A DNA stretch of 64,000 nucleotides from Sphingosinicella microcystinivorans (GTDB lineage: Bacteria > Pseudomonadota > Alphaproteobacteria > Sphingomonadales > Sphingomonadaceae). The DNA is taken from contig NZ_CP116005.1 of NCBI RefSeq assembly GCF_027941835.1, positions 3,611,501 to 3,675,500 on the forward strand. The letters run 5' to 3'. How positions within the stretch are numbered: the stretch's first letter is position 1; the number at the start of each line of letters is the position of its first letter. Under the pieces are notes generated by a model. The model made no database searches, was not told where the DNA came from, and saw only the letters and a list, made by a program, of their open reading frames with translations. Made by a program: the position numbers and the translations under genes. This document shows positions 1 to 64,000 of this stretch, in pieces.

Positions 1-384
1 ACGATCTTCGGCGCGACCCGCGCACGCATCGCGCCATCCCGCCGCTTCTACGCGGGCGGCGGCGGCTCGGTGCGCGGCTACGGCTATCAGGACGTCGGGC
101 CGCAGGATACGGACGGCGACCCGCTCGGCGGCCGCAGCCTCATGGAGTTCAGCCTCGAGGCGCGCTACCGCTTCGGCAATTTCGGCGTCGTGCCGTTCAT
201 CGACGCGGGCCAGATCGACACCCGCCCCTACCCGCGCTTCCGCGATCTCCAGTTCGGCGCCGGCATCGGCGCGCGCTACTACACGAACTTCGGACCCATC
301 CGGCTCGACGTGGCGACCCCGCTCAACCGGCAGCGCGGCGATGCCCGCGTCGCCATCTACGTCTCCATCGGGCAGGCGTTCTGA
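1..384 (+). CDS. tamA: TamA (autotransporter assembly factor), C-terminal part, truncated by window start
   Basis: Only the last 127 codons are present; the frame is open from base 1 and ends at TGA 382-384. The sequence reads as the end of an Omp85-type outer-membrane barrel: the FYAGGGGSVRGYGYQ stretch (about residues 17-31 of the fragment) is the VRGY-type motif of the Omp85 family that sits inside the barrel lumen. The protein ends in Gln-Ala-Phe, the aromatic C-terminus expected of a strand recognised by the BAM complex. In this family TamA works with the inner-membrane-anchored TamB to build outer-membrane proteins or move phospholipids. Its stop codon overlaps the tamB start by one base (TGATG), so the two are translationally coupled. 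BamA is the alternative, but the tamB partner decides for TamA. Confidence 0.9.
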   Translation, partial: TIFGATRARIAPSRRFYAGGGGSVRGYGYQDVGPQDTDGDPLGGRSLMEFSLEARYRFGNFGVVPFIDAGQIDTRPYPRFRDLQFGAGIGARYYTNFGPIRLDVATPLNRQRGDARVAIYVSIGQAF

Positions 385-3300
385 TGACGGACCGCGACGG
401 CATCATCGAGGAGATCGAGGACGAGGTGCTCAGCCGCCCGTTCTGGACCTATGCGATGCGCGGCTTCCTCTGGCTCAGCGCGATCGCGGTCGGGATCGCG
501 CTGCTCATCGCCGCCGCGCTCACCGTGCTCGATACCGAGCGGGGCCGCGTCTGGCTCGTCGCGCGCGTCATGGGCCTCGAGCCCGAATCGGGGCTGCGCA
601 TCGGCATCGACCGCATCGACGGCTCGCTCTACGGCGCCGCCGTCGTCCACGGCCTCACGCTGTCGGACCCGGAGGGCCGCTTCCTCGAAGCCCCGCGCGT
701 CGAGCTGGACTGGCGGCCGCAGGCCGTGTTCAGCCGCCGCCTGCACATCATGAAGCTCGCCGTGCCGGAGGCGCGGCTGCTCAAGGTGCCCAAGCTGATC
801 CCCAGCGAGGAGGAAAAGCCGATCCTCCCGAACTACGACATCTATGTCGGACGGTTCGAGGTCGGCGACCTGACGCTGGAACCGCCCGTGCTCGGCAAGC
901 GGCACCAACTTTCCGCGGACGGCGGCGTCGACATCGCCCGCGGGCACCTGCTCGCCGCGCTGCGCGCCAGCTCCCGCACCGGCGGCGACGCCCTCGTCGC
1001 GCGCGTCGATGCCCGTCCCGACGACAAGGTGTTCGACGTCGAAGGCAAGCTCCTCGCCCCGGCGGGCGGTGTCGTCGGCGGCATCCTCGGCCTCGACCAG
1101 CCGCTCGTCGCCACCATCGAGGGTGAAGGAAGCTGGGAGAAGTGGCGCGGCACGGCCGTCGGCACGCTCGGCGACAGCCCGCTGATGGACCTCGCGCTCA
1201 GCGCCGACGCCGGGCGCTTCGCGCTGAAGGGCACCGCCTCCCCCGGCCTCGCCGTCGGCGGCATCGTCCGCAAGTTCGGATCGCCCTCGATCGAGGTCGA
1301 TGCCGCGGCGACCATCGCCGAGCGCGTCGTCGACGGCCGCGCCTCCATCATCTCGCCCTCGGTCGGGCTTGAGCTCGACGGCGCCGTCGATCTCGCAAAG
1401 TCGCGCTTCAGGACCGTGTCGGTGGGGGCCTCCGTGCGCGAGCCGAAGGCGCTGATCTCGACGATGACGGCGGAGGACATGCGCCTCGCCATGACGCTCG
1501 ACGGCCCCCTCTCGCGGCCGCTCGTCGACTACAGGCTGTCCGCCGACTGGCTCGCCATCGGCACCACGCGGCTCGACCGCGTCGAGGTGACGGGCAAGGG
1601 CGAGCTGCCGAAGGACGGGCTCGCCGTTCCGGTCGAGGCGCGTGCGCTCCGCGTCACCGGCCTCGGCGAACTGGTCGAGGACCTCGCCACCAACCCGCGC
1701 ATCACCGGCGTCATCGCGCTCGACGGCCCCTATATCACGGGCAAGGGCCTCAAGGTCGCCAGCGACCGCGTCACCGCGACCGCGGACCTCAGCATCGAGA
1801 CGCGGACGGGCCGCTACAGCGTGAACGCCGACGGGTCCCTGCCGCGCTACGTCATTCCGGGCCTCGGCATGGCCGACATCAAGGCGAAGCTGCTGTTCGA
1901 GCCGGATGCACGGGCCGGCAACCGCCTGCGGATCAGCGGCAGGGCCGACGCGGCGATGACGCGGCTCGACAACGGGCTGCTGACCTTCCTCTTCGAGGGC
2001 AATCCCCGCGTCGTCGCCAACATCGACCGCGCGCCGGACGGCCTCGTCACCTTCACGAACGCCATGCTCACCTCGCCCGACATGCGCGTCACCGGGCGCG
2101 GCACCTACGCGATGGACCAGCGCATCCGCTTCGACGGCGAGGCCGTGTCCAAGCGCTACGGCCGGATGGACGTCGAACTCGGCGGCCTCGTGACCCGGCC
2201 GGAAGCGACGATCAAGGTCGACAGCTACGCGGCGGGCATCGAGCTGCGCGACATCCGCGCGACGTTCACGCCGCAGGGCGACAACTACGCCTTCACCGCG
2301 CTCGCCGACACGGTCGCGGGCCCCGCGCGTGCGCGCGGCCGTATCCTCACGGGCGGGCCGCAGACCGTGTACGACATCGAAGCCGCCGAGATCGCCGGGC
2401 TGACCGCGACCGGCCCGCTCCGCGCCGTCGAGGGCGCACCGGCGGTCTCGGGCGTGCTCGACGTGCGCGGCGCCGGCATTTCCGGCAAGATCCGCCTGTC
2501 GCCGGAAGACGGCGTGCAGCGCATCGACGCCAATCTCGGCGCGCGCGCCGCGCGGCTCGATTTCGGCGGCGGCACCGCCATCCGGCGCGGCTGGGTGGAC
2601 GGCAACATCGTGCTGCGCGAGGAAGGCGCGGAAATCTCCGGCCGCTTCGACATCGAGGGGCTGAAGCAGTCGGCGCTGCTGCTGAAGACCCTGAAGGGCA
2701 CGCTCGAAATGCAGCGCGGCGAAGGCACCGCCGCGCTGATCGCGACCGGCGAGCGCGGCACGCCCTTCACCTTCGACCTCGCCGCGAGCTTCGACCCCGA
2801 AAGCATCATCGTCACCAGCCAGGGCACGATCGCGCGGCAGGCGTTCGCGCTCGCCGCCCCTGCCCGCCTCAACCGCACGGAGGACGGCTGGCACCTCGCG
2901 CCCGTCGTGCTGAACCTGCCCTCCGGCACGGCGCGGATCAGCGGCACGTTCGGCGAGTCGATCAGCCTCACCACCGATCTGAACGCCGCCGGGCTCGGCC
3001 TCCTTCAGCTCGCGCTGCCGGGCATGAACTTCTCGGGCACCGCGAGCGGGCGCATCGACATGATCTTCCCGGCGGGCGGCCTGCCGCGCGGCACCGCGAA
3101 GCTACGCGTCGCCGATTTCACGCGGGCGACCGAGGCCTTCTCGAAGCCCGTCGACCTCGCCGTGGTCGCGCAGCTCGAAGCGAACAAGGCGGTGATGCGC
3201 GCCGCCTTCCTGGATGGCGGCCAGCGCCTCGGCGTCCTGCAAGGCCGCCTGCTGTCGATTCCGGGCAGCGTCGACGACCCGTGGCTCGACCGCCTGATGA

Positions 3301-4598
3301 ACGCGCCAATCTCGGGCCAGCTCCGCTGGCGCGGCCCCGCCGAGATGCTGTGGCCGCTCACCGGCGTCGGCGCGCTCAGCGTGCGCGGCAACATCGCCGT
3401 GGCGCTGGAGATCACGGGCGAGCTCGGCGACCCGGCGCTCACGGGGATCGTGCGCTCGCGCACGTCGCGCATCGAAAGCGCGATCACCGGCACGGTCGTC
3501 GACAACATCCGCCTCGACGGGCGGTTCACCGGCTCGCGCCTCGAACTCACCGAGTTCTCGGGAACCGCGGGCGGCGGCAGCATCTCCGGCAGCGGCGGCA
3601 TCGACCTGTCCTTCGCGCGCGGCTTCCCGATCGAGATCGCGATGGTGCTGAAATCGGCGCTGATCCTCAACCGCGACGACCTGCGCGCCACCGCGAGCGG
3701 CCCCCTGCGCATCCGCAACGGGCCGGACGGCGCGGTCATCTCGGGCGACGTCAACATCGACCGGGCCCGCTTCAACATCGGGCAGACCGCGCAGACCGAG
3801 GTGCCCGTGCTCCGCGTGCGCGAGCGGAACACCGAGCTGCTGCGCGCCGAGCCGGTGGTCGCGGAAGGCGCGGCGGAGCCCACCGTCTGGCAGTTCGACG
3901 TGAAGGCGCGCGGCAACAACGAGATCATGGTCCGCGGCATGGGCCTCGATTCGGAATGGTCGGCGGACCTCGACATCAAGGGATCGGCGACCGCGCCCCG
4001 CATCGGCGGCGTCGCCGAGCTGGTGCGCGGCGACTACGAGTTTGCGGGCAAGACCTTCCGGCTGACGCGCGGCGAGCTGCGCTTCACCGGCACCTATCCG
4101 CCCGATCCGGTCGTGGACATCGCGGCCGAGGCGCGCGTCGAGGGCCTCACCGCCACCATCACCATCCGCGGCACCGGGCAGCGCCCCGAGATCGCCTTCT
4201 CGTCGGTGCCCGCGCTGCCGCAGGACGAGGTGCTCTCGCGCGTGCTGTTCGGCACCTCGATCGCCAACCTCTCCGCGCCCGAAGCGCTCCAGCTCGCGGG
4301 CGCGGTCGCGTCGCTTCAGGGCGGCAACGGCGGCATCAACCCGATCAACGCCGTGCGCCGCGCGGTCGGGCTCGACCGGCTGCGCATCATGGAGGCGAAC
4401 CAGGCGACCGGTCAGAAGACCGCCGTCGCGGCGGGCGAGTACCTCACCGACCGGGTCTACGTGGAAGTCGCCACCGACGCGCAAGGCTACACCGCGACGC
4501 AGCTCGAGATCGAGCTGACCCGCGCGCTTTCGATCCTCTCGTCGGTCGCGACGCTCGGCGGCACCAGCGTCAACCTGCGCTGGTCGAAGGACTACTGA
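384..4598 (+). CDS. tamB: TamB translocation/assembly module protein (DUF490), 1404 aa
   Basis: A very long AsmA/TamB-type protein. One N-terminal membrane segment (about residues 22-48, FLWLSAIAVGIALLIAAA) anchors it in the inner membrane; the rest is repetitive beta-rich sequence expected to form the hydrophobic groove that spans the periplasm. The C-terminal 350 residues match the conserved TamB (DUF490) domain, ending in the typical beta-strand Val-Asn-Leu-Arg-Trp. The family partners TamA in outer-membrane protein assembly and has been linked to phospholipid transport to the outer membrane. The start ATG at 384 overlaps the tamA stop, which fixes the start. Length is at the upper side of the usual 1200-1400 residues. 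No clear terminator follows before the tRNA. Confidence 0.95.
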   Translation: MTDRDGIIEEIEDEVLSRPFWTYAMRGFLWLSAIAVGIALLIAAALTVLDTERGRVWLVARVMGLEPESGLRIGIDRIDGSLYGAAVVHGLTLSDPEGRFLEAPRVELDWRPQAVFSRRLHIMKLAVPEARLLKVPKLIPSEEEKPILPNYDIYVGRFEVGDLTLEPPVLGKRHQLSADGGVDIARGHLLAALRASSRTGGDALVARVDARPDDKVFDVEGKLLAPAGGVVGGILGLDQPLVATIEGEGSWEKWRGTAVGTLGDSPLMDLALSADAGRFALKGTASPGLAVGGIVRKFGSPSIEVDAAATIAERVVDGRASIISPSVGLELDGAVDLAKSRFRTVSVGASVREPKALISTMTAEDMRLAMTLDGPLSRPLVDYRLSADWLAIGTTRLDRVEVTGKGELPKDGLAVPVEARALRVTGLGELVEDLATNPRITGVIALDGPYITGKGLKVASDRVTATADLSIETRTGRYSVNADGSLPRYVIPGLGMADIKAKLLFEPDARAGNRLRISGRADAAMTRLDNGLLTFLFEGNPRVVANIDRAPDGLVTFTNAMLTSPDMRVTGRGTYAMDQRIRFDGEAVSKRYGRMDVELGGLVTRPEATIKVDSYAAGIELRDIRATFTPQGDNYAFTALADTVAGPARARGRILTGGPQTVYDIEAAEIAGLTATGPLRAVEGAPAVSGVLDVRGAGISGKIRLSPEDGVQRIDANLGARAARLDFGGGTAIRRGWVDGNIVLREEGAEISGRFDIEGLKQSALLLKTLKGTLEMQRGEGTAALIATGERGTPFTFDLAASFDPESIIVTSQGTIARQAFALAAPARLNRTEDGWHLAPVVLNLPSGTARISGTFGESISLTTDLNAAGLGLLQLALPGMNFSGTASGRIDMIFPAGGLPRGTAKLRVADFTRATEAFSKPVDLAVVAQLEANKAVMRAAFLDGGQRLGVLQGRLLSIPGSVDDPWLDRLMNAPISGQLRWRGPAEMLWPLTGVGALSVRGNIAVALEITGELGDPALTGIVRSRTSRIESAITGTVVDNIRLDGRFTGSRLELTEFSGTAGGGSISGSGGIDLSFARGFPIEIAMVLKSALILNRDDLRATASGPLRIRNGPDGAVISGDVNIDRARFNIGQTAQTEVPVLRVRERNTELLRAEPVVAEGAAEPTVWQFDVKARGNNEIMVRGMGLDSEWSADLDIKGSATAPRIGGVAELVRGDYEFAGKTFRLTRGELRFTGTYPPDPVVDIAAEARVEGLTATITIRGTGQRPEIAFSSVPALPQDEVLSRVLFGTSIANLSAPEALQLAGAVASLQGGNGGINPINAVRRAVGLDRLRIMEANQATGQKTAVAAGEYLTDRVYVEVATDAQGYTATQLEIELTRALSILSSVATLGGTSVNLRWSKDY

Positions 4599-4632
4599 GT
4601 TCATCTGGAAAAGCGCGGAAAAGCGTGAAAAC

Positions 4633-4710
4633 TGGGGCGACTGACGGGGATCGAACCCGCAACCTCTGGTACCACAAACCAGCGCTCTAACCGATTGAGC
4701 TACAGTCGCC
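4633..4710 (-). tRNA. tRNA-His (anticodon GTG)
   Basis: On the minus strand the sequence folds as a complete cloverleaf: seven-pair acceptor GCGACTG/CAGTCGC, D stem GCTC/GAGC, anticodon stem CTGGT/ACCAG around TTGTGGT (anticodon GTG), and T arm with TTCGATC. The 3' CCA is encoded (plus-strand tgg at 4633-4635). An extra 5' G (position -1, base 4710) can pair with discriminator C73, the classical histidine identity pair. It lies antisense to the flanking genes, between tamB and glnB. Confidence 0.97.
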
Positions 4711-4861
4711 GCGCGCGATGAGGATGCGCACATACGGGCGCCCCGCCCTGCCGTCAAGCGAGCCGCGGACCCGTGCTGAATTTTTAGGCAAGATGCCCGG
4801 AAGTCGTGCAGCCTTCGGGGCGCCCCTGCCCGGAATCTGCGCTTTGCCGCGCTGCGGCATC

Positions 4862-4876
4862 TGGCACGGATCATGC
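4862..4876 (+). promoter_or_regulatory. Sigma-54 (RpoN) -24/-12 promoter for glnB-glnA
   Basis: TGGCAC-N5-ATGC lies about 60 bases before glnB. The -24 element is a perfect match to the RpoN consensus and the -12 element differs at one base from TTGC, with correct spacing. Nitrogen-regulated glnB/glnA genes are commonly transcribed by sigma-54 with NtrC, so the position makes biological sense. I found no convincing NtrC enhancer pair upstream. Confidence 0.75.
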
Positions 4877-4928
4877 GTTACGCGGACCAGTACCCATCCG
4901 GGGCAGATCGAATTCGTTCAAGGGGTAA

Positions 4929-5273
<345 letters not shown>

Positions 5274-5329
5274 ACCATCATACCGGACAACAACTCCACA
5301 ACAGCAGGGTTAAAGAGGAAAGGCGAGTA

Positions 5330-6742
5330 ATGGCGAACAAACCGGCCGATATTCTGAAGCTGATCAAGGACAAGGAGATCGAGTGGCTCGATGTCCGTTT
5401 CACCGATCTTCGGGGCAAGTGGCACCACATGGCGATGTGCGCCGGGGTCGTCGACGAGGACATGCTGACCGACGGCATCATGTTCGACGGCTCCTCGATC
5501 GACGGCTGGAAGGCCATCAACGAGTCCGACATGATCCTGAAGCCGGACCTCGACTCGGTCTATGTCGATCCGTTCTCGGCGACGCCGATGCTGATCGTGT
5601 TCTGCGACATCATCGAGCCGTCGACGGGCGAGATGTACGGCTCCGACCCGCGCTCGGTCGCGAAGCGCGCCGAGGCGTTCCTCGGCAACAGCGGTATCGG
5701 CGACACCGCCTACGTCGGCCCGGAGGCCGAGTTCTTCGTCTTCGACGACGTCCGCTTCGAGAACGGCTACAACGGCTCCGGCTTCAAGATCGACGACATC
5801 GAGCTGCCGACCAACACGGGCCGCGAGTACGACGAAGGCAACATGGGGCACCGTCCGCGCGCCAAGGGCGGCTATTTCCCGGTCGCACCGGTCGATCCGT
5901 GCCACGACCTGCGTTCGGAAATGGTCTCCGTGATGCTCGAAATGGGCCTGCCCATGGACAAGCATCATCACGAGGTTGCTGCGGCGCAGCACGAGCTCGG
6001 CCTCACCTTCGGCACGCTCGTCCAGACCGCCGACCGTATGCAGATCTACAAGTACGTCGTGCACAATGTCGCGCACGCCTATGGTAAAACGGCAACATTC
6101 ATGCCGAAGCCGATCAAGGACGACAACGGCTCGGGGATGCACACCCACATCTCGATCTGGAAGAAGAGCAAGCCGCTGTTCTCGGGCGACGGCTACGCCG
6201 GCCTTTCCGAAACCGCGCTGTTCTTCATCGGCGGCGTCATCAAGCACGCCAAGGCGCTGAACGCGTTCACGAACCCCTCGACGAACAGCTACAAGCGCCT
6301 CGTCCCGGGCTTCGAGGCGCCGGTGCTGCTGGCCTACTCCAGCCGCAACCGTTCGGCCTCCTGCCGCATCCCCTACGGCACGGGCCCCAAGAGCCGCCGC
6401 GTCGAGTTCCGCTTCCCGGACGCCACGGCGAACCCGTACCTCTGCTACGCCGCGCTGCTGATGGCGGGCCTCGACGGCATCGAGAACCGCATCCATCCGG
6501 GCGGGCCGATGGACAAGAACCTCTACGACCTTCCGCCGAAGGAGCTGAAGAAGGTTCCGACCGTGTGCGGCTCGCTGCGCGAGGCGCTCGTCAACCTCGA
6601 CAAGAACCGCAAGGTCTTCACCCGCGGCGGCGTCTTCACCAACGAGCTGATCGACAGCTTCATCGAGCTGAAGATGCAGGAAGTGCTGCGCTGGGAAATG
6701 GCACCCTCGCCTGTCGAGTTCGACATGTACTATTCGGCCTGA
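5330..6742 (+). CDS. glnA: Glutamine synthetase type I
   Basis: 470 residues, typical of dodecameric GSI-beta. It makes glutamine from glutamate, ammonia and ATP. Visible landmarks are the beta-grasp N-domain with [10 protein letters not shown] (about residues 51-60), the glutamate/metal signature near [10 protein letters not shown], the ATP-binding [12 protein letters not shown] segment and the [13 protein letters not shown] loop. The adenylylation site is Tyr399 in NLYDLPPKE, so activity should be controlled covalently by GlnE through the adjacent P-II protein. A strong Shine-Dalgarno (AAAGAGGAAAGG) precedes ATG 5330. A hairpin terminator follows at 6763. Confidence 0.98.
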
Positions 6743-6762
6743 TCGGGGGATTCGGGTCGTTC

Positions 6763-6797
6763 AGGGGCTCGCGCGAAAGCGCGGGCCCCTTTCGTTT
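6763..6797 (+). terminator. Rho-independent terminator after glnA
   Basis: AGGGGC and GCCCCT arms close a larger GC-rich hairpin with an inner CGCGC-GAAA-GCGCG stem, followed by TTCGTTT. It lies 21 bases after the glnA stop. Confidence 0.75.
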
Positions 6798-6846
6798 GCG
6801 ACGACCGTACCGCCTGCAAACACGCACGGCGGCCCTTACCCACACA

Positions 6847-6874
6847 CGTCATACCGGCCTGCGCCGGTATGACG
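6847..6874. repeat. Perfect palindromic element, 12-bp arms with 4-nt loop
   Basis: CGTCATACCGGC and its exact reverse complement are separated by CTGC. There is no T-tract on either side, and a proper terminator lies on each flank, so it is not obviously a terminator. It looks like a REP-type dispersed intergenic palindrome; copy number cannot be judged from one window. Confidence 0.6.
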
Positions 6875-6917
6875 ATACTGAACGCGGGAAACGCGACTGG
6901 CTGCAGTCACGCCCTCC

Positions 6918-6957
6918 AAATAAAGAAGCCCCGGAAGTCATAGGACTTCCGGGGCTT
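6918..6957 (-). terminator. Terminator of the TorF-type porin gene
   Basis: Perfect 14-bp stem (AAGCCCCGGAAGTC and its complement) with an ATAG loop. Read on the minus strand it is followed by CTTTATTT, as expected for a terminator of the minus-strand porin gene that ends at 6981. The plus-strand side (TTTCCTT) could also work, so it may be bidirectional. Confidence 0.8.
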
Positions 6958-6980
6958 TCCTTGTGGTCGGGGACTTCGGA

Positions 6981-7751
6981 TCAGAACGCCGCGGTCAGCG
7001 AAATTATGATCGCCGAGTCCGTGATCTTGCGGATCGACGGATCGCCGCTCTTCACGTCCGTATCAACATAGGAGATGCCGAGCGTCAGCTTGTCGTAGGA
7101 AACCGACGCGCCGAGCGACCAGTCGAGATAGTCGCCGTCCGTGGAGAACGGTGCATCCACCGACAAGGAACCGTCAGTGTAGCCGAGATGCGCGTTCAGC
7201 GAGATCGGCGTGTTCGGAATGGCCGCCGACCAGTCCGTGTAGATATAGAAGCTGTCGTCGTTGCCGAGCGAGTCCTGGCTCGGCGCATAGGCGACGCCGA
7301 CGGTGGCGCCGACCGGGCCGAGTTCCTTGCTCAGCGCGGCCGTGATTTCCACCACGTCCGTACCGCTGGTGCCCGGATAGAGATACCAGATCGCGCCGAT
7401 GTCGTAGCCGAAGCCGCCGACTTCGCCGGCGTAGCCCGCATAGACGTCGATCTCGGTGTTGGCGCCGCCGTATGAGCCCCAGCCCGCGAGGCTCGAGCCC
7501 CACGTGCCGACATAGAAGCCGCTGGAATGGTTGACGTCGATGCCGCCCTGGATGGCCACTTCCTCATCCGAAAGCGAAACGCCGCGCCAGCGGTACTGCG
7601 AGAAAATCCCGGCATTTCCCGAGATTTCCCAATCGCTGGTCGCCTCTTCCTGCGCAAAAGCCGGAGCGGCCGTTGCGAGGCCGCCGACAAGCGCGGCAGC
7701 CGCAAGCACGGTCTTCGAGACCGCGCGGCTGCTAGTTCCCTTTTTCATCAT
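6981..7751 (-). CDS. TorF family putative porin
   Basis: 256 residues. A Sec signal peptide (basic MMKKGTSSR, hydrophobic core, cleavage after APAFA about residue 33) is followed by a beta-barrel-like sequence starting SDWEISGNAGIFSQYRWRGVS, the start typical of the TorF/TIGR02001 outer-membrane family. The chain ends in Ala-Ala-Phe, a BAM-recognition C-terminus. In sphingomonads such genes are often close to P-II and ammonium-transport genes; here it converges with glnB-glnA. A role in nitrogen-compound uptake is inference from context only. It has its own terminator at 6918-6957. The start has a weak GGTGGAGG Shine-Dalgarno upstream (minus strand). Confidence 0.85.
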   Translation of the reverse strand: MMKKGTSSRAVSKTVLAAAALVGGLATAAPAFAQEEATSDWEISGNAGIFSQYRWRGVSLSDEEVAIQGGIDVNHSSGFYVGTWGSSLAGWGSYGGANTEIDVYAGYAGEVGGFGYDIGAIWYLYPGTSGTDVVEITAALSKELGPVGATVGVAYAPSQDSLGNDDSFYIYTDWSAAIPNTPISLNAHLGYTDGSLSVDAPFSTDGDYLDWSLGASVSYDKLTLGISYVDTDVKSGDPSIRKITDSAIIISLTAAF

Positions 7752-7880
7752 TCCTCCACCTTCATTTCAGCTGTGATCGCTGCCCGCCCTGGGAGGTTTC
7801 GTTCCGAAGCTTGCGCTTCAGCGAGGATAGTTGATCACACTGCGGCGACGCACAAGCGATTTCGCTGCGGTGGTCGCCAA

Positions 7881-7893
7881 GTTGCAACGCAAA
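7881..7893. promoter_or_regulatory. Repeated operator-like motif, copy 1
   Basis: GTTGCAACGCAAA; its core TTGC-AAC-GCAA is an inverted repeat with 4-bp arms. An identical 13-base copy lies at 8020-8032. Between the porin promoter and the candidate sRNA, it could bind a regulator; the factor is unknown. Confidence 0.35.
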
Positions 7894-7922
7894 TGATGTT
7901 TTCGCGCAACAGTCTGAATCCA

Positions 7923-7992
7923 GACAGAAAGAAGGGCCGGCGTCGCCGCCGGCCCTCTAGTCAAATCCTTGGGGAGGATCGCCATATAGGCA
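7923..7992 (-). ncRNA. Candidate small RNA with CCUCCCC loop and intrinsic terminator
   Basis: Read on the minus strand: a TATACA -10-like hexamer (complement of 7995-8000), a short GCC/GGC hairpin, then ATCCT-CCCCA-AGGAT (7979-7965), whose loop region exposes CCUCCCC, then a perfect 10-bp GC stem (7956-7933, loop GCGA) followed by TCTTTCTGT. This is a terminator with no minus-strand protein gene upstream of it, which is why I call an sRNA. The CCUCCCC segment is complementary to Shine-Dalgarno sequences. The -35 region is weak: TTGCAA lies 20 bases away. Transcript ends are estimates. Confidence 0.4.
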
Positions 7993-8019
7993 TATGTATA
8001 CTGCACCGCAGCACGTCAT

Positions 8020-8032
8020 GTTGCAACGCAAA
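8020..8032. promoter_or_regulatory. Repeated operator-like motif, copy 2
   Basis: Exact second copy of the motif at 7881. It overlaps the -35 region of the candidate sRNA on the minus strand, so a protein bound here would be well placed to control it. Confidence 0.35.
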
Positions 8033-8099
8033 AATGCAGCGGCGGCAAAAAAATCCGCGCTTAAGGCGTTTTTCATGCCTGCCGCCTAAGACAGGTCGG

Positions 8100-8654
8100 A
8101 TGATCGACGCAGACGCAGGCGGCTGGAGAATGAGCGAACCCTACCGGAACGCCGCCGCGCTCCCGCCGGACATGACGGCAGACACCGCGTCCCGCATCGC
8201 GGACATCGCCGCCGAGGCCATCACTGGCATCGACCCGCATACCGGCCTCGCCAGCGATTTCCTCAATCAATTCAATGAAGTGCTCATGCTCCTCGAAGTC
8301 ACCGGCAGCGACAGCGACCTCGGCCGCGATCTCCACGGCTGGCGGCCGCGCGGATATGTCGAGCATTTCGAGACGAGCCACCTGCGCGATTCGGCGCTGG
8401 TGATCGAGGCCTATGCGCTCTGCCCGGTCTCCGTCCGGCGGCGCTTCGACCGGCTGAGCGCCGACCTGTCCGCGTTCATCCTGAACGGCCTTGCCGACCT
8501 GCGCCTCATCGACGGCGAGGCGGCACAGGACGCGCGCCGGATGCTCGCGGAGCGGATTCGCCGGCGCGTCGAATCGCTGTCCGCGATCATCCACCCTGCC
8601 GAGCGCAGGTTCGACAACGACACGATTTCCGCGCTGTTCGGCCACGTCCGCTAG
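8100..8654 (+). CDS. Conserved hypothetical protein of sphingomonad type
   Basis: 184 residues from ATG 8100, or 174 from ATG 8130; neither start has a well-spaced Shine-Dalgarno (GGAG at 8125 is too close to 8130). The segment IAAEAITGIDPHTGLASDFLNQFNEVLMLLE (N-terminal third, quoted in part) resembles a small uncharacterised protein that I have seen in sphingomonads; this is recall, not a search. The rest is mainly helical, soluble, with no signal peptide, membrane segment or metal motif. It ends 50 bases before parE on the same strand and might share its transcript. I cannot assign a function. Confidence 0.7.
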   Translation: MIDADAGGWRMSEPYRNAAALPPDMTADTASRIADIAAEAITGIDPHTGLASDFLNQFNEVLMLLEVTGSDSDLGRDLHGWRPRGYVEHFETSHLRDSALVIEAYALCPVSVRRRFDRLSADLSAFILNGLADLRLIDGEAAQDARRMLAERIRRRVESLSAIIHPAERRFDNDTISALFGHVR

Positions 8655-8704
8655 ACGGGCGGCAGCCCCTTCACCGTTGCCCCGGCGCCCCCTATAAGGC
8701 CGCT

Positions 8705-10681
8705 ATGAGTGACCTTTTCACCGGCGCCGCCAACCCGACCGACTACACCGCAGACCAGATCGAAGTGCTCGAAGGGCTGGAGCCGGTTCGCCGCCGCCCC
8801 GGCATGTATATCGGCGGCACCGACGAGCGCGCGCTGCATCACCTCGCCGCCGAGGTGCTCGACAACAGCATGGACGAGGCGGTCGCCGGGCACGCGAACC
8901 GCATCGAGGTCTCGCTCGCCTCCGACGGTACGCTGACGATCGCCGACAACGGTCGCGGCATCCCGGTCGACGCGCACCCCAAGTATCCGGGCAAGTCGGC
9001 GCTCGAAGTGATCTTCACCATGCTGCACTCGGGCGGCAAATTCTCCAGCAAGGCCTACGCGACCTCGGGCGGCCTGCACGGCGTCGGCATCTCCGTGGTG
9101 AACGCGCTCTCCGACGAGCTCGTCGTCGAGGTGGCGCGAAACCGCGAGCTTTACCGCCAGCGCTATTCGCGCGGCCATACGGCATCCGGGCTGGAAAAGG
9201 TCGGCGCGGCGCCGAACCGGCGCGGCACGACGATCGCGTTCCACCCGGACCCGGAAATCTTCGGCGACAAGGCGACGTTCCGCCCTGCCCGCCTCTACCG
9301 GCTCGCACGCTCCAAGGCCTATCTGTTCCGGGGCGTCGAAATCCGCTGGTCGTGCGACCCTGAACTCATCAGCGACGACACGCCCGCGGCCGCGGTGTTC
9401 CAGTTCCCCGGCGGCCTTGCCGACCATCTCGCCGAACAGCTCGGCGACCGGGACTGCGCGACCAACGAGTTCTTCTCCGGACGCGCCGAATTCCCGGATT
9501 CGCAGGGCTCGGCCGAGTGGGCGGTGGCGTGGCCGCTCTACGGCGAAGGCTCGGCGAGCTACTACTGCAACACCATCCCGACGCCTGCGGGCGGCACGCA
9601 CGAGGCGGGCCTGCGCGCCGCGCTCGTCAAGGGCATCCGCGCCTTCGCGGGCCTCGTCGGGCAGAAGAAGGGCGAAGGCCTCACCGCCGAGGACGTGCTT
9701 TCGGGCGCGGAGATCATGCTCTCCGTGTTCATCCGCGAGCCGCAGTTCCAGAGCCAGACCAAGGACCGGCTGACGAGCCCGGAGGCCGCGAAGTTCGTGG
9801 AGGCCGCGGTCAAGGACCATTTCGACCATTTCCTCGCCGACAACATGGAGCGCGGCCGCGCGCTCCTCGGCTTCGCGCTCGAACGCATGGACGAGCGGCT
9901 GAAACGCCGCGCCGAGAAGGAGATCAAGCGCAAGACCGCGACGAGCGCGCGCCGCCTGCGCCTGCCCGGCAAGCTCACCGACTGCGCGTCCGACGCGCCC
10001 GAGGGCACCGAGATCTTCATCGTCGAGGGCGATTCGGCGGGCGGCTCGGCCAAGCAGGCGCGCGACCGCAAGACGCAGGCGATCCTGCCCATCCGCGGCA
10101 AGATCCTGAACGTCGCCTCGGCGAACAGCCAGAAGATCGGCGCCAACCAGGAGATCGCCGATCTCATCCAGGCGCTCGGCTGCGGCACGCGCGACCGCTT
10201 CGATCCGGATGCGCTGCGCTACGACCGCGTCGTCATCATGACCGACGCCGACGTCGACGGCGCCCACATCGCGACGCTGCTGATGACCTTCTTCTTCCAG
10301 GAGATGGCGGGCCTCGTGAAGAACGGCCACCTCTACCTCGCGCAGCCGCCGCTCTACCGCCTGTCGCAGGGCGGCAAGGTCGCCTACGCGCGCGACGACG
10401 CGCACAAGGACGAGCTGCTCGCGGGCGATTTCGCCGGGCGCGGCAAGGTGGAGATCGGCCGCTTCAAGGGCCTCGGCGAGATGTCGCCCATGCAGCTCCG
10501 CGAGACCACGATGGACCCGGAGAAGCGCACGCTGATCCGCGTGACGCTGCCCGACACCTACGAGGAGCGCGCGCCCGTCGTCGATCTCGTCGACCGGCTG
10601 ATGGGCCGCAACCCGGAGCACCGCTTCAATTTCATTCAGGAGCGCGCCGCCAGCGTTTCGGAGGACGCGATCGACGTTTAG
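8705..10681 (+). CDS. parE: DNA topoisomerase IV subunit B
   Basis: 658 residues, the usual length of alphaproteobacterial ParE (GyrB is about 800). N-terminal GHKL ATPase: EVLDNSMDEAVAG with the catalytic Glu, IADNGRGIPVD, and the ATP-lid GGLHGVGISVVNALS. Then the transducer domain and the TOPRIM domain with EGDSAGGSA and metal ligands DADVDGAHI, and a C-terminal IGRFKGLGEM motif. With ParC it decatenates daughter chromosomes. parC is at 61448 in this window, so the two subunits are not in one operon. The stop TAG (10679-10681) overlaps the stop of the convergent LysR gene. GyrB is less likely because of the short length and absence of its insert. Confidence 0.93.
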   Translation: MSDLFTGAANPTDYTADQIEVLEGLEPVRRRPGMYIGGTDERALHHLAAEVLDNSMDEAVAGHANRIEVSLASDGTLTIADNGRGIPVDAHPKYPGKSALEVIFTMLHSGGKFSSKAYATSGGLHGVGISVVNALSDELVVEVARNRELYRQRYSRGHTASGLEKVGAAPNRRGTTIAFHPDPEIFGDKATFRPARLYRLARSKAYLFRGVEIRWSCDPELISDDTPAAAVFQFPGGLADHLAEQLGDRDCATNEFFSGRAEFPDSQGSAEWAVAWPLYGEGSASYYCNTIPTPAGGTHEAGLRAALVKGIRAFAGLVGQKKGEGLTAEDVLSGAEIMLSVFIREPQFQSQTKDRLTSPEAAKFVEAAVKDHFDHFLADNMERGRALLGFALERMDERLKRRAEKEIKRKTATSARRLRLPGKLTDCASDAPEGTEIFIVEGDSAGGSAKQARDRKTQAILPIRGKILNVASANSQKIGANQEIADLIQALGCGTRDRFDPDALRYDRVVIMTDADVDGAHIATLLMTFFFQEMAGLVKNGHLYLAQPPLYRLSQGGKVAYARDDAHKDELLAGDFAGRGKVEIGRFKGLGEMSPMQLRETTMDPEKRTLIRVTLPDTYEERAPVVDLVDRLMGRNPEHRFNFIQERAASVSEDAIDV

Positions 10682-11538
10682 TCGGAAAGCGCCGCCACCA
10701 GATCGCGCACCTTCTTCTGCCGCCACTGCGCGCTCGGGGCGATCAGCCAGTAGGCCTCGTCGGAAGACTTCGGCTCCATGACGACGGCGAGCCGCCCGGC
10801 GGCGATGTCGGCCTCGGCGAGCACCAGCGGCACGCGCGCGATGCCGTAGCCGGAAACCGCGCTGTCGATGGCGAGCCCGGCGTCGGCGACGCCGAGGCTG
10901 GCGTTGCGGTCGGCCATGTGGAGGCCGTGCGCCTCGAACCAGCCGCGCCAGTCCGCGGATGGGTGCTCGATGAGCGGCTGCGCGGCGACTTCCGAGACGA
11001 TCTTCACGTTCGCGGCGATCTCCGGCGCCGCCACCAGCGCGACCGTGCCCGGCGCGATCAGCTTGCCGCTCAGTTCCTCCTCGGCGGGCATCGCGCCGAA
11101 GAAGACCGCCGCGTCGAGATTGGCGGCGTTGAAATCGACCGGCCCCTCCGAGGGGAGGATCGTCACCTGCCGCGCGGGCGTCGACGCCTTGATGAGGCCG
11201 AGCCGCGGCGCCAGCCACTTGCCGATGAAGTCGCGCGGCGCGGCGATGGTCAGGCGCTCCTCGCCCTGCCCGGCCTGCATGATCGCGACCGCTTCCTCCA
11301 GCTTCGCGAAGCCTTCGCGCAGCGCAGGCAGGCTGCGCACCGCCTCGTCGGTGAGTTCGAGGTTGCGCGTCATGCGCCGGAACAGCACGGTGCCGAGCAC
11401 GTCCTCGAGCGTGCGGATCTGCTGGCCCACGGCGGCGGGCGTCACCGCAAGCTCGTCCGCCGCCTTGGTGAACGACAGATGCCGCGCCGCCGCGTCGAAG
11501 ACGCGCAGGGCATTCAGGGGCAGCAAGGTCCGCTTCAT
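10678..11538 (-). CDS. LysR-type transcriptional regulator (GcvA-like)
   Basis: 286 residues. The N-terminal winged helix-turn-helix (residues about 7-65) contains LNALRVFDAAARHLSFTKAADELAVTPAAVGQQI, close to the GcvA subgroup. A type-2 periplasmic-binding-like effector domain follows (about 93-280). The target is unknown: it faces away from the queC operon across 249 bases that hold a candidate sRNA, so divergent regulation of that RNA or of queC is possible. The last codons converge with parE and the stop codons overlap by four bases. Confidence 0.9.
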   Translation of the reverse strand: MKRTLLPLNALRVFDAAARHLSFTKAADELAVTPAAVGQQIRTLEDVLGTVLFRRMTRNLELTDEAVRSLPALREGFAKLEEAVAIMQAGQGEERLTIAAPRDFIGKWLAPRLGLIKASTPARQVTILPSEGPVDFNAANLDAAVFFGAMPAEEELSGKLIAPGTVALVAAPEIAANVKIVSEVAAQPLIEHPSADWRGWFEAHGLHMADRNASLGVADAGLAIDSAVSGYGIARVPLVLAEADIAAGRLAVVMEPKSSDEAYWLIAPSAQWRQKKVRDLVAALSD

Positions 11539-11629
11539 GGCCGCGACGATTACAGGGCGCGCGCCGGGCGATCAAACGCGAAACTCACGGTTAACCCGAA
11601 TTTTACCATAAGCGCGCTAAACGGGCCCC

Positions 11630-11723
11630 GTGCCTAGCGGCACACCTTACCTCCCCTAGCTGGATTTCCAGCCGACTGATTTTTCAAGGGCCGCCCGGTC
11701 GTATCCGGCGGCCTTTTTCTTTT
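11630..11723 (+). ncRNA. Candidate sRNA or attenuator leader upstream of queC
   Basis: Three hairpins follow each other: GTGCC-TAGC-GGCAC (11630-11643), GCTGG-ATTT-CCAGC (11659-11672), and a terminator stem GGCCGCC/GGCGGCC (11689-11713) followed by TTTTTCTTTT. Between the first two is single-stranded ACCTTACCTCCCC, which includes CCUCCCC, complementary to Shine-Dalgarno sequences. No plus-strand protein gene feeds this terminator, because LysR is divergent. It ends 64 bases before the queC start, so it could be a free sRNA or a premature-termination leader of queC-queE. It does not fit the preQ1-I consensus that I know (no A-rich tail). Confidence 0.5.
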
Positions 11724-11787
11724 CGGCGCCGCTGCCGTTTCGAGGCCGCGCTTGTTCCCGCATCACGGAGCGGGTATCGCGCCGAAG

Positions 11788-12486
11788 ATGTCCGAAAACG
11801 CCGCCATCGTTCTCCTGTCCGGAGGGCTCGATTCCGTCACGTGCGCCGCCATCGCGCACGCGGGCGGATATGCCGTGCACGCGCTCACCATCGACTACAA
11901 CCAACGCCACCGCGTGGAGCTGGACGCGGCGCGGCGGGCGGCGGCGCGCTATGCCGCGCGGCACATCGTGCTGCCGCTCGACCTGCGGGCGTTCGGCGGC
12001 TCGGCGCTCACGGGCGACATCGCCGTGCCGAAGGGCGACGGCCCCGTGGACAGCGGCGTGATACCGCCGACCTACGTGCCGGCGCGCAACACGGTGTTCC
12101 TGTCGGTGGCGCTCGCGTGGGCCGAGGCGATCGGCGCGCGCGACATCTTCATCGGGGTGAATGCGCTCGACTATTCGGGCTATCCGGATTGCCGCCCCGC
12201 CTTCATCACCGCGTTCGAGGCGCTCGCCGCCACCGCCACGAAGGCGGGCGCCGAGGGCGGGCGCTTCAAGGTGCATACGCCGCTCATCGCGCTCGACAAG
12301 GCGGGCATCGCGCGCGAGGCTGCGCGCCTCGGCGTCGACATCGCCGGAACGTGGACCTGCTACGATCCCGCGACGGGCGCGGACGGAGCGTCGCTCCACT
12401 GCGGCCGCTGCGACGCCTGCCGCCTCAGGCACAAGGGCTTCGAGGAGGCGGGCCTCCCCGACCCCACCGCCTACGCGGCGCCATGA
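11788..12486 (+). CDS. queC: 7-cyano-7-deazaguanine synthase
   Basis: 232 residues from ATG 11788. QueC converts 7-carboxy-7-deazaguanine to preQ0 with ATP and ammonia. The P-loop-like SGGLDS PP-loop motif lies at residues about 11-16. The zinc site is the Cys cluster near the C-terminus (CYDP... then [14 protein letters not shown]). A TTG at 11752 would add 12 residues, but 11788 gives the family's usual length and starts right before the first beta strand. The stop overlaps the queE start as ATGA, so QueC and QueE are coupled. queF converges just downstream, completing the GTP-to-preQ1 branch after QueD, which is not in this window. Confidence 0.93.
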
Positions 12487-13115
12487 CCTACGCGGTCAAG
12501 GAAATCTATGCGACATTGCAGGGCGAAGGCGCGCAGACCGGCCGCCGCGCCGTGTTCCTGCGCTTCGCCGGCTGCAACCTCTGGTCCGGGCTGGAGCGCG
12601 ACCGCGCAAACGCGGTCTGCACCTTCTGCGACACGGATTTCGTCGGCACCGACGGTCCGGGCGGCGGCAAGTTCGTGGACGCCGGGGCGCTCGCCGGGGC
12701 GGTCGCGGCGGCATGGGGCGATGCCCCGGATCACCGCCTCGTCGTCTGCACCGGCGGCGAGCCTCTGCTGCAACTGGACCGCCCGCTGATCGACGCGCTG
12801 CACGCCCGCGGCTTCTCGGTCGCCATCGAGACCAACGGCACGCTCGCCGCGCCCGAAGGGATCGACTGGATCTGCGTCAGCCCCAAGGCGGATGCCGAGC
12901 TGGTGCAGCGCTATGGCGACGAGTTGAAGCTCGTCTATCCGCAGCCGAACAACAGCCCGGAGATGTTCGAGCATCTCGACTTCCGGAATTTCTTCCTGCA
13001 ACCGATGGACGGCCCCGCGCAGGCTGAGAATATCGCCGCCGCGACGGAATACTGCCTCGCGCATCCGAAGTGGCGCCTGTCGCTCCAGACGCACAAGCTG
13101 ATCGGGATTCCCTAA
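12483..13115 (+). CDS. queE: 7-carboxy-7-deazaguanine synthase (radical SAM)
   Basis: 210 residues. QueE rearranges 6-carboxytetrahydropterin to 7-carboxy-7-deazaguanine using S-adenosylmethionine. The [4Fe-4S] cysteines are Cys31, Cys46 and Cys49, a CX14CX2C pattern rather than the common CX3CX2C; this longer spacing is known for one QueE subtype. A glycine-rich SAM motif, TGGEPLLQ, follows at about residues 97-104. ATG 12483 overlaps the queC stop. The stop TAA (13113-13115) overlaps that of queF on the other strand by four bases. Confidence 0.92.
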
Positions 13116-13558
13116 CCCCGCCCCCGATACGGCGCAACGCCCTGATCCGGCACCCACACGTCCGCCGGTTGGGGTCCGGATTGCCAGAACACGTCGATGG
13201 GAATGCCGCCGCGCGGATACCAGTAGCCGCCAATGCGCAGCCAGTGCGGCGCCATTTCACGCAGCAGCCGCTCGCCGATGCCAACCGTGCAATCCTCGTG
13301 GAACGCCGCGTGGTTGCGGAAGGAACCGAGGAACAGCTTCAGCGACTTCGATTCGACGATGGCCGCGGCGGGCACGTAGTCGATGACGAGGTGCGCGAAA
13401 TCGGGCTGGCCTGTCACCGGGCAGAGCGAGGTGAACTCCGGCGCGGCGAAGCGCACGAGGTAGCGGCTTTGGGGCCGCGGATTGGGCACGTAGTCGAGCT
13501 TCGCGTCCTCCGGCGACGCCGGAAGCGCGCTCGGCTTGCCGAGATGCGTCGTTTCCAT
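13112..13558 (-). CDS. queF: preQ0 reductase (NADPH-dependent 7-cyano-7-deazaguanine reductase)
   Basis: 148 residues from ATG 13558, the short unimodular (YkvM-like) form. It reduces preQ0 to preQ1 with NADPH. The catalytic Cys is in [15 protein letters not shown], and the family QueF motif is [15 protein letters not shown]. The conserved FHEDC segment follows. An upstream in-frame ATG (13594) would add 12 poorly conserved residues. The gene converges with queE and is divergent from sseA across 94 bases. Confidence 0.93.
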
Positions 13559-13652
13559 GGGTTTCGGGTTAAGCCCGCGACTTGCCATTGGCAATATCGG
13601 GGCGTCCGACTATTCAGGATGTCGGTTCAGACACAGGTTCGAGGAGCAAGGC

Positions 13653-14489
13653 ATGGATTCGCTGGTGACGACGGAATGGCTCGCAAAAGAGCTTGGCGCA
13701 AACGACCTGCGCATCGTCGATGCCTCCTACTTCCTTGACGCGCGCGACGCCCGCGCCGAGTTCGAGGCCGGACACATTCCGGGCACGGTGTTCATGGACC
13801 TCGGCGAGCTTTCCGACACCGGCTCCAGCCTTCCCAACATGGTGCCGAGCGCCGAGAAGTTCGCCAGCCGGATGCAGGCGATCGGCCTCGGCGACGGCAG
13901 CCGCATCGTCGTCTACGACAACTCGCCGCTGCGTTCGTCCGCGCGCGCATGGTGGCTGCTGACCCTGTTCGGCGCGCACGAAGTCGCGATTCTCGACGGC
14001 GGGCTCCAGAAGTGGAAGGCGGAAGGCCGCGCGATGGAATCGGGCAAGCCGGTCGTGCGCCATCGTCACTTCACCGTCTGGAAGGACAAGGCGCAGGTCC
14101 GCGACCTCGCGCAGATGAAGGAAAACCTGAAGACGAAGGCCGAGCAGGTCGTCGACGCGCGCGGCGCGGCGCGCTTCCGCGGCGAGGAGCCGGAAACCCG
14201 CCCCGGCGTGCGCCCCGGCCATATCCCGGGCTCGTTCAACCTGCCCCATTCGGAACTGTTCGACGAAGACGGCACCTGGAAGCAGGGCGACGCGCTGCGC
14301 GCCGCGTTCCGCGATGTCGGCATTGACCCGGAGAAGCCCGTCGTCACCACCTGCGGCTCGGGCGTCACCGCCGCCGTGCTCTCCTTCGGCCTGCACCTGA
14401 TCGGCGCGAAGAAAACGGCGCTTTACGACGGCTCGTGGTCGGAATGGGGCGGCGAGGCGGATACGCCGGTCGTGACCGGAGCGGCGTGA
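13653..14489 (+). CDS. sseA: 3-mercaptopyruvate sulfurtransferase
   Basis: 278 residues with two rhodanese domains. The N-terminal domain is the inactive one (residues about 5-125). The C-terminal domain holds the active loop CGSGVTA with Cys234, the 3-mercaptopyruvate-type signature. It moves sulfur from mercaptopyruvate to thiol or cyanide acceptors. GAGGAG at 13641 is a good Shine-Dalgarno for ATG 13653, so the longer upstream frame is rejected. The stop overlaps the GTG start of metC (GTGA), which suggests an operon for sulfur amino-acid metabolism. Confidence 0.92.
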   Translation: MDSLVTTEWLAKELGANDLRIVDASYFLDARDARAEFEAGHIPGTVFMDLGELSDTGSSLPNMVPSAEKFASRMQAIGLGDGSRIVVYDNSPLRSSARAWWLLTLFGAHEVAILDGGLQKWKAEGRAMESGKPVVRHRHFTVWKDKAQVRDLAQMKENLKTKAEQVVDARGAARFRGEEPETRPGVRPGHIPGSFNLPHSELFDEDGTWKQGDALRAAFRDVGIDPEKPVVTTCGSGVTAAVLSFGLHLIGAKKTALYDGSWSEWGGEADTPVVTGAA

Positions 14490-15673
14490 GCGGGGACGAG
14501 CCCGGCGGTGACGCCCCCGCCACCAGACTCGTCCATGCCGGGCGCCGCCCGGAATGGACGCATGGCGTGGTCAATCCGCCGGTCTACCGCGCCTCGACAT
14601 GCCTCTTCGAGACGCTGGACGCCTATGAGGCTGCCTCCCGAAACCCCGACGCCGGGCTCTACTACGGCCGCCGCGGCACGCCGACGCAGTGGGCGCTCGC
14701 CGAGGCGCTGACCGAAATGGAACCGGGCGCGGCGGGCACGCACCTGTTCCCGTCGGGCGTCGCCGCCATCGCCGCCGCGCTGATGGCGGCAACGTCTTCG
14801 GGCGGTCATCTCCTGATGGCCGACAACGTCTACGAGCCGACGCGCGTGATGGCGAAATCGGTTCTGGCGCGGACCGGCGTCGAGACCGAGTTCTACGACC
14901 CGGCGCTCGGCGACGGCATCGCGCCGCTGATCCGCGCGAACACGCAGGCGATCTACATGGAAAGCCCCGGCTCGCTGACCTTCGAGGTGCAGGACGTGCC
15001 CGCCGTCGCGGCGCTCGCCCGCGAGCGCGGCCTCGTCAGCATCCTCGACAACACGTGGGCGACGCCCCTGCTCTTTCCGGCGATCGGGCACGGCGTCGAC
15101 CTCTCGGTGCAGTCGCTCACCAAATATGTCGTCGGCCACAGCGACGCGCTGATGGGCTCGGTGACGGCAGCGCCCGATGCGTGGCAGCATTTCCGGAGCA
15201 CCGCGCTCCGGCTCGGCCAGACGGCAGCGCCCGACGACTGCGCGCTCGCGCTGCGCGGCCTGCGCACGCTCGCCGTCCGCATGGAGCGCCACGGCAAGAC
15301 GGCGCTCGCGCTCGCCGAGGCGCTTGCAACGCATCCCGCCGTCGAGCGCGTGATCTGTCCGGGCCTTGCCGATGACCCCGGCCACGCGCTCTGGACGCGC
15401 GATTTCAGCGGCTACGCCAGCCTGTTCGCTATTGCGCTGAAGCCCGGCGACCGTGAGGCGCTGGCGGCGTGCGTGGACGGCCTCCGCCACTTCGGCATGG
15501 GCTTCTCGTTCGGCGGCTACGAAAGCCTCGTGCTACCCATCAATCCCCGGCCGCTACGCACCGCGACGCGCTGGAAGACGGACGGCCCGATGCTCCGCAT
15601 CCACTGCGGGCTCGAAGACGCAGGAGACCTGATCGCCGACATGACCGCGGGGCTGGACCGTTATCTCGCCTGA
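14486..15673 (+). CDS. metC: Cystathionine beta-lyase (PLP enzyme)
   Basis: 395 residues from GTG 14486, which overlaps the sseA stop as GTGA and has GGAG upstream. It belongs to the Cys/Met-metabolism PLP family. The PLP lysine is Lys213 in SLTKYVVGHSD, and the preceding SILDNTWATP segment carries the Asp that contacts the cofactor. The YYGRRGTPTQ stretch is typical of MetC. The enzyme cleaves cystathionine to homocysteine, pyruvate and ammonia. Partner sseA supports a sulfur role; a related C-S lyase activity cannot be excluded. Confidence 0.87.
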   Translation: MSGDEPGGDAPATRLVHAGRRPEWTHGVVNPPVYRASTCLFETLDAYEAASRNPDAGLYYGRRGTPTQWALAEALTEMEPGAAGTHLFPSGVAAIAAALMAATSSGGHLLMADNVYEPTRVMAKSVLARTGVETEFYDPALGDGIAPLIRANTQAIYMESPGSLTFEVQDVPAVAALARERGLVSILDNTWATPLLFPAIGHGVDLSVQSLTKYVVGHSDALMGSVTAAPDAWQHFRSTALRLGQTAAPDDCALALRGLRTLAVRMERHGKTALALAEALATHPAVERVICPGLADDPGHALWTRDFSGYASLFAIALKPGDREALAACVDGLRHFGMGFSFGGYESLVLPINPRPLRTATRWKTDGPMLRIHCGLEDAGDLIADMTAGLDRYLA

Positions 15674-15679
15674 CGCCCG

Positions 15680-16808
15680 TCAGTCGTCGTCGGAAACGTC
15701 CACCTTCTCGCCCGTCACGCGCTGCGCGAGCGCCGCCGCCATGAACGCGTCGAGGTCGCCGTCGAGCACGTCGCTCGGGCTCGTGTTGACGATGCCGGTC
15801 CGCAGGTCCTTCACCTGCTGGTAGGGCTGGAGCACGTAGCTTCGGATCTGGTGGCCCCAGCCGATGTCGGTCTTGGTGGCGTTCACCGCGTTCGCCTCCG
15901 CCTCACGCTTCTGGAGCTCCGCCTCGTAGAGGCGCGCCTTCAGCTGCTTCATCGCCTCGGCGCGGTTCTTGTGCTGGCTGCGCTGGTTCTGGCAGGCGAC
16001 GATGATGCCGGTGGGCACATGCGTGATGCGCACGGCGCTGTCCGTCGTGTTGACGTGCTGGCCGCCCGCGCCCGACGAGCGATAGGTGTCGATCTTGAGA
16101 TCGCTCTCATTGATCTCGACCTCGATGTCGTCGTCGACGACCGGATAGACCCAGACGCTCGCGAAGCTCGTGTGCCGCCGCGCCGCGCTGTCGTAGGGGC
16201 TGATGCGCACCAGCCGGTGCACGCCGCTCTCGGTCTTGGCGTAGCCGTAGGCGTTCTCGCCCTTCACCATCAGCGTCGCGGACTTGATGCCCGCCTGCTC
16301 GCCGCCGTGATAGTCCACCAGCTCGACCTTGTAGCCGCGCCGCTCCCCCCAGCGCTGGTACATGCGCTGGAGCATCGAGGCCCAGTCCTGGCTCTCGGTG
16401 CCGCCCGCACCCGCGTTGATCTCGATATAGGTGTCGTTGGCGTCCGCCTCGCCCGAAAGCAGCGCGGCGACCTTGTCCGTGTCAGCCCGGTTCGCGAGTA
16501 CCTCCAGCGCAGCGATGGCGTCGTTCACGAGGCCTTCGTCGCCTTCCGCCTCGGCCATTTCCGCCAGCTCGACGGTATCGTCCAGCTCCGTCTGGATGCT
16601 GCGCGTCGCCTGAATCGCCTCGTCGAGGCGGCGGCGCTCCTGCATCAGCTTCTGCGCGGCCTTGGGGTCGTTCCAGAGCTCGGGGTTCTCGGCCTCGGCG
16701 TTCAGTTCGTCGAGGCGTTTGAGGGCGACATCCCAGTCAAAGAAACCTCCTCAGCAGGGCCAGCGCCTGCTTGATCCGGTCGACATGATTGAGCGCTTCG
16801 GCGCGCAT
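15680..16808 (-). CDS. prfB: Peptide chain release factor 2, made by programmed +1 frameshift
   Basis: RF2 recognises UGA and UAA. Translation starts at ATG 16808-16806, reads 23 codons to CTT (16742-16740), meets an in-frame TGA (16739-16737), slips +1 and continues from GAC (16738) to 15680. The joined product is 375 residues, the normal RF2 length. The slip site has AGGAGG three bases upstream of CTT TGA C, as in the classical prfB autoregulatory site. GGQ is in GAGGQHVN. The anticodon-like tripeptide, usually SPF, is SPY here ([15 protein letters not shown]), as in other alphaproteobacteria that I know. It follows mrcA by 33 bases. Confidence 0.96.
16736..16751 (-). promoter_or_regulatory. 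prfB programmed +1 frameshift site
   Basis: Minus strand reads AGGAGGTTTCTTTGAC. AGGAGG acts as the internal Shine-Dalgarno, CTT is the slippery codon, and TGA the in-frame stop. Low RF2 lets the ribosome slip to the +1 frame, so RF2 controls its own synthesis. Confidence 0.95.
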
Positions 16809-16841
16809 GATACTCGTCCCTCGTGATGGAAGCTGCGGCTT

Positions 16842-19307
16842 CTAGTAAATGCCGCCGGTGGATTGCAAGAAGTCGCTGTCGGAGCGCACGATCTCGCGCT
16901 TCTCGAACGGGTCGTAGGCGGCGGCGAGGCGGCGCGGCTCGCTTTCGGGCTTGAACGCCTCCCAGATCACCGCCGCGCGCGGATCGGTATCGACCTGCCA
17001 GCCGCCGTAGACGCGCTTGCCGGAGCGCCGGTCGATGCGGACCATGCGGACGCCCGGCGCGATCTCGAACGGGCGCTTCGGCGCATCCTTGAGCGCGGCG
17101 ATGGCGAACTGCTTGAACACGGGCGCGGCGAGCGTGCCGCCCTGCGCGTAGCCGCCCATGTTCTGCGGCTCGTCGAAGCCGAGATAGAGCCCGGCGACGA
17201 CGTCCGCCGTGCCGCCCACGAACCACACGTTGGTCGGGCCGTTGGTCGTGCCGGTCTTGCCGAACATGGGCCGATCGAGATCACGCAGCACGACCGCCGT
17301 CCCCCGCTGCACCACGCCTTCCAGCATGTGGATGACCTGATAGGCGGTCTTCGCGTCGATCGCCTGCGGCCGCGCGTCGGCCGGGCGCGGCATCGCGTCG
17401 CCGTCCCAGTCCGGCGCGCTGCAACCCGCGCAGTCGCGTGCGTCGGCGCGGTAGATGGTGCGGCCGTGCCGGTCCTGGATGAGGTCGTAAAGCACCGGCG
17501 ACTGCCGCTTGCCGCCGTTCGCGAGCATCGCATAGGCGTTCGTCAGCCTCAGCACCGTCGTCTCGCCCGCGCCGAGCGACATGGAAAGCACCGGCGCCAG
17601 CTTGGCGATGCCCATCTGGTCGATGGTCTCGACGACCTTGTCCATGCCCGTGTTGTAGGCGAGACGCACCGTCATCAGGTTGCGCGACTGCTCGAGGCCC
17701 CAGCGCATCGTCTGCGGACCCGCGTAGCCGCCCGAGAAGTTGCGGAAGCACTTGGTGCCGAGCGAGCGCGTCTGGAACACGCAGTAAGGGCCGTCGACGA
17801 TCACCGACGCGGGCGTGTAGCCGTTGTCGAGCGCCGCCGCATAGACGAACGGCTTGATCGCCGAGCCCGGCTGCCGCATCGCCTGCGTCGCGCGGTTATA
17901 CTGCGAGCGGCGCGCGTCGAAGCCGCCGACCATCGCCAGCACGCGGCCCGTCGACACCTCCATCACCACCATGCCGCCGCCGACGTCCGGGATCTGGCGC
18001 AGCGTGTAGTCGTCGCCCGCCACGCGTTTCACCGGGATCACATCGCCGGGCGCGAGGCGCTGGAACGCGGGCACGCCGACCCCGCGCACGGGCAGCGAGG
18101 CGTTCTGCGCGGACATGCGGCCCCTCGTGCCGTCCTCGAAGCCGAGCGAGATCGTGCCGCCGGCCTTTTCGAGCACGACGGCGGCGCGCCAGTCGTCATA
18201 GCCGACCGGCAGGTTCACCGCGCGCAGCCGCTGCGGCCAGCCATCGCCGAGGTCGATCTTGTCGGTGGCACCGCGCCAGCCGCGCGGCCGGTCGTACTTC
18301 ACCAGCCCGTCGCGCAGCGCCGTCTCGGCGGCGCGCTGCATCACCGGGTCGATCGTGGAGCGAATCCAGAGCCCGCCCGTGTAGATGCCGTGCTCACCCT
18401 CCTCGCCGTATTTCTCGACGAGTTCGCGGCGGATGTCCTCGATGAAATAGTCGCCGGTGCGGTCGCGCGGGATTTCGGCGCGGTTGACGACGGCGATCGG
18501 CTCGGCGGCGGCGGCGCGCGCCTCGGCCCGCGTCACGTAGCCGTTCTCCGCCATTTGCTCGAGCACCCAGTTGCGGCGCGCGAGCGCGCGGGCGCGGCCC
18601 GTCTCGGTCGAGGGATTGTAGTTGGCGGGCGCCTTCGGCAGCACGGCGAGGAACGCCGCCTCAGCCAGCGAAAGCTCGTCGACCGGCTTGTTGAAATAGG
18701 CGAACGACGCCGCCTGCACGCCGTAGGCGCTGCGGCCGAGGAAGATCTGGTTCAGGTAAAGCTCGATGATCTCGGGCTTGGTGAGCGCCTGCTCGATGCG
18801 CCGGGCGAGGAATATCTCCTTCACCTTGCGCACGTAGCTGACCTCGTTCGTGAGCAGGAGGTTCTTCGCCACCTGCTGCGTGATCGTGGAGGCGCCGACG
18901 GGCCGCTTGCCCGTGCCCATCGCCTTGAAGTTGGTGATCGCCGCCTGGAAGATGCCGGGCAGGTCGATGCCGGGATGCGTGAAGAACGTCTTGTCCTCGG
19001 CGGACACGAACGCGCCGACGAGCTGCTTCGGCGTCTGCTCGTAGTCGAGGAAGATGCGCCGCTCGCGCGCGAAGCTCGTGAACGGCGTCCCGTCCACGGC
19101 GCGCACATGGCTGGGCAGCGGCGGCTCGTACTCGGCGAGCTGCGCCGCATCGGGGAGCCCGCGCGCGAAAATCAGCCAGGCGGCGAACACCGCGAGGAAG
19201 CCGAGCGCCGCCAGACCGCCCGCGACATAGGAGAGCACCCGCACCCAGCGCGGCAGGGCACGGAAACGGCTTTTGAGTTCGCCGGGAAGCTGGGCAAGAC
19301 GTGCCAT
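16842..19307 (-). CDS. mrcA: Penicillin-binding protein 1A (bifunctional)
   Basis: 821 residues, class A PBP. A membrane anchor lies at about residues 25-50. The GT51 glycosyltransferase domain follows with EDKTFFTHPGIDLPGI (catalytic Glu) at about 100-115. An OB-like domain (about 320-430) typical of PBP1a comes next. The transpeptidase domain has SAIK with catalytic Ser482, SRN and KTGTTN motifs. It polymerises and cross-links peptidoglycan. The order amiC, mrcA, prfB on one strand is common in alphaproteobacteria; here a two-gene plus-strand cassette splits amiC from mrcA. Its promoter must lie in the 130 bases shared with that cassette. Confidence 0.95.
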   Translation of the reverse strand: MARLAQLPGELKSRFRALPRWVRVLSYVAGGLAALGFLAVFAAWLIFARGLPDAAQLAEYEPPLPSHVRAVDGTPFTSFARERRIFLDYEQTPKQLVGAFVSAEDKTFFTHPGIDLPGIFQAAITNFKAMGTGKRPVGASTITQQVAKNLLLTNEVSYVRKVKEIFLARRIEQALTKPEIIELYLNQIFLGRSAYGVQAASFAYFNKPVDELSLAEAAFLAVLPKAPANYNPSTETGRARALARRNWVLEQMAENGYVTRAEARAAAAEPIAVVNRAEIPRDRTGDYFIEDIRRELVEKYGEEGEHGIYTGGLWIRSTIDPVMQRAAETALRDGLVKYDRPRGWRGATDKIDLGDGWPQRLRAVNLPVGYDDWRAAVVLEKAGGTISLGFEDGTRGRMSAQNASLPVRGVGVPAFQRLAPGDVIPVKRVAGDDYTLRQIPDVGGGMVVMEVSTGRVLAMVGGFDARRSQYNRATQAMRQPGSAIKPFVYAAALDNGYTPASVIVDGPYCVFQTRSLGTKCFRNFSGGYAGPQTMRWGLEQSRNLMTVRLAYNTGMDKVVETIDQMGIAKLAPVLSMSLGAGETTVLRLTNAYAMLANGGKRQSPVLYDLIQDRHGRTIYRADARDCAGCSAPDWDGDAMPRPADARPQAIDAKTAYQVIHMLEGVVQRGTAVVLRDLDRPMFGKTGTTNGPTNVWFVGGTADVVAGLYLGFDEPQNMGGYAQGGTLAAPVFKQFAIAALKDAPKRPFEIAPGVRMVRIDRRSGKRVYGGWQVDTDPRAAVIWEAFKPESEPRRLAAAYDPFEKREIVRSDSDFLQSTGGIY

Positions 19308-19437
19308 CGACGCTGCCTATAGCAGGCGGGCAGCGAGTCTCAAGCCGAACGCGCCGAACCGCGCGTGTCCCTCAGGCTTCACGGTTTCGCAACAGGACTG
19401 GCATCGAACCGTCGCGGAGCCTTGCTAAGCGGCCCGC

Positions 19438-20478
19438 ATGGATACGGAATTCCTCCACGAACACTGCCTCCAGATTCCCGCGCATCTGAAGGCTTCGCTC
19501 CGAATCATGCTGCTCGCGAAGCACGCCCGCGGCGACGGCAGCCACGACCCGGTGGACGGCAACCATGCCGTCTATCACCACGAGCTTCGCCAGACGCTCG
19601 GGAAGATCGGCCTCGATGTCGTCGCGGCGGACAGCTTCGAGGCGCTGTTCGCGGCGCCCGACGTCGATTTCGTGTTCCCGCTCCTGAACCGCGCCGGGTT
19701 CCTCAACAGCGAGATGCTGGCGCCGCTGCTGCTCCAGCGGCTCGGCATCCCCTATCTCGGCGCCTCGCCGATCCTGCGCGGCCTTTCGGACGACAAGCAC
19801 CTGATGAAGCTGGCCGCGCGCCAGCACGGCGTGCCGACCTCGGACTGGCGGATCATCCGCCGCGGCACGGACCTCGCCGCCGCCGAGCCGCTGAACGCGG
19901 CGCGCTACATCGTCAAGCCGAACGCCTCCTCGGCGTCGTGGGGCATCGGCGTCGCCGAAAGCTGGGCGGGCGCGCTCGCGCACGCCGCGCACCTCCACGC
20001 CGCGGGCCACGACGCGATCATCGAGCCGTGGCTGCCGCTGCTCGACGTCGCGGTGCCGGTGGTCGGCGGCCGCGCGCCGGAGCCGTGGCTGCTGCCCGCG
20101 ATGGCCTACATCCCCGCCGACCCCGACACGCTGCGCAGCTACGAGGAGAAGCGCGCGCTCACCGAGCAGCGCGACGATCCGCTGGAAGTGCTGGCGAACG
20201 CCCGCGTCGCGGAGCGGCTGTCCGCGATGACGCGCACGCTCTGCCGCGAGCTCTGGCCGTTCGACTACGGGCGCTTCGAGTTCCGCTACGATCCGGCGAC
20301 CGAAAGCGTGTGGTTCATGGAAGTGAACCTGTCGTGCAATCTCTGGTCGAGGAAGAGCATTTCCCGCTCCGCCGCGACGCTCGGCATCGCGCATCACGAA
20401 CTCGTCGAGTCCATCGTCGCGCACAGCCTCTGGCGGCAGGGCCTGATGACCGCCATGCCGGACAGGCTCGTCGCCTGA
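19438..20478 (+). CDS. ATP-grasp protein related to D-alanine-D-alanine ligase
   Basis: 346 residues, about the length of Ddl. The N-terminal third reads FVFPLLNRAGFLNSEMLAP then GIPYLGASPILRGLSDDKHLMK, the pattern of Ddl-type ligases where the substrate and ATP grasp begin. YIVKPNASSASWGI (about residues 156-169) corresponds to the KPNxxGSSxGV ATP-binding loop, and FEFRYDPATESVWFMEVN (about 280-297) to the metal-binding Glu/Asn strand. Substrate residues differ from Ddl, so I do not call it ddl. The next gene starts one base after the stop, so the two work together. Its place between mrcA and amiC hints at an envelope or peptide-ligation role (inference). Confidence 0.7.
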   Translation: MDTEFLHEHCLQIPAHLKASLRIMLLAKHARGDGSHDPVDGNHAVYHHELRQTLGKIGLDVVAADSFEALFAAPDVDFVFPLLNRAGFLNSEMLAPLLLQRLGIPYLGASPILRGLSDDKHLMKLAARQHGVPTSDWRIIRRGTDLAAAEPLNAARYIVKPNASSASWGIGVAESWAGALAHAAHLHAAGHDAIIEPWLPLLDVAVPVVGGRAPEPWLLPAMAYIPADPDTLRSYEEKRALTEQRDDPLEVLANARVAERLSAMTRTLCRELWPFDYGRFEFRYDPATESVWFMEVNLSCNLWSRKSISRSAATLGIAHHELVESIVAHSLWRQGLMTAMPDRLVA

Positions 20479-20479
20479 A

Positions 20480-21328
20480 ATGAGCGCCGGTTTCTCTGCC
20501 ATCGTGCTTGCGGGCAGGCGCGACGGGCGGCTCGATCCGCTCGCCGCGAACGCGGGCGTTTCGCACAAGTGCCTCGTCCCCGTCGCCGGAAAGCCGATGC
20601 TCCTCCACGTGCTGGAAGCGCTCGACGCATCGCCGGGGATCACCCGGATCGTCGTTTCGATCGACGCGCCGGACGTGATCGCGCCGCTGATCCGGCGGCT
20701 CGGCAGCGGCCGCATCAGCGTGGAGCCGTCCGCGCCCAATCTCGTCGACAGCGTGTTCGGCGCCGCGAACGCCTCCGCGCCGCCCTTCCTCGTCACCACC
20801 GCCGACAACGTGAACCTCACGCCCGCGAGCGTCGCCGAGATTCTCGCCGCGGCGCAGGGCGCGGACGCCGCCGCCGCGTTCGCGCGCCGCGAGCGCGTGG
20901 TCGCCGCCCACCCGGACGGGCAGCGGCGCTTCTACCGCTTCCGCTGCGGCGACTATTCGAACTGCAACGCCTATGTGCTCGGCTCGCGCGAGGCGCTGAA
21001 AGCCGCCGAGGTCTTCCGGGGCGGCGGCCAGTTCGCCAAGTTCCCGATGCGGATCGTGAAGGCGTTCGGCCTCCTGAACCTCATCCGCTTCCGCTACGGC
21101 CTCGCCACGCTCGACGGCGCGTTCCGCGGCTTTTCACGGCGGTTCGGCCTCGCCATCCGCCCCATCCGCGTCAGCGACGGCGCGCTCGCCATCGACGTCG
21201 ACAACGAGCGCACGCTGCACATCGCCGAAACCATCCTCGGCGAACGCGGATCAGCGCTGGGCGAGCCGCCGCAGGAAGTGCGCCTCGACCGCGCGGCGCA
21301 CCGCCTTGGCGATCCGCTGCTGGCCTGA
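20480..21328 (+). CDS. NTP-transferase (MobA/GlmU-like nucleotidyltransferase family)
   Basis: 282 residues. It opens AIVLAGRRDGRLDPLA then GVSHKCLVPVAGKPML, the Rossmann-like nucleotide-binding signature of sugar- or molybdopterin-type nucleotidyltransferases. TTADNVNLTP (about residues 109-118) supplies the metal-binding Asp. The acceptor substrate cannot be read from sequence. It starts one base after the ATP-grasp gene. Its last 26 codons overlap the end of amiC on the other strand by 78 bases, unusual for a tail-to-tail pair. The two genes together look like a small pathway in which one product is ligated and another activated with a nucleotide (inference). Confidence 0.7.
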   Translation: MSAGFSAIVLAGRRDGRLDPLAANAGVSHKCLVPVAGKPMLLHVLEALDASPGITRIVVSIDAPDVIAPLIRRLGSGRISVEPSAPNLVDSVFGAANASAPPFLVTTADNVNLTPASVAEILAAAQGADAAAAFARRERVVAAHPDGQRRFYRFRCGDYSNCNAYVLGSREALKAAEVFRGGGQFAKFPMRIVKAFGLLNLIRFRYGLATLDGAFRGFSRRFGLAIRPIRVSDGALAIDVDNERTLHIAETILGERGSALGEPPQEVRLDRAAHRLGDPLLA

Positions 21329-22573
21329 GGCGGAGAAGAGGAACTTCGAGTCCTCCTCGTTCGAGAGATAGCCGGTCTCGAGCAGCACCGAGGGTACGTC
21401 CGGCGCCTTCAGCACCAGGAACCCGGCGAAGCGGTGGAACTGGCTGCGCACCTTGATGTCCTGCCGCATCTCGCGCTGGAGGATGGCGGCGAACTCGGCG
21501 GACGTGTTCATCGTCTCGCGCTGCGCGAGGTCGATGAGGATGTCCGACACCTCGTTGGTCTCCACCGCGAGGTCGACGCCCGCGATGATGTCCGACCGGT
21601 TCTCCTTGGCGGCGAGGCGCGCGGCTTCGGCGTCCGACGCGGTTTCCGAGAGCGTGTAGACCGTCGCGCCGCTCGCATTCGGCACCGGCGCGCTGTCGGC
21701 GTGCACGGAGATGAACAGCGAGGCGTTGTTCTGCCGGGCGACGCCGAAGCGGTCGCGGTGGCGCAGGTAGGTGTCGTCGTCGCGCGTCAGGATCGCCTTC
21801 ACGCGGCCCGAGGCATCGAGCTCCTTCTTGATCGCCTTGGCGATCGCGAGAACCACGTCCTTCTCGTATTTCTTCTCGCCGAGCACGCTGATCGTGCCGA
21901 CGTCCTTGCCACCGTGACCGGCGTCGATCACCACGACCGGCAGCCGCCCGGCGACACGTGGGCGCTGCGGAGGCGGCGCGGCAGCGGGCGCCGGGGACGG
22001 TGCAGCCGCCGCGACCTTGACCGGCGCCGCGGGTGCCGGCTTCACGACCGGCTTCGACGGCGCCGGAGCTGGCGTGATCTGAGCCGATGCGACGACCGGC
22101 TTCTCCACCTTCTCCGGCGCGGGCACCGTCGCGGCGACCAGCGTCGTGCGGCCCGCCGCGACGAGCTTCGCGAACACGTCTTCGGTCGCGGGCGCCAGCG
22201 TCAGCCGCAGTTTTCCCCCGGAAAGCGAACTCGCGGTGATGCGCGCGGGCGATGCGAGGTCGAGAACGACGCGCGCGGTATCGGCATCGAACTGCGCCGT
22301 CCGCACCCGCGTGACGAGCCCGTTTCCGGCCGTCGATCCGCCTTGCGCGGTCATGCCGTCGAGGTCGATGGCGAGCCGCGACGGGCCGGAAAGCGCGAAG
22401 GCCGAAACGCGCCCGGCGCCGTCCGCGCCGATGGTGATCGTGGCGCCCTCGCCGCTGACGGTCACGGCGGCGTCGCCGAGCCGCGCGGCCGTCGCGGGCG
22501 CCGACAGCGCGAGGCACGCCGCGAGCAGCGGTGCGCAAAGCGCCTTTCCTCCCCGCCTCAGCCAGCGCGACAT
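21251..22573 (-). CDS. amiC: N-acetylmuramoyl-L-alanine amidase
   Basis: 440 residues. Signal peptide (cleavage near ALSAPATA, about residue 29), an AMIN domain (about 35-135) for localisation at the division site, a Pro/Ala/Val-rich linker (about 150-205), and the Amidase_3 zinc domain (about 212-435). VVIDAGHGGKDVGT carries the first zinc His; FISVHADSAP and the EN/LLETGYLSN segment carry the later His and catalytic Glu. It cleaves the bond between MurNAc and the peptide to split daughter cells. A possible promoter is at 22642-22670. rne is divergent. Confidence 0.92.
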   Translation of the reverse strand: MSRWLRRGGKALCAPLLAACLALSAPATAARLGDAAVTVSGEGATITIGADGAGRVSAFALSGPSRLAIDLDGMTAQGGSTAGNGLVTRVRTAQFDADTARVVLDLASPARITASSLSGGKLRLTLAPATEDVFAKLVAAGRTTLVAATVPAPEKVEKPVVASAQITPAPAPSKPVVKPAPAAPVKVAAAAPSPAPAAAPPPQRPRVAGRLPVVVIDAGHGGKDVGTISVLGEKKYEKDVVLAIAKAIKKELDASGRVKAILTRDDDTYLRHRDRFGVARQNNASLFISVHADSAPVPNASGATVYTLSETASDAEAARLAAKENRSDIIAGVDLAVETNEVSDILIDLAQRETMNTSAEFAAILQREMRQDIKVRSQFHRFAGFLVLKAPDVPSVLLETGYLSNEEDSKFLFSASGQQRIAKAVRRAVEAHFLRRLAQR

Positions 22574-22641
22574 GTCCGATCCCCCGCAAGTAGCGTGCCC
22601 ATCCGCCCCACATCCCCCCGGAAATGGCGAACTTCCGCCGA

Positions 22642-22670
22642 ATCCTATGGTTAAGAGTCGCGGTGTTCAA
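22642..22670 (-). promoter_or_regulatory. Possible sigma-70 promoter of amiC
   Basis: On the minus strand TTGAAC and TAGGAT are separated by 17 bases, about 70 bases before the amiC ATG. Each hexamer matches the consensus at four positions. Confidence 0.4.
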
Positions 22671-22700
22671 GTGATTTGCACATTTCCGTAACGCTTTGTG

Positions 22701-23063
22701 TTGTTCACACAACGCTTAGCTGCTAGCAGACCGGAAGCGGCAAAGGTCGGTCCGGCCCGCCGTCAGCGTCCATACCGTCTGCTCCCTTACCGGGTCGATG
22801 GTTTCACGCCGTTCTTGCGTGAAGGGGTGCTGGCAATCCGCCGGACGGGGAGATGCTGCCGCTAAGATCGAGGTTTTGACGCATGTCGGCAACGCGATGC
22901 CATGAGGTGACGATGAAGGCGATGGCCTTCCCCTCTGCGCGCGATATGCGGCTCGCCACAGTTCCAAACCATCGGAGCGCGGGCTTGCCCGACGCTCCCG
23001 TAACACGTGCCCCATCGTCCGCGGCTACGGCCGCAGCGGTGCCGAGGCCCCGGAGAATATTCA
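22701..23063 (+). other. Long structured 5' leader region of rne
   Basis: About 360 bases lie between a TTGTTC-N17-TAGCAG promoter-like site (22701-22729) and the rne ATG, with no protein gene. Hairpins visible: TTCACGC/GCGTGAA (22803-22823), GAAGGC/GCCTTC (22915-22930) and GGAGCG...CGCTCC with an inner GGGC/GCCC (22974-22998). A long folded leader through which RNase E controls its own mRNA is known from enterobacteria; the same logic here is inference. The left part of the amiC-rne gap holds the amiC promoter. Confidence 0.5.
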
Positions 23064-25700
23064 ATGTCAATGCGCATGCTCATCGACGCGCGCCACCCGG
23101 AGGAGACCCGGGTCGCCGTCATAGAAGGCAACCGGATCGAGGAATTTGACTTCGAATCCGCCCAGAAGGAACAGCTGAAGGGCAATATCTACCTCGCCAA
23201 GGTCACACGCGTCGAACCCTCGTTGCAGGCGGCGTTCGTGGAATACGGCGGCAACCGGCACGGCTTCCTCGCCTTCTCGGAAATCCATCCGGACTACTAC
23301 CAGATCCCCAAGGAGGATCGCGACGCGCTGCTCCGCGAGGAGCGCGAGGCCGCCGAGGCGCATCGCGCCGAGATGGAGGCCGAGCACGACGACGATGACG
23401 ACGAGGATGCGGACGCCTCCGACGAGCCGTCCGACGACGGTTCGGAGGACGGCGAGGACGGCGAGCCCCGCGCGCCCACGACGGTCGGCAGCGATCATCA
23501 CGACGACCACGACAACGCCATGCGGGCGAAGCGCCAGAACCTGCGCCGCCGCTACAAGATCCAGGAGGTCATCAAGCGCCGTCAGGTGCTGCTGGTGCAG
23601 GTCGTCAAGGAGGAGCGCGGCAACAAGGGTGCGGCCCTCACGACGTACCTCAGCCTCGCCGGCCGCTACTGCGTGTTCATGCCGAACACCAACCACGGCG
23701 GCGGCATCAGCCGCAAGATTTCGAACCAGAGCGACCGCAAGCGGCTGAAATCCATCGTCTCGGAGCTTCAGCTTCCGCAGGGCATGGGCTGCATCATCCG
23801 CACCGCGGGCCTGTCGCGCACGCGCGCCGAAATCCGCCGCGACTTCGACTATCTGACGCGCCTGTGGGACGAGATCCGCGAAAAGACGCTGGCGTCGAGC
23901 GCGCCCGCGCTGATCCACGAGGACTCCGACCTCATCAAGCGCGCCATCCGCGACATCTACAACCGCGACATCGGCGAAGTGCTGGTGGACGGCGAGGAGG
24001 GCTACAAGGCGGCCCGGAACTTCATGAAGCTCCTGATGCCGAGCCATGCGAAGAAGGTTCAGCAATACGTTGATCCCGTTCCGCTTTTCCAGCGCTATCA
24101 GGTCGAGCAGCAGCTTGCCGCCATGTACCATCCGGTGGTGCAGCTGAAGTCGGGCGGCTACATGGTCATCAACCCGACCGAGGCGCTCGTCTCCATCGAC
24201 ATCAACTCGGGCAAGTCGACGCGCGAGCACAATATCGAGGAAACCGCGCTCAAGACGAACACGGAGGCGGCGCGCGAGATCGCCCGCCAGCTTCGCCTGC
24301 GCGACATGGCCGGCCTCGTCGTCATCGACTTCATCGACATGGACGTGCACTCGAACAACCGCAAGGTCGAGAAGGCGCTGAAGGAAGCGCTGAAGAACGA
24401 CCGCGCGCGCATCCAGGTCGGCCGCATCTCATCGTTCGGCCTGCTCGAGATGAGCCGCCAGCGGCTGCGCACGGGCGTTCTCGAAGCCTCGACGCACGTC
24501 TGCCCGGTGTGCGACGGCGCGGGCATCGTCCGCACCGTGCAGTCCGCCGCGCTCGGCGCGCTGCGCGTGCTGGAGGCGGAGGCGCTGCGCGGCAAGCACA
24601 GCCACATCACGCTGCGCCTGCCCTTCGAGGTGGCGATCTACATGCTGAACGTGAAGCGCAGCCAGGTCTCCCGCATCGAGGAGCTTTACGGCGTCACGGT
24701 CGAGATCGCGCCGAACGGCGACCTCCATGTCGGCGATCAGGAGATCGACGGCAGCGGCCCGCCGCCCCTGCCCCGCGTCAGCCTGCAGGTTCCCGCCGCC
24801 CCCGCCCCCGAGGATGACGACGACGATGTCGTCGAGGAGGAAGAGGACGAGGACGAGGAGGCCGAAGCCGAAGTCTCCGACCGCCGCGAGCGCAGCGACG
24901 AACGCCGCGAGGACGGCGGCCGTCCGCGCCGCCGCCGCCGCGGACGCAGCCGCCGGGACCGCGAGCGCGACGAGGAGCGCCGCCCCGCGCCGCAGGACGC
25001 GGCCGCCGGGAACGAGGACAGCAGCGACGAAGCCGCCGAGGGCGCCGACGCGCAGGAGCAATCGCGGGACGACCGGGACGAGGACGGCGGCAAGCGCCGC
25101 CGCCGCCGCCGGGGTCGCCGCGGCGGCCGTCGCCGGAACGGCGATGAGGCCGCAGGCGAAGCGGCTCAGGAGGCCGAAGCCGCGCCGGAGATCGAACCGG
25201 CTGCCGAAGAGGCTCCCGCTGAAGACGAGGCTCCCGCCGAACCTGCGGAGGCTGAGGCTGAGGCCCCTGCCCGCAAGCCGCGCGGCCGCCGCAAGGCCGT
25301 GAAGACGGAAACCGTGGAGACTGCGGAACCGGAAACGGTCGAGGCTCCCGCTGTCGAAGCGACCGCAGCCGAAGCGGCCCCGGAGGTCGAAGCCAAGCCG
25401 AAGCGGACCCGCCGCAAGAAGGCGGAAACCGTGGACGCCGCGCCCGAACCTGCGCCGGAACCCGCCGCACCGGCCGAAGACACGTCGGCCGAAGACGTTG
25501 CGGCCGAGGCTCCCGAAAAGCCGAAGCGCGCGCCGCGCCGCAAGGCGGCCGCCAAGAGCGCCCCTGCCGCGGAGACCGTCTCCGAGGCCGTGGAGATCAC
25601 GGAGACCGCGGACACCGCCACGAACGACGCCGCCAACGATGCTGGGGACGCCGCCGCGCCGCCACGCAAGGGCTGGTGGCAGCGGACGTTCGGCGACTGA
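23064..25700 (+). CDS. rne: Ribonuclease E (Rne/Rng family)
   Basis: 878 residues from ATG 23064 (MSMRMLIDARHPEETRVAV). The endonuclease that starts most mRNA decay and matures rRNA/tRNA. S1 domain about 36-185, split by an acidic Asp/Glu-rich insertion at about 88-165, a feature of alphaproteobacterial RNase E. The catalytic DNase I-like domain holds VSIDINSGKS with the metal Asp, and the Zn-link is CPVC (Cys480, Cys483). The C-terminal part from about 590 is disordered: alternating arginine-rich and acidic, Ala/Pro-rich blocks, the degradosome and RNA-binding scaffold. It ends in a short PPRKGWWQRTFGD motif that may bind a partner or membrane. Confidence 0.95.
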   Translation: MSMRMLIDARHPEETRVAVIEGNRIEEFDFESAQKEQLKGNIYLAKVTRVEPSLQAAFVEYGGNRHGFLAFSEIHPDYYQIPKEDRDALLREEREAAEAHRAEMEAEHDDDDDEDADASDEPSDDGSEDGEDGEPRAPTTVGSDHHDDHDNAMRAKRQNLRRRYKIQEVIKRRQVLLVQVVKEERGNKGAALTTYLSLAGRYCVFMPNTNHGGGISRKISNQSDRKRLKSIVSELQLPQGMGCIIRTAGLSRTRAEIRRDFDYLTRLWDEIREKTLASSAPALIHEDSDLIKRAIRDIYNRDIGEVLVDGEEGYKAARNFMKLLMPSHAKKVQQYVDPVPLFQRYQVEQQLAAMYHPVVQLKSGGYMVINPTEALVSIDINSGKSTREHNIEETALKTNTEAAREIARQLRLRDMAGLVVIDFIDMDVHSNNRKVEKALKEALKNDRARIQVGRISSFGLLEMSRQRLRTGVLEASTHVCPVCDGAGIVRTVQSAALGALRVLEAEALRGKHSHITLRLPFEVAIYMLNVKRSQVSRIEELYGVTVEIAPNGDLHVGDQEIDGSGPPPLPRVSLQVPAAPAPEDDDDDVVEEEEDEDEEAEAEVSDRRERSDERREDGGRPRRRRRGRSRRDRERDEERRPAPQDAAAGNEDSSDEAAEGADAQEQSRDDRDEDGGKRRRRRRGRRGGRRRNGDEAAGEAAQEAEAAPEIEPAAEEAPAEDEAPAEPAEAEAEAPARKPRGRRKAVKTETVETAEPETVEAPAVEATAAEAAPEVEAKPKRTRRKKAETVDAAPEPAPEPAAPAEDTSAEDVAAEAPEKPKRAPRRKAAAKSAPAAETVSEAVEITETADTATNDAANDAGDAAAPPRKGWWQRTFGD

Positions 25701-25793
25701 GACGCCGGCTTTCAGGACTTGGCGGCGGCGGGCTTGCAATCGCCCGCCGCCGCCCTAGTTTCACTCAGCGGGGGTTCAGTCGCGAAGGGTGAT

Positions 25794-27182
25794 ATGGCGG
25801 CGATGACATCCCGGAAGTCTCTTTCGACCGCCCTGCGCCTCTTTCTTGCCGCGGCCCTCGCCGTCACGGCCTCGGTCCGCCCGGCGCTTGCCCAGAGCAT
25901 CCTCCGCGACGCCGAGACCGAAGCCTTCTTCCACGAGATTTCAGCGCCGCTCGCCGAGGCCGCCGGGCTCAATCCGCGCGCGCTCGACGTGGTGCTGATC
26001 GGCGATTCCTCGATCAATGCCTTCGTCGCGGGCGGTCAGGCCGTCTACATCCACAGCGGCCTCATCATGGCGGCGGACGACGTGAACGAAGTGCAGGGCG
26101 TCATCGCCCACGAAATCGGCCACATCACCGGCGGCCATATCGTGCGCTTCAGCGAGGGCGCGAAGGCCGCGACCTCAATCACGCTGCTCTCCATGCTGCT
26201 CGGCGCGGCGGCGATGGCGGCGGGCGCGGGCGAAGCGGGCATGGCGATCTTCGCGGGCGGCCAGCAGGCCGCGCTCGGCAAGTTCCTCGCCTATTCGCGC
26301 ACGCAGGAATCCGCCGCCGATCAGGCGGGCGCCACTTTCCTCCACAAGGCCGGGCTTTCGGGCCGGGGATCCATCGCCTTCTTCAAGAAGCTGCAAAATC
26401 AGGAATTCCGTCTCGCGATCCCGCAGGACAACGGCTACGCCCGCACCCACCCGCTCACCGGCGACCGCATCGCTTCGCTCGAAAACACCTACAAGAACGA
26501 CCCGGCGTGGGAAAAATCCACCGACCCCGCGTTGCAGGCCAAGTTCCTGCGCATCAAGGCGAAGCTCTCCGGCTACATCGACGAGCCGTCCCGCACGTTC
26601 CAGAAGTTCCCGGAAACCGATACCTCCGTGCCCGCCCACTACGCCCGCGCCTACGCGTGGCACAAGAACGCCTACCCGGACCGCGCGGCGACGGAGATCG
26701 ACTGGCTGCTGCGGGATGCGCCCGACGATCCTTACTTCCTCGAGCTCAAGGGACAGGTGCTGCTCGAATCCGGCAAGGTCGAGGACGCGATCGGCCCGCT
26801 GCGGCGCGCCGTCGCGCTGGCGCCCGACCAGCCGCTCATCGCCGGGATGCTCGGCCACGCGCTGATCGCGACCGAGAAGCCCGAGAACACGGAGGAAGCC
26901 AAGCGCGTGCTGCGCGCCGCTGTCGCGCGCGACAACCGCAACCCCTTCGCGTGGTACCAGCTCGGCATCGCCTACGCGCGCGGCGGCGACGAGGCGCGCG
27001 CCGCGCTCGCGACCGCAGAGCAGAACAATCTCACCGGCAACGCACAGCTTGCGCTCGCCAGTTCGCGCATGGCGATGGCGGGCCTCACGCCCGGCACTCC
27101 GGACTGGATCTGCGCGCAGGATATCTACATGGTGAGCCAGCACGCCGTCGAGGACGAGAACGGCAAGCGGAAACGGCGTTAG
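25794..27182 (+). CDS. M48 family metalloprotease with TPR domain (BepA/YfgC-like)
   Basis: 462 residues. GAAGGG before ATG 25794 supports this start. A signal peptide ends near PALAQ (about residue 34). The zinc motif is His106-Glu-Ile-Gly-His110 (HEIGH), with the third ligand in the ESAADQAG segment. The first half is the protease, and from about residue 285 TPR-like repeats follow (AYAWHKNAYPDRAATEIDWLL; LKGQVLLESGKVEDAIGPLRRA). BepA-type proteins are periplasmic quality-control proteases and chaperones for outer-membrane proteins such as LptD. A DsbA-like thiol protein follows 7 bases later, which fits the same job. Confidence 0.88.
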   Translation: MAAMTSRKSLSTALRLFLAAALAVTASVRPALAQSILRDAETEAFFHEISAPLAEAAGLNPRALDVVLIGDSSINAFVAGGQAVYIHSGLIMAADDVNEVQGVIAHEIGHITGGHIVRFSEGAKAATSITLLSMLLGAAAMAAGAGEAGMAIFAGGQQAALGKFLAYSRTQESAADQAGATFLHKAGLSGRGSIAFFKKLQNQEFRLAIPQDNGYARTHPLTGDRIASLENTYKNDPAWEKSTDPALQAKFLRIKAKLSGYIDEPSRTFQKFPETDTSVPAHYARAYAWHKNAYPDRAATEIDWLLRDAPDDPYFLELKGQVLLESGKVEDAIGPLRRAVALAPDQPLIAGMLGHALIATEKPENTEEAKRVLRAAVARDNRNPFAWYQLGIAYARGGDEARAALATAEQNNLTGNAQLALASSRMAMAGLTPGTPDWICAQDIYMVSQHAVEDENGKRKRR

Positions 27183-27189
27183 GGGCTTT

Positions 27190-27972
27190 ATGATCGACAT
27201 GTACAGACGCCTGCGGGCGCGCTGGCCGCTCGCGGCCAACATCGCGGGCGCGTTCGCGCTGCTGCTGCTCGCGGGCGGGCTCTTGATGCTGCTCACCGGC
27301 CGCCAGCCCTCGATCGCGAACGGCGGCGCGCTCACCAAGGCGCAGCGCGAGGAGGTGGAAAAGATCGTCCACGACTATATCCTCGCGCACCCGGAGATCA
27401 TTCCCGAGGCGATCAATCGCCTGCAGGCGCGCGAGGTTTCCAGCCTCATCTCGCAGAACCGCAAGGAGATCGAGACGCCGTTCGGCAGCGCGTGGGCGGG
27501 CGCGAAGGACGGCGACGTCGTGCTCGTCGAGTTCTTCGACTACAATTGCCCCTACTGCCGCCTCTCGCACCCGGACGTCGAGCGGCTGCTCAAGGAGGAC
27601 AAGAAGCTCAAGGTCGTCTACCGCGACCTCCCCGTGCTCGGCGAAGCCTCGCGCGAGGCGGCGCTCGCCAGCCTCTCCGCTGCCGAACAGGGCAAGTACC
27701 GCGCCTTCTACAACTGGATGTTCACGGACAAGGCGCGCGTCTCCACGCAGAAGACCATACAGGGCGTCCGCAAGGCCGGGCTCAATGAAACGCGCACGGC
27801 GACCGACATGAAGAGCGAGCGCCTGAAGCGCGAGATCGACAAGAACCTCCGCCTCGGCAACGCCCTCGGCCTCACCGGCACGCCGAGCTACGTCGTCGGC
27901 AACCGCATCCTTTCGGGCGCGGTGGGGTATGACGAGCTCAAGAAGGCGATCAAAGAGGCGCGGTCAAGCTAG
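27190..27972 (+). CDS. Membrane-anchored DsbA family thiol:disulfide protein
   Basis: 260 residues. An N-terminal membrane segment (about 15-36, ANIAGAFALLLLAGGLLMLL) anchors it with the thioredoxin domain outside. The active site is Cys120-Pro-Tyr-Cys123 in EFFDYNCPYCRL, and the cis-Pro loop is GTPSYVVG (about 237-244). An N-terminal extension EKIVHDYILAHPEIIPEAI matches the Com1/ScsC-like branch that often oligomerises and isomerises disulfides. AGGGG precedes the ATG. It probably shares a transcript with the M48 protease. Stop codons overlap the convergent thioesterase gene by four bases (CTAG). Confidence 0.9.
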   Translation: MIDMYRRLRARWPLAANIAGAFALLLLAGGLLMLLTGRQPSIANGGALTKAQREEVEKIVHDYILAHPEIIPEAINRLQAREVSSLISQNRKEIETPFGSAWAGAKDGDVVLVEFFDYNCPYCRLSHPDVERLLKEDKKLKVVYRDLPVLGEASREAALASLSAAEQGKYRAFYNWMFTDKARVSTQKTIQGVRKAGLNETRTATDMKSERLKREIDKNLRLGNALGLTGTPSYVVGNRILSGAVGYDELKKAIKEARSS

Positions 27973-28400
27973 GGCAGCGCGTATCCGACGGTCGCCTGCG
28001 CGACGAGACGGTCCTCCGAGGACTGCCACAGCCGGACATCAATGGTCGCGAGCCTGCGCCCCAGCTTCAGCAGCCGGGCATCCGCAAACAGCGCCTCGCA
28101 CCGGCACGGCCGCAGGAAGGTCACGGACAGGCTATTCGTCACGGCCATCGCAACCGGCCCGATATGCGCCAGCACGACCACATAGGCGGCCACGTCGATC
28201 AGGCCCATCTGGACCGGGCCGGAGACGATCCCGCCCGGTCGAAGCATCGAAACCTGCGGATCGAGCCGCATCTGCGCATGGTCCTGCCCGACGTGAAGCA
28301 CCGTACCGTAGGATTGCGCTTCCGCCGGAAACGCCTCTTTCAGAAACGCCGTGAGTTCATCGGCCGAGAGCCGGACCTGCCGGGCGTAATTCGTGGCCAT
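27969..28400 (-). CDS. PaaI family thioesterase (hotdog fold)
   Basis: 143 residues, one hotdog domain. LRPGGIVSGPVQMGLIDVAAYVVVL (about residues 53-77, quoted in two blocks in the protein) contains the GxxxxxLxD-type catalytic strand-helix seen in PaaI/YdiI acyl-CoA thioesterases, and FLRPCR is the usual second motif. The acyl-CoA substrate cannot be told. It is the last gene of a mutL-DUF2147-thioesterase run, one base after the DUF2147 gene, and its stop overlaps that of the DsbA-like gene. Confidence 0.8.
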   Translation of the reverse strand: MATNYARQVRLSADELTAFLKEAFPAEAQSYGTVLHVGQDHAQMRLDPQVSMLRPGGIVSGPVQMGLIDVAAYVVVLAHIGPVAMAVTNSLSVTFLRPCRCEALFADARLLKLGRRLATIDVRLWQSSEDRLVAQATVGYALP

Positions 28401-28401
28401 G

Positions 28402-28809
28402 CTACTTCACCCGCGTCCACACCTGCGCCTTGCAGCCGATGCCGCCGAGCAGGCAGCCCTTCCCCTCCAGCGTATCGGCATCAATGATCGTGACCGTGCC
28501 GTGGAAGGTGCGGTTGATGTCGGGGACGTAGACCTTGCCTTTCCAGCGACCTTCCTGCTGTTCCTCGAAATCCTGAAAGAGCTGGCGTCCGATCAGCACG
28601 TCCGTGCCGCCGCGCCGGGCGTCGGCCTTGGCCTTGTCGTTCGCCCAGACGACGACGCCGCACATCTTGTCCTCGCACTCGCGCGCCTCGACATGCACGC
28701 TGTTCTTCGGGTTCTTCCAGACGCCGTAGGTGCGCTCCGGAAGCGTCGCGTCCTGCGCAACTGCCGGCGCCGAAAGCAGCATCATGGACACCAGCACCGA
28801 TCGCGTCAT
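28402..28809 (-). CDS. DUF2147 domain secreted protein
   Basis: 135 residues. A short signal peptide (MTRSVLVSMMLLSAPAVAQ, cleavage about residue 19) precedes a beta-rich domain beginning RTYGVWKNPKNSVHVEARECEDKMCGVVVWANDKAK, the DUF2147 signature. Cysteines in ECEDKMC and in the C-terminal GCLLGGIGCKAQVW may form disulfides. DUF2147 proteins are small periplasmic calycin-like proteins without an established activity. It sits 2 bases after mutL and 1 base before the thioesterase, but I see no functional link with mismatch repair. Confidence 0.85.
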   Translation of the reverse strand: MTRSVLVSMMLLSAPAVAQDATLPERTYGVWKNPKNSVHVEARECEDKMCGVVVWANDKAKADARRGGTDVLIGRQLFQDFEEQQEGRWKGKVYVPDINRTFHGTVTIIDADTLEGKGCLLGGIGCKAQVWTRVK

Positions 28810-28811
28810 GC

Positions 28812-31795
<2,984 letters not shown>

Positions 31796-31808
31796 GGAGT
31801 CCCTGCGG

Positions 31809-32732
31809 ATGGCGTGGCCACCCCGCAGAACCAGCGGGCGGAGTTCGCGCCGGCAGCGCAACATCGCGCTTCTGGGACGCGCGGCGACCATCGCCGCCGT
31901 CGCCGTCGCCGCGATGCTGCTGGTGCTGAGCCGCGCCAGCCCGGAACGCTACTCGGCCCTCAGGAGCGCCGCCGCCGATCTCGTCGCGCCGCTCTGGGCG
32001 GCCGTGCTCGTGCCGCTCGGCGAGGTTCAGGCCGCCGCCGGCTCGGTCGCCGACTATTTCAAGGCGGTCGAGAAGGTGCGCCGTCTCGAAGGCCGCGAGC
32101 GCATGTACCAGATCGAGCGCGAGCGGCACGAGCAGGCGCTGCACGAGAACCGCGAACTCAAGAAACTCCTCGAGGTCTCCGAACCGGAACGCGAGCGCAT
32201 CGGCGTGTTCGCGATCTCCGGGTCCAGCACCGGCGCCTATGTCCGCTATGCGCTCATCAGCGGCGGCGCGCGGCACGGCATCGCGCCCGGCCAGCCCGTG
32301 CTCGCGGCGGCGGGCCTCGTCGGGCGCACGGTCGATGTCGGCAACCGGGCGACGCGCGTCATGCTGCTCACCGACGTCTCCAGCCGGGTGCCCGTGCGCG
32401 TCGTGCGCACCGGCCTCCCCGCGCTCCTCATCGGCAAGAACCTGCCGCTTCTCGACGTCGATCTCTCCGGCCCCTCCAATGCCGAAGTGCGCGTCGGGGA
32501 CCGGCTCGTCACGTCGGGCGACGGCGGCCTGTTCCCGCCCGGCCTTCCCGTCGCGACGGTGGTGCGCGTCTCGGGGGACATGCCGCAGGCGCGCCCCGCA
32601 GCCGTGGCCGACGGCCTCGACTACGTGATCGTCGAGCGCCCCTACATGCCCGTCATGCCGCTTCCCGAAGAGAAGCCGCAGGGGCGCGAGGCGCATCCCG
32701 AGGCCGTCATCCAGCAGCAGGTAGCGCAGTGA
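31809..32732 (+). CDS. mreC: Rod shape-determining protein MreC
   Basis: 307 residues. Short cytoplasmic N-terminus, one membrane segment (about 25-43, AATIAAVAVAAMLLVLS), a coiled coil (about 82-122, rich in Glu/Arg and heptads), and the two beta-barrel domains with GVFAISGSSTGAYVRYALISGG and GLVGRTVDVG. MreC links MreB with PBP2 and activates it. The stop TGA overlaps the GTG start of mreD. Confidence 0.95.
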   Translation: MAWPPRRTSGRSSRRQRNIALLGRAATIAAVAVAAMLLVLSRASPERYSALRSAAADLVAPLWAAVLVPLGEVQAAAGSVADYFKAVEKVRRLEGRERMYQIERERHEQALHENRELKKLLEVSEPERERIGVFAISGSSTGAYVRYALISGGARHGIAPGQPVLAAAGLVGRTVDVGNRATRVMLLTDVSSRVPVRVVRTGLPALLIGKNLPLLDVDLSGPSNAEVRVGDRLVTSGDGGLFPPGLPVATVVRVSGDMPQARPAAVADGLDYVIVERPYMPVMPLPEEKPQGREAHPEAVIQQQVAQ

Positions 32733-33256
32733 TCACGACGCCGTGGCACCAGATGACGGCGCGCGAGCGGGCGCGCTGGATCTTCGATCACTGGAAGCTG
32801 GCGATCCCGATGATCGTCGTCGTCATCGCCTATGTCGTGATGACGCTGCCGGTGTTCGCGCCGCTCCCCGTGATGCCCAACCTCGCACTGCTGCTGGTGC
32901 TGCTCTGGACGCTCTACCGGCCGCAGCAGATGCCGGAGTGGACGGGCCTGCCGATGGGGCTGGCCGGCGACATATTGCTGGGAACGCCGATCGGCGCGAA
33001 CGGCCTGCTGCTGCCGCTGTTCATGATGCTCGTGCGCTATGCCGACGGGCAGGTCCGCCGCACGAGCTGGATCGGGGACTGGGTGTTCAGCATCCCCATG
33101 CTGTTCGTGTACCATCTGGTGCTGTGGAAACTGTGCGCCATCGTCGCGGACCCGATCCCCTTCCTGCCGCTTGCGACGCAAACCGCGGCCACGGTCGCCG
33201 TGTACCCGCTCGCCGCCCACATCTTCGCGCGGGCGCAGCGTAGGTGGGCGCCATGA
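32729..33256 (+). CDS. mreD: Rod shape-determining protein MreD
   Basis: 175 residues starting at GTG 32729 (GTGA overlap with mreC). Strongly hydrophobic with about five membrane helices (KLAIPMIVVVIAYVVMTLPV; LALLLVLLWTLY; GLAGDILLGTPIGANGLLLPLFMMLV and two more). The LAGDILLGTPIGANGL stretch is the MreD family motif. It is the inner-membrane partner of MreC. An alternative shorter reading is not needed, because the overlap and family length agree. Confidence 0.92.
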   Translation: MITTPWHQMTARERARWIFDHWKLAIPMIVVVIAYVVMTLPVFAPLPVMPNLALLLVLLWTLYRPQQMPEWTGLPMGLAGDILLGTPIGANGLLLPLFMMLVRYADGQVRRTSWIGDWVFSIPMLFVYHLVLWKLCAIVADPIPFLPLATQTAATVAVYPLAAHIFARAQRRWAP

Positions 33257-35175
33257 AGCTCACCTCCGAAGCCGCGCGCGAGCAGATGTTCACGCGCCGC
33301 ACGCTGTTCGTCGGCGCGGCGACCGGCGGCCTCGGCCTCGTGCTCGCCGGGCGCATGGCGTACCTGTCGATCTTCGAGCAGGAGAAGTACAAGCTCCTCG
33401 CCGAGGACAACCGCGTCTCGGTGCGCCTGATCCCGCCCCGGCGCGGCTGGATCGTCGACAGGAACGGCAAGCCGCTCGCCGTCAACCAGCCCGATTACCG
33501 GCTGGAGCTGATCCCCGAGCAGATCGCCGACCTCGAACAGACGCTCGCCGACCTCACGCGCCTGCTGCGGCTGCCACCCGAGGAGATCGCCCGCATCCGC
33601 GAGGCGGCAGCGACGCAGCCGAAATATCTTCCCATCCAGGTCGCATCCGGCATCAGCTGGAACGATTTCGCCGCGATCAACGTGCGCCTGCCCGACTATG
33701 ACGGCGTGCAGCCGGTGCGCGGCTTCACGCGCTACTACCCGGACGGGCAGGCGGTCGGCCACCTGCTCGGCTATGTCGGCGCGCCGACGCGCGAGCAGTA
33801 TCTGGCGGCGGACCGCGACCCGCTCTACCTGCACCCGGCCTTCCGGCTCGGCAAGGACGGCATCGAGAAGGTGCTCGACGTGCCCCTGCGCGGCAAGGCG
33901 GGCGCGCGCCGCGTGGAGGTGAACGCGCGCGGCCGCGTGATCCGCGAGCTTTCCACCGTCAACGACACGCCCGGCAAGACGGTGAAGCTCACCATCGACC
34001 GCGACCTCCAGTCCTTCGCGGCGCGCCGGCTCGGGCCGGAATCGGGCAGCGTCGTCGTGATCGACGTGTGGACGGGCGACGTGCTGACGCTCGTCTCCAT
34101 GCCCGCGTTCGATCCCAACGCCTTTTCCGACGGCATCAGCCACAAGGAATGGAACACGCTGATGGCGGACGATCACAATCCGCTCATCAACAAGACCGTG
34201 CAGGGCCTCTATCCGCCGGGGTCGACGTTCAAGCCGGTCACGGCGCTCGCCGCGCTCGAATACGGCATCAGCCCGGATGCGACCGTGCACTGCCCCGGCG
34301 CCTACTACCTCGGCAGCCACCGCTTCGCCTGCTGGCGGCGCGGCGGGCATGGTTCGGTCGGGCTCGACAAGAGCATCTTCCAGAGCTGCAACGTCTATTA
34401 TTACACGCGCGGCCGCGAGATCGGCATCGAGCGCATCGCCTCGATGGCGAAGCGCCTCGGGCTCGGCCATGCGTATGAGGGTCTGTCGCTGCCCGCGCAG
34501 CGCGAGGGCCTCGTCCCTACGCCCGAATGGAAGCGCCGCCGCTACGACAAGGAGTGGCTGACCGGCGAGACGCTGAACACCGCGATCGGCCAGGGCTACA
34601 TGCTCACCTCGCCGCTCCAGCTCGCGGTGATGTCCGCGCGCATCGCTTCCGGCCGCAGCGTCGTGCCGCGCCTCGTCTCGGGCGGCAGCACGCCCGGCAC
34701 CATAGACGTCGATCCCGAGCATCTCGCGCGCGTCCGCTACGCGATGGGCCTCACCGTCAACGGACCGCAGGGCACCGCGGGGCGCTCGCGCCTTCCCATC
34801 CCCATCCAGATGGCGGGCAAGACCGGCACCGCGCAGGTGCGCGCGCTGACCAGCGCGACGCGCGGCGCCAACTACCGCTCCATCCCGTGGAAATACCGCG
34901 ATCACGGCCATTTCATCGCCTTCGCGCCGGTGGAGGAGCCGCGCTACGCCGTGAGCGTCGTCGTCGAGCACGGCGGCGGCGGCAGCATCGCCGCCGCGCC
35001 CATCGCCAAGGACGTCATGACCTTCCTGTTCGCGCCCGAGATCGCAACGGCGGCGCTCGAAAAGCTGGAGGAAGGCTGGGGCCGGGAGGCCGCGCAGCGC
35101 GAGGCCGTGGCCGCCGCCGCAGCGCGTGCGGCGGCATCCGCGCCCGCCGACTCCGAACCGATCCCCGATGCTTAA
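33253..35175 (+). CDS. mrdA: Penicillin-binding protein 2 (elongasome transpeptidase)
   Basis: 640 residues from ATG 33253 (ATGA with the mreD stop; a GTG 9 bases earlier is less likely). The N-terminal membrane segment (about 17-37) precedes the pedestal domain with PPRRGWIVDRNGKPLAVNQPDYRLELIP. Transpeptidase motifs: SxxK in PPGSTFKP (Ser324), SCN in QSCNVYYY, and KTGTAQ near residue 525. It crosslinks peptidoglycan made by RodA. The stop overlaps the rodA start by 8 bases. Confidence 0.96.
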   Translation: MKLTSEAAREQMFTRRTLFVGAATGGLGLVLAGRMAYLSIFEQEKYKLLAEDNRVSVRLIPPRRGWIVDRNGKPLAVNQPDYRLELIPEQIADLEQTLADLTRLLRLPPEEIARIREAAATQPKYLPIQVASGISWNDFAAINVRLPDYDGVQPVRGFTRYYPDGQAVGHLLGYVGAPTREQYLAADRDPLYLHPAFRLGKDGIEKVLDVPLRGKAGARRVEVNARGRVIRELSTVNDTPGKTVKLTIDRDLQSFAARRLGPESGSVVVIDVWTGDVLTLVSMPAFDPNAFSDGISHKEWNTLMADDHNPLINKTVQGLYPPGSTFKPVTALAALEYGISPDATVHCPGAYYLGSHRFACWRRGGHGSVGLDKSIFQSCNVYYYTRGREIGIERIASMAKRLGLGHAYEGLSLPAQREGLVPTPEWKRRRYDKEWLTGETLNTAIGQGYMLTSPLQLAVMSARIASGRSVVPRLVSGGSTPGTIDVDPEHLARVRYAMGLTVNGPQGTAGRSRLPIPIQMAGKTGTAQVRALTSATRGANYRSIPWKYRDHGHFIAFAPVEEPRYAVSVVVEHGGGGSIAAAPIAKDVMTFLFAPEIATAALEKLEEGWGREAAQREAVAAAAARAAASAPADSEPIPDA

Positions 35176-36292
35176 CAGCGCGATCCCGGAACGGCTGCAG
35201 GCGCTGCCCTGGCTGATGCTGCTGACGCTGCTTGCGCTCGGCGGCTTCGGGCTCGCCGTGCTCTATTCCGCCGCCGGCGGCCACATGCGGCCCTGGGCGT
35301 TCAACCAGGGCATCCGTTTCGCGATTTTCTTCGTGATGGCATTGGCGATGAGCCAGGTGCCGCTGTCGTGGTGGCTGCGCGCCGCCTACCCGGCCTACGG
35401 CGCCGTGCTGCTGATGCTGCTCGGCGTCGAGATTCTCGGTGCGGTCGGCGGCGGCAGCCAGCGCTGGCTCGATCTCGGCATCATCCGGCTGCAACCGTCG
35501 GAACTGATGAAGATCGCCATCGTCCTCGCGCTCGCGCGCTACTTCCACTACCTGCCGCGCGTCGAAACGCAGCGCTGGGGCAGCCTTATCGCGCCCGCCA
35601 TCCTCATCGGCCTGCCGATGGCGCTCGTCATGCTGCAACCGGACCTCGGCACGGCGCTTTCCATCGCCTTCGGGGGCGTCGTGATCGTCTTTCTGGCGGG
35701 CGCACGCATGTCTCTGTTCGTGGGCGGCAGCGCGGCGCTTGTCGCGGCGGTCCCCATCGCCATCAACTTCCTGCACGATTACCAGCGGCGCCGTATCCTC
35801 ATCTTCCTCGATCCGGATGCCGATCCGCTCGGCGCGGGCTACCACATCACCCAGTCGAAGATCGCGATCGGCTCGGGCGGCCTCTCCGGCAAGGGCTTCC
35901 TGTCGGGCACGCAAAGCCACCTCCAGTACCTCCCCGAACTGCACACCGACTTCATCTTCGCGACGATGGCGGAGGAATGGGGCCTGCTCGGCATGTTTTT
36001 CGTGCTGGCCTGCTACGCGATCCTTCTCGGCTGGGGCTTCTCGGTGGCGCTGCGCGCCCGCAACCCGTTCGCGCGGCTGACCGCGGCGGGCCTCACCTGC
36101 ACGCTGTTCTTCTTCGTGTTCGTCAATCTCGCGATGGTCATGGGCTTCGCGCCCGTCGTCGGCATCCCGCTGCCGCTGATGTCCTACGGCGGATCGGCGA
36201 TGATGACCGCGATGATCCTCATCGGCATCCTGCTTTCGATCGACCGCCAGCGCGAGGAAACCACGATCGGCGAAGGCCCGTCGTCATTCTAG
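35168..36292 (+). CDS. rodA: Rod shape-determining protein RodA (SEDS glycosyltransferase)
   Basis: 374 residues, about ten membrane helices. SEDS motifs are GGSQRWLDLGIIRLQPSELMKIA (about 96-118, with the catalytic-region residues), GFLSGTQSHLQYLPELHTDFIF (about 240-261), and the C-terminal VVGIPLPLMSYGGSAM (about 333-348). RodA polymerises glycan strands together with PBP2 (mrdA, overlapping gene). ATG 35168 is the family-length start. A tRNA-Lys gene with its own promoter follows. Confidence 0.96.
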   Translation: MLNSAIPERLQALPWLMLLTLLALGGFGLAVLYSAAGGHMRPWAFNQGIRFAIFFVMALAMSQVPLSWWLRAAYPAYGAVLLMLLGVEILGAVGGGSQRWLDLGIIRLQPSELMKIAIVLALARYFHYLPRVETQRWGSLIAPAILIGLPMALVMLQPDLGTALSIAFGGVVIVFLAGARMSLFVGGSAALVAAVPIAINFLHDYQRRRILIFLDPDADPLGAGYHITQSKIAIGSGGLSGKGFLSGTQSHLQYLPELHTDFIFATMAEEWGLLGMFFVLACYAILLGWGFSVALRARNPFARLTAAGLTCTLFFFVFVNLAMVMGFAPVVGIPLPLMSYGGSAMMTAMILIGILLSIDRQREETTIGEGPSSF

Positions 36293-36315
36293 GGCGGCAG
36301 GGATCAATTCCGGTC

Positions 36316-36344
36316 TTGCAACCCCGGATACCCCGCGCTATAGC
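36316..36344 (+). promoter_or_regulatory. Likely sigma-70 promoter of tRNA-Lys
   Basis: TTGCAA-N17-TATAGC ends 53 bases before the tRNA. Both hexamers match the consensus at four positions and the spacing is ideal. Confidence 0.5.
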
Positions 36345-36397
36345 CCCCGCCTCGCGGTTGAAAGCGGCGCCCCGGCGCCCTATCTCAAGCCCGGCGT

Positions 36398-36473
<76 letters not shown>

Positions 36474-36496
36474 TTTCTCCCTCCCGAAACCGGAAA

Positions 36497-37150
36497 TCAC
36501 GCGCCCGGCGCGAAGTCGGCGACGAGGTCGTGGCGGTCGCCGGGGAAGAGCTGCGAGACGCTCGTCACGGGGTCGCCGCCGCGCCAAGTCCAGCGCTCGA
36601 TGCGCAGGCACGCCGTGCGCGGGATGCCGAGCAGGCGCGCTTCGGCGGCGGTGGGCATCACGGCGCTGATCCGGTGCCGCGCCTCGCTCCACGGCACGCG
36701 CTTCAGCAGCCATGTGCCGGGGGCCTCTTCCGCGAACGTCTCGGCTTCGGCCTCGGGCACGGCGGCGAGCGAAATCTCGCGCTGCTCGATGCAATAGGGC
36801 TCATCGCCCGCGTGGTGGAGCCCGGTCACGACGACATTGCCGTCCTGCACCTCGCGTTTCAGCCGCTGCCAGCGATAGGCAAGGCCGCGTTCGGCGACGA
36901 CCTTCGCGAGGTCCGGCACCTCCAGAACCGCGGAATGCACGCGCGGGTGCGCGACGAACGACCCCGCCTTGCGCCGCCGCTCGATGAGGCCGGCCCGCGC
37001 GAGCATCTCCAGCGCCTTGCTCACCGTGGCGCGCGAGCAGCCGTAGGCGCGGACGAGTTCGTGCTCGAAAGGGATGCGGTCGCCCGGCTTCCATTCGCCC
37101 GAACGGATTCGCCCTTCGATGTCGGCGCGGATGCGCTCGCCGGGCTTCAC
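36497..37150 (-). CDS. hutC: Histidine utilisation repressor HutC (GntR family)
   Basis: 217 residues from GTG 37150, which overlaps the hutF stop as GTGA. The N-terminal winged helix (about 1-70) has SGEWKPGDRIPFEHELVRAYGCSRATVSKALEMLARAGLIERRRKAGSFVA-type GntR sequence. The C-terminal UTRA domain (about 85-215) binds the effector; in known HutC it is urocanate, the first pathway intermediate. It should repress both arms of the hut locus from the palindrome at 38508-38527. A longer upstream open frame is a shadow and is rejected because of the GTGA junction. Confidence 0.9.
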   Translation of the reverse strand: MKPGERIRADIEGRIRSGEWKPGDRIPFEHELVRAYGCSRATVSKALEMLARAGLIERRRKAGSFVAHPRVHSAVLEVPDLAKVVAERGLAYRWQRLKREVQDGNVVVTGLHHAGDEPYCIEQREISLAAVPEAEAETFAEEAPGTWLLKRVPWSEARHRISAVMPTAAEARLLGIPRTACLRIERWTWRGGDPVTSVSQLFPGDRHDLVADFAPGA

Positions 37151-38496
37151 GCGGCGAGACGCTCCAGCGCGGCGGCATAACGTGCCGCGATCGCTTCCCG
37201 CGCGACATGGCGGCCGCCCTCGACCTGCCGCACGCCGCCGGCCCAGACCGCGTCCACGCAGCCCGCGCCGCCCGCGAAGATCCAGCTGTCGAGAATCATG
37301 TCGCTTTTTCTTGCGGCGAGCGCCGGATGGCAAGCGTCGAGCGCGACGATGTCGGCGGGCATTCCGGCTGCGAGACCGTGCTTCACGCCCAGCGCCTGCG
37401 CGCCGCCTTCGAGCGCCGCGCCGAACAGCCGCTCACCGACGGACGCCGTCTCCTCGCAGCCGAGGATGTTGCGGCGGCGATGGTGAAGCCGCTGGCTGTA
37501 CTCGATCATGCGAAGCTCGCCCGCCGCGTCCACGAGGATGTTGGAGTCGGTGCCGGTGCCGATCCGGCCATCGAGCGCCAGATACGCCGCCGCCGGGAAC
37601 ACCCCGTCGCCGAGGTTCGCTTCCGTCACCGGACACAGTCCGGCAACCGCGCCCGACGCGGCAAGCCCCATCACCTCCGCGTCGTCGATATGCGTCGCGT
37701 GGATCAGACACCAACGCTCGTCCACGCCCGCGTTGTCGAGCAGCCACTCGACCGGCCGCGCGCCGGACCATGCGAGGCAGGCCTTCACCTCCTTCGTCTG
37801 CTCGGCGGCATGGATGTGCACCGGCCCTCCCCCCGCCAGCGGCAGGATCGCGGCAAGCTGCTCGGGCGTCACCGCGCGCAGCGAATGCGGCGCGATGCCG
37901 ATCACGTCGCCCTCGCGCAGCTTCGTTCGACTCGCTTCCATCAGCCGGGCGAAGCCGTCGATGTCGCTGATGAACCGCCGCTGCCCCGGCGCAGGCGTGG
38001 TGCCGCCGAAATCGGCGTGGGCGTAGAACACCGGAAGCAGCGTCAGGCCGATCCCCGTCTCGGCCGCGGCCGAGACGATGCTGCCCGCCGTCTCCGCCGG
38101 GTCGGCGTAGCGGACGCCGCCGATGTCGTTGTGCAGGTAGTGGAACTCGCCGACGCGCGTGTAGCCGCCCTCCAGCATCTCGGCATAGGCGAGCGCGGTG
38201 ATCGCGGCGATGTCGTCGGGCGTCATGCGGCCGAGGAAGCGGTACATCACCTCGCGCCACGACCAGAAATCGTCGTCGGGTCGTCCGCGCCGCTCCGATA
38301 GCCCGGCCATGCCGCGCTGGAAGCCGTGGCTGTGCACGTTGCAGAGCCCCGGGATCGCGATGCCGTGGCGCGCGTCACCGGCCTCTGCCGCAACGCCCGT
38401 CTCGATGCTTTCGATCAGCCCGTTCGCCAGCGTGAGCCGTACGTCCTTCGCCCAGCCATCGTTCAGCCTTGCGTGCGAAAACCAGAGCCTTTGCAT
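37147..38496 (-). CDS. hutF: Formimidoylglutamate deiminase
   Basis: 449 residues from ATG 38496, which has GAGGTGACG in front. Amidohydrolase superfamily: NVHSHGFQRGM gives the first metal His pair, HIHAAEQTKEV and HATHIDD further His, and GTGTDSN the metal Asp. It converts formiminoglutamate to N-formylglutamate and ammonia, the first half of the five-step histidine route. Its partner hutG is in the divergent operon. hutF and hutC form the minus-strand arm of the locus. Confidence 0.93.
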   Translation of the reverse strand: MQRLWFSHARLNDGWAKDVRLTLANGLIESIETGVAAEAGDARHGIAIPGLCNVHSHGFQRGMAGLSERRGRPDDDFWSWREVMYRFLGRMTPDDIAAITALAYAEMLEGGYTRVGEFHYLHNDIGGVRYADPAETAGSIVSAAAETGIGLTLLPVFYAHADFGGTTPAPGQRRFISDIDGFARLMEASRTKLREGDVIGIAPHSLRAVTPEQLAAILPLAGGGPVHIHAAEQTKEVKACLAWSGARPVEWLLDNAGVDERWCLIHATHIDDAEVMGLAASGAVAGLCPVTEANLGDGVFPAAAYLALDGRIGTGTDSNILVDAAGELRMIEYSQRLHHRRRNILGCEETASVGERLFGAALEGGAQALGVKHGLAAGMPADIVALDACHPALAARKSDMILDSWIFAGGAGCVDAVWAGGVRQVEGGRHVAREAIAARYAAALERLAA

Positions 38497-38507
38497 CGTC
38501 ACCTCGA

Positions 38508-38527
38508 TATTATGTCTAGACATAATA
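38508..38527. promoter_or_regulatory. Putative HutC operator, perfect 20-bp palindrome
   Basis: TATTATGTCT followed directly by its reverse complement, in the 56-base gap between the hutF and hutI starts. The core ATGTCTAGACAT is of the type bound by GntR/HutC regulators. One site can control both divergent operons. Confidence 0.8.
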
Positions 38528-38552
38528 GCCGATCATGCGGAGAATGGCACGC

Positions 38553-39734
38553 ATGAATCGCCTCTGGCACAACGCTCGTCTGATGACGCTCGAAGGGCGC
38601 GGCCTCGGCATCGTCGAGGACGGCGCCGTGGCGTGCGAAGGCGGCGTCATCACCTATGCCGGGCCGCGTGCCGGAGCGCCGAAAGTCGCCGAGACCATTG
38701 ATTGCGAAGGCCGCTGGATCTCGCCCGGCCTCGTGGATTGCCACACGCACCTCGTGTACGCCGGAAACCGCGCGCGCGAGTTCGAGCTCAGGCTCGAAGG
38801 CGCATCCTATGAGGAGATCGCCCGCGCGGGCGGCGGCATCGTCGCGACGATGAAGGCCACACGCGCGGCGAGCGAGGACGAACTTGTCGCAGCGTCCCTT
38901 CCCCGCCTCGACGCGCTGATCGCCGAGGGCGTCACCACTGTGGAGATCAAGTCCGGCTACGGCCTGTCGCTGGAGGGCGAGCGCAAGCAGCTCCGCACCG
39001 CCCGCCGTCTCGCCGGCCTGCGTCCCGTCACCGTCGCCACCACTTTCCTCGGCGCGCACGCGCTGCCGCCCGAATTCACCGACCACGACGCCTATGTGGC
39101 GCACGTCTGCGACGGGATGCTGCCCGCGCTCGCCGCCGAAGGTCTCGTCGATGCCGTCGACGCCTTCTGCGAGGGTATCGGCTTCGCGACCGATCAGGTC
39201 GCACGCGTGTTCGAAGCCGCCCGCACGCTCGGCCTTCCCGTGAAGCTCCACGCCGAGCAGCTTTCCGACCTCGGCAGCGCGGCCCTTGCGGCGCGCCACG
39301 GCGCACTGTCCGCCGACCACCTCGAATATCTGGACGAGGCAGGCGTCGCCGCGATGGCCGCCTCCGGCACCGTCGCCGTACTGCTCCCCGGCGCCTTCTA
39401 TTTCACGCGCGAGGAGAAGCGCCCGCCCGTCGCCGCGCTCCGCGCGCACGGCGTGCCCATCGCCCTCGCCACGGACTGCAACCCCGGCACCTCGCCGCTC
39501 ACCTCGCCGCTGCTCGCGATGAACATGGCGGCGACGCTGTTCCGCCTGACGGTGGACGAGTGCATCGCCGGTTTCACCCGCGAGGCCGCCCGCGCGCTCG
39601 GCCGCAGCGACATCGGCACGCTCGCGCCCGGCAAGGCCTGCGACCTCGCGATCTGGGACATCGGAGAGCCCGCCGAACTCGTTTACGGCATGGGCTTCAA
39701 TCCGCTCCATGCGCGCATCCGGAGAGGACAGTGA
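38553..39734 (+). CDS. hutI: Imidazolonepropionase
   Basis: 393 residues from ATG 38553 ([13 protein letters not shown]); GGAG ten bases upstream supports it over the ATG codons at 38535 and 38544. Amidohydrolase: [14 protein letters not shown] has the metal HxH and the substrate-binding residues, KLHAEQLSD a further metal His, and [10 protein letters not shown] the metal Asp. It opens the imidazolone ring of 4-imidazolone-5-propionate to formiminoglutamate. The stop overlaps the GTG start of hutH. Confidence 0.95.
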
Positions 39735-41233
39735 CGATCACGCTCACCCCCGGCGCCATCGGCTTTTCAGAGCTGCGCGCCATTTATCGCGGCGAGGATG
39801 CCGTGCTCGATCCAGCCGCCTTCACGGCGATCGAGGCGAGCGCCGCCGCCGTCGCGCGCATCGTCGCGCACGGCGATCCTGTGTACGGCATCAACACCGG
39901 CTTCGGGAAACTCGCCTCGGTGCGCATCGACGAGGCCGATCTCGCCACGCTCCAGCGCAACATCGTGCTCAGCCACGCCGCCGGTGTCGGCGAGCCGATG
40001 CCGCGGGCCGTCGTGCGGCTGATGATGGCGCTGAAGCTCGCGAGCTTCGGCCACGGCGCATCGGGCGTCTCCACGGCGACCGTGCGCCTCATCGAAGCCA
40101 TGCTGGCGAAGGACCTGATGCCGACGGTCCCCTCGCAGGGCTCCGTCGGCGCCAGCGGCGACCTCGCACCGCTCGCGCACATGGCCGCGACGATGATCGG
40201 TGTCGGCGAGATCGACGGCGCGCCTGCTGCCGAAGCGCTGGCAAAGGTGAATCTCGCTCCACTCACCCTCGGTGCGAAAGAGGGCCTTGCGCTGCTCAAC
40301 GGTACGCAATTTTCCACGGCGTATGCGCTCGCGGGCCTGTTCGAGGCGGAAAGCCTGTTCCGCACGGCGCTCATCACCGGCGCGCTCTCCACGGAAGCCG
40401 CGAAAGGTTCCGACACACCGTTCGATCCGCGCATCCACGCACTCCGCCGACACCGCGGCCAGATCGACGTCGCCGACGCGCTACGCACGCTGATGCACGG
40501 CTCCGCAATCCGCGCCTCGCATCTCGAAGGCGACGCGCGCGTGCAGGACCCCTATTGCCTGCGCTGTCAGCCGCAGGTGATGGGCGCGGCGCTCGGCATC
40601 CTGCGGCAGGCCGCCGAAACGCTGGTCGACGAGGCGAACGGCGTTTCCGACAACCCCCTCATCTTCGCCGACACCGACGAGGCGCTGTCGGGCGGCAATT
40701 TCCATGCCGAGCCCGTCGCCTTCGCAGCGGACATGATCGCGCTCGCGCTTTGCGAGATCGGCTCCATCGCCGAGCGCCGCATCGCCATGCTCGTCGATCC
40801 CGCGCTTTCGGGCCTTCCCGCCTTCCTCACGCCGCGACCCGGTCTCAACTCCGGTTTCATGATCCCGCAAGTGACGGCGGCGGCGCTCGTTTCCGAAAAC
40901 AAGCAGCGCGCCTATCCCGCGAGCGTCGATTCGATCCCCACTTCGGCCAATCAGGAGGATCACGTCTCGATGGCCGCCCACGGCGCGCGCCGCCTGCTGC
41001 CGATGGCCGCCAACCTCGCCTCCGTGCTCGCCATCGAATATCTCGCCGCCGCGCAAGGCTGCGACTTCCACGCGCCGCTGGCGTCGAGCCCCGCGCTCGA
41101 ACAGGCCCGCGCCGCCCTCCGCGCGGAAGTGCCGACACTGGACCACGACCGCCATTTCCACCCCGATATCGTCGCGGCGACCCGCCTCGTGAACGCCGGC
41201 ACGCTCGCCGCCCTCGCAGAGCTTGCCCTGTGA
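39731..41233 (+). CDS. hutH: Histidine ammonia-lyase
   Basis: 500 residues from GTG 39731 (GTGA junction with hutI). Converts histidine to urocanate. The autocatalytic MIO cofactor forms from Ala141-Ser142-Gly143 in [24 protein letters not shown] (about residues 52-62) holds the active-site Tyr loop, and QEDHVSM in the C-terminal part is conserved. Second gene of hutI-hutH-hutG-hutU. Confidence 0.96.
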
Positions 41234-42042
41234 CCTGGCTGATGGTGCACCAGGGCGACGCGCCGCTCGTCGTCGCCTTCCCCCACACCGGTACCACGAT
41301 CCCGCCGGAGATCGAGGACACGCTGCGTTCGCCGTGGCTCGCGCTCAAGGACACCGACTGGTGGGTGGACGCGCTCTACGCCTTCGCGCGCGACCTCGGC
41401 GCCACGACGATCCGCACCGGCATGTCGCGCACGGTGATCGACGTGAACCGCGACCCCTCCGGCGTCTCGCTCTATCCCGGCCGGATCACCACGAGCCTCT
41501 GCCCCACCGAGACCTTCGACGGCGAGCCCTTCTACCGTCCCGGCGAGGAACCCGACGAGGCCGAGATCGTCCGCCGCCGCGAGACATGGTTCGATCCCTA
41601 TCACCGCGCGCTCGCCGGGGAGATCGCCCGCCTGCGGAAAACCCACCCGCATGTCGTGCTCTACGACGCGCACTCCATTCGCGGCCACGTACCGCGCCTG
41701 TTCCCCGGCGATCTCCCCGACCTCAACGTCGGCACCAACGGCGGCACGACTTGCACGCCCGCGCTTGCCGAAGCGGTGATGGCCGCCTGCGAACGCTCGC
41801 CCTACACCCACGTCCTCGACGGGCGCTTCAAGGGCGGCTGGACGACGCGCCGCTACGGCGACCCCGGAGACGGCGTGCACGCGATCCAGATGGAACTCGC
41901 GATGCGCACCTACCTCGCCGAGCCGCCCGTCACCGCCTGGGGCAACTGGCCCGCCGACTACGACCCCGCCCGCGCCGCGCCGCTTCAGCGCGTGCTGCGC
42001 GAAATCCTCGAAGCCGCCATCGCTTTCGCAAGGAACCAATGA
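41230..42042 (+). CDS. hutG: N-formylglutamate deformylase
   Basis: 270 residues from GTG 41230 (GTGA junction with hutH). Formylglutamate amidohydrolase fold: [12 protein letters not shown] at the N-terminus, [24 protein letters not shown] and LYDAHSIRG give the metal and substrate residues of this family. It yields glutamate and formate. Because hutF is also present, the four ammonia/formate-releasing steps form the five-enzyme route without formamide. The stop overlaps the hutU start (ATGA). Confidence 0.93.
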
Positions 42043-43694
42043 CCCGAACCGACACCACCCGCGTCATCCGCCCCGCCACCGGCACCACGCTCAGCGCGAA
42101 AAGCTGGCTCACCGAGGCCCCCTTGCGGATGCTGATGAACAACCTCCACCCGGACGTCGCCGAACGCCCCGAGGAGCTCGTCGTCTACGGCGGCATCGGC
42201 CGCGCCGCGCGCGACTGGGAAAGCTACGACAGGATCGTCGAGACGCTACGCCGCCTGAACGACGACGAGACGCTGCTCATCCAGTCCGGCAAGCCGGTCG
42301 GCGTGTTCCGCACGCACGCCGACGCGCCGCGCGTGCTGATCGCCAACTCGAACCTCGTGCCGCACTGGGCGACGTGGGAGCATTTTGGCGACCTCGACCG
42401 CAAGGGCCTCGCCATGTACGGCCAGATGACGGCGGGCTCGTGGATCTACATCGGCACGCAGGGCATCGTGCAGGGCACCTACGAGACGTTCGTCGAGATG
42501 GGCCGCCAGCACTACGGCGGCGACCTCTCGGGCAAGTGGCTGCTGACGGCGGGCCTCGGCGGCATGGGCGGCGCGCAGCCGCTCGCGGCGGTGATGGCGG
42601 GCGCGTCGTGCCTCGCCATCGAATGCCAGCCGAGCCGGATCGAGATGCGCCTGCGCACCGGCTATCTTGATCATTCGACGGAGAGTCTCGACGAAGCCCT
42701 GAACATCGTCACCACCGCGGCGAAACCCGTCTCGGTCGGCCTCCTCGGCAACGCCGCCGAGCTGCTCCCCGAAATCCACCGGCGCGGCATCCGCCCTGAC
42801 CTCCTCACCGACCAGACCTCCGCGCACGATCCCGTCAACGGCTATCTCCCGGCCGGCTGGAGCCTCGAACGCTGGTTCGGGATGCGCGAGCAGAACCCGG
42901 AGATCGTTGCCGAGGCCGCGAAGGCCTCGATGGCCGCGCACGTCCGCGCCATGCTCGATTTCCAGAAGGCGGGCGTCCCCACCGTCGATTACGGCAACAA
43001 CATCCGGCAGGTCGCGAAGGACGAAGGCGTCGAGGATGCGTTCGCCTTCCCCGGCTTCGTCCCCGCCTACATCCGGCCTTTGTTCTGCCGGGGCATCGGC
43101 CCGTTCCGCTGGGTGGCGCTCTCGGGCGATCCGGAGGACATCTACAGGACCGACGCCAAGGTGAAGGAGCTGATCCCGGACAATCCGCACCTCCACAACT
43201 GGCTCGACATGGCGCGCGCGCGCATCCGCTTTCAGGGCCTGCCCGCGCGCATCTGCTGGGTCGGCCTCGGCGACCGCCACCGCCTCGGCCTCGCCTTCAA
43301 CGCGATGGTCGCCTCGGGTGAGCTGAAAGCCCCGGTCGTCATCGGCCGCGACCACCTCGATTCCGGCTCGGTCGCCAGCCCCAACCGCGAGACGGAGGCG
43401 ATGCGCGACGGCTCCGATGCCGTCTCGGACTGGCCCCTCCTCAACGCGCTCCTCAACATAGCCTCCGGTGCGACATGGGTCTCGCTCCACCACGGCGGCG
43501 GCGTCGGCATGGGCTATTCGCAGCATTCGGGCATGGTCATCGTCTGCGACGGCACCGAGGCCGCCGCACGCCGCATCGAGCGCGTGCTCTGGAACGACCC
43601 CGCGACGGGCGTGATGCGCCACGCCGACGCGGGCTACGACATCGCGCTCGATTGCGCCCGCGAGCAGGGCCTCGATTTGCCGGCCATACTTTGA
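42039..43694 (+). CDS. hutU: Urocanate hydratase
   Basis: 551 residues, the usual length of this NAD+-dependent enzyme. It hydrates urocanate to imidazolonepropionate. Visible family segments: [29 protein letters not shown] (NAD+-binding glycine loop, about residues 175-184), DQTSAHDP with GYLPAGW, and the C-terminal [19 protein letters not shown] containing the catalytic-site loop. ATG 42039 overlaps the hutG stop. It ends the plus-strand hut operon. Confidence 0.97.
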
Positions 43695-43790
43695 GGTCGT
43701 GCGTCCCGCACCACACCGACTTGGCTTCCCGCATCCTCCTGTGCCATAGGCTCCGGCAAAAGCGGGACCGGGAGAAGCGGATTGGGTGAA

Positions 43791-44270
43791 ATGGATCTCG
43801 TCGGCGCGACCAAGCAGGCGCTGCGCCGCCTCGCCACCACGGTCTGCGTCATCAGCAGCCGTCACGAGGGCGAGCGCTTCCTGATGGCGGCGACCGCGGT
43901 GGAAGCGATGTCGATGGACCCGCCCTCGATGCTCGTCTGCGTCAACCGCTCGGCCTCGATCCACGCGCCGCTCGCCGCGGGCGCGGACTTCGCGATCAAC
44001 ATCCTCTCCGCCGATCAGGAGGATATTTCCCGCCTGTGCGGCGGCGGCGCCAAGGGCGAGGAGCGCTTCGCCTGTGGCGACTGGCATGACGGCCCCGGCG
44101 GCCTGCCGCTGCTCGGCGGCGCGCAGGCGAACGTCGTCTGCAAGCAGGACGGCCTCTTCGCCTACGGCACGCACACCATCGTCATCGGCCTCGTGCAGTC
44201 CGTGACAGTCGGCGACGTCGTCGATCCGCTGCTCTACGTGGACGGCCGCTACACGCGCGTCCCCGCCTAG
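43791..44270 (+). CDS. Flavin reductase family protein (HpaC/RutF type)
   Basis: 159 residues from ATG 43791; a TTG at 43782 with a better-spaced GGAGAAG would add 3 residues. The flavin-binding split-barrel domain begins LRRLATTVCVISSRHEG, with FLMAATAVEAMSMDPPSMLVCVNRSASIH, the FMN/FAD-binding pattern of the flavin reductase family. It likely supplies reduced flavin to a monooxygenase, which is not in the window. It starts 96 bases after hutU and may be independent. Its stop overlaps the convergent alcohol dehydrogenase stop by four bases. Confidence 0.85.
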   Translation: MDLVGATKQALRRLATTVCVISSRHEGERFLMAATAVEAMSMDPPSMLVCVNRSASIHAPLAAGADFAINILSADQEDISRLCGGGAKGEERFACGDWHDGPGGLPLLGGAQANVVCKQDGLFAYGTHTIVIGLVQSVTVGDVVDPLLYVDGRYTRVPA

Positions 44271-45256
44271 GGAACGATCACGGCCGCGCCCGAAAGCCGG
44301 CCCGTCCGCAGCCGTTCGAGCGCCACGTTCGCCTCTTCGAGGCTGAACGTCTCCGTCACCGTCCTCAGCCCCGACTGCTCCACCACCGCGAAGAACGAGG
44401 TGCCGTCCTCGCGCGTCAGGTTCGCGACCGACCGGATCACCCGCTCGCCCCACAGGTCCGCGTAGGGGAACGCCGGGATGTCGCTCATGTGGATACCCGC
44501 GCAGATCACGCGCCCGCCCTTGCGCACGGCCCTGAGCGCCGCGGGCACCAGCGCCCCCACCGGCGCGAAGATCAGCGCCGCGTCGAGCGCTTCCGGCGGC
44601 ATCTCCTCCGAAGATCCCGCCCACACGCAGCCGAGCGAGCGCGCGAACGCCTGCGCCTCCACGTCCCCCGCCTTGGTGAAGGCGAACACCTCCCGCCCCT
44701 GCCACGCCGCGACCTGCGCCAACACATGCGCCGCCGCGCCGAACCCGTAGAGCCCGATGCGCCGCCCCTCGCCCGCCATGCGCAGCGCGCGCCAGCCGAT
44801 CAGCCCCGCGCAGAGCAGCGGCGCGGCCTCCACGTCGGAGAAGCGCTCGGGGATCGGGAAGCAGTAGCGCGCGTCCGCAACTACGTGGCTGGCATAGCCG
44901 CCGTCGCGCGTGCAGCCGGTGAATTCCGGATGATCGCAGAGATTCTCCTGCCCCGCGTCGCAATAGGGGCAATGCCCGCACGTATGCCCCAGCCACGGCA
45001 CGCCGACGCGCTGCCCGGCCGCGAAGCCCGTCACGCCCGCGCCCATGCCGATCACGCGCCCGACGATCTCGTGCCCCGGCACGATCGGGTAGCGCGCGGG
45101 AATCTCGCCGTCCATCACGTGAAGGTCGGTGCGGCACACGCCGCACGCAGACACCGCGATCAGCAGCTCGTCCGCGCCCGGCACAGGCATCGGCCGCTCC
45201 ACGATCCGCAGGGCCTGTCCCGGCCCTGCAAGTTCGGCGGCGCGCATCGTGGTCAT
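44267..45256 (-). CDS. Zinc-dependent alcohol dehydrogenase (AdhA-like)
   Basis: 329 residues from ATG 45256 (AAGAGGAG in front; an upstream in-frame start is weaker). MDR family. The catalytic zinc ligands begin with Cys in VSACGVCRTDLH and continue GHEIVGRV. The structural zinc site is CGHCPYCDAGQENLC (four Cys). The Rossmann loop is GLYGFGAAAHVLAQVA (about 165-180). It oxidises or reduces short alcohols/aldehydes with NAD(P). The convergent flavin reductase and the nearby S-formylglutathione hydrolase may reflect a small aldehyde-handling neighbourhood (inference). Confidence 0.88.
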   Translation of the reverse strand: MTTMRAAELAGPGQALRIVERPMPVPGADELLIAVSACGVCRTDLHVMDGEIPARYPIVPGHEIVGRVIGMGAGVTGFAAGQRVGVPWLGHTCGHCPYCDAGQENLCDHPEFTGCTRDGGYASHVVADARYCFPIPERFSDVEAAPLLCAGLIGWRALRMAGEGRRIGLYGFGAAAHVLAQVAAWQGREVFAFTKAGDVEAQAFARSLGCVWAGSSEEMPPEALDAALIFAPVGALVPAALRAVRKGGRVICAGIHMSDIPAFPYADLWGERVIRSVANLTREDGTSFFAVVEQSGLRTVTETFSLEEANVALERLRTGRLSGAAVIVP

Positions 45257-45357
45257 GGCTCGGCTCCTCTTGCCGCCAGGGTGACGCGCCATCCGGAGTC
45301 GCGCAATGCGGCACGCTGCACTACCATCGCTCCGGGCCGGCTGCCCGGGGGAAGCAC

Positions 45358-45957
45358 ATGACGGGGCGTATCGAGGAACTGGCGCACGAGATCGTCCGCC
45401 TTCAGCAGGAGCTGGACCGCGAGATCGAGCGCCGCCGCACGGCGCTCGGCTGGTCCCTGAAGGCCCGGCTCGTCGAGTTCGAGCAGGGCATCGTCGCCGA
45501 GCACCGGCGCCTGCGTATGGGTCTCGCGCAGTTCATCGCCCAGTCGTCCTTCAGGACCCTCGCGACCGCACCCGTGATCTATTCGCTGATCGTGCCGTTC
45601 GTCCTCATCGACCTGTGGACGAGCCTCTATCAGGCGATCTGCTTCCGCGCCTACGGCATCCCGCGCGTGCGGCGCAGCGACCATATCGCCTTCGATCGCG
45701 GCCGCCTCGCCTACCTCAACGGGATCGAGGCGCTCAATTGCGCCTATTGCAGCTACGGCAACGGCGTCGTCAGCTACGTGCGCGAGGTCGCCGCGCGCAC
45801 CGAGCAATACTGGTGTCCGATCAAGCACGCCATCAAGGTCAGCGGGTCGCACCAGCGCTACCACGCGTTCCTCGAATACGGCGACGCCGAAGGCTACCGC
45901 GCCCGCCTCGACGCCTTCCGCGAGGCGCTGCGCAGCGAAAAGGCCGATCCGTCCTAA
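45358..45957 (+). CDS. Uncharacterised membrane protein with CAYCSYGNG and WCPIKH motifs
   Basis: 199 residues. An N-terminal helical, charged stretch (about 1-60) with coiled-coil character, a membrane segment at about 68-88 (TLATAPVIYSLIVPFVLIDLW), then a domain with Cys128-x2-Cys131 (NCAYCSYGNGVVSYVRE) and Cys153 in YWCPIKHA plus His157. These four positions look like a metal site. I believe similar proteins occur in many Proteobacteria as hypotheticals, but I know no function and no domain name. It diverges from the alcohol dehydrogenase and converges with fghA, whose stop codon it overlaps by four bases. Confidence 0.75.
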   Translation: MTGRIEELAHEIVRLQQELDREIERRRTALGWSLKARLVEFEQGIVAEHRRLRMGLAQFIAQSSFRTLATAPVIYSLIVPFVLIDLWTSLYQAICFRAYGIPRVRRSDHIAFDRGRLAYLNGIEALNCAYCSYGNGVVSYVREVAARTEQYWCPIKHAIKVSGSHQRYHAFLEYGDAEGYRARLDAFREALRSEKADPS

Positions 45958-46793
45958 CGGACGAGCCGCTCATGGTGCCAGCGCAGGTGCGGCTCCATGA
46001 ACGTCGAGATGAAGTAATAGCTGTGGTCGTAGCCCTCACGCATCCCGAGCGTCAGCGGAATGCCCGCCTTCGCGCACGCGGCTTCCAGCAGTTCGGGTTT
46101 CAGCTGTTCCTTCAGGAACGCATCCGCGTCGCCCTGATCCACCAGCAGCTCCGGCACGCGCGCGCCGTCCTCGATCAGCGCGCAGGCGTCGTACTCGCGC
46201 CACGCCGCGCGGTCCGGCCCCAGATAGCCGCCGAGCGCCTTCTCGCCCCACGGGCAGCTCATCGGGCTGACGATCGGCGCGAACGCCGAGGTCGATCGGA
46301 ATCGACCCGGATTGCGAAGGCTGATGGTGAGCGCGCCGTGCCCGCCCATCGAATGGCCCATGATCCCCTGCCGCGCCATGTCCGCCGGGAAATGCGCGCC
46401 GATGACCTCGGGAAGCTCGCTCTCGATATAGCTGCGCATCCGGAAGTTCGCGGCCCACGGCGCCCGCGCCGCGTCCACGTAGAAGCCCGCGCCCTTGCCG
46501 AAGTCGTAGGCCTCGTCGTCGGGCACGTCGTCGCCGCGCGGGCTCGTGTCGGGCGCCACGAAGACGAGGCCGAGCTCGGCGCACACGCGCCGGAATTCGC
46601 CCTTCTCGGTGACGTTGGCGTGCGTGCAGGTCAGCCCGGAGAGATACCACACCACCGGCAGCTTCGCGCCCGGCGCATGATCGGGCACGAACACGCTGAA
46701 CACCATCGGCGTGCCGGTTTCCCGCGACGCGTGCCTGTAGACGCCCTGTGTGCCGCCGAAGCTGCGGTTCGTCGAAACGGTCTCGATGGTCAT
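45954..46793 (-). CDS. fghA: S-formylglutathione hydrolase
   Basis: 279 residues from ATG 46793. Esterase D family alpha/beta hydrolase: the nucleophile is the Ser in GHSMGGHGAL, with SPMSCPWGEKAL and the late Asp/His (DQGDADAF; YDHSYYFI) completing the triad. VVWYLSGLTCTHANVTEKG is the typical start of the fold. It hydrolyses S-formylglutathione to glutathione and formate in formaldehyde detoxification. Glutathione-dependent formaldehyde dehydrogenase is not adjacent. The start overlaps the ybaK-like stop (ATGA). Confidence 0.95.
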   Translation of the reverse strand: MTIETVSTNRSFGGTQGVYRHASRETGTPMVFSVFVPDHAPGAKLPVVWYLSGLTCTHANVTEKGEFRRVCAELGLVFVAPDTSPRGDDVPDDEAYDFGKGAGFYVDAARAPWAANFRMRSYIESELPEVIGAHFPADMARQGIMGHSMGGHGALTISLRNPGRFRSTSAFAPIVSPMSCPWGEKALGGYLGPDRAAWREYDACALIEDGARVPELLVDQGDADAFLKEQLKPELLEAACAKAGIPLTLGMREGYDHSYYFISTFMEPHLRWHHERLVR

Positions 46794-47296
46794 TTGTCCT
46801 CCAGCACGGGGATGTGGGCGATGATCGGCGCGTGCCCCCATGCTTCGAGCGCACGCACGAGGTCCGCGCCCGACATGCCGACCGTGGCCGTGTTGCGCAA
46901 GGGGTGGACGTTGACGACCGCCGCCGCCGCGAGCGCGGCATCCAGCGCCACCGTCACCACGCGGCCCGTGTCGTTGAACGCGGCCAGCGGCGTCACCGAG
47001 CCCGGCGTGATGCCGAGCAGCCGTGCCATGTCGTCCGCCTTGCCGAAGCTCAGCCGCCGCGAGCCGAGCACCGCGGGCAGCGCCTTCAGGTTCGCCCGCG
47101 CCTCGGCGGGCAGGGTGACGAGGAAGAACGCGCCCGCCTCGTCCTTCAGGAACAGGTTCTTGGTGTGCGCGCCGGCGATCTCAGCGTGCAGCGCCTCGCT
47201 CTCGCCCACGGTGAACACCGCGTCGTGCTCATGCTTCGTGAAGACGATGCCGAGCGCGGCGAGCGCGGCCTCCAGTTTCGTTTCCGCCTGTGTCAC
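46790..47296 (-). CDS. YbaK/EbsC (ProX-like) aminoacyl-tRNA deacylase
   Basis: 168 residues from GTG 47296, with AAAGGGG in front. YbaK-type fold: ETKLEAALAALGIVFTKHEHDAVFTV, the HTKNLFLKD segment with the substrate-binding Lys, and GSVTPLAAFND. This is the trans-editing family that clears Ala- or Cys-tRNA(Pro); the NVHPLRN stretch is typical of ProXp-ala. The exact amino acid cleared is inferred from family resemblance. It overlaps the fghA start, so the two are translationally coupled on one transcript. Confidence 0.85.
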   Translation of the reverse strand: MTQAETKLEAALAALGIVFTKHEHDAVFTVGESEALHAEIAGAHTKNLFLKDEAGAFFLVTLPAEARANLKALPAVLGSRRLSFGKADDMARLLGITPGSVTPLAAFNDTGRVVTVALDAALAAAAVVNVHPLRNTATVGMSGADLVRALEAWGHAPIIAHIPVLEDK

Positions 47297-47352
47297 GCGG
47301 GTCCCCTTTCTCGGCCACGGCGCATACAGCGCATTAACCCTCGCGTGCCAGT

Positions 47353-47922
47353 ATGTTCTCGTATCGTGCTGCGTTGGGACGAGCCGTGGACCGAGAAACC
47401 GATCATCCTGCGGGCTTTTCGCCCGGCGCCGAGGAGCTGGACTTCGCGCGCCGGGCCATCGACCACGTCCGCGTCCGGTCGGAAGCCGCGCTTGCGCGCA
47501 AGGAGAGCGAGCTTCGCCGCCTTCGCGCCGAGGTCGAGTGTATGCAGATCATCAAGCAGCGCTTCGAATCGATCGTCGACATGGTTCCCTGCATCATCTT
47601 CGCCTGTAATTCGAAGGGCGACGTCACCTACATCAACGGCAGCTTCACGCGCCTCACCGGCTGCCCCGCGGAAGACGCGCTCGGAGACGGCTGGCAGGGC
47701 TTCACCCATCCCGACGACGTCGAGACCGTCAAGCAGGCGCTCGCGCTCGCGATCCGCAGCGGCGTTCCGCGCGGCGCCGTCATGCGGATGCGGCCGCCCG
47801 GCGGCGACTATGTGACGTTCAGCGCCACCGGCACCGCCGTGCGCGACGGCAACGGCAAGTTCCTCGAATGGTACGGTATGCTCATCCCGCAGCCCGGCGA
47901 GGTCCACCTGCTGGGCATCTAG
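47353..47922 (+). CDS. PAS domain protein without visible output domain
   Basis: 189 residues. A helical stretch (about 30-72, ARKESELRRLRAEVECMQIIKQRF) precedes one PAS_3-type domain (about 72-180): VPCIIFACNSKGDVTYINGSFTRLTGCPAEDALGDGWQGFTHPDDVE is the classic PAS core. There is no kinase, GGDEF or HTH part. Such a stand-alone sensor usually acts on a partner protein. The start could also be the GTG at 47386. The next gene has a sigma-54-type promoter, and it is possible that this protein belongs to that control, but there is no direct evidence. Confidence 0.8.
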   Translation: MFSYRAALGRAVDRETDHPAGFSPGAEELDFARRAIDHVRVRSEAALARKESELRRLRAEVECMQIIKQRFESIVDMVPCIIFACNSKGDVTYINGSFTRLTGCPAEDALGDGWQGFTHPDDVETVKQALALAIRSGVPRGAVMRMRPPGGDYVTFSATGTAVRDGNGKFLEWYGMLIPQPGEVHLLGI

Positions 47923-47963
47923 CCCGGAAAATCAATACGTTGCGCCATCGTATCGACCTGCAG

Positions 47964-47986
47964 GCCTGTTCCATTACGGCACAGGC
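47964..47986. promoter_or_regulatory. Inverted repeat, possible enhancer-type activator site
   Basis: GCCTGT-N11-ACAGGC, about 70 bases upstream of the sigma-54 promoter at 48057. Sigma-54 activators bind at such a distance; the sequence is not an NtrC site that I recognise. Confidence 0.35.
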
Positions 47987-48056
47987 GGGTCGGAAAACCT
48001 TACATCGCCGTTGCCGTCGGTCCCCGGAACGCTGCAATTTCCGCGACATGGGGAAC

Positions 48057-48071
48057 TGGCACCCTCCTTGC
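48057..48071 (+). promoter_or_regulatory. Sigma-54 promoter before the zinc-ribbon gene
   Basis: TGGCAC-N5-TTGC, a full match to the core of the RpoN consensus with correct spacing, about 55 bases before ATG 48126. It is a better match than that of glnB in the same window. Confidence 0.75.
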
Positions 48072-48125
48072 GTGTTGCATCGACAAGGCGCCCTTATTCG
48101 GCGCCGGGTTGAAAGGACGAGGACC

Positions 48126-48338
48126 ATGCTCGACACGCGCGCCTATGACGGCTCGAAGCAGGGCTACCGGCTTGTGTACCGCCCCTCGAAGGTGAATTGC
48201 TGCCCCGGATGCGGCCACACCAACTGGTACATCGGCCGTAGTTCCGCCGAATGCGCGTTCTGCGCCACCGCGCTGCCGCTCCAGCAGACGGGCGGCGCCG
48301 ACTATCTCACCGATCTCGGGGTGCTGGTCGCGGCCTGA
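48126..48338 (+). CDS. Small zinc-ribbon protein (CPGC...CAFC)
   Basis: 70 residues. Cys26-x2-Cys29 and Cys43-x2-Cys46 form a two-knuckle zinc ribbon: CCPGCGHTNWYIGRSSAECAFC. No membrane segment or signal. The start at 48126 follows GAAAGGACGAGG. The gene has its own sigma-54-type promoter, so its expression should depend on an activator such as a bEBP. I recall very similar short proteins in sphingomonads, with no described function. Zinc ribbons of this size usually bind RNA, DNA or a protein partner. Confidence 0.8.
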   Translation: MLDTRAYDGSKQGYRLVYRPSKVNCCPGCGHTNWYIGRSSAECAFCATALPLQQTGGADYLTDLGVLVAA

Positions 48339-48448
48339 CGGACGACGTGCCGGATAACCTGCGGTTATAGCGCGCTGCCGAGATACGCTCTTGCAGCGCC
48401 GGGCCGGATGCCCTTCCCTCTCCGCTCGCCGAGCCGAAGGGGGTATTC

Positions 48449-49822
48449 ATGAAACGGTCTTGTGTTCTTGTCGCGCTTGCCGCCGCGCTGGCCTCGCCTG
48501 CTGCCGCGGCGGCCGATCCCGAAGCCGTGCGCGCGCTCGTCTCCGATCCCGGCGTGGCCGCTGCGCCGGGCTGCGCGGTCGGCGCGTTCAAGGCCGGCAA
48601 GCCGCTTTTCATCACCGCCGCCGGCATGGCCGACATCGCCGCCGGGCAGGCGCTGGACGGCGACACGCGCATCTATGCCGCGTCGGTCTCCAAGCAGTTC
48701 ACCGTGCTCGCCGCCGCGACGCTGATCACGAAGGGCAAGCTCGGGCTCGACGACGATATCCGGATATATCTCCCCGAGCTGCCCGCCTATGATGCACCGG
48801 TCACGGTGCAGATGCTGATCCACCACACCTCGGGCGTCAGGGACTGGCTGGCGCTGGCGCGCTGGTCGGGCAGCGACGATGCGGCGCAGTTCACGAAGGC
48901 GAAGGCGCTCGACCTGCTGCTGCGCCAGAAGCAGACCAATTTCACGCCCGGCACCGATTTCACTTACTCGAACGGCGGCTACCTGCTGCTCGCGGAAATC
49001 GTCGAGCGCGTCTCCGGTATGCCGTTCGGCGATTATGCCGCAAAGGCCGTGCTGAAGCCGCTCGGCATGAAGAACAGCGTGTTCATGAACGGGGCGCGGC
49101 CCGGGGGCAAGGTCGCGCACGGCTACACGCCGAAGGACGGCGGCTACGAGATCCGCGACACCTATCCGCTGATCAGCGGTTCGGGCGGCCTCATGACGAC
49201 GATCAACGACCTCGCGCGCTACGAGTACGACATCGAGGTTGGCCGCAAGGTCTGGACCCCCGCCGTCAAGGCGATCATGCTCGAGCCCGGCCGCCTCGCG
49301 AACGGCGAACCCGCCACCCGCAAGCCCAGCCGGCAGGCCTATGCGGGCGGTCTGATGGTCGGCGAGCGGCGCGGGCAGCACTTCGTCCAGCACAGCGGCG
49401 GCGCGGAGGCCTTCCGCAACCAGTACATACGCCTGCCGGACCGCCGCCTCGGCGTCGCGGTCTTCTGCAACCGCAGCGACTGGGACCCCGGCGAGAAAGC
49501 CGACGCCGTCCTCGAACTCATCGAAGGCAAGATCCTGGAGCCCAATGTCGCGCCGCCCGGCGGCCGCTATTATTCGGACGAGCTTCAGGCGACTTACGAG
49601 ATCAGCACGAAAGGCCCCGCCCTGACGGCGGCGATCACCTCGCCCTACGCCGCGACGGGCGCGCCGCTGACCTTCACGCTCGCCCCGGACGGCATTTACC
49701 GCGGCGACGGCATGACGCTCAAATTCTCCGACGACCGCAGCAGCTTCACGCTCGGCACGGACCGGGTGCGCGGCATCACCTTCACGCGGCAGGCGGACAC
49801 GGCAGCATCCGTCGCCCGCTAG
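48449..49822 (+). CDS. Serine hydrolase of the beta-lactamase (class C) fold
   Basis: 457 residues. A signal peptide (cleavage near PAAAAA, about residue 21) suggests a periplasmic or lipid-facing place. The motifs are Ser79-Val-Ser-Lys82 (SxxK), Tyr-Ser-Asn (YSNGGYLLLAEI) and HSGGAEAF (third, H-S-G). The C-terminal ~110 residues after about 340 are an extra domain (YYSDELQATYEI...) common in this family. Probably a D-aminopeptidase, esterase or carboxypeptidase-like enzyme; a true beta-lactamase is unlikely from its length and extra domain. Confidence 0.88.
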   Translation: MKRSCVLVALAAALASPAAAAADPEAVRALVSDPGVAAAPGCAVGAFKAGKPLFITAAGMADIAAGQALDGDTRIYAASVSKQFTVLAAATLITKGKLGLDDDIRIYLPELPAYDAPVTVQMLIHHTSGVRDWLALARWSGSDDAAQFTKAKALDLLLRQKQTNFTPGTDFTYSNGGYLLLAEIVERVSGMPFGDYAAKAVLKPLGMKNSVFMNGARPGGKVAHGYTPKDGGYEIRDTYPLISGSGGLMTTINDLARYEYDIEVGRKVWTPAVKAIMLEPGRLANGEPATRKPSRQAYAGGLMVGERRGQHFVQHSGGAEAFRNQYIRLPDRRLGVAVFCNRSDWDPGEKADAVLELIEGKILEPNVAPPGGRYYSDELQATYEISTKGPALTAAITSPYAATGAPLTFTLAPDGIYRGDGMTLKFSDDRSSFTLGTDRVRGITFTRQADTAASVAR

Positions 49823-49830
49823 ACCGCGAT

Positions 49831-49857
49831 CGGTTCAGGTTGATTCAACCTGAACCG
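49831..49857. repeat. Perfect palindrome between convergent genes (12-bp arms)
   Basis: CGGTTCAGGTTG and its complement with an ATT loop, in the 66-base gap between the hydrolase and the typA stop. No T-tract follows on either strand, so it is not a canonical terminator, although the place is right. It resembles a dispersed alphaproteobacterial repeat. Confidence 0.5.
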
Positions 49858-49888
49858 TGAATCGCTGTCTAAACTATTGATGAGAGCC

Positions 49889-51703
49889 TCAGGCCGCCGC
49901 CTTGCGCGCCTCGCGCTTGCGCTCGTGCGGATCGAGGTAGCGCTTGCGGATACGGATCGACTTCGGCGTCACCTCGACGAGTTCATCGTCGTCGATGTAG
50001 GCGATGGCCTGCTCCAGCGTCATGCGCTTCGGCGGCGTCAGGCGGATGGCGTCGTCCTTGCCCGAGGCGCGGAAGTTGGTGAGCTGCTTCGATTTCAGCG
50101 GGTTGACCTCGAGGTCCTGCGGCTTCGCGTTCTCGCCGATCACCATGCCCTGATAGAGCGGCTCGCCCGGCGAGATGAACAGGATGCCCCGGTCCTCCAG
50201 CGCGTTCAGCGCATAGGCGACCGCCTCGCCCTGCTCCATCGACACCAGCACGCCGTTCTGGCGCCCGGCGATCTGGCCCTTGTGGGGTCCGTAGCTGTCG
50301 AACACGCGGTTCATGATGCCCGTGCCGCGCGTGTCGGACAGGAACTCGCCGTGATAGCCGATGAGCCCGCGCGACGGCGCGATGAACGTCAGGCGCGTCT
50401 TGCCGCCGCCCGACGGGCGCATGTCGGTGAGTTCGCCCTTCCGCAGCGCCATCTTCTCGACAACCGTGCCCGAGTGCTCGTCGTCGACGTCGATGACAAC
50501 GTTCTCATAGGGTTCCTCGCGGCCGTTCTCACCGTCCCTGAAGAGCACGCGCGGGCGCGAGATGCCGAGCTCGAAGCCTTCGCGGCGCATCGTCTCGATG
50601 AGCACGCCGAGCTGAAGCTCGCCGCGCCCAGCCACCTCGAAGCTGTCCTTGTCGGCGCTTTCGGTGACGCGGATGGCGACGTTGCCCTCGGCCTCGCGCA
50701 GCAGGCGGTCGCGGATCATGCGGCTCGTCACCTTGCTGCCCTCGCGGCCCGCGAACGGGCTGTCGTTGACGGCGAAGGTCATCGCGAGCGTCGGCGGATC
50801 AATCGGCTGCGCCGGAAGCGCCTCCGTCACCGAAGGCTCGGCGATCGTGTTGGCAACGGTGGCGTTCGAGAGGCCCGCGATGGCGACGATGTCGCCCGCT
50901 TCCGCGGTCTCCACCGGCACGCGCTCCAGCCCCCGGAAGGCGAACACCTTGCTGGCGCGGCCTTCCTCGACGACCTTGCCCTCGGGATCGAGCGCGCGGA
51001 TCGGCATGTTGGCGGAAAGCTTGCCGCTGGTGATGCGGCCGGTGAGGATACGGCCGAGGAAGTTGTCGCGGTCGAGCAGCGTCGCCAGCATCGTGAACGG
51101 CCCTGCGGGGTCGGCGTCGGGTGCGGGCACATGCTCGACGATCTTCTGGAACAGCGGCGTCAGGTCGCCCGAACGCACATCCGCCGAAAGCCCCGCATAG
51201 CCGCCGCGCCCGCTCGCGAACAGCGCCGGGAAGTCGAGCTGTTCGTCGCTGGCGTCGAGCGCCATGAACAGCTCGAACACCTCGTCCAGCACCTCGTCGG
51301 CGCGCGCGTCGGCGCGGTCCACCTTGTTGACGACAACGATGGGCCTGAGGCCGAGCGCCAGCGCCTTGCCGGTCACGAACTTCGTCTGCGGCATCGGCCC
51401 CTCGGCGGCGTCGACGAGCAGGATCACGCCGTCCACCATCGAGAGGATGCGCTCCACCTCGCCGCCGAAGTCGGCGTGGCCGGGCGTGTCGACGATGTTG
51501 ATGCGCGTGCCGTTCCAGTCCACCGACGTGCACTTCGCGAGGATGGTGATGCCGCGCTCTTTTTCGAGGTCGTTCGAGTCCATCGCGCGCTCTTCCACGC
51601 GCTGGTTTTCGCGGAACGTGCCCGACTGGCGGAAAAGCTGGTCGACAAGAGTCGTCTTGCCGTGATCGACGTGGGCGATGATAGCCACGTTACGAAGGCC
51701 CAT
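49889..51703 (-). CDS. typA: Ribosome-associated GTPase TypA/BipA
   Basis: 604 residues from ATG 51703 ([24 protein letters not shown]). G1 is [21 protein letters not shown] is G3, and NKVDRADA is G4. EF-G-like domains III and V follow, then the BipA-specific C-terminal domain. A translational GTPase that helps ribosome assembly and growth under stress. No Shine-Dalgarno is visible before this start (CACCCCCTGCC). A longer frame exists upstream but lacks family similarity. The gene is divergent from metY. Confidence 0.95.
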
Positions 51704-51843
51704 GGCAGGGGGTGTCTTTCGGATTCGAGAAATGCGTTGCGCGCGCCCATACAGCACCTGCTGCATCGCAGCAAGCGTGTCGCCTCTTGGCGAAGTGCTG
51801 CTTACCCGACTAGAGCTTCCAAAACCGACAAGGAGGATCGACC

Positions 51844-53139
51844 GTGACCAACAGCCTGCATCCCGAAACGCTGGCCCTTCACGCGGGCTGGCGCGCGGAC
51901 CCGACAACGGGCGCGGTGGCACCCCCCATCTACCAGACGACCTCGTACCAGTTCAAAAACACCGAGCACGCGGCGAACCTGTTCGCACTCTCCGAGCTCG
52001 GCAACATCTACACGCGCATCATGAACCCGACGACCGACATCCTCGAGCAGCGCATCGCCGCGCTCGAAGGCGGCGTCGCGGCGCTTGCCGTCGCCTCGGG
52101 TCAGGCGGCGTCGGCGTTCGCGGTCCAGAACCTCGCCCGTGCGGGCGACAATATCGTCAGCTCCACGGACCTTTACGGCGGGACGTGGAACCTGTTCGCG
52201 AACACGCTGAAGGATCAGGGCATCGAGGTCCGCTTCGTCGATCCCGCAGACCCGGAGGCTTTCGTGCGCGCCAGCGACGACCGCACCCGCGCGTGGTACG
52301 CGGAGACGCTGCCCAACCCGAAGCTCCGCGTGTTCCCGATCGGCGAGGTCGCCGCGCTCGGCCGCGCGCTCGGCATCCCGCTCATCGTCGACAACACCGC
52401 CGCGCCGCTGCTCGCGCGTCCGTTCGATCACGGCGCCGCCATCGTCGTCTATTCGGCCACGAAATACATCGGCGGCCACGGCACCTCGATCGGCGGCCTC
52501 ATCGTCGATGGCGGCAATTTCGACTGGGAAGCGAAGCCCGAGCGTCACCCCACGCTCAACACGCCCGATGCGAGCTACCACGGCGCGGTCTGGACGCAGG
52601 CGGTGAAGCCGCTCGGCCCCATCGCCTACATCCTGCGCGCCCGCACCGTGCTGCTGCGCGACCTCGGCGCGGCGCTGTCGCCGATGAACGCCTTCCAGAT
52701 CCTGCAAGGCCTCGAAACCCTGCCGCTCCGGATGCCGCGCCATTCGAGCAACACGCAGGCGGTCGTCGACTATCTCAAGAAGCGCAAGGGGATAACGAAG
52801 GTCATTCACCCGTCCGCTCAGGACGGCGAAGCCCGCGCCCGCGCCGACAAGTACCTGAAAGGCGGCTACGGCGGCCTGCTCGGCTTCGAGCTTGAGGGCG
52901 GCCGCGACGCCGGCCGCGCCTTCATCGACAATCTCAAGCTGCTCTACCACGTCGCCAACATCGGCGACGCCCGCAGCCTTGCGATCCACCCGGCCTCGAC
53001 GACGCACTCGCAGCTTTCGGAAGCCGACCAGATCGCCACCGGCGTCTCGCCCGGCTACGTCCGCCTGTCGATCGGTCTCGAACACATCGACGACATCATC
53101 GCCGACATCGAACAGGCCCTCGCAGCGTCAGGCGCCTGA
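51844..53139 (+). CDS. metY: O-acetylhomoserine sulfhydrylase / aminocarboxypropyltransferase
   Basis: 431 residues from GTG 51844, with AAGGAGG 7 bases upstream. Cys/Met PLP family: PLP Lys207 in SATKYIGGHGTS, and VDNTAAPLLARPFDHGA supplies the cofactor Asp. The length and the TRIMNPTTDILEQRIAALEGG segment fit MetY rather than MetC. It makes homocysteine from O-acetylhomoserine and sulfide. No SAM riboswitch consensus is recognisable in the 140-base gap to typA. Confidence 0.9.
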   Translation: MTNSLHPETLALHAGWRADPTTGAVAPPIYQTTSYQFKNTEHAANLFALSELGNIYTRIMNPTTDILEQRIAALEGGVAALAVASGQAASAFAVQNLARAGDNIVSSTDLYGGTWNLFANTLKDQGIEVRFVDPADPEAFVRASDDRTRAWYAETLPNPKLRVFPIGEVAALGRALGIPLIVDNTAAPLLARPFDHGAAIVVYSATKYIGGHGTSIGGLIVDGGNFDWEAKPERHPTLNTPDASYHGAVWTQAVKPLGPIAYILRARTVLLRDLGAALSPMNAFQILQGLETLPLRMPRHSSNTQAVVDYLKKRKGITKVIHPSAQDGEARARADKYLKGGYGGLLGFELEGGRDAGRAFIDNLKLLYHVANIGDARSLAIHPASTTHSQLSEADQIATGVSPGYVRLSIGLEHIDDIIADIEQALAASGA

Positions 53140-53145
53140 CTCCCC

Positions 53146-53173
53146 TATCCTCTCCCGCCCGCGGGAGAGGATA
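53146..53173. repeat. Palindromic repeat with 13-bp arms
   Basis: TATCCTCTCCCGC and its complement, separated by CC, just after metY. The following GAAGCCTTGG...GGTGAGGGGCGCC stretch to about 53220 is likely part of the same dispersed element. Could also help terminate metY, though without a T-tract. Confidence 0.55.
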
Positions 53174-53279
53174 CGAAGCCTTGGCCGGAGGCCATAGGCG
53201 AAGTTGGTGAGGGGCGCCCCCGCCGGGCGTTTACACTCTTACCAACCCGCCTCGGTCATGCCGCCGCGTTGTCGGCGTC

Positions 53280-53357
53280 GTGCGTCCCTCGACTTCGCTC
53301 GGGATGATGAATGTTGAGTATAAAGGCCTTCATCCCGAGCGAAGTCGAGGGACGCAC
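53280..53357. repeat. Long perfect inverted repeat, 28-bp arms and 22-nt loop
   Basis: The arm at 53280-53307 (starts GTGCGTCCCTCGACTTCGCT) is repeated exactly inverted at 53330-53357. It lies directly after the pgi stop and close to the repeat at 53146. The CTCGACTTCGCTCGGGATGA core resembles dispersed palindromes that I remember in sphingomonads. Both strands could form a strong hairpin; it may block transcription of pgi and metY into each other. Confidence 0.75.
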
Positions 53358-53361
53358 GGCC

Positions 53362-54888
53362 TTACAACAGCCGCGCCAGCAAGGCCCGGCTCGAAGCATC
53401 GAAATCCGCGCCCGCGTCGCCGTCCAGCGCCGCGCGCGCCATCTCCTTGCCCAGTTCGACCCCCCACTGGTCGAACGGGTTGATGCCGAGCAGCACCGCC
53501 GCCGTGAACGTGCGGTGCTCGTAGAACGCGATCAGCGCGCCGAGCGTGTGCGGATCGAGCGTGTCGAGAACGATCGCGCTCGAAGGCCGGTTGCCCGGAA
53601 ACGTCTTCGCCGCCGCGAGCGCGGCATCGCCGCCCGAAAGCGCCAGCGCCTCCGCCTCGCTGCGCCCGCGCATCAGCGCCGCGCCCTGCGCGACAGCGTT
53701 CGCGAGGAGCTGCCGGTGATGCGCCGCGCCGAGCCCATGCCCCGGCGTCTTCACCATCACGAACTCGATCGGCACCAGATGCGTGCCCTGATGCAGGAGC
53801 TGGAACACCGCGTGCTGCGCGTCCGTGCCCGTGCCGCCCCATGTGATCGCGGCGCTCGGGTGTGTCAGCAGCTTGCCGTCCCGGTCCACGCGCTTGCCGT
53901 TGCTCTCCATCTCCAGCTGCTGGAGGAACGGCGGCAGCAGCCGCAGCCGTTCGTCGTAGGCGAACACCGCGCGCGTCTCCGCGCCGAGGAAGGCGGCATA
54001 GAGCACGTCCGTCATCGCCGCGAGCACCGGCGCGTTCTCCGTCACGGGCGCGCTTTCGAAATGCGCGTCCATCGCGTGCCCGCCCGCCAGCAGCGCCTCG
54101 AACGCCGTCCAGCCGAGCGCCAATGCCGCCGTCACGCCCACCGCCGACCACAGCGAATAGCGCCCGCCGACGCTCTCCGCGAAGCCGAGCACGTTTTCGG
54201 GCGCGATGCCCCAATCCGCCGCCCGCTCCGGCGCTGCCGTCACTGCGACGAAGCGCTCCGCGCCGCCGATCCAGTCGCGCGCGCTCTCCGCGTTGGTCAT
54301 GGTCTCGACGGTCGTGAACGTCTTGGAGACGACCACCACCAGCGTCCGCGCGGGATCACAGGCGCGCATCGCCCGTTCGAGCGCGATACCGTCGATGTTG
54401 GAGATGACGTGCGTGTCGTAGCGCCCCCTGCCCCCGTCCAGCGCGTCGACGAGCAGCGCCGGGCCGAGCGCCGAGCCGCCGATGCCGATGTGAAGGATGT
54501 GCCGGATCTCGCCGAACGCCCCGGTCTCCACCCGCGCCACCAGCCGCCGCGTCGCCGCGCGCGCCTCCGCCGCCGCCGCGACCGCCGGCCCGCTGCCGGA
54601 GCCGCGCTCCGCCGCGTGCGTCGCCGCGCGCGCCTCGCTCGGGTTCACGACGGCGCCCGAAAACAGCGCCGCGCGCGCCGACTCGAAGTCCGATGCGGCG
54701 AGCAACTCCGCGAGCGCGGCTTCCACCTCCGGCGACAGGTGCGTCTTCGAGAAATCGAAATGGAGCCCCGCCGCTTCGACCGACAGCCGCGCCGTCCGCC
54801 CGGCGTCAGCGCCGAACAGCGCCGCCAGCGTCGGAACCCCGCGCGCCGCCTCTGCGACTGCCGCCCATGCGGCGCTGTGCCTGCTCAT
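53362..54888 (-). CDS. pgi: Glucose-6-phosphate isomerase
   Basis: 508 residues from ATG 54888. SIS-fold enzyme: GIGGSALGPAL is the phosphate-binding loop, VVSKTFTTVETMTNA the second, and GVELGKEMARA the C-terminal family signature with the active Lys. GTDAQHAVFQLLHQGTHLVP gives the active-site His. It interconverts glucose-6-phosphate and fructose-6-phosphate. Shares no operon with neighbours; the long inverted repeat follows its stop. Confidence 0.95.
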   Translation of the reverse strand: MSRHSAAWAAVAEAARGVPTLAALFGADAGRTARLSVEAAGLHFDFSKTHLSPEVEAALAELLAASDFESARAALFSGAVVNPSEARAATHAAERGSGSGPAVAAAAEARAATRRLVARVETGAFGEIRHILHIGIGGSALGPALLVDALDGGRGRYDTHVISNIDGIALERAMRACDPARTLVVVVSKTFTTVETMTNAESARDWIGGAERFVAVTAAPERAADWGIAPENVLGFAESVGGRYSLWSAVGVTAALALGWTAFEALLAGGHAMDAHFESAPVTENAPVLAAMTDVLYAAFLGAETRAVFAYDERLRLLPPFLQQLEMESNGKRVDRDGKLLTHPSAAITWGGTGTDAQHAVFQLLHQGTHLVPIEFVMVKTPGHGLGAAHHRQLLANAVAQGAALMRGRSEAEALALSGGDAALAAAKTFPGNRPSSAIVLDTLDPHTLGALIAFYEHRTFTAAVLLGINPFDQWGVELGKEMARAALDGDAGADFDASSRALLARLL

Positions 54889-54941
54889 CCGCCACCCGCT
54901 CCTTGCTTGACACCCCGGACCGGGGCCAATAGTGCCGCCCT

Positions 54942-55793
54942 GTGAGCGATCCCGAAACCGTCGACCCTTCTACCGAAGCCGCCCGCGCAGTCCATCAGGC
55001 GCGCGGCGAACAGATGCTCGGCTCCCTCAAGGAGGGCCTCAGGACCATCGTCGGCGCGGTGCTGATCGCGCTGTTCCTGCGCTCGTTCGGCTACGAACCC
55101 TTCAACATCCCGTCCGAATCGATGCTGCCGCGCCTGCTCGTCGGCGATTACCTGTTCGTCGCCAAGTGGCCCTACGGCTACAGCCGCTACTCGTTCCCGA
55201 TGGGCCCGCCGATCTTCGACGGCCGCATCGGCGGCAGCGCGCCGGAGCGCGGCGACATCGCCGTGTTCAAGACGCCGAGCGACAACCGCACGGACTTCAT
55301 CAAGCGCGTCATCGGCCTGCCCGGCGACATCATCCAGATGCGCGGCGGCGTGCTCTACATCAACGGCGATGCCGTGCCGAAGCGCCGCGTCGCCGATTTC
55401 GTCGTGCCGCAGAGCCCCAACATGGCCTGCCTCAAGGGCGAGGTCTTCGTCGATGCGGGCGGCGGGCGCATGTGCCGCTACATGCGCTACGAGGAGACCC
55501 TGCCCGGCGGCCGCAGCTATTACGTGCTCGACAGCGATCCGATGAGCAACGGCGACGACACCGCGCCGTTCGTCGTCCCCGAAGGCCACTACTTCTTCCT
55601 CGGCGACAACCGCGACAACAGCTCCGACAGCCGCTTCAGCTTCGCCGAGGGCGGCATCAGCTTCGTGCCCGCGGAAAACCTCGTCGGCCGCGCCGAGATC
55701 ATGTTCTTCTCCACCGACGGCTCGGCAAGCTGGCTCTTGCCGTGGACGTGGTTCACGGCCGCGCGTTGGGAGCGCATCGGGCGCCTCTTCTGA
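54942..55793 (+). CDS. lepB: Signal peptidase I
   Basis: 283 residues starting at GTG 54942. One membrane segment (about 34-50, RTIVGAVLIALFLRSF). Catalytic dyad Ser60 in PSESMLP and Lys121 in DFIKRVIGLPGD; FFLGDNRDNSSDSR is box E. It removes signal peptides, such as those of AmiC and TorF in this window. Its stop overlaps the rnc start (TGATG). The order lepB-rnc-era is conserved in many proteobacteria. Confidence 0.95.
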   Translation: MSDPETVDPSTEAARAVHQARGEQMLGSLKEGLRTIVGAVLIALFLRSFGYEPFNIPSESMLPRLLVGDYLFVAKWPYGYSRYSFPMGPPIFDGRIGGSAPERGDIAVFKTPSDNRTDFIKRVIGLPGDIIQMRGGVLYINGDAVPKRRVADFVVPQSPNMACLKGEVFVDAGGGRMCRYMRYEETLPGGRSYYVLDSDPMSNGDDTAPFVVPEGHYFFLGDNRDNSSDSRFSFAEGGISFVPAENLVGRAEIMFFSTDGSASWLLPWTWFTAARWERIGRLF

Positions 55794-56455
55794 TGGAGAG
55801 CGCAGCGTGGGCACGGGAAGCGCTCGGCCACGATTTCACCGATTCGAAGCTGCTTGAAACCGCGCTCACGCACGGCGGCGGGCGCAAGCGCAACTACGAG
55901 CGGCTGGAATTCCTCGGCGACCGCGTGCTCGGCTGCGTCATCGCCGCGTGGCTCTACGCGCGCTTCGACGAGACGGAGGGCGAGCTTGCCCGCCGCTTCG
56001 CCGCGCTCGTCGACAAGGCCACCTGCGCGGAGGTCGCGCGCGCCGCGGGCGTGCCGGCGATGATCCGCATGGAAACCGCCGCGCGGCTGGCGGGCGTCCA
56101 CCGCTCGGACAACGTGCTCGGCGACATCTGCGAGGCGCTGATCGGCGCGCTCTACGTCGACGGCGGCCTCGCCGCCGCCGAGGGCTTCATCCGCACGGCA
56201 TGGGCGACGCACCTCGACCGGCGCGGGGGTGCGCCGCGCGATCCCAAGTCCGCGCTTCAGGAGTGGGCGCAGGCGAAGCGGCTCCCGATTCCCGCCTACG
56301 ATGTCGTCGGCCGCTCCGGCCCGGATCATGCGCCGAGTTTCCGCGTTCGTGTCACCGTCAGGGGCTATGCGCCGGAAGAGGCGGAAGGTTCCAGCAAGCA
56401 GGAAGCGGAGAAGCAGGCGGCGATCGCGCTGCTCGCGCGGGAGACGGGTGAATGA
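55793..56455 (+). CDS. rnc: Ribonuclease III
   Basis: 220 residues. The catalytic signature ERLEFLGDRVLG is at residues about 36-47, the second acidic cluster is GDICEALIGALY, and a dsRNA-binding domain is at about 150-218 (DPKSALQEWAQ; SSKQEAEKQAAIALL). It cleaves double-stranded RNA, rRNA precursors included. ATG 55793 overlaps the lepB stop and the stop overlaps the era start (ATGA). Confidence 0.96.
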   Translation: MESAAWAREALGHDFTDSKLLETALTHGGGRKRNYERLEFLGDRVLGCVIAAWLYARFDETEGELARRFAALVDKATCAEVARAAGVPAMIRMETAARLAGVHRSDNVLGDICEALIGALYVDGGLAAAEGFIRTAWATHLDRRGGAPRDPKSALQEWAQAKRLPIPAYDVVGRSGPDHAPSFRVRVTVRGYAPEEAEGSSKQEAEKQAAIALLARETGE

Positions 56456-57351
56456 GCGAGAAGACCTGTTGCGGCGTCGTCGCGGTGGTGGGCGCGCCGA
56501 ACGCGGGCAAGTCGAGCCTCGTCAACGCGCTCGTCGGCCAGAAGGTCGCCATCGTCAGCCCCAAGGTGCAGACGACGCGCACGCGCCTGATGGGCCTCGC
56601 CATCGAGGGCGAGACGCAGATCCTACTCGTCGACACGCCCGGCATCTTCCAGCCGAAACGCCGCCTCGACCGCGCGATGGTGCACGCGGCATGGGAAGGC
56701 ACGGCGGGCGCCGACATCGTGCTCCTCGTCATCGACGGCAAGCGCGCCATCTCCGAGGAGACGAACGCGATCCTCGAAGTGCTCGCGAACCGGCCCGAGC
56801 CGAAGATGCTCGCCATCACCAAGACCGACATCGCGGCGAAGGAGCGCCTGCTCCCCATCGCGGCGGAGGCGAACCGCCGCGTCGACTTCGCCGAGACGCT
56901 GATGGTCTCCTCCGTCACCGGCGACGGCATCGACGACCTCCGCCGCACGCTCGCCGCCGCGCTCCCCGAAGGCCCGTGGCACTTCCCCGAAGATCAGGTC
57001 TCCAACATCACCACGCGGCTCCTCGCCGCCGAGATCACCCGCGAGCAGCTCTACCGCCAGCTCCACGAGGAGCTGCCCTACGCCTCCACCGTGGAAACCG
57101 AGCTGTGGGAGGAGCAGAAGAACGGCTCCGTGAAGATCCACCAGCAGATCCTCGTCCAGCGCGACACGCAGAAAGCCATCGTCCTCGGCAAGGGCGGCAC
57201 CCGCATCCGCGCCATCGGCTCCGCCGCCCGCGCCGAGCTGGAGACGCTGCTCGACAGGCGCGTGCACCTGTTCCTGAACGTGAAGGTGAAGCCCGACTGG
57301 GCCGACGACCGGGAGACGTACCGGGATATGGGGCTCGGCTGGGTGGATTGA
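56452..57351 (+). CDS. era: GTPase Era
   Basis: 299 residues. GTPase domain with GAPNAGKSSL (G1), DTPG (G3) and TKTD (G4); C-terminal KH domain with the RNA-binding loop GKGGTRIRAIG. It binds the 3' end of 16S rRNA to complete the small subunit. ATG 56452 overlaps the rnc stop. In many relatives recO follows era directly; here two unrelated genes intervene. Confidence 0.97.
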   Translation: MSEKTCCGVVAVVGAPNAGKSSLVNALVGQKVAIVSPKVQTTRTRLMGLAIEGETQILLVDTPGIFQPKRRLDRAMVHAAWEGTAGADIVLLVIDGKRAISEETNAILEVLANRPEPKMLAITKTDIAAKERLLPIAAEANRRVDFAETLMVSSVTGDGIDDLRRTLAAALPEGPWHFPEDQVSNITTRLLAAEITREQLYRQLHEELPYASTVETELWEEQKNGSVKIHQQILVQRDTQKAIVLGKGGTRIRAIGSAARAELETLLDRRVHLFLNVKVKPDWADDRETYRDMGLGWVD

Positions 57352-57467
57352 GGGCGAAGGAGGCGAGTGTCGGCTGCTTTGCGCCTTGCTTCCCGCTGTT
57401 CTGAGGCATCGACGATGCCGCTGGAGCCGGACTTTCCTCAATCCAACGCCCGAAAATGACTGATACG

Positions 57468-57484
57468 CTTCCAAATTTTGGAAG
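57468..57484. promoter_or_regulatory. 17-bp palindrome upstream of the low-G+C gene
   Basis: CTTCCAAA-T-TTTGGAAG, 8-bp arms, 47 bases before the gene at 57531. Operator-like. No T-tract directly after, so not a terminator of era. Confidence 0.4.
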
Positions 57485-57530
57485 CCACAGTAGTTTCATA
57501 GTTTCTTGAGCAAGTTGGTTGGGGGGACCG

Positions 57531-58442
57531 ATGGTCATCGGTACGCAAGTCTGGCGTTCACAGGCTTTTCGTATTGCCGGATTGTTTGCGGCGTTGACGA
57601 TGCTGACCGCCGGACGTCCAGTCTTGCAAGGCGCGCGTCAGGTTCTGCTTCCGATGGAAACCAATGCTCCGGTCGGCACCGAATTCAAGGTCAAGGCCGG
57701 TGAAACCATTCTGGCCAGCAGATTCATGAACTGGAACCTGGCCCGTCTTGACGCATCTGTTTCGGTTGCGGTGGACAGGTTTTCGCAAGTGATCGGTCCC
57801 GACGTTGATCTGGAGGGTTTCGGCGCTACGCCGAATTCACGTGAACGGATGGGATTGAATGCACAGCGTTACTACTGTGCTGACAAGGTCAAGGCGCACG
57901 ACAGTCTCTCGTACCAGTTGATCGGCAGCATCACTTCGAATGTCGAACAGTTCATTCGGTTCTGCTTTGCGGACGAAAATAGTGACGGACGATTTGATCA
58001 CGTCTTCCTGCTCGGAGCGAAATCTCGTGAACTGCAATCCGCTCGCGAGATCGACCCCGTGGCCTTCCATGCGTTGGATCTTCAGCCGGACAAGAAGGGC
58101 ACAGAGTTTCACCTCATTCTCAAACGCATAGAACCCGGCAGGAACAATATCCTGCTTTACCAGCGGCCACGACGAAACGGTAAGGAACCTTGGATGGGAC
58201 CAGTCACACTCTGGAACGTGGCGACTGGAGAGAAGTACTCACAGAACGACAAGGTGAATGTTCGGTATTCACCGAACGGTCCGGTCAAACTTCCCAACAT
58301 CATGGGATATGACCTGACAGTGAAAGAATTCGATCCCATGACCGGCGAAGTAACGTTCATTTGCGATCGGATCAGCGAACCTATGTACCACGACGGTGAA
58401 ATATCGGAATACGCAACGGTATATACATATAGCCCTTGGTGA
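57531..58442 (+). CDS. Uncharacterised secreted protein of foreign-looking composition
   Basis: 303 residues from ATG 57531 (GGGGGG four bases before it; a TTG at 57519 is possible). An N-terminal hydrophobic stretch at about 13-27 (FRIAGLFAALTMLTA) suggests a signal peptide. The rest is beta-rich with few charges clustered, and no motif that I recognise. Visibly lower in G+C and with codon use unlike its neighbours, which suggests acquisition by transfer. It separates era from recO. An operator-like palindrome lies upstream. No function assigned. Confidence 0.75.
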   Translation: MVIGTQVWRSQAFRIAGLFAALTMLTAGRPVLQGARQVLLPMETNAPVGTEFKVKAGETILASRFMNWNLARLDASVSVAVDRFSQVIGPDVDLEGFGATPNSRERMGLNAQRYYCADKVKAHDSLSYQLIGSITSNVEQFIRFCFADENSDGRFDHVFLLGAKSRELQSAREIDPVAFHALDLQPDKKGTEFHLILKRIEPGRNNILLYQRPRRNGKEPWMGPVTLWNVATGEKYSQNDKVNVRYSPNGPVKLPNIMGYDLTVKEFDPMTGEVTFICDRISEPMYHDGEISEYATVYTYSPW

Positions 58443-58580
58443 CTTGCGGAAGGTGGACCTTCAGCCATCCAATTTCGTCATTCCGCTGACCGACAACGAG
58501 GGGCGTTCCAACAGCGAAGTCGGTTTCTCCGAAGCGTACAGGCTGCAGCCAGCCCCAGAGATGACGCTAAGCGCCGCCCC

Positions 58581-59402
58581 CTACTCGAACTCCCCCTTCG
58601 GCAGCGTCTCCACCTTCGCCCACACCGCCGCCACGTCCGGCACCTCCAGTCCGAACACGCCGCCGAGCGCCGCGGCGAGATCGTCCGGCCCGCTCATCGC
58701 CTCCGTCGTCATGCCGCCTGCCGTCACCGTGCGCCGCGTGCGGTTGACGATGGATTCGATGCGGCCCTCGAAGTGGCGCATCACCACGAGGTTGCTCCGG
58801 AACGGCGAGCCGTCGTCGCTCATCAGCCACGCCTGCTGCGCGGCGAGCTGCGGCTCGTCCGTGTAGTCCGCCCTGAAGTCGAAGCTTGGCGCCGCGCCGA
58901 AGCGCTGGTTGCGGTAGCGCAGCCAGTCCGCGTCCGCCGCCTCGATGCCGAAGTCGTGGAAATCCTCGCGGTGGTCGCCGACGGCGAGCGGGATCGGCCG
59001 CGCGGGCGCGTCGCCGAGGCCGCCGTCCACCAGCCACGGCTCTCGCAAGTCCACGCGCAGCGTCAGGTGGTTGCCCACCACCGCGTCGCCGAGATCGGCG
59101 CGGCGCACGCCGCTGCACAGGCGCGTGACCTGAAAGCCCGCCGCCGCAAGCGCCGCGCCCAGGAGCCCGTTCATCTCGTAGCACCAGCCGCCGCGCGTGC
59201 CGCCGATCATCTTGTCGAACGCCGCCGCCGGGTCGATGGCATTCGGCCAGCCCATGAAGGCGTCGAGCACTTCCCACGTGAAGGCGTGCACGTGTCCGCG
59301 CTGGATCGCCGCGAGGCGTTCGAGGTCGGGCGCGCCCGCGCGCGGCACGCCGATGCGCGCGCAGTACCGGTCCATCTGCTCCGGCGTCAGTTCAGTCAGC
59401 AT
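58581..59402 (-). CDS. nat: Arylamine N-acetyltransferase
   Basis: 273 residues. Cys-His-Asp triad: Cys74 in RGGWCYEMNGLL, His112 in GNHLTL and Asp126 in VDGGLGDAP. The domain layout is that of the NAT family, which moves acetyl from acetyl-CoA to arylamines. Native role and substrate are unknown. It is convergent with the low-G+C gene and divergent from recO. Normal base composition, unlike its left neighbour. Confidence 0.93.
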   Translation of the reverse strand: MLTELTPEQMDRYCARIGVPRAGAPDLERLAAIQRGHVHAFTWEVLDAFMGWPNAIDPAAAFDKMIGGTRGGWCYEMNGLLGAALAAAGFQVTRLCSGVRRADLGDAVVGNHLTLRVDLREPWLVDGGLGDAPARPIPLAVGDHREDFHDFGIEAADADWLRYRNQRFGAAPSFDFRADYTDEPQLAAQQAWLMSDDGSPFRSNLVVMRHFEGRIESIVNRTRRTVTAGGMTTEAMSGPDDLAAALGGVFGLEVPDVAAVWAKVETLPKGEFE

Positions 59403-59460
59403 GAGTCATGCCCCCGCATATCGTTTGACGCGCGTCTAGCGCCTCGGCGATGATCCGCCA

Positions 59461-60186
59461 ATGCACCTCGATGCTGAAGCCCTCGTCTGCGCCGCGATTC
59501 CCCACGGCGAGAACGGCGCGGTCGTGCGCTTCCTCACGGCGGAGGCAGGCCTCGTCGCCGGCTACGTGCCGGGCGGGCGGTCGCAGCGGCTGCGCCCCGC
59601 GCTCGCGCCCGGCACGTGCGTGCGCCTGCGGCTCGACGGCCGCTCGGAGACGCAGCTTGCCCGCGCGGGCGTGGAGATCGTGCGCTCGCGCGCCGCGCTC
59701 GCCTTCGATCCGCTGGCGCTGGCGCTCGTCGAGTGGCTGGCGGGTCTCGCCGCGACGCTGCTCCCCGAAGGCCACCCCTATCCGCGTATCCATGAAACGC
59801 TGGAATCGGTGCTCGACCTCGCCGAGCTTCAGGACGATCCGCTCGTCACGCTCGCCGCACTCGCGCGCTTCGAGCTGCTGCTGCTTGCGGAGCTGGGTTT
59901 CGGGCTCGACCTTTCCGCCTGCGCCGCGACGGGGCAGACGCACGACCTCGCCTTCGTTTCCCCGAAAACCGGCCGCGCGGTGAGCGCGGGCGCGGGCGCG
60001 CCCTATGCGGACCGCCTGTTCCGCCTGCCGGCGTTCGTTGCGAACGGCGGCGCGGCGAGCGCGGAGGACGTCGCCGAGGCGCTGCGCATCGCCCGCCATT
60101 TCATCGCGCGTGACCTCCTCGCCGGCCGCCGCGCCGCAAGCCTCACCGCCGCACGCGACCGGATCGAGGCGCGGCTGAAGCGTTGA
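59461..60186 (+). CDS. recO: DNA repair protein RecO
   Basis: 241 residues. OB fold at the N-terminus with ALVCAAIPHGENGAVVRFLTAEAGLVAGYVPGG, followed by the helical domain (YPRIHETLESVLDLAELQDDPLVTLAALARFELLLLAELGFGLDLS). RecO loads RecA on gapped DNA together with RecR. The usual zinc cysteines are only partly kept (CAATGQTH). In relatives it follows era; here it is separated by an insert. Confidence 0.92.
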   Translation: MHLDAEALVCAAIPHGENGAVVRFLTAEAGLVAGYVPGGRSQRLRPALAPGTCVRLRLDGRSETQLARAGVEIVRSRAALAFDPLALALVEWLAGLAATLLPEGHPYPRIHETLESVLDLAELQDDPLVTLAALARFELLLLAELGFGLDLSACAATGQTHDLAFVSPKTGRAVSAGAGAPYADRLFRLPAFVANGGAASAEDVAEALRIARHFIARDLLAGRRAASLTAARDRIEARLKR

Positions 60187-60206
60187 GGGGCTGAAGCGCT
60201 GAGGCA

Positions 60207-60365
60207 TCAGCGGCAGCGCGTCTCCTGCTCGCGCCACGGCGCGCGCCACTGGATCGCGCGCAGGTGGCACATGGTGTCGACCACCGAAACGACGATGCCT
60301 TCCACGAAGCCGTAGAGCGCAGACCGGTGCTCGGTCATCAGCCGCATATCAAATTCATCCCGCAT
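60207..60365 (-). CDS. Small hypothetical protein divergent from a LysR gene
   Basis: 52 residues from ATG 60365, with GGAG seven bases upstream. Contains a hydrophobic stretch (about 17-32, LYGFVEGIVVSVVDTM) and ends in a basic part (RAPWREQETRCR). No family recognised. It is divergent from the LysR regulator at 60464, with a palindromic LysR-type box in the 98-base gap, which argues that it is real and regulated. Convergent with recO, 20 bases apart. Confidence 0.5.
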   Translation of the reverse strand: MRDEFDMRLMTEHRSALYGFVEGIVVSVVDTMCHLRAIQWRAPWREQETRCR

Positions 60366-60444
60366 GGCATTTCTCCGTGTCTGTCTGATGCGTGGAGTCT
60401 GCCTGTGCGGCACGCGCAAAACCAACAAAACGGTGGACGCACAT

Positions 60445-60461
60445 CATAAGCCAGCCTTATG
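60445..60461. promoter_or_regulatory. LysR-type operator (T-N11-A palindrome)
   Basis: CATAAG-N5-CTTATG with T(60447)-N11-A(60459), the LysR-family consensus, right at the start of the LysR gene. It suits autoregulation and control of the divergent small gene. Confidence 0.55.
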
Positions 60462-60463
60462 CT

Positions 60464-61402
60464 ATGCCGATGCGACACCTTCCGCCCCTCGCCGCGGTCC
60501 GCGCCTTCGAGGCGGCGGCACGACACGGCCATTTCACGCGCGCATCCGAAGAGCTCGGCATGACGCAGGCGGCGGTGAGCTATCAGGTCCGGCTGCTCGA
60601 GGAGCGTATCGGCCATAAGCTGTTCTTCCGAACCGGCGGCGGCGTGAAGCTGACGAACGTGGGCGCGCGCATCGCCCCGCTGCTGTCGGGCGCCTTCGAC
60701 ACGATGGAGGAGGCGTTCCGCGCCGTGCGGCAGGAGACGGAGAGCGTCCTCACGATCAGTTGCACCGTCTCCTTCGCGTCGAACTGGCTCGCGCCGCGCC
60801 TCGGCGCGTTTCAGGTGACGCGGCCGTCGCTCGCCGTGCGCCTGCAAAGCCAGAACCATCTCGTCGATTTCGCGCGCGAGGATGTCGACGTCGCCGTGCG
60901 CGTCGGCCTTGGCGAATGGCCGGGCCTCGCCTCGCATTTCATCATGCGCGACGCGCTCCGCGCCTATGCGAGCCCGGCGTTCCTCGCTGCGCATCCACCG
61001 ATCCGCAGCGTCGACGACGTGCTCCGGCTTCCCCGCATCAGCGCCGGAGACGAATGGTGGTCGATCTGGCGCAGCCGGTTCGATGCCGCGCACATCGACG
61101 ATCGCCCCGCCCCCGGCCTCCGGCTCGATTCCCAGGTCATGGAGGTGCAGGCGGTCATGGCGGGGCATGGCATCGGCCTGCTCAATCCGCTGTTCTGGGC
61201 GCAGGACATCGCTGCCGGGCGGCTCGTCCCCGCCTTCGGCAAGGCCGTGTTCGATCCCCGCAGCTACTGGCTCGTCCATCCCGCGCACACGGCCGCGCGG
61301 CCGAAGGTGAAGGCGTTCCGGGAATGGCTGCTCGCCGAGGCCGCCCGCGAGGCCGCGAGCGATCCGTTCGGGAACTACGAGCGCCCCGTCGCGCACGCCT
61401 GA
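60464..61402 (+). CDS. LysR-type regulator, GcvA-like
   Basis: 312 residues from ATG 60464 (MPMRHLPPLAAVRAFEAAARHGHFTRASEELGMTQAAVSYQV). The winged helix fits the GcvA group; the effector domain spans about 95-300. Alternative start ATG 60470. A LysR box overlaps the 5' end. The target is probably the divergent small gene, and the regulator itself. No Shine-Dalgarno is evident before the first ATG. Confidence 0.9.
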   Translation: MPMRHLPPLAAVRAFEAAARHGHFTRASEELGMTQAAVSYQVRLLEERIGHKLFFRTGGGVKLTNVGARIAPLLSGAFDTMEEAFRAVRQETESVLTISCTVSFASNWLAPRLGAFQVTRPSLAVRLQSQNHLVDFAREDVDVAVRVGLGEWPGLASHFIMRDALRAYASPAFLAAHPPIRSVDDVLRLPRISAGDEWWSIWRSRFDAAHIDDRPAPGLRLDSQVMEVQAVMAGHGIGLLNPLFWAQDIAAGRLVPAFGKAVFDPRSYWLVHPAHTAARPKVKAFREWLLAEAAREAASDPFGNYERPVAHA

Positions 61403-61447
61403 CGGAAGGCTCGCATCGCTCCCGCCGGCCTGCTATCGCCCTTCCCC

Positions 61448-63733
61448 ATGACCGATCTTCTCGACCCTGAATCGAACATCATTGAAGCCCCGTTCGGCGA
61501 CGCGCTCGCCGACCGCTATCTCGTCTATGCGCTCTCCACGATCACCGCGCGCTCGCTCCCGGACGTGCGCGACGGGCTGAAGCCGGTCCACCGCCGCCTG
61601 CTCTGGGCGATGCGGCTGCTGAAGCTCGATCCGGGTCAGGGCTACAAGAAGTGCGCGCGCGTCGTCGGCGACGTCATCGGCAAGTACCACCCGCACGGCG
61701 ATGTTGCCGTCTACGACGCGATGGTCCGTCTCGCGCAAAATTTCTCCCTCCGCTACCCGCTCGTCGACGGCCAGGGTAACTTCGGAAACATCGACGGCGA
61801 TAACGCCGCCGCCTACCGCTACACCGAGGCGCGGCTGACGCAGGTCGCGCTCGACCTGATGGCCGGTCTCGACGAGGATGCCACCGACTTCCGCCCCACC
61901 TACAACGGCGAGGACGAGGAACCGGAGGTCATGCCCGGCCTGTTCCCGAACCTGCTCGCGAACGGCGCCAGCGGCATCGCCGTCGGCATGGCCACCTCGA
62001 TCCCGCCGCACAACGCCGCCGAGCTCATCGACGCCGCCGTCCTGCTCATCGACCAGCCCGCCGCCGACCTCGATCAGCTTCTCCAGCACGTGAAGGGCCC
62101 GGACTTCCCGACCGGCGCACTTATCGTCGACGGCCCGGCGAGCATACGCGAGGCCTACGCCACCGGGCGCGGCAGCTTCCGCGTGCGCGCCCGCTTCGCC
62201 GGGCGTGAAGACCCGGCGACCGGCAAGTGGCTGGTGGAGCCGGAAAAGCTTTCCGGCGGCACGTGGCAGCTCGTCATCACCGAAATCCCCTACGGCGTGC
62301 AGAAGGGCAAGCTGATCGAGCAGATCGCGCAGCTCATCGCGGACAGGAAGCTGCCCATCCTCGAGGACGTGCGCGACGAGAGCGACGAGGCCATCCGCAT
62401 CGTCATCGTGCCCAAGAGCCGCAACGTCGAGCCCGACGTGCTGGTGGAGAGCCTCTACCGCCTCACCGAGCTGGAAACGCGCTTCTCGCTCAACCTCAAC
62501 GTGCTCGACGCCGAGCGCACGCCGCGCGTGATGAGCCTGAAGGACGTGCTGACGCAGTGGCTCAGCCACCAGATCGCCGTGCTGCTGCGCCGCTCCCGCC
62601 ACCGGCTGGCGAAGATCGACGACCGCATGGAGCTGCTCGACGGCTACCTGATCGCCTATCTCAACCTCGACCGCGTCATCGAGATCATCCGCACCGAGGA
62701 CGAGCCGAAGGCGGTGATGATGGCGGAGTTCGGCCTCACCGACCGGCAGGCCGAGGCCATCCTCAACATGCGCCTCAGGAGCCTGCGCCGGCTCGAGGAA
62801 ATGGAAATCCGCAAGGAGCGCGATAGTCTCGCGAAGGAGCGCGAAGGGCTCGTCGCGCTGATCGACAGCCCTGCGCGCCAGCGCACGCGCCTGAAACGCG
62901 ACCTTGCCGTGCTTCGCGAGCGCTATGGTCTCGAAACCGTGCTCGGCGCGCGCCGCACGCGGATCGAGGAGGCCTCGGCGACGCGCGAAATCCCCTTGGA
63001 AGCGATGATCGAGAAGGAGCCGATCACCGTCGTCGTCTCGGCGAAAGGCTGGGCGCGCGCCATGAAAGGCCATCTCGACCTCAGCGATCCCGAGGCGTTC
63101 AAGTTCAAGGAGGGCGACGGCCCTGCCTTCGCCTTCCACGCGCAGACCACCGACAAGATCCTGATCGCCGCCGACAACGGCCGCTTCTACACGGTGGGCG
63201 CGGACAGGCTCCCCGGCGGGCGCGGCTTCGGCGAGCCGCTCAGGCTCCTCGTCGACATCGAGGGCGACGCCGCGATCGCCGCCGTGCTCGCCGCGCGGCC
63301 CGAGATGCGCGTTCTGCTCGCGGCGAGCGACGGGCGCGGCTTCATTGCGGCGAACGAGGACCTGCTCGGCGAAACCCGCAAGGGACGCCAGGTGGTGACG
63401 TTCAAGAAAGGCGCACGGCTGCACAGCATCCGGCCCGTTGCGGCGACGGACGACCATCTTGCGCTCATCGGCGAGAACCGGAAGCTGCTGATCGTGCCGC
63501 TCGCGGAAATCCCGGTGATGACACGCGGTCAGGGCGTGGCGCTTCAGAAGTACCGCGACGGCGGGCTTTCCGACGCCCTGCCCTTCCGCCTCGCGGACGG
63601 GCTTTCGTGGACGATGGGCGGCAAGGAGGGTCGAACCCGCACCGAAACGGACCTTGCGAACTGGCTCGGCGCGCGCGCGCAGGTCGGCCGCCTGCCACCG
63701 ATGGGCTTCCCGCGCAACAACCGCTTCGACTGA
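61448..63733 (+). CDS. parC: DNA topoisomerase IV subunit A
   Basis: 761 residues. Catalytic Tyr125 in [11 protein letters not shown]. The quinolone-resistance region reads [17 protein letters not shown], with Val86 where E. coli ParC has Ser80 and Asp90 where it has Glu84. A tower and coiled-coil region are at about 330-450, and a beta-pinwheel C-terminal domain follows. ParC with ParE (8705) decatenates chromosomes. GyrA is excluded by lack of the GyrA box. A terminator follows at 63736. Confidence 0.94.
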
Positions 63734-63735
63734 GC

Positions 63736-63762
63736 CTTCCGTTTCGGAAGTTAACTTTATTT
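63736..63762 (+). terminator. Likely terminator of parC
   Basis: CTTCCG-TTT-CGGAAG followed by TTAACTTTATTT, directly after the parC stop. Short stem, T-rich tail. Confidence 0.6.
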
Positions 63763-63887
63763 CGAAAGGATAACGTCGCTTTACGGCTCCTTAATTTCGT
63801 GCGTGCCATTCCCTTCAAAACCGGTGCCGGACTTCGCGTGATTTGAAGCCGGGGAACCAGCCGGCAGAGTCGCAAGTGAAGGGAAAG
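63763..63887 (+). other. Leader region before the last, truncated gene
   Basis: 125 bases with GC-rich arms: CCGGTGCCGG near 63821 and GAAGCCGGGGAACCAGCCGGC near 63846-63865 (quoted in part). The GCCGGGGAACC core resembles the conserved motif of ydaO-type (c-di-AMP) riboswitches, but that class is not known to me from alphaproteobacteria, so I record only a structured leader. Confidence 0.3.
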
Positions 63888-64000
63888 ATGCAGTCGAAAC
63901 GCGCGATCGGAGCGGCAGATTCGGCGGCAGACAGTATCGGCGGCATTGAGCCCGCCGCCTCCGCCGCAGCCGAAGCGATGCTTCAGGGTGTCATAGATAC
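63888..64000 (+). CDS. Start of an unidentified gene, truncated by window end
   Basis: ATG 63888 follows a clear GAAGGGAAAG Shine-Dalgarno. The frame stays open for 37 codons to the end: MQSKRAIGAADSAADSIGGI and then an Ala-rich stretch (EPAASAAAEAMLQGVID). Too short to identify. The Ala-rich, soluble N-terminus carries no signal peptide. Confidence 0.55.
   Translation, partial: MQSKRAIGAADSAADSIGGIEPAASAAAEAMLQGVID

Follow-up and report, generated by a model that had tools for sequence, protein, structure and literature searches.

Alphaproteobacterial phosphosphingolipids can replace LPS function, and the pathway that makes them is still being elucidated; among its enzymes, CpgB and CpgD have been assayed. 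With CTP, CpgD converts phosphoglycerate to CDP-glycerate (PMC12275187). CC_1153, a CofC-like nucleotidyltransferase, is required for CPG2, in which a second phosphoglycerate is added onto ceramide phosphoglycerate (PMC11324152). In assembly of the F420 tail, CofC activates a phospho-acid with an NTP, CofD transfers it, and CofE and CofF add glutamates (PMC8498797).

Here we analyze a gene pair from Sphingosinicella microcystinivorans, located in a 64,000-nucleotide stretch of contig NZ_CP116005.1 (positions 3,611,501 to 3,675,500; hereafter the window). The first gene encodes a ligase with the Ddl fold (AG) and the second a nucleotidyltransferase (NT). Both enzyme superfamilies are known; the combination of AG and NT and its kinship to a sphingolipid step appear new to the literature that we searched, in which we found no published description of the pair. 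Our literature searches for ccna_01211 and PF14397 gave no relevant result.

Table 1 Features of the AG–NT locus, in window coordinates
Feature	Position	Strand	Basis
AG, Ddl-fold ATP-grasp ligase, 346 aa	19438..20478	+	PF07478, AlphaFold model, alignment A1
NT (clade A), MobA/IspD/CofC-like nucleotidyltransferase, 282 aa	20480..21328	+	PF12804, model, alignment A2, tree
NT/amiC overlap, 78 bp, 3' end of NT (+) with 3' end of amiC (-)	21251..21328		ORF coordinates
mrcA/PBP1A-like flanking gene (context only)	16842..19307	-	ORF; adjoins amiC in relatives
amiC-like N-acetylmuramoyl-L-alanine amidase flanking gene (context only)	21251..22573	-	ORF; adjoins mrcA in relatives

AG and NT co-occur across genomes

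The first-pass annotation had described two plus-strand genes one base apart and had proposed that they form a system that should recur as a pair in other genomes. The coordinates bear out the spacing (TGA-A-ATG), and the pair recurs: among 199 genomes of the family, 70 carry both genes and 6 carry one (AG only in 1, NT only in 5), with neither in 123 (Fisher P = 2e-46, a value that ignores phylogeny). For these counts, AG was called present at E-values up to 1e-20 (71 of 199 genomes). NT was counted as the clade that contains the window protein (NT-A; 75 of 199 genomes), set apart from its paralogue by a score gap, with the borderline genome G058 left out.

The two genes lie within 2.5 kb of each other, always on the same strand, in 42 of the 70 genomes that have both, and at separate loci in the other 28. 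These 28 genomes are the only observation in favor of the view that two unrelated genes happen to be adjacent in the window. We give that view practically no weight, and the co-occurrence refutes it: of the 76 genomes that carry at least one of the genes, 70 carry both, even where the genes are far apart, and, read genus by genus, about 20 genera mix members with both genes and members with neither, a pattern of joint gain or loss. We are nearly certain that AG and NT constitute one module. AG occurs in Sphingomonadales, Methylopila and its relatives, Kordiimonadales, Phenylobacterium and Caulobacter. In the class and phylum samples, strong AG matches are rare and confined to the class, the sole match outside it being weak (1.6e-27).

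AG has the Ddl fold and altered substrate residues

AG matches the Pfam family PF07478 (Dala_Dala_lig_C) weakly, at 28.4 bits against a cut-off of 24. The NCBIfam Ddl models score it at 59.6–63.7 bits, with cut-offs near 245; for TIGR01205, the Ddl family model, the score is 59.6 bits, below the cut-off of 245.65. The AlphaFold model of AG (pLDDT 87) has as its best PDB match the DdlB structure 8evz, with a TM-score of 0.73 normalized by query and 0.80 by target and a sequence identity of 22%.

We paired AG residues with those of Escherichia coli DdlB by HMMER alignment and read them by their roles in DdlB, which we take to be ATP and magnesium binding for one set and D-alanine binding for the other. 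DdlB K97, K144, E180, K215, R255, E270 and N272 correspond to AG K120, K160, E196, K238, R279, E295 and N297, all seven of which are invariant among the 32 AG members of alignment A1. The counterpart of DdlB D257 is a glutamate (E281). The first-pass annotation had called AG Ddl-like with differing substrate residues, and this is what the alignment reveals, the D-alanine-binding positions S150, Y216, G276 and S281 of DdlB being replaced by A166, A240, N301 and K306, respectively; at the position of A240, most homologues have aspartate. The N-terminal half of AG carries motifs of its own, DGNHAVYHHE and LLNRGGFxNSEML, and has no motif that corresponds to the E15 region of DdlB.

A true Ddl is encoded elsewhere in the genome (C1:2536163-2537062), with a score of 275.9 bits that lies above the cut-off. 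Score, residues and the presence of this bona fide Ddl at another locus rule out that AG is the housekeeping enzyme. Because the D-alanine-binding residues are lost and the true Ddl is encoded elsewhere, AG is a ligase with another substrate; judging from its modeled fold, it is a carboxylate–amine ligase of Ddl descent. What AG has in common with DdlA and DdlB is thus the fold, the ATP/Mg residues and the acyl-phosphate chemistry to be expected from them, whereas the sequence, the family score, the D-alanine residues and the substrate-binding N-terminal half, which has no motif in common with Ddl, all differ. A better name is now possible for proteins that resemble Ddl by fold.

NT is a paralogue of a probable phosphosphingolipid enzyme

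NT belongs to PF12804 (NTP_transf_3; 50.1 bits, cut-off 27). Its model (pLDDT 89) is disordered at residues 274–282 and best matches 2dpw (TTHA0179), an uncharacterized Thermus transferase, followed by structures of the GlmU, IspD and KdsB types. The assignment as an NTP-transferase with an LVPVAGKPM motif and a metal-binding aspartate, made at first pass, agrees with our alignment: the motif occupies residues 32–40, the aspartate is D109 within TTADN, and R14, K30, D109, D239 and D241 are invariant among the 37 NT members of alignment A2. About half of the NT homologues also match cytidylyltransferase models, which may be a weak hint that CTP is the nucleotide used.

Profile searches place both proteins in known superfamilies, yet neither reaches the equivalog cut-offs that we tested. 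NT scores 15.6 bits with the MurU model NF045761 (cut-off 250) and 14.8 bits with TIGR03552, the model for the CofC phospholactate guanylyltransferase (cut-off 105), and it is far below the cut-offs for MobA, KdsB, IspD and GlmU; we rejected all of these identities. In Sphingosinicella, NT has a C-terminal tail that derives from the overlap with amiC and is absent from most homologues in A2. The last roughly 25 residues there are antisense to the 3' end of amiC and are predicted to be partly disordered.

The genome studied encodes a paralogue of NT (L005:9145-9945, minus strand) with 33–36% identity and the same R, K and D motifs. In a tree of 93 NT proteins, the AG-linked sequences form clade A (68 members, including the window NT) and the paralogue falls in clade B (25 members), the two being sister clades with support of 100/99. 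Directly adjoining the clade B gene is one for a CpgD-like NTP transferase (L005:8356-9096, minus strand; about 4490–4492 kb of contig C1), and together these genes probably correspond, in sphingomonads, to the CC_1152/CC_1153 pair.

The NT of Caulobacter sp. RHG1 is also a clade B protein; its gene lies in a sphingolipid operon (L254/L261), flanked by CpgD-like and CerS-like genes. This operon begins with genes for the CpgD-like protein, NT, an acyltransferase, LptG/LptF-like proteins, a HIT protein, a phosphoesterase and a CpgA-like CDP-alcohol transferase, and continues with kinase-like, Spt-like, ACP, epimerase, acyl-ACP synthetase, flippase, CC_1167-position and LptC-like genes; we checked only part of these names against Pfam and read the others from the sequences. 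The order is that published for CC_1152 to CC_1168 (PMC11324152). Operon position and domain together point to clade B as the CC_1153-type enzyme.

NT-A and the CC_1153-position enzyme are alike in their PF12804 domain and motifs, but they form separate clades, both occur in Sphingosinicella at different loci, and it is clade A that follows AG. NT would share with CpgD a nucleotidyltransferase activity on small phospho-acids, but CpgD-like proteins are of the PF00483 type and NT matches PF12804 only; the CpgD-like homologue next to NT-B is a different gene. As a paralogue of a nucleotidyltransferase that the pathway needs, and one strictly paired with a ligase, NT offers a genetic handle on what such enzymes activate.

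The two clades also meet at shared loci. A cluster in Sphingosinicella sp. LHD-64 contains, in this order, CpgD-like, CC_1167-like, CpgA-like, NT-B, HAD phosphatase, AG and NT-A genes, and several relatives carry either AG/NT-A or the clade B set between rne and sdhB. Around rne and sdhB in this family, sphingolipid-type genes (CpgA-like, NT-A or NT-B, flippase, HAD) are found repeatedly, at seven of the loci compared. In the genome studied, the CpgA-like gene adjoins an sdhB-like gene (L238:8184-10278; about 3808–3811 kb of C1).

The CpgA-like CDP-alcohol transferase is thus present in this genome; by the search used, it was not found in 51 of the 71 AG genomes. AG and the CpgA-like transferase co-occur at chance level (20 genomes seen, about 22 expected), an absence of enrichment that led us to reject dependence of AG on this transferase. 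The product of the pair therefore need not be a CPG-type lipid.

The mrcA–amiC location is specific to Sphingosinicella

As previously annotated, the pair lies between minus-strand mrcA and amiC, which are adjacent in many relatives (for example, at seven of the loci compared); the overlap between NT and amiC is an addition to that description. The label 'peptidoglycan gene cluster' given to the locus was an overstatement. The surrounding stretch is mrcA–amiC–rne, and AG–NT between mrcA and amiC is seen only in Sphingosinicella (the window and three further loci), which rules out membership in such a cluster. Close homologues occupy the same position in Sphingosinicella soli, S. microcystinivorans and a Sphingosinicella MAG (88–92% identity for AG, 89–90% for NT). 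In GC and GC3, both genes match the other genes of the window, and this composition rules out recent foreign DNA. A role in anti-phage defense was also discarded, PADLOC having returned zero matches.

The Ddl fold of AG and the adjoining mrcA and amiC genes in Sphingosinicella could suggest that the pair modifies peptidoglycan, for instance by producing a D-Ala-X or depsipeptide terminus. We regard this as very improbable, given that the location is genus-specific, that AG no longer has the D-alanine-binding residues, that NT scores far under the MurU cut-off and that Mur or Van partner genes do not recur at the AG–NT loci surveyed. The earlier proposal of a small envelope-modifying pathway survives in part. 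Co-occurrence upholds a two-enzyme module, and a role in the envelope is likely; the tie to peptidoglycan is unsupported because the pair moves among loci, its partners are of lipid or glycan type, and the kin of NT reside in phosphosphingolipid headgroup clusters.

Partner genes and proposed function

We surveyed partner genes at 79 named AG loci. NT-A is present at 64, an ATP-grasp protein of family PF14397 (ST) at 39, a GT4 glycosyltransferase at 23, a PLP-fold-like protein at 12 and an MOP flippase at 6, mostly within one operon. Gene order varies by lineage: AG-NT-ST-GT4 in Sphingobium, AG-NT-ST-flippase in Sphingomonas oleivorans and Croceicoccus, the full AG-NT-ST-GT4-flippase set in Erythrobacter litoralis, Elm1-like-AG-NT-ST in relatives of Methylopila, and ST-AG-NT in Caulobacter and Phenylobacterium. 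In Kordiimonas and its relatives (six loci), AG-NT directly precedes an operon for an Mla-type lipid transporter, with genes for MlaE, an ABC ATPase, MlaD and an ABC_trans_aux lipoprotein. NT-A lies no more than 4 kb from an MOP flippase gene in 30 family genomes, some with AG elsewhere, and this flippase shares 30% identity (2e-30) with its homologue at the CC_1166 position. In the Sphingosinicella genome studied, only the pair is present: the search turned up no close flippase, and the PF14397 proteins encoded are distant ones. Dependence on PF14397 was rejected; a strong PF14397 match was found in 15 family genomes, of which 14 have AG, yet most AG genomes are without PF14397.

Our preferred reading, which we hold tentatively, is that AG and NT make a headgroup for a lipid or glycolipid of the envelope. 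We infer the substrates, nucleotide, acceptor and order of steps as follows. NT would condense an NTP (CTP or GTP) with a small hydroxy-acid or sugar that carries a phosphate, releasing pyrophosphate and leaving the headgroup activated by the nucleotide. A transferase, in this genome encoded away from the pair, would then pass the headgroup to a lipid or glycan acceptor. Before or after this transfer, AG would use ATP to convert a carboxylate of the same headgroup to an acyl phosphate, and the amine with which it then forms an amide is probably an amino acid. In genomes that have the PF14397 ATP-grasp protein, this protein could attach one more residue, with the GT4 enzyme and the MOP flippase completing and translocating the product. 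A lipid headgroup is favored because phosphoglycerate headgroups expose a carboxylate that could be amidated. It is weakened by the GT4 and PF14397 partners, which would suit a glycan just as well, and by the cell-wall genes next to the pair in the window.

Such a sequence of steps would resemble F420 tail assembly in its logic of activation, transfer and amidation only, as CofE is a different type of ligase and NT scores far below the CofC cut-off. In its most specific and rather unlikely form, the proposal would make AG–NT the source of an undescribed class of alphaproteobacterial envelope lipids with an amino-acid-amidated phospho-headgroup, in which a Ddl-derived ligase amidates a nucleotide-activated phospho-acid, as if chemistry like that of the F420 tail had been moved to the outer membrane. 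The pairing itself suggests an amide-bearing headgroup, for which we found no earlier search in the literature.

The main alternative, which we consider less probable than a lipid headgroup, is decoration of a surface exopolysaccharide or glycolipid: NT would form an NDP-sugar, AG would link an amino acid to a uronic acid through an amide bond, and assembly and export of the glycan would fall to the GT4, PF14397 and MOP flippase proteins. The AG-NT-ST-GT4 and AG-NT-ST-flippase operons are consistent with this alternative, as are the export of glycan units by MOP flippases and the resemblance of NT to GlmU-type folds. However, the closest kin of NT are found in a phosphosphingolipid cluster rather than a glycan cluster, and no glycan genes accompany the pair in Sphingosinicella, Kordiimonas or many Erythrobacteraceae.

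It is more doubtful still that the pair makes a soluble, dipeptide-like or cofactor-like molecule outside the envelope, such as a nucleotide-linked or phosphorylated peptide. Ddl-like ligases and NTP-transferases do co-occur in natural-product chemistry generally, the pair is sometimes without a transferase or flippase, as in Sphingosinicella, and the PLP-fold-like protein lies beside AG at 12 of the 79 loci, but MOP flippase, GT4 and lipid-transport neighbors recur.

The PLP-fold-like protein is about 500 aa long, carries the motifs TGSKFMGGPPFSG and is represented by L065:10415-11938 (plus strand), with relatives at eight further loci (alignment A3). Searches of this protein against Pfam, NCBIfam and the PDB gave zero matches, and a search of the genome studied found it absent there. 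At three loci, and at two others besides, AG paralogues with about 45–59% identity to the window AG occur in tandem or near-tandem, an arrangement that suggests two successive ligations or an altered substrate in some species.
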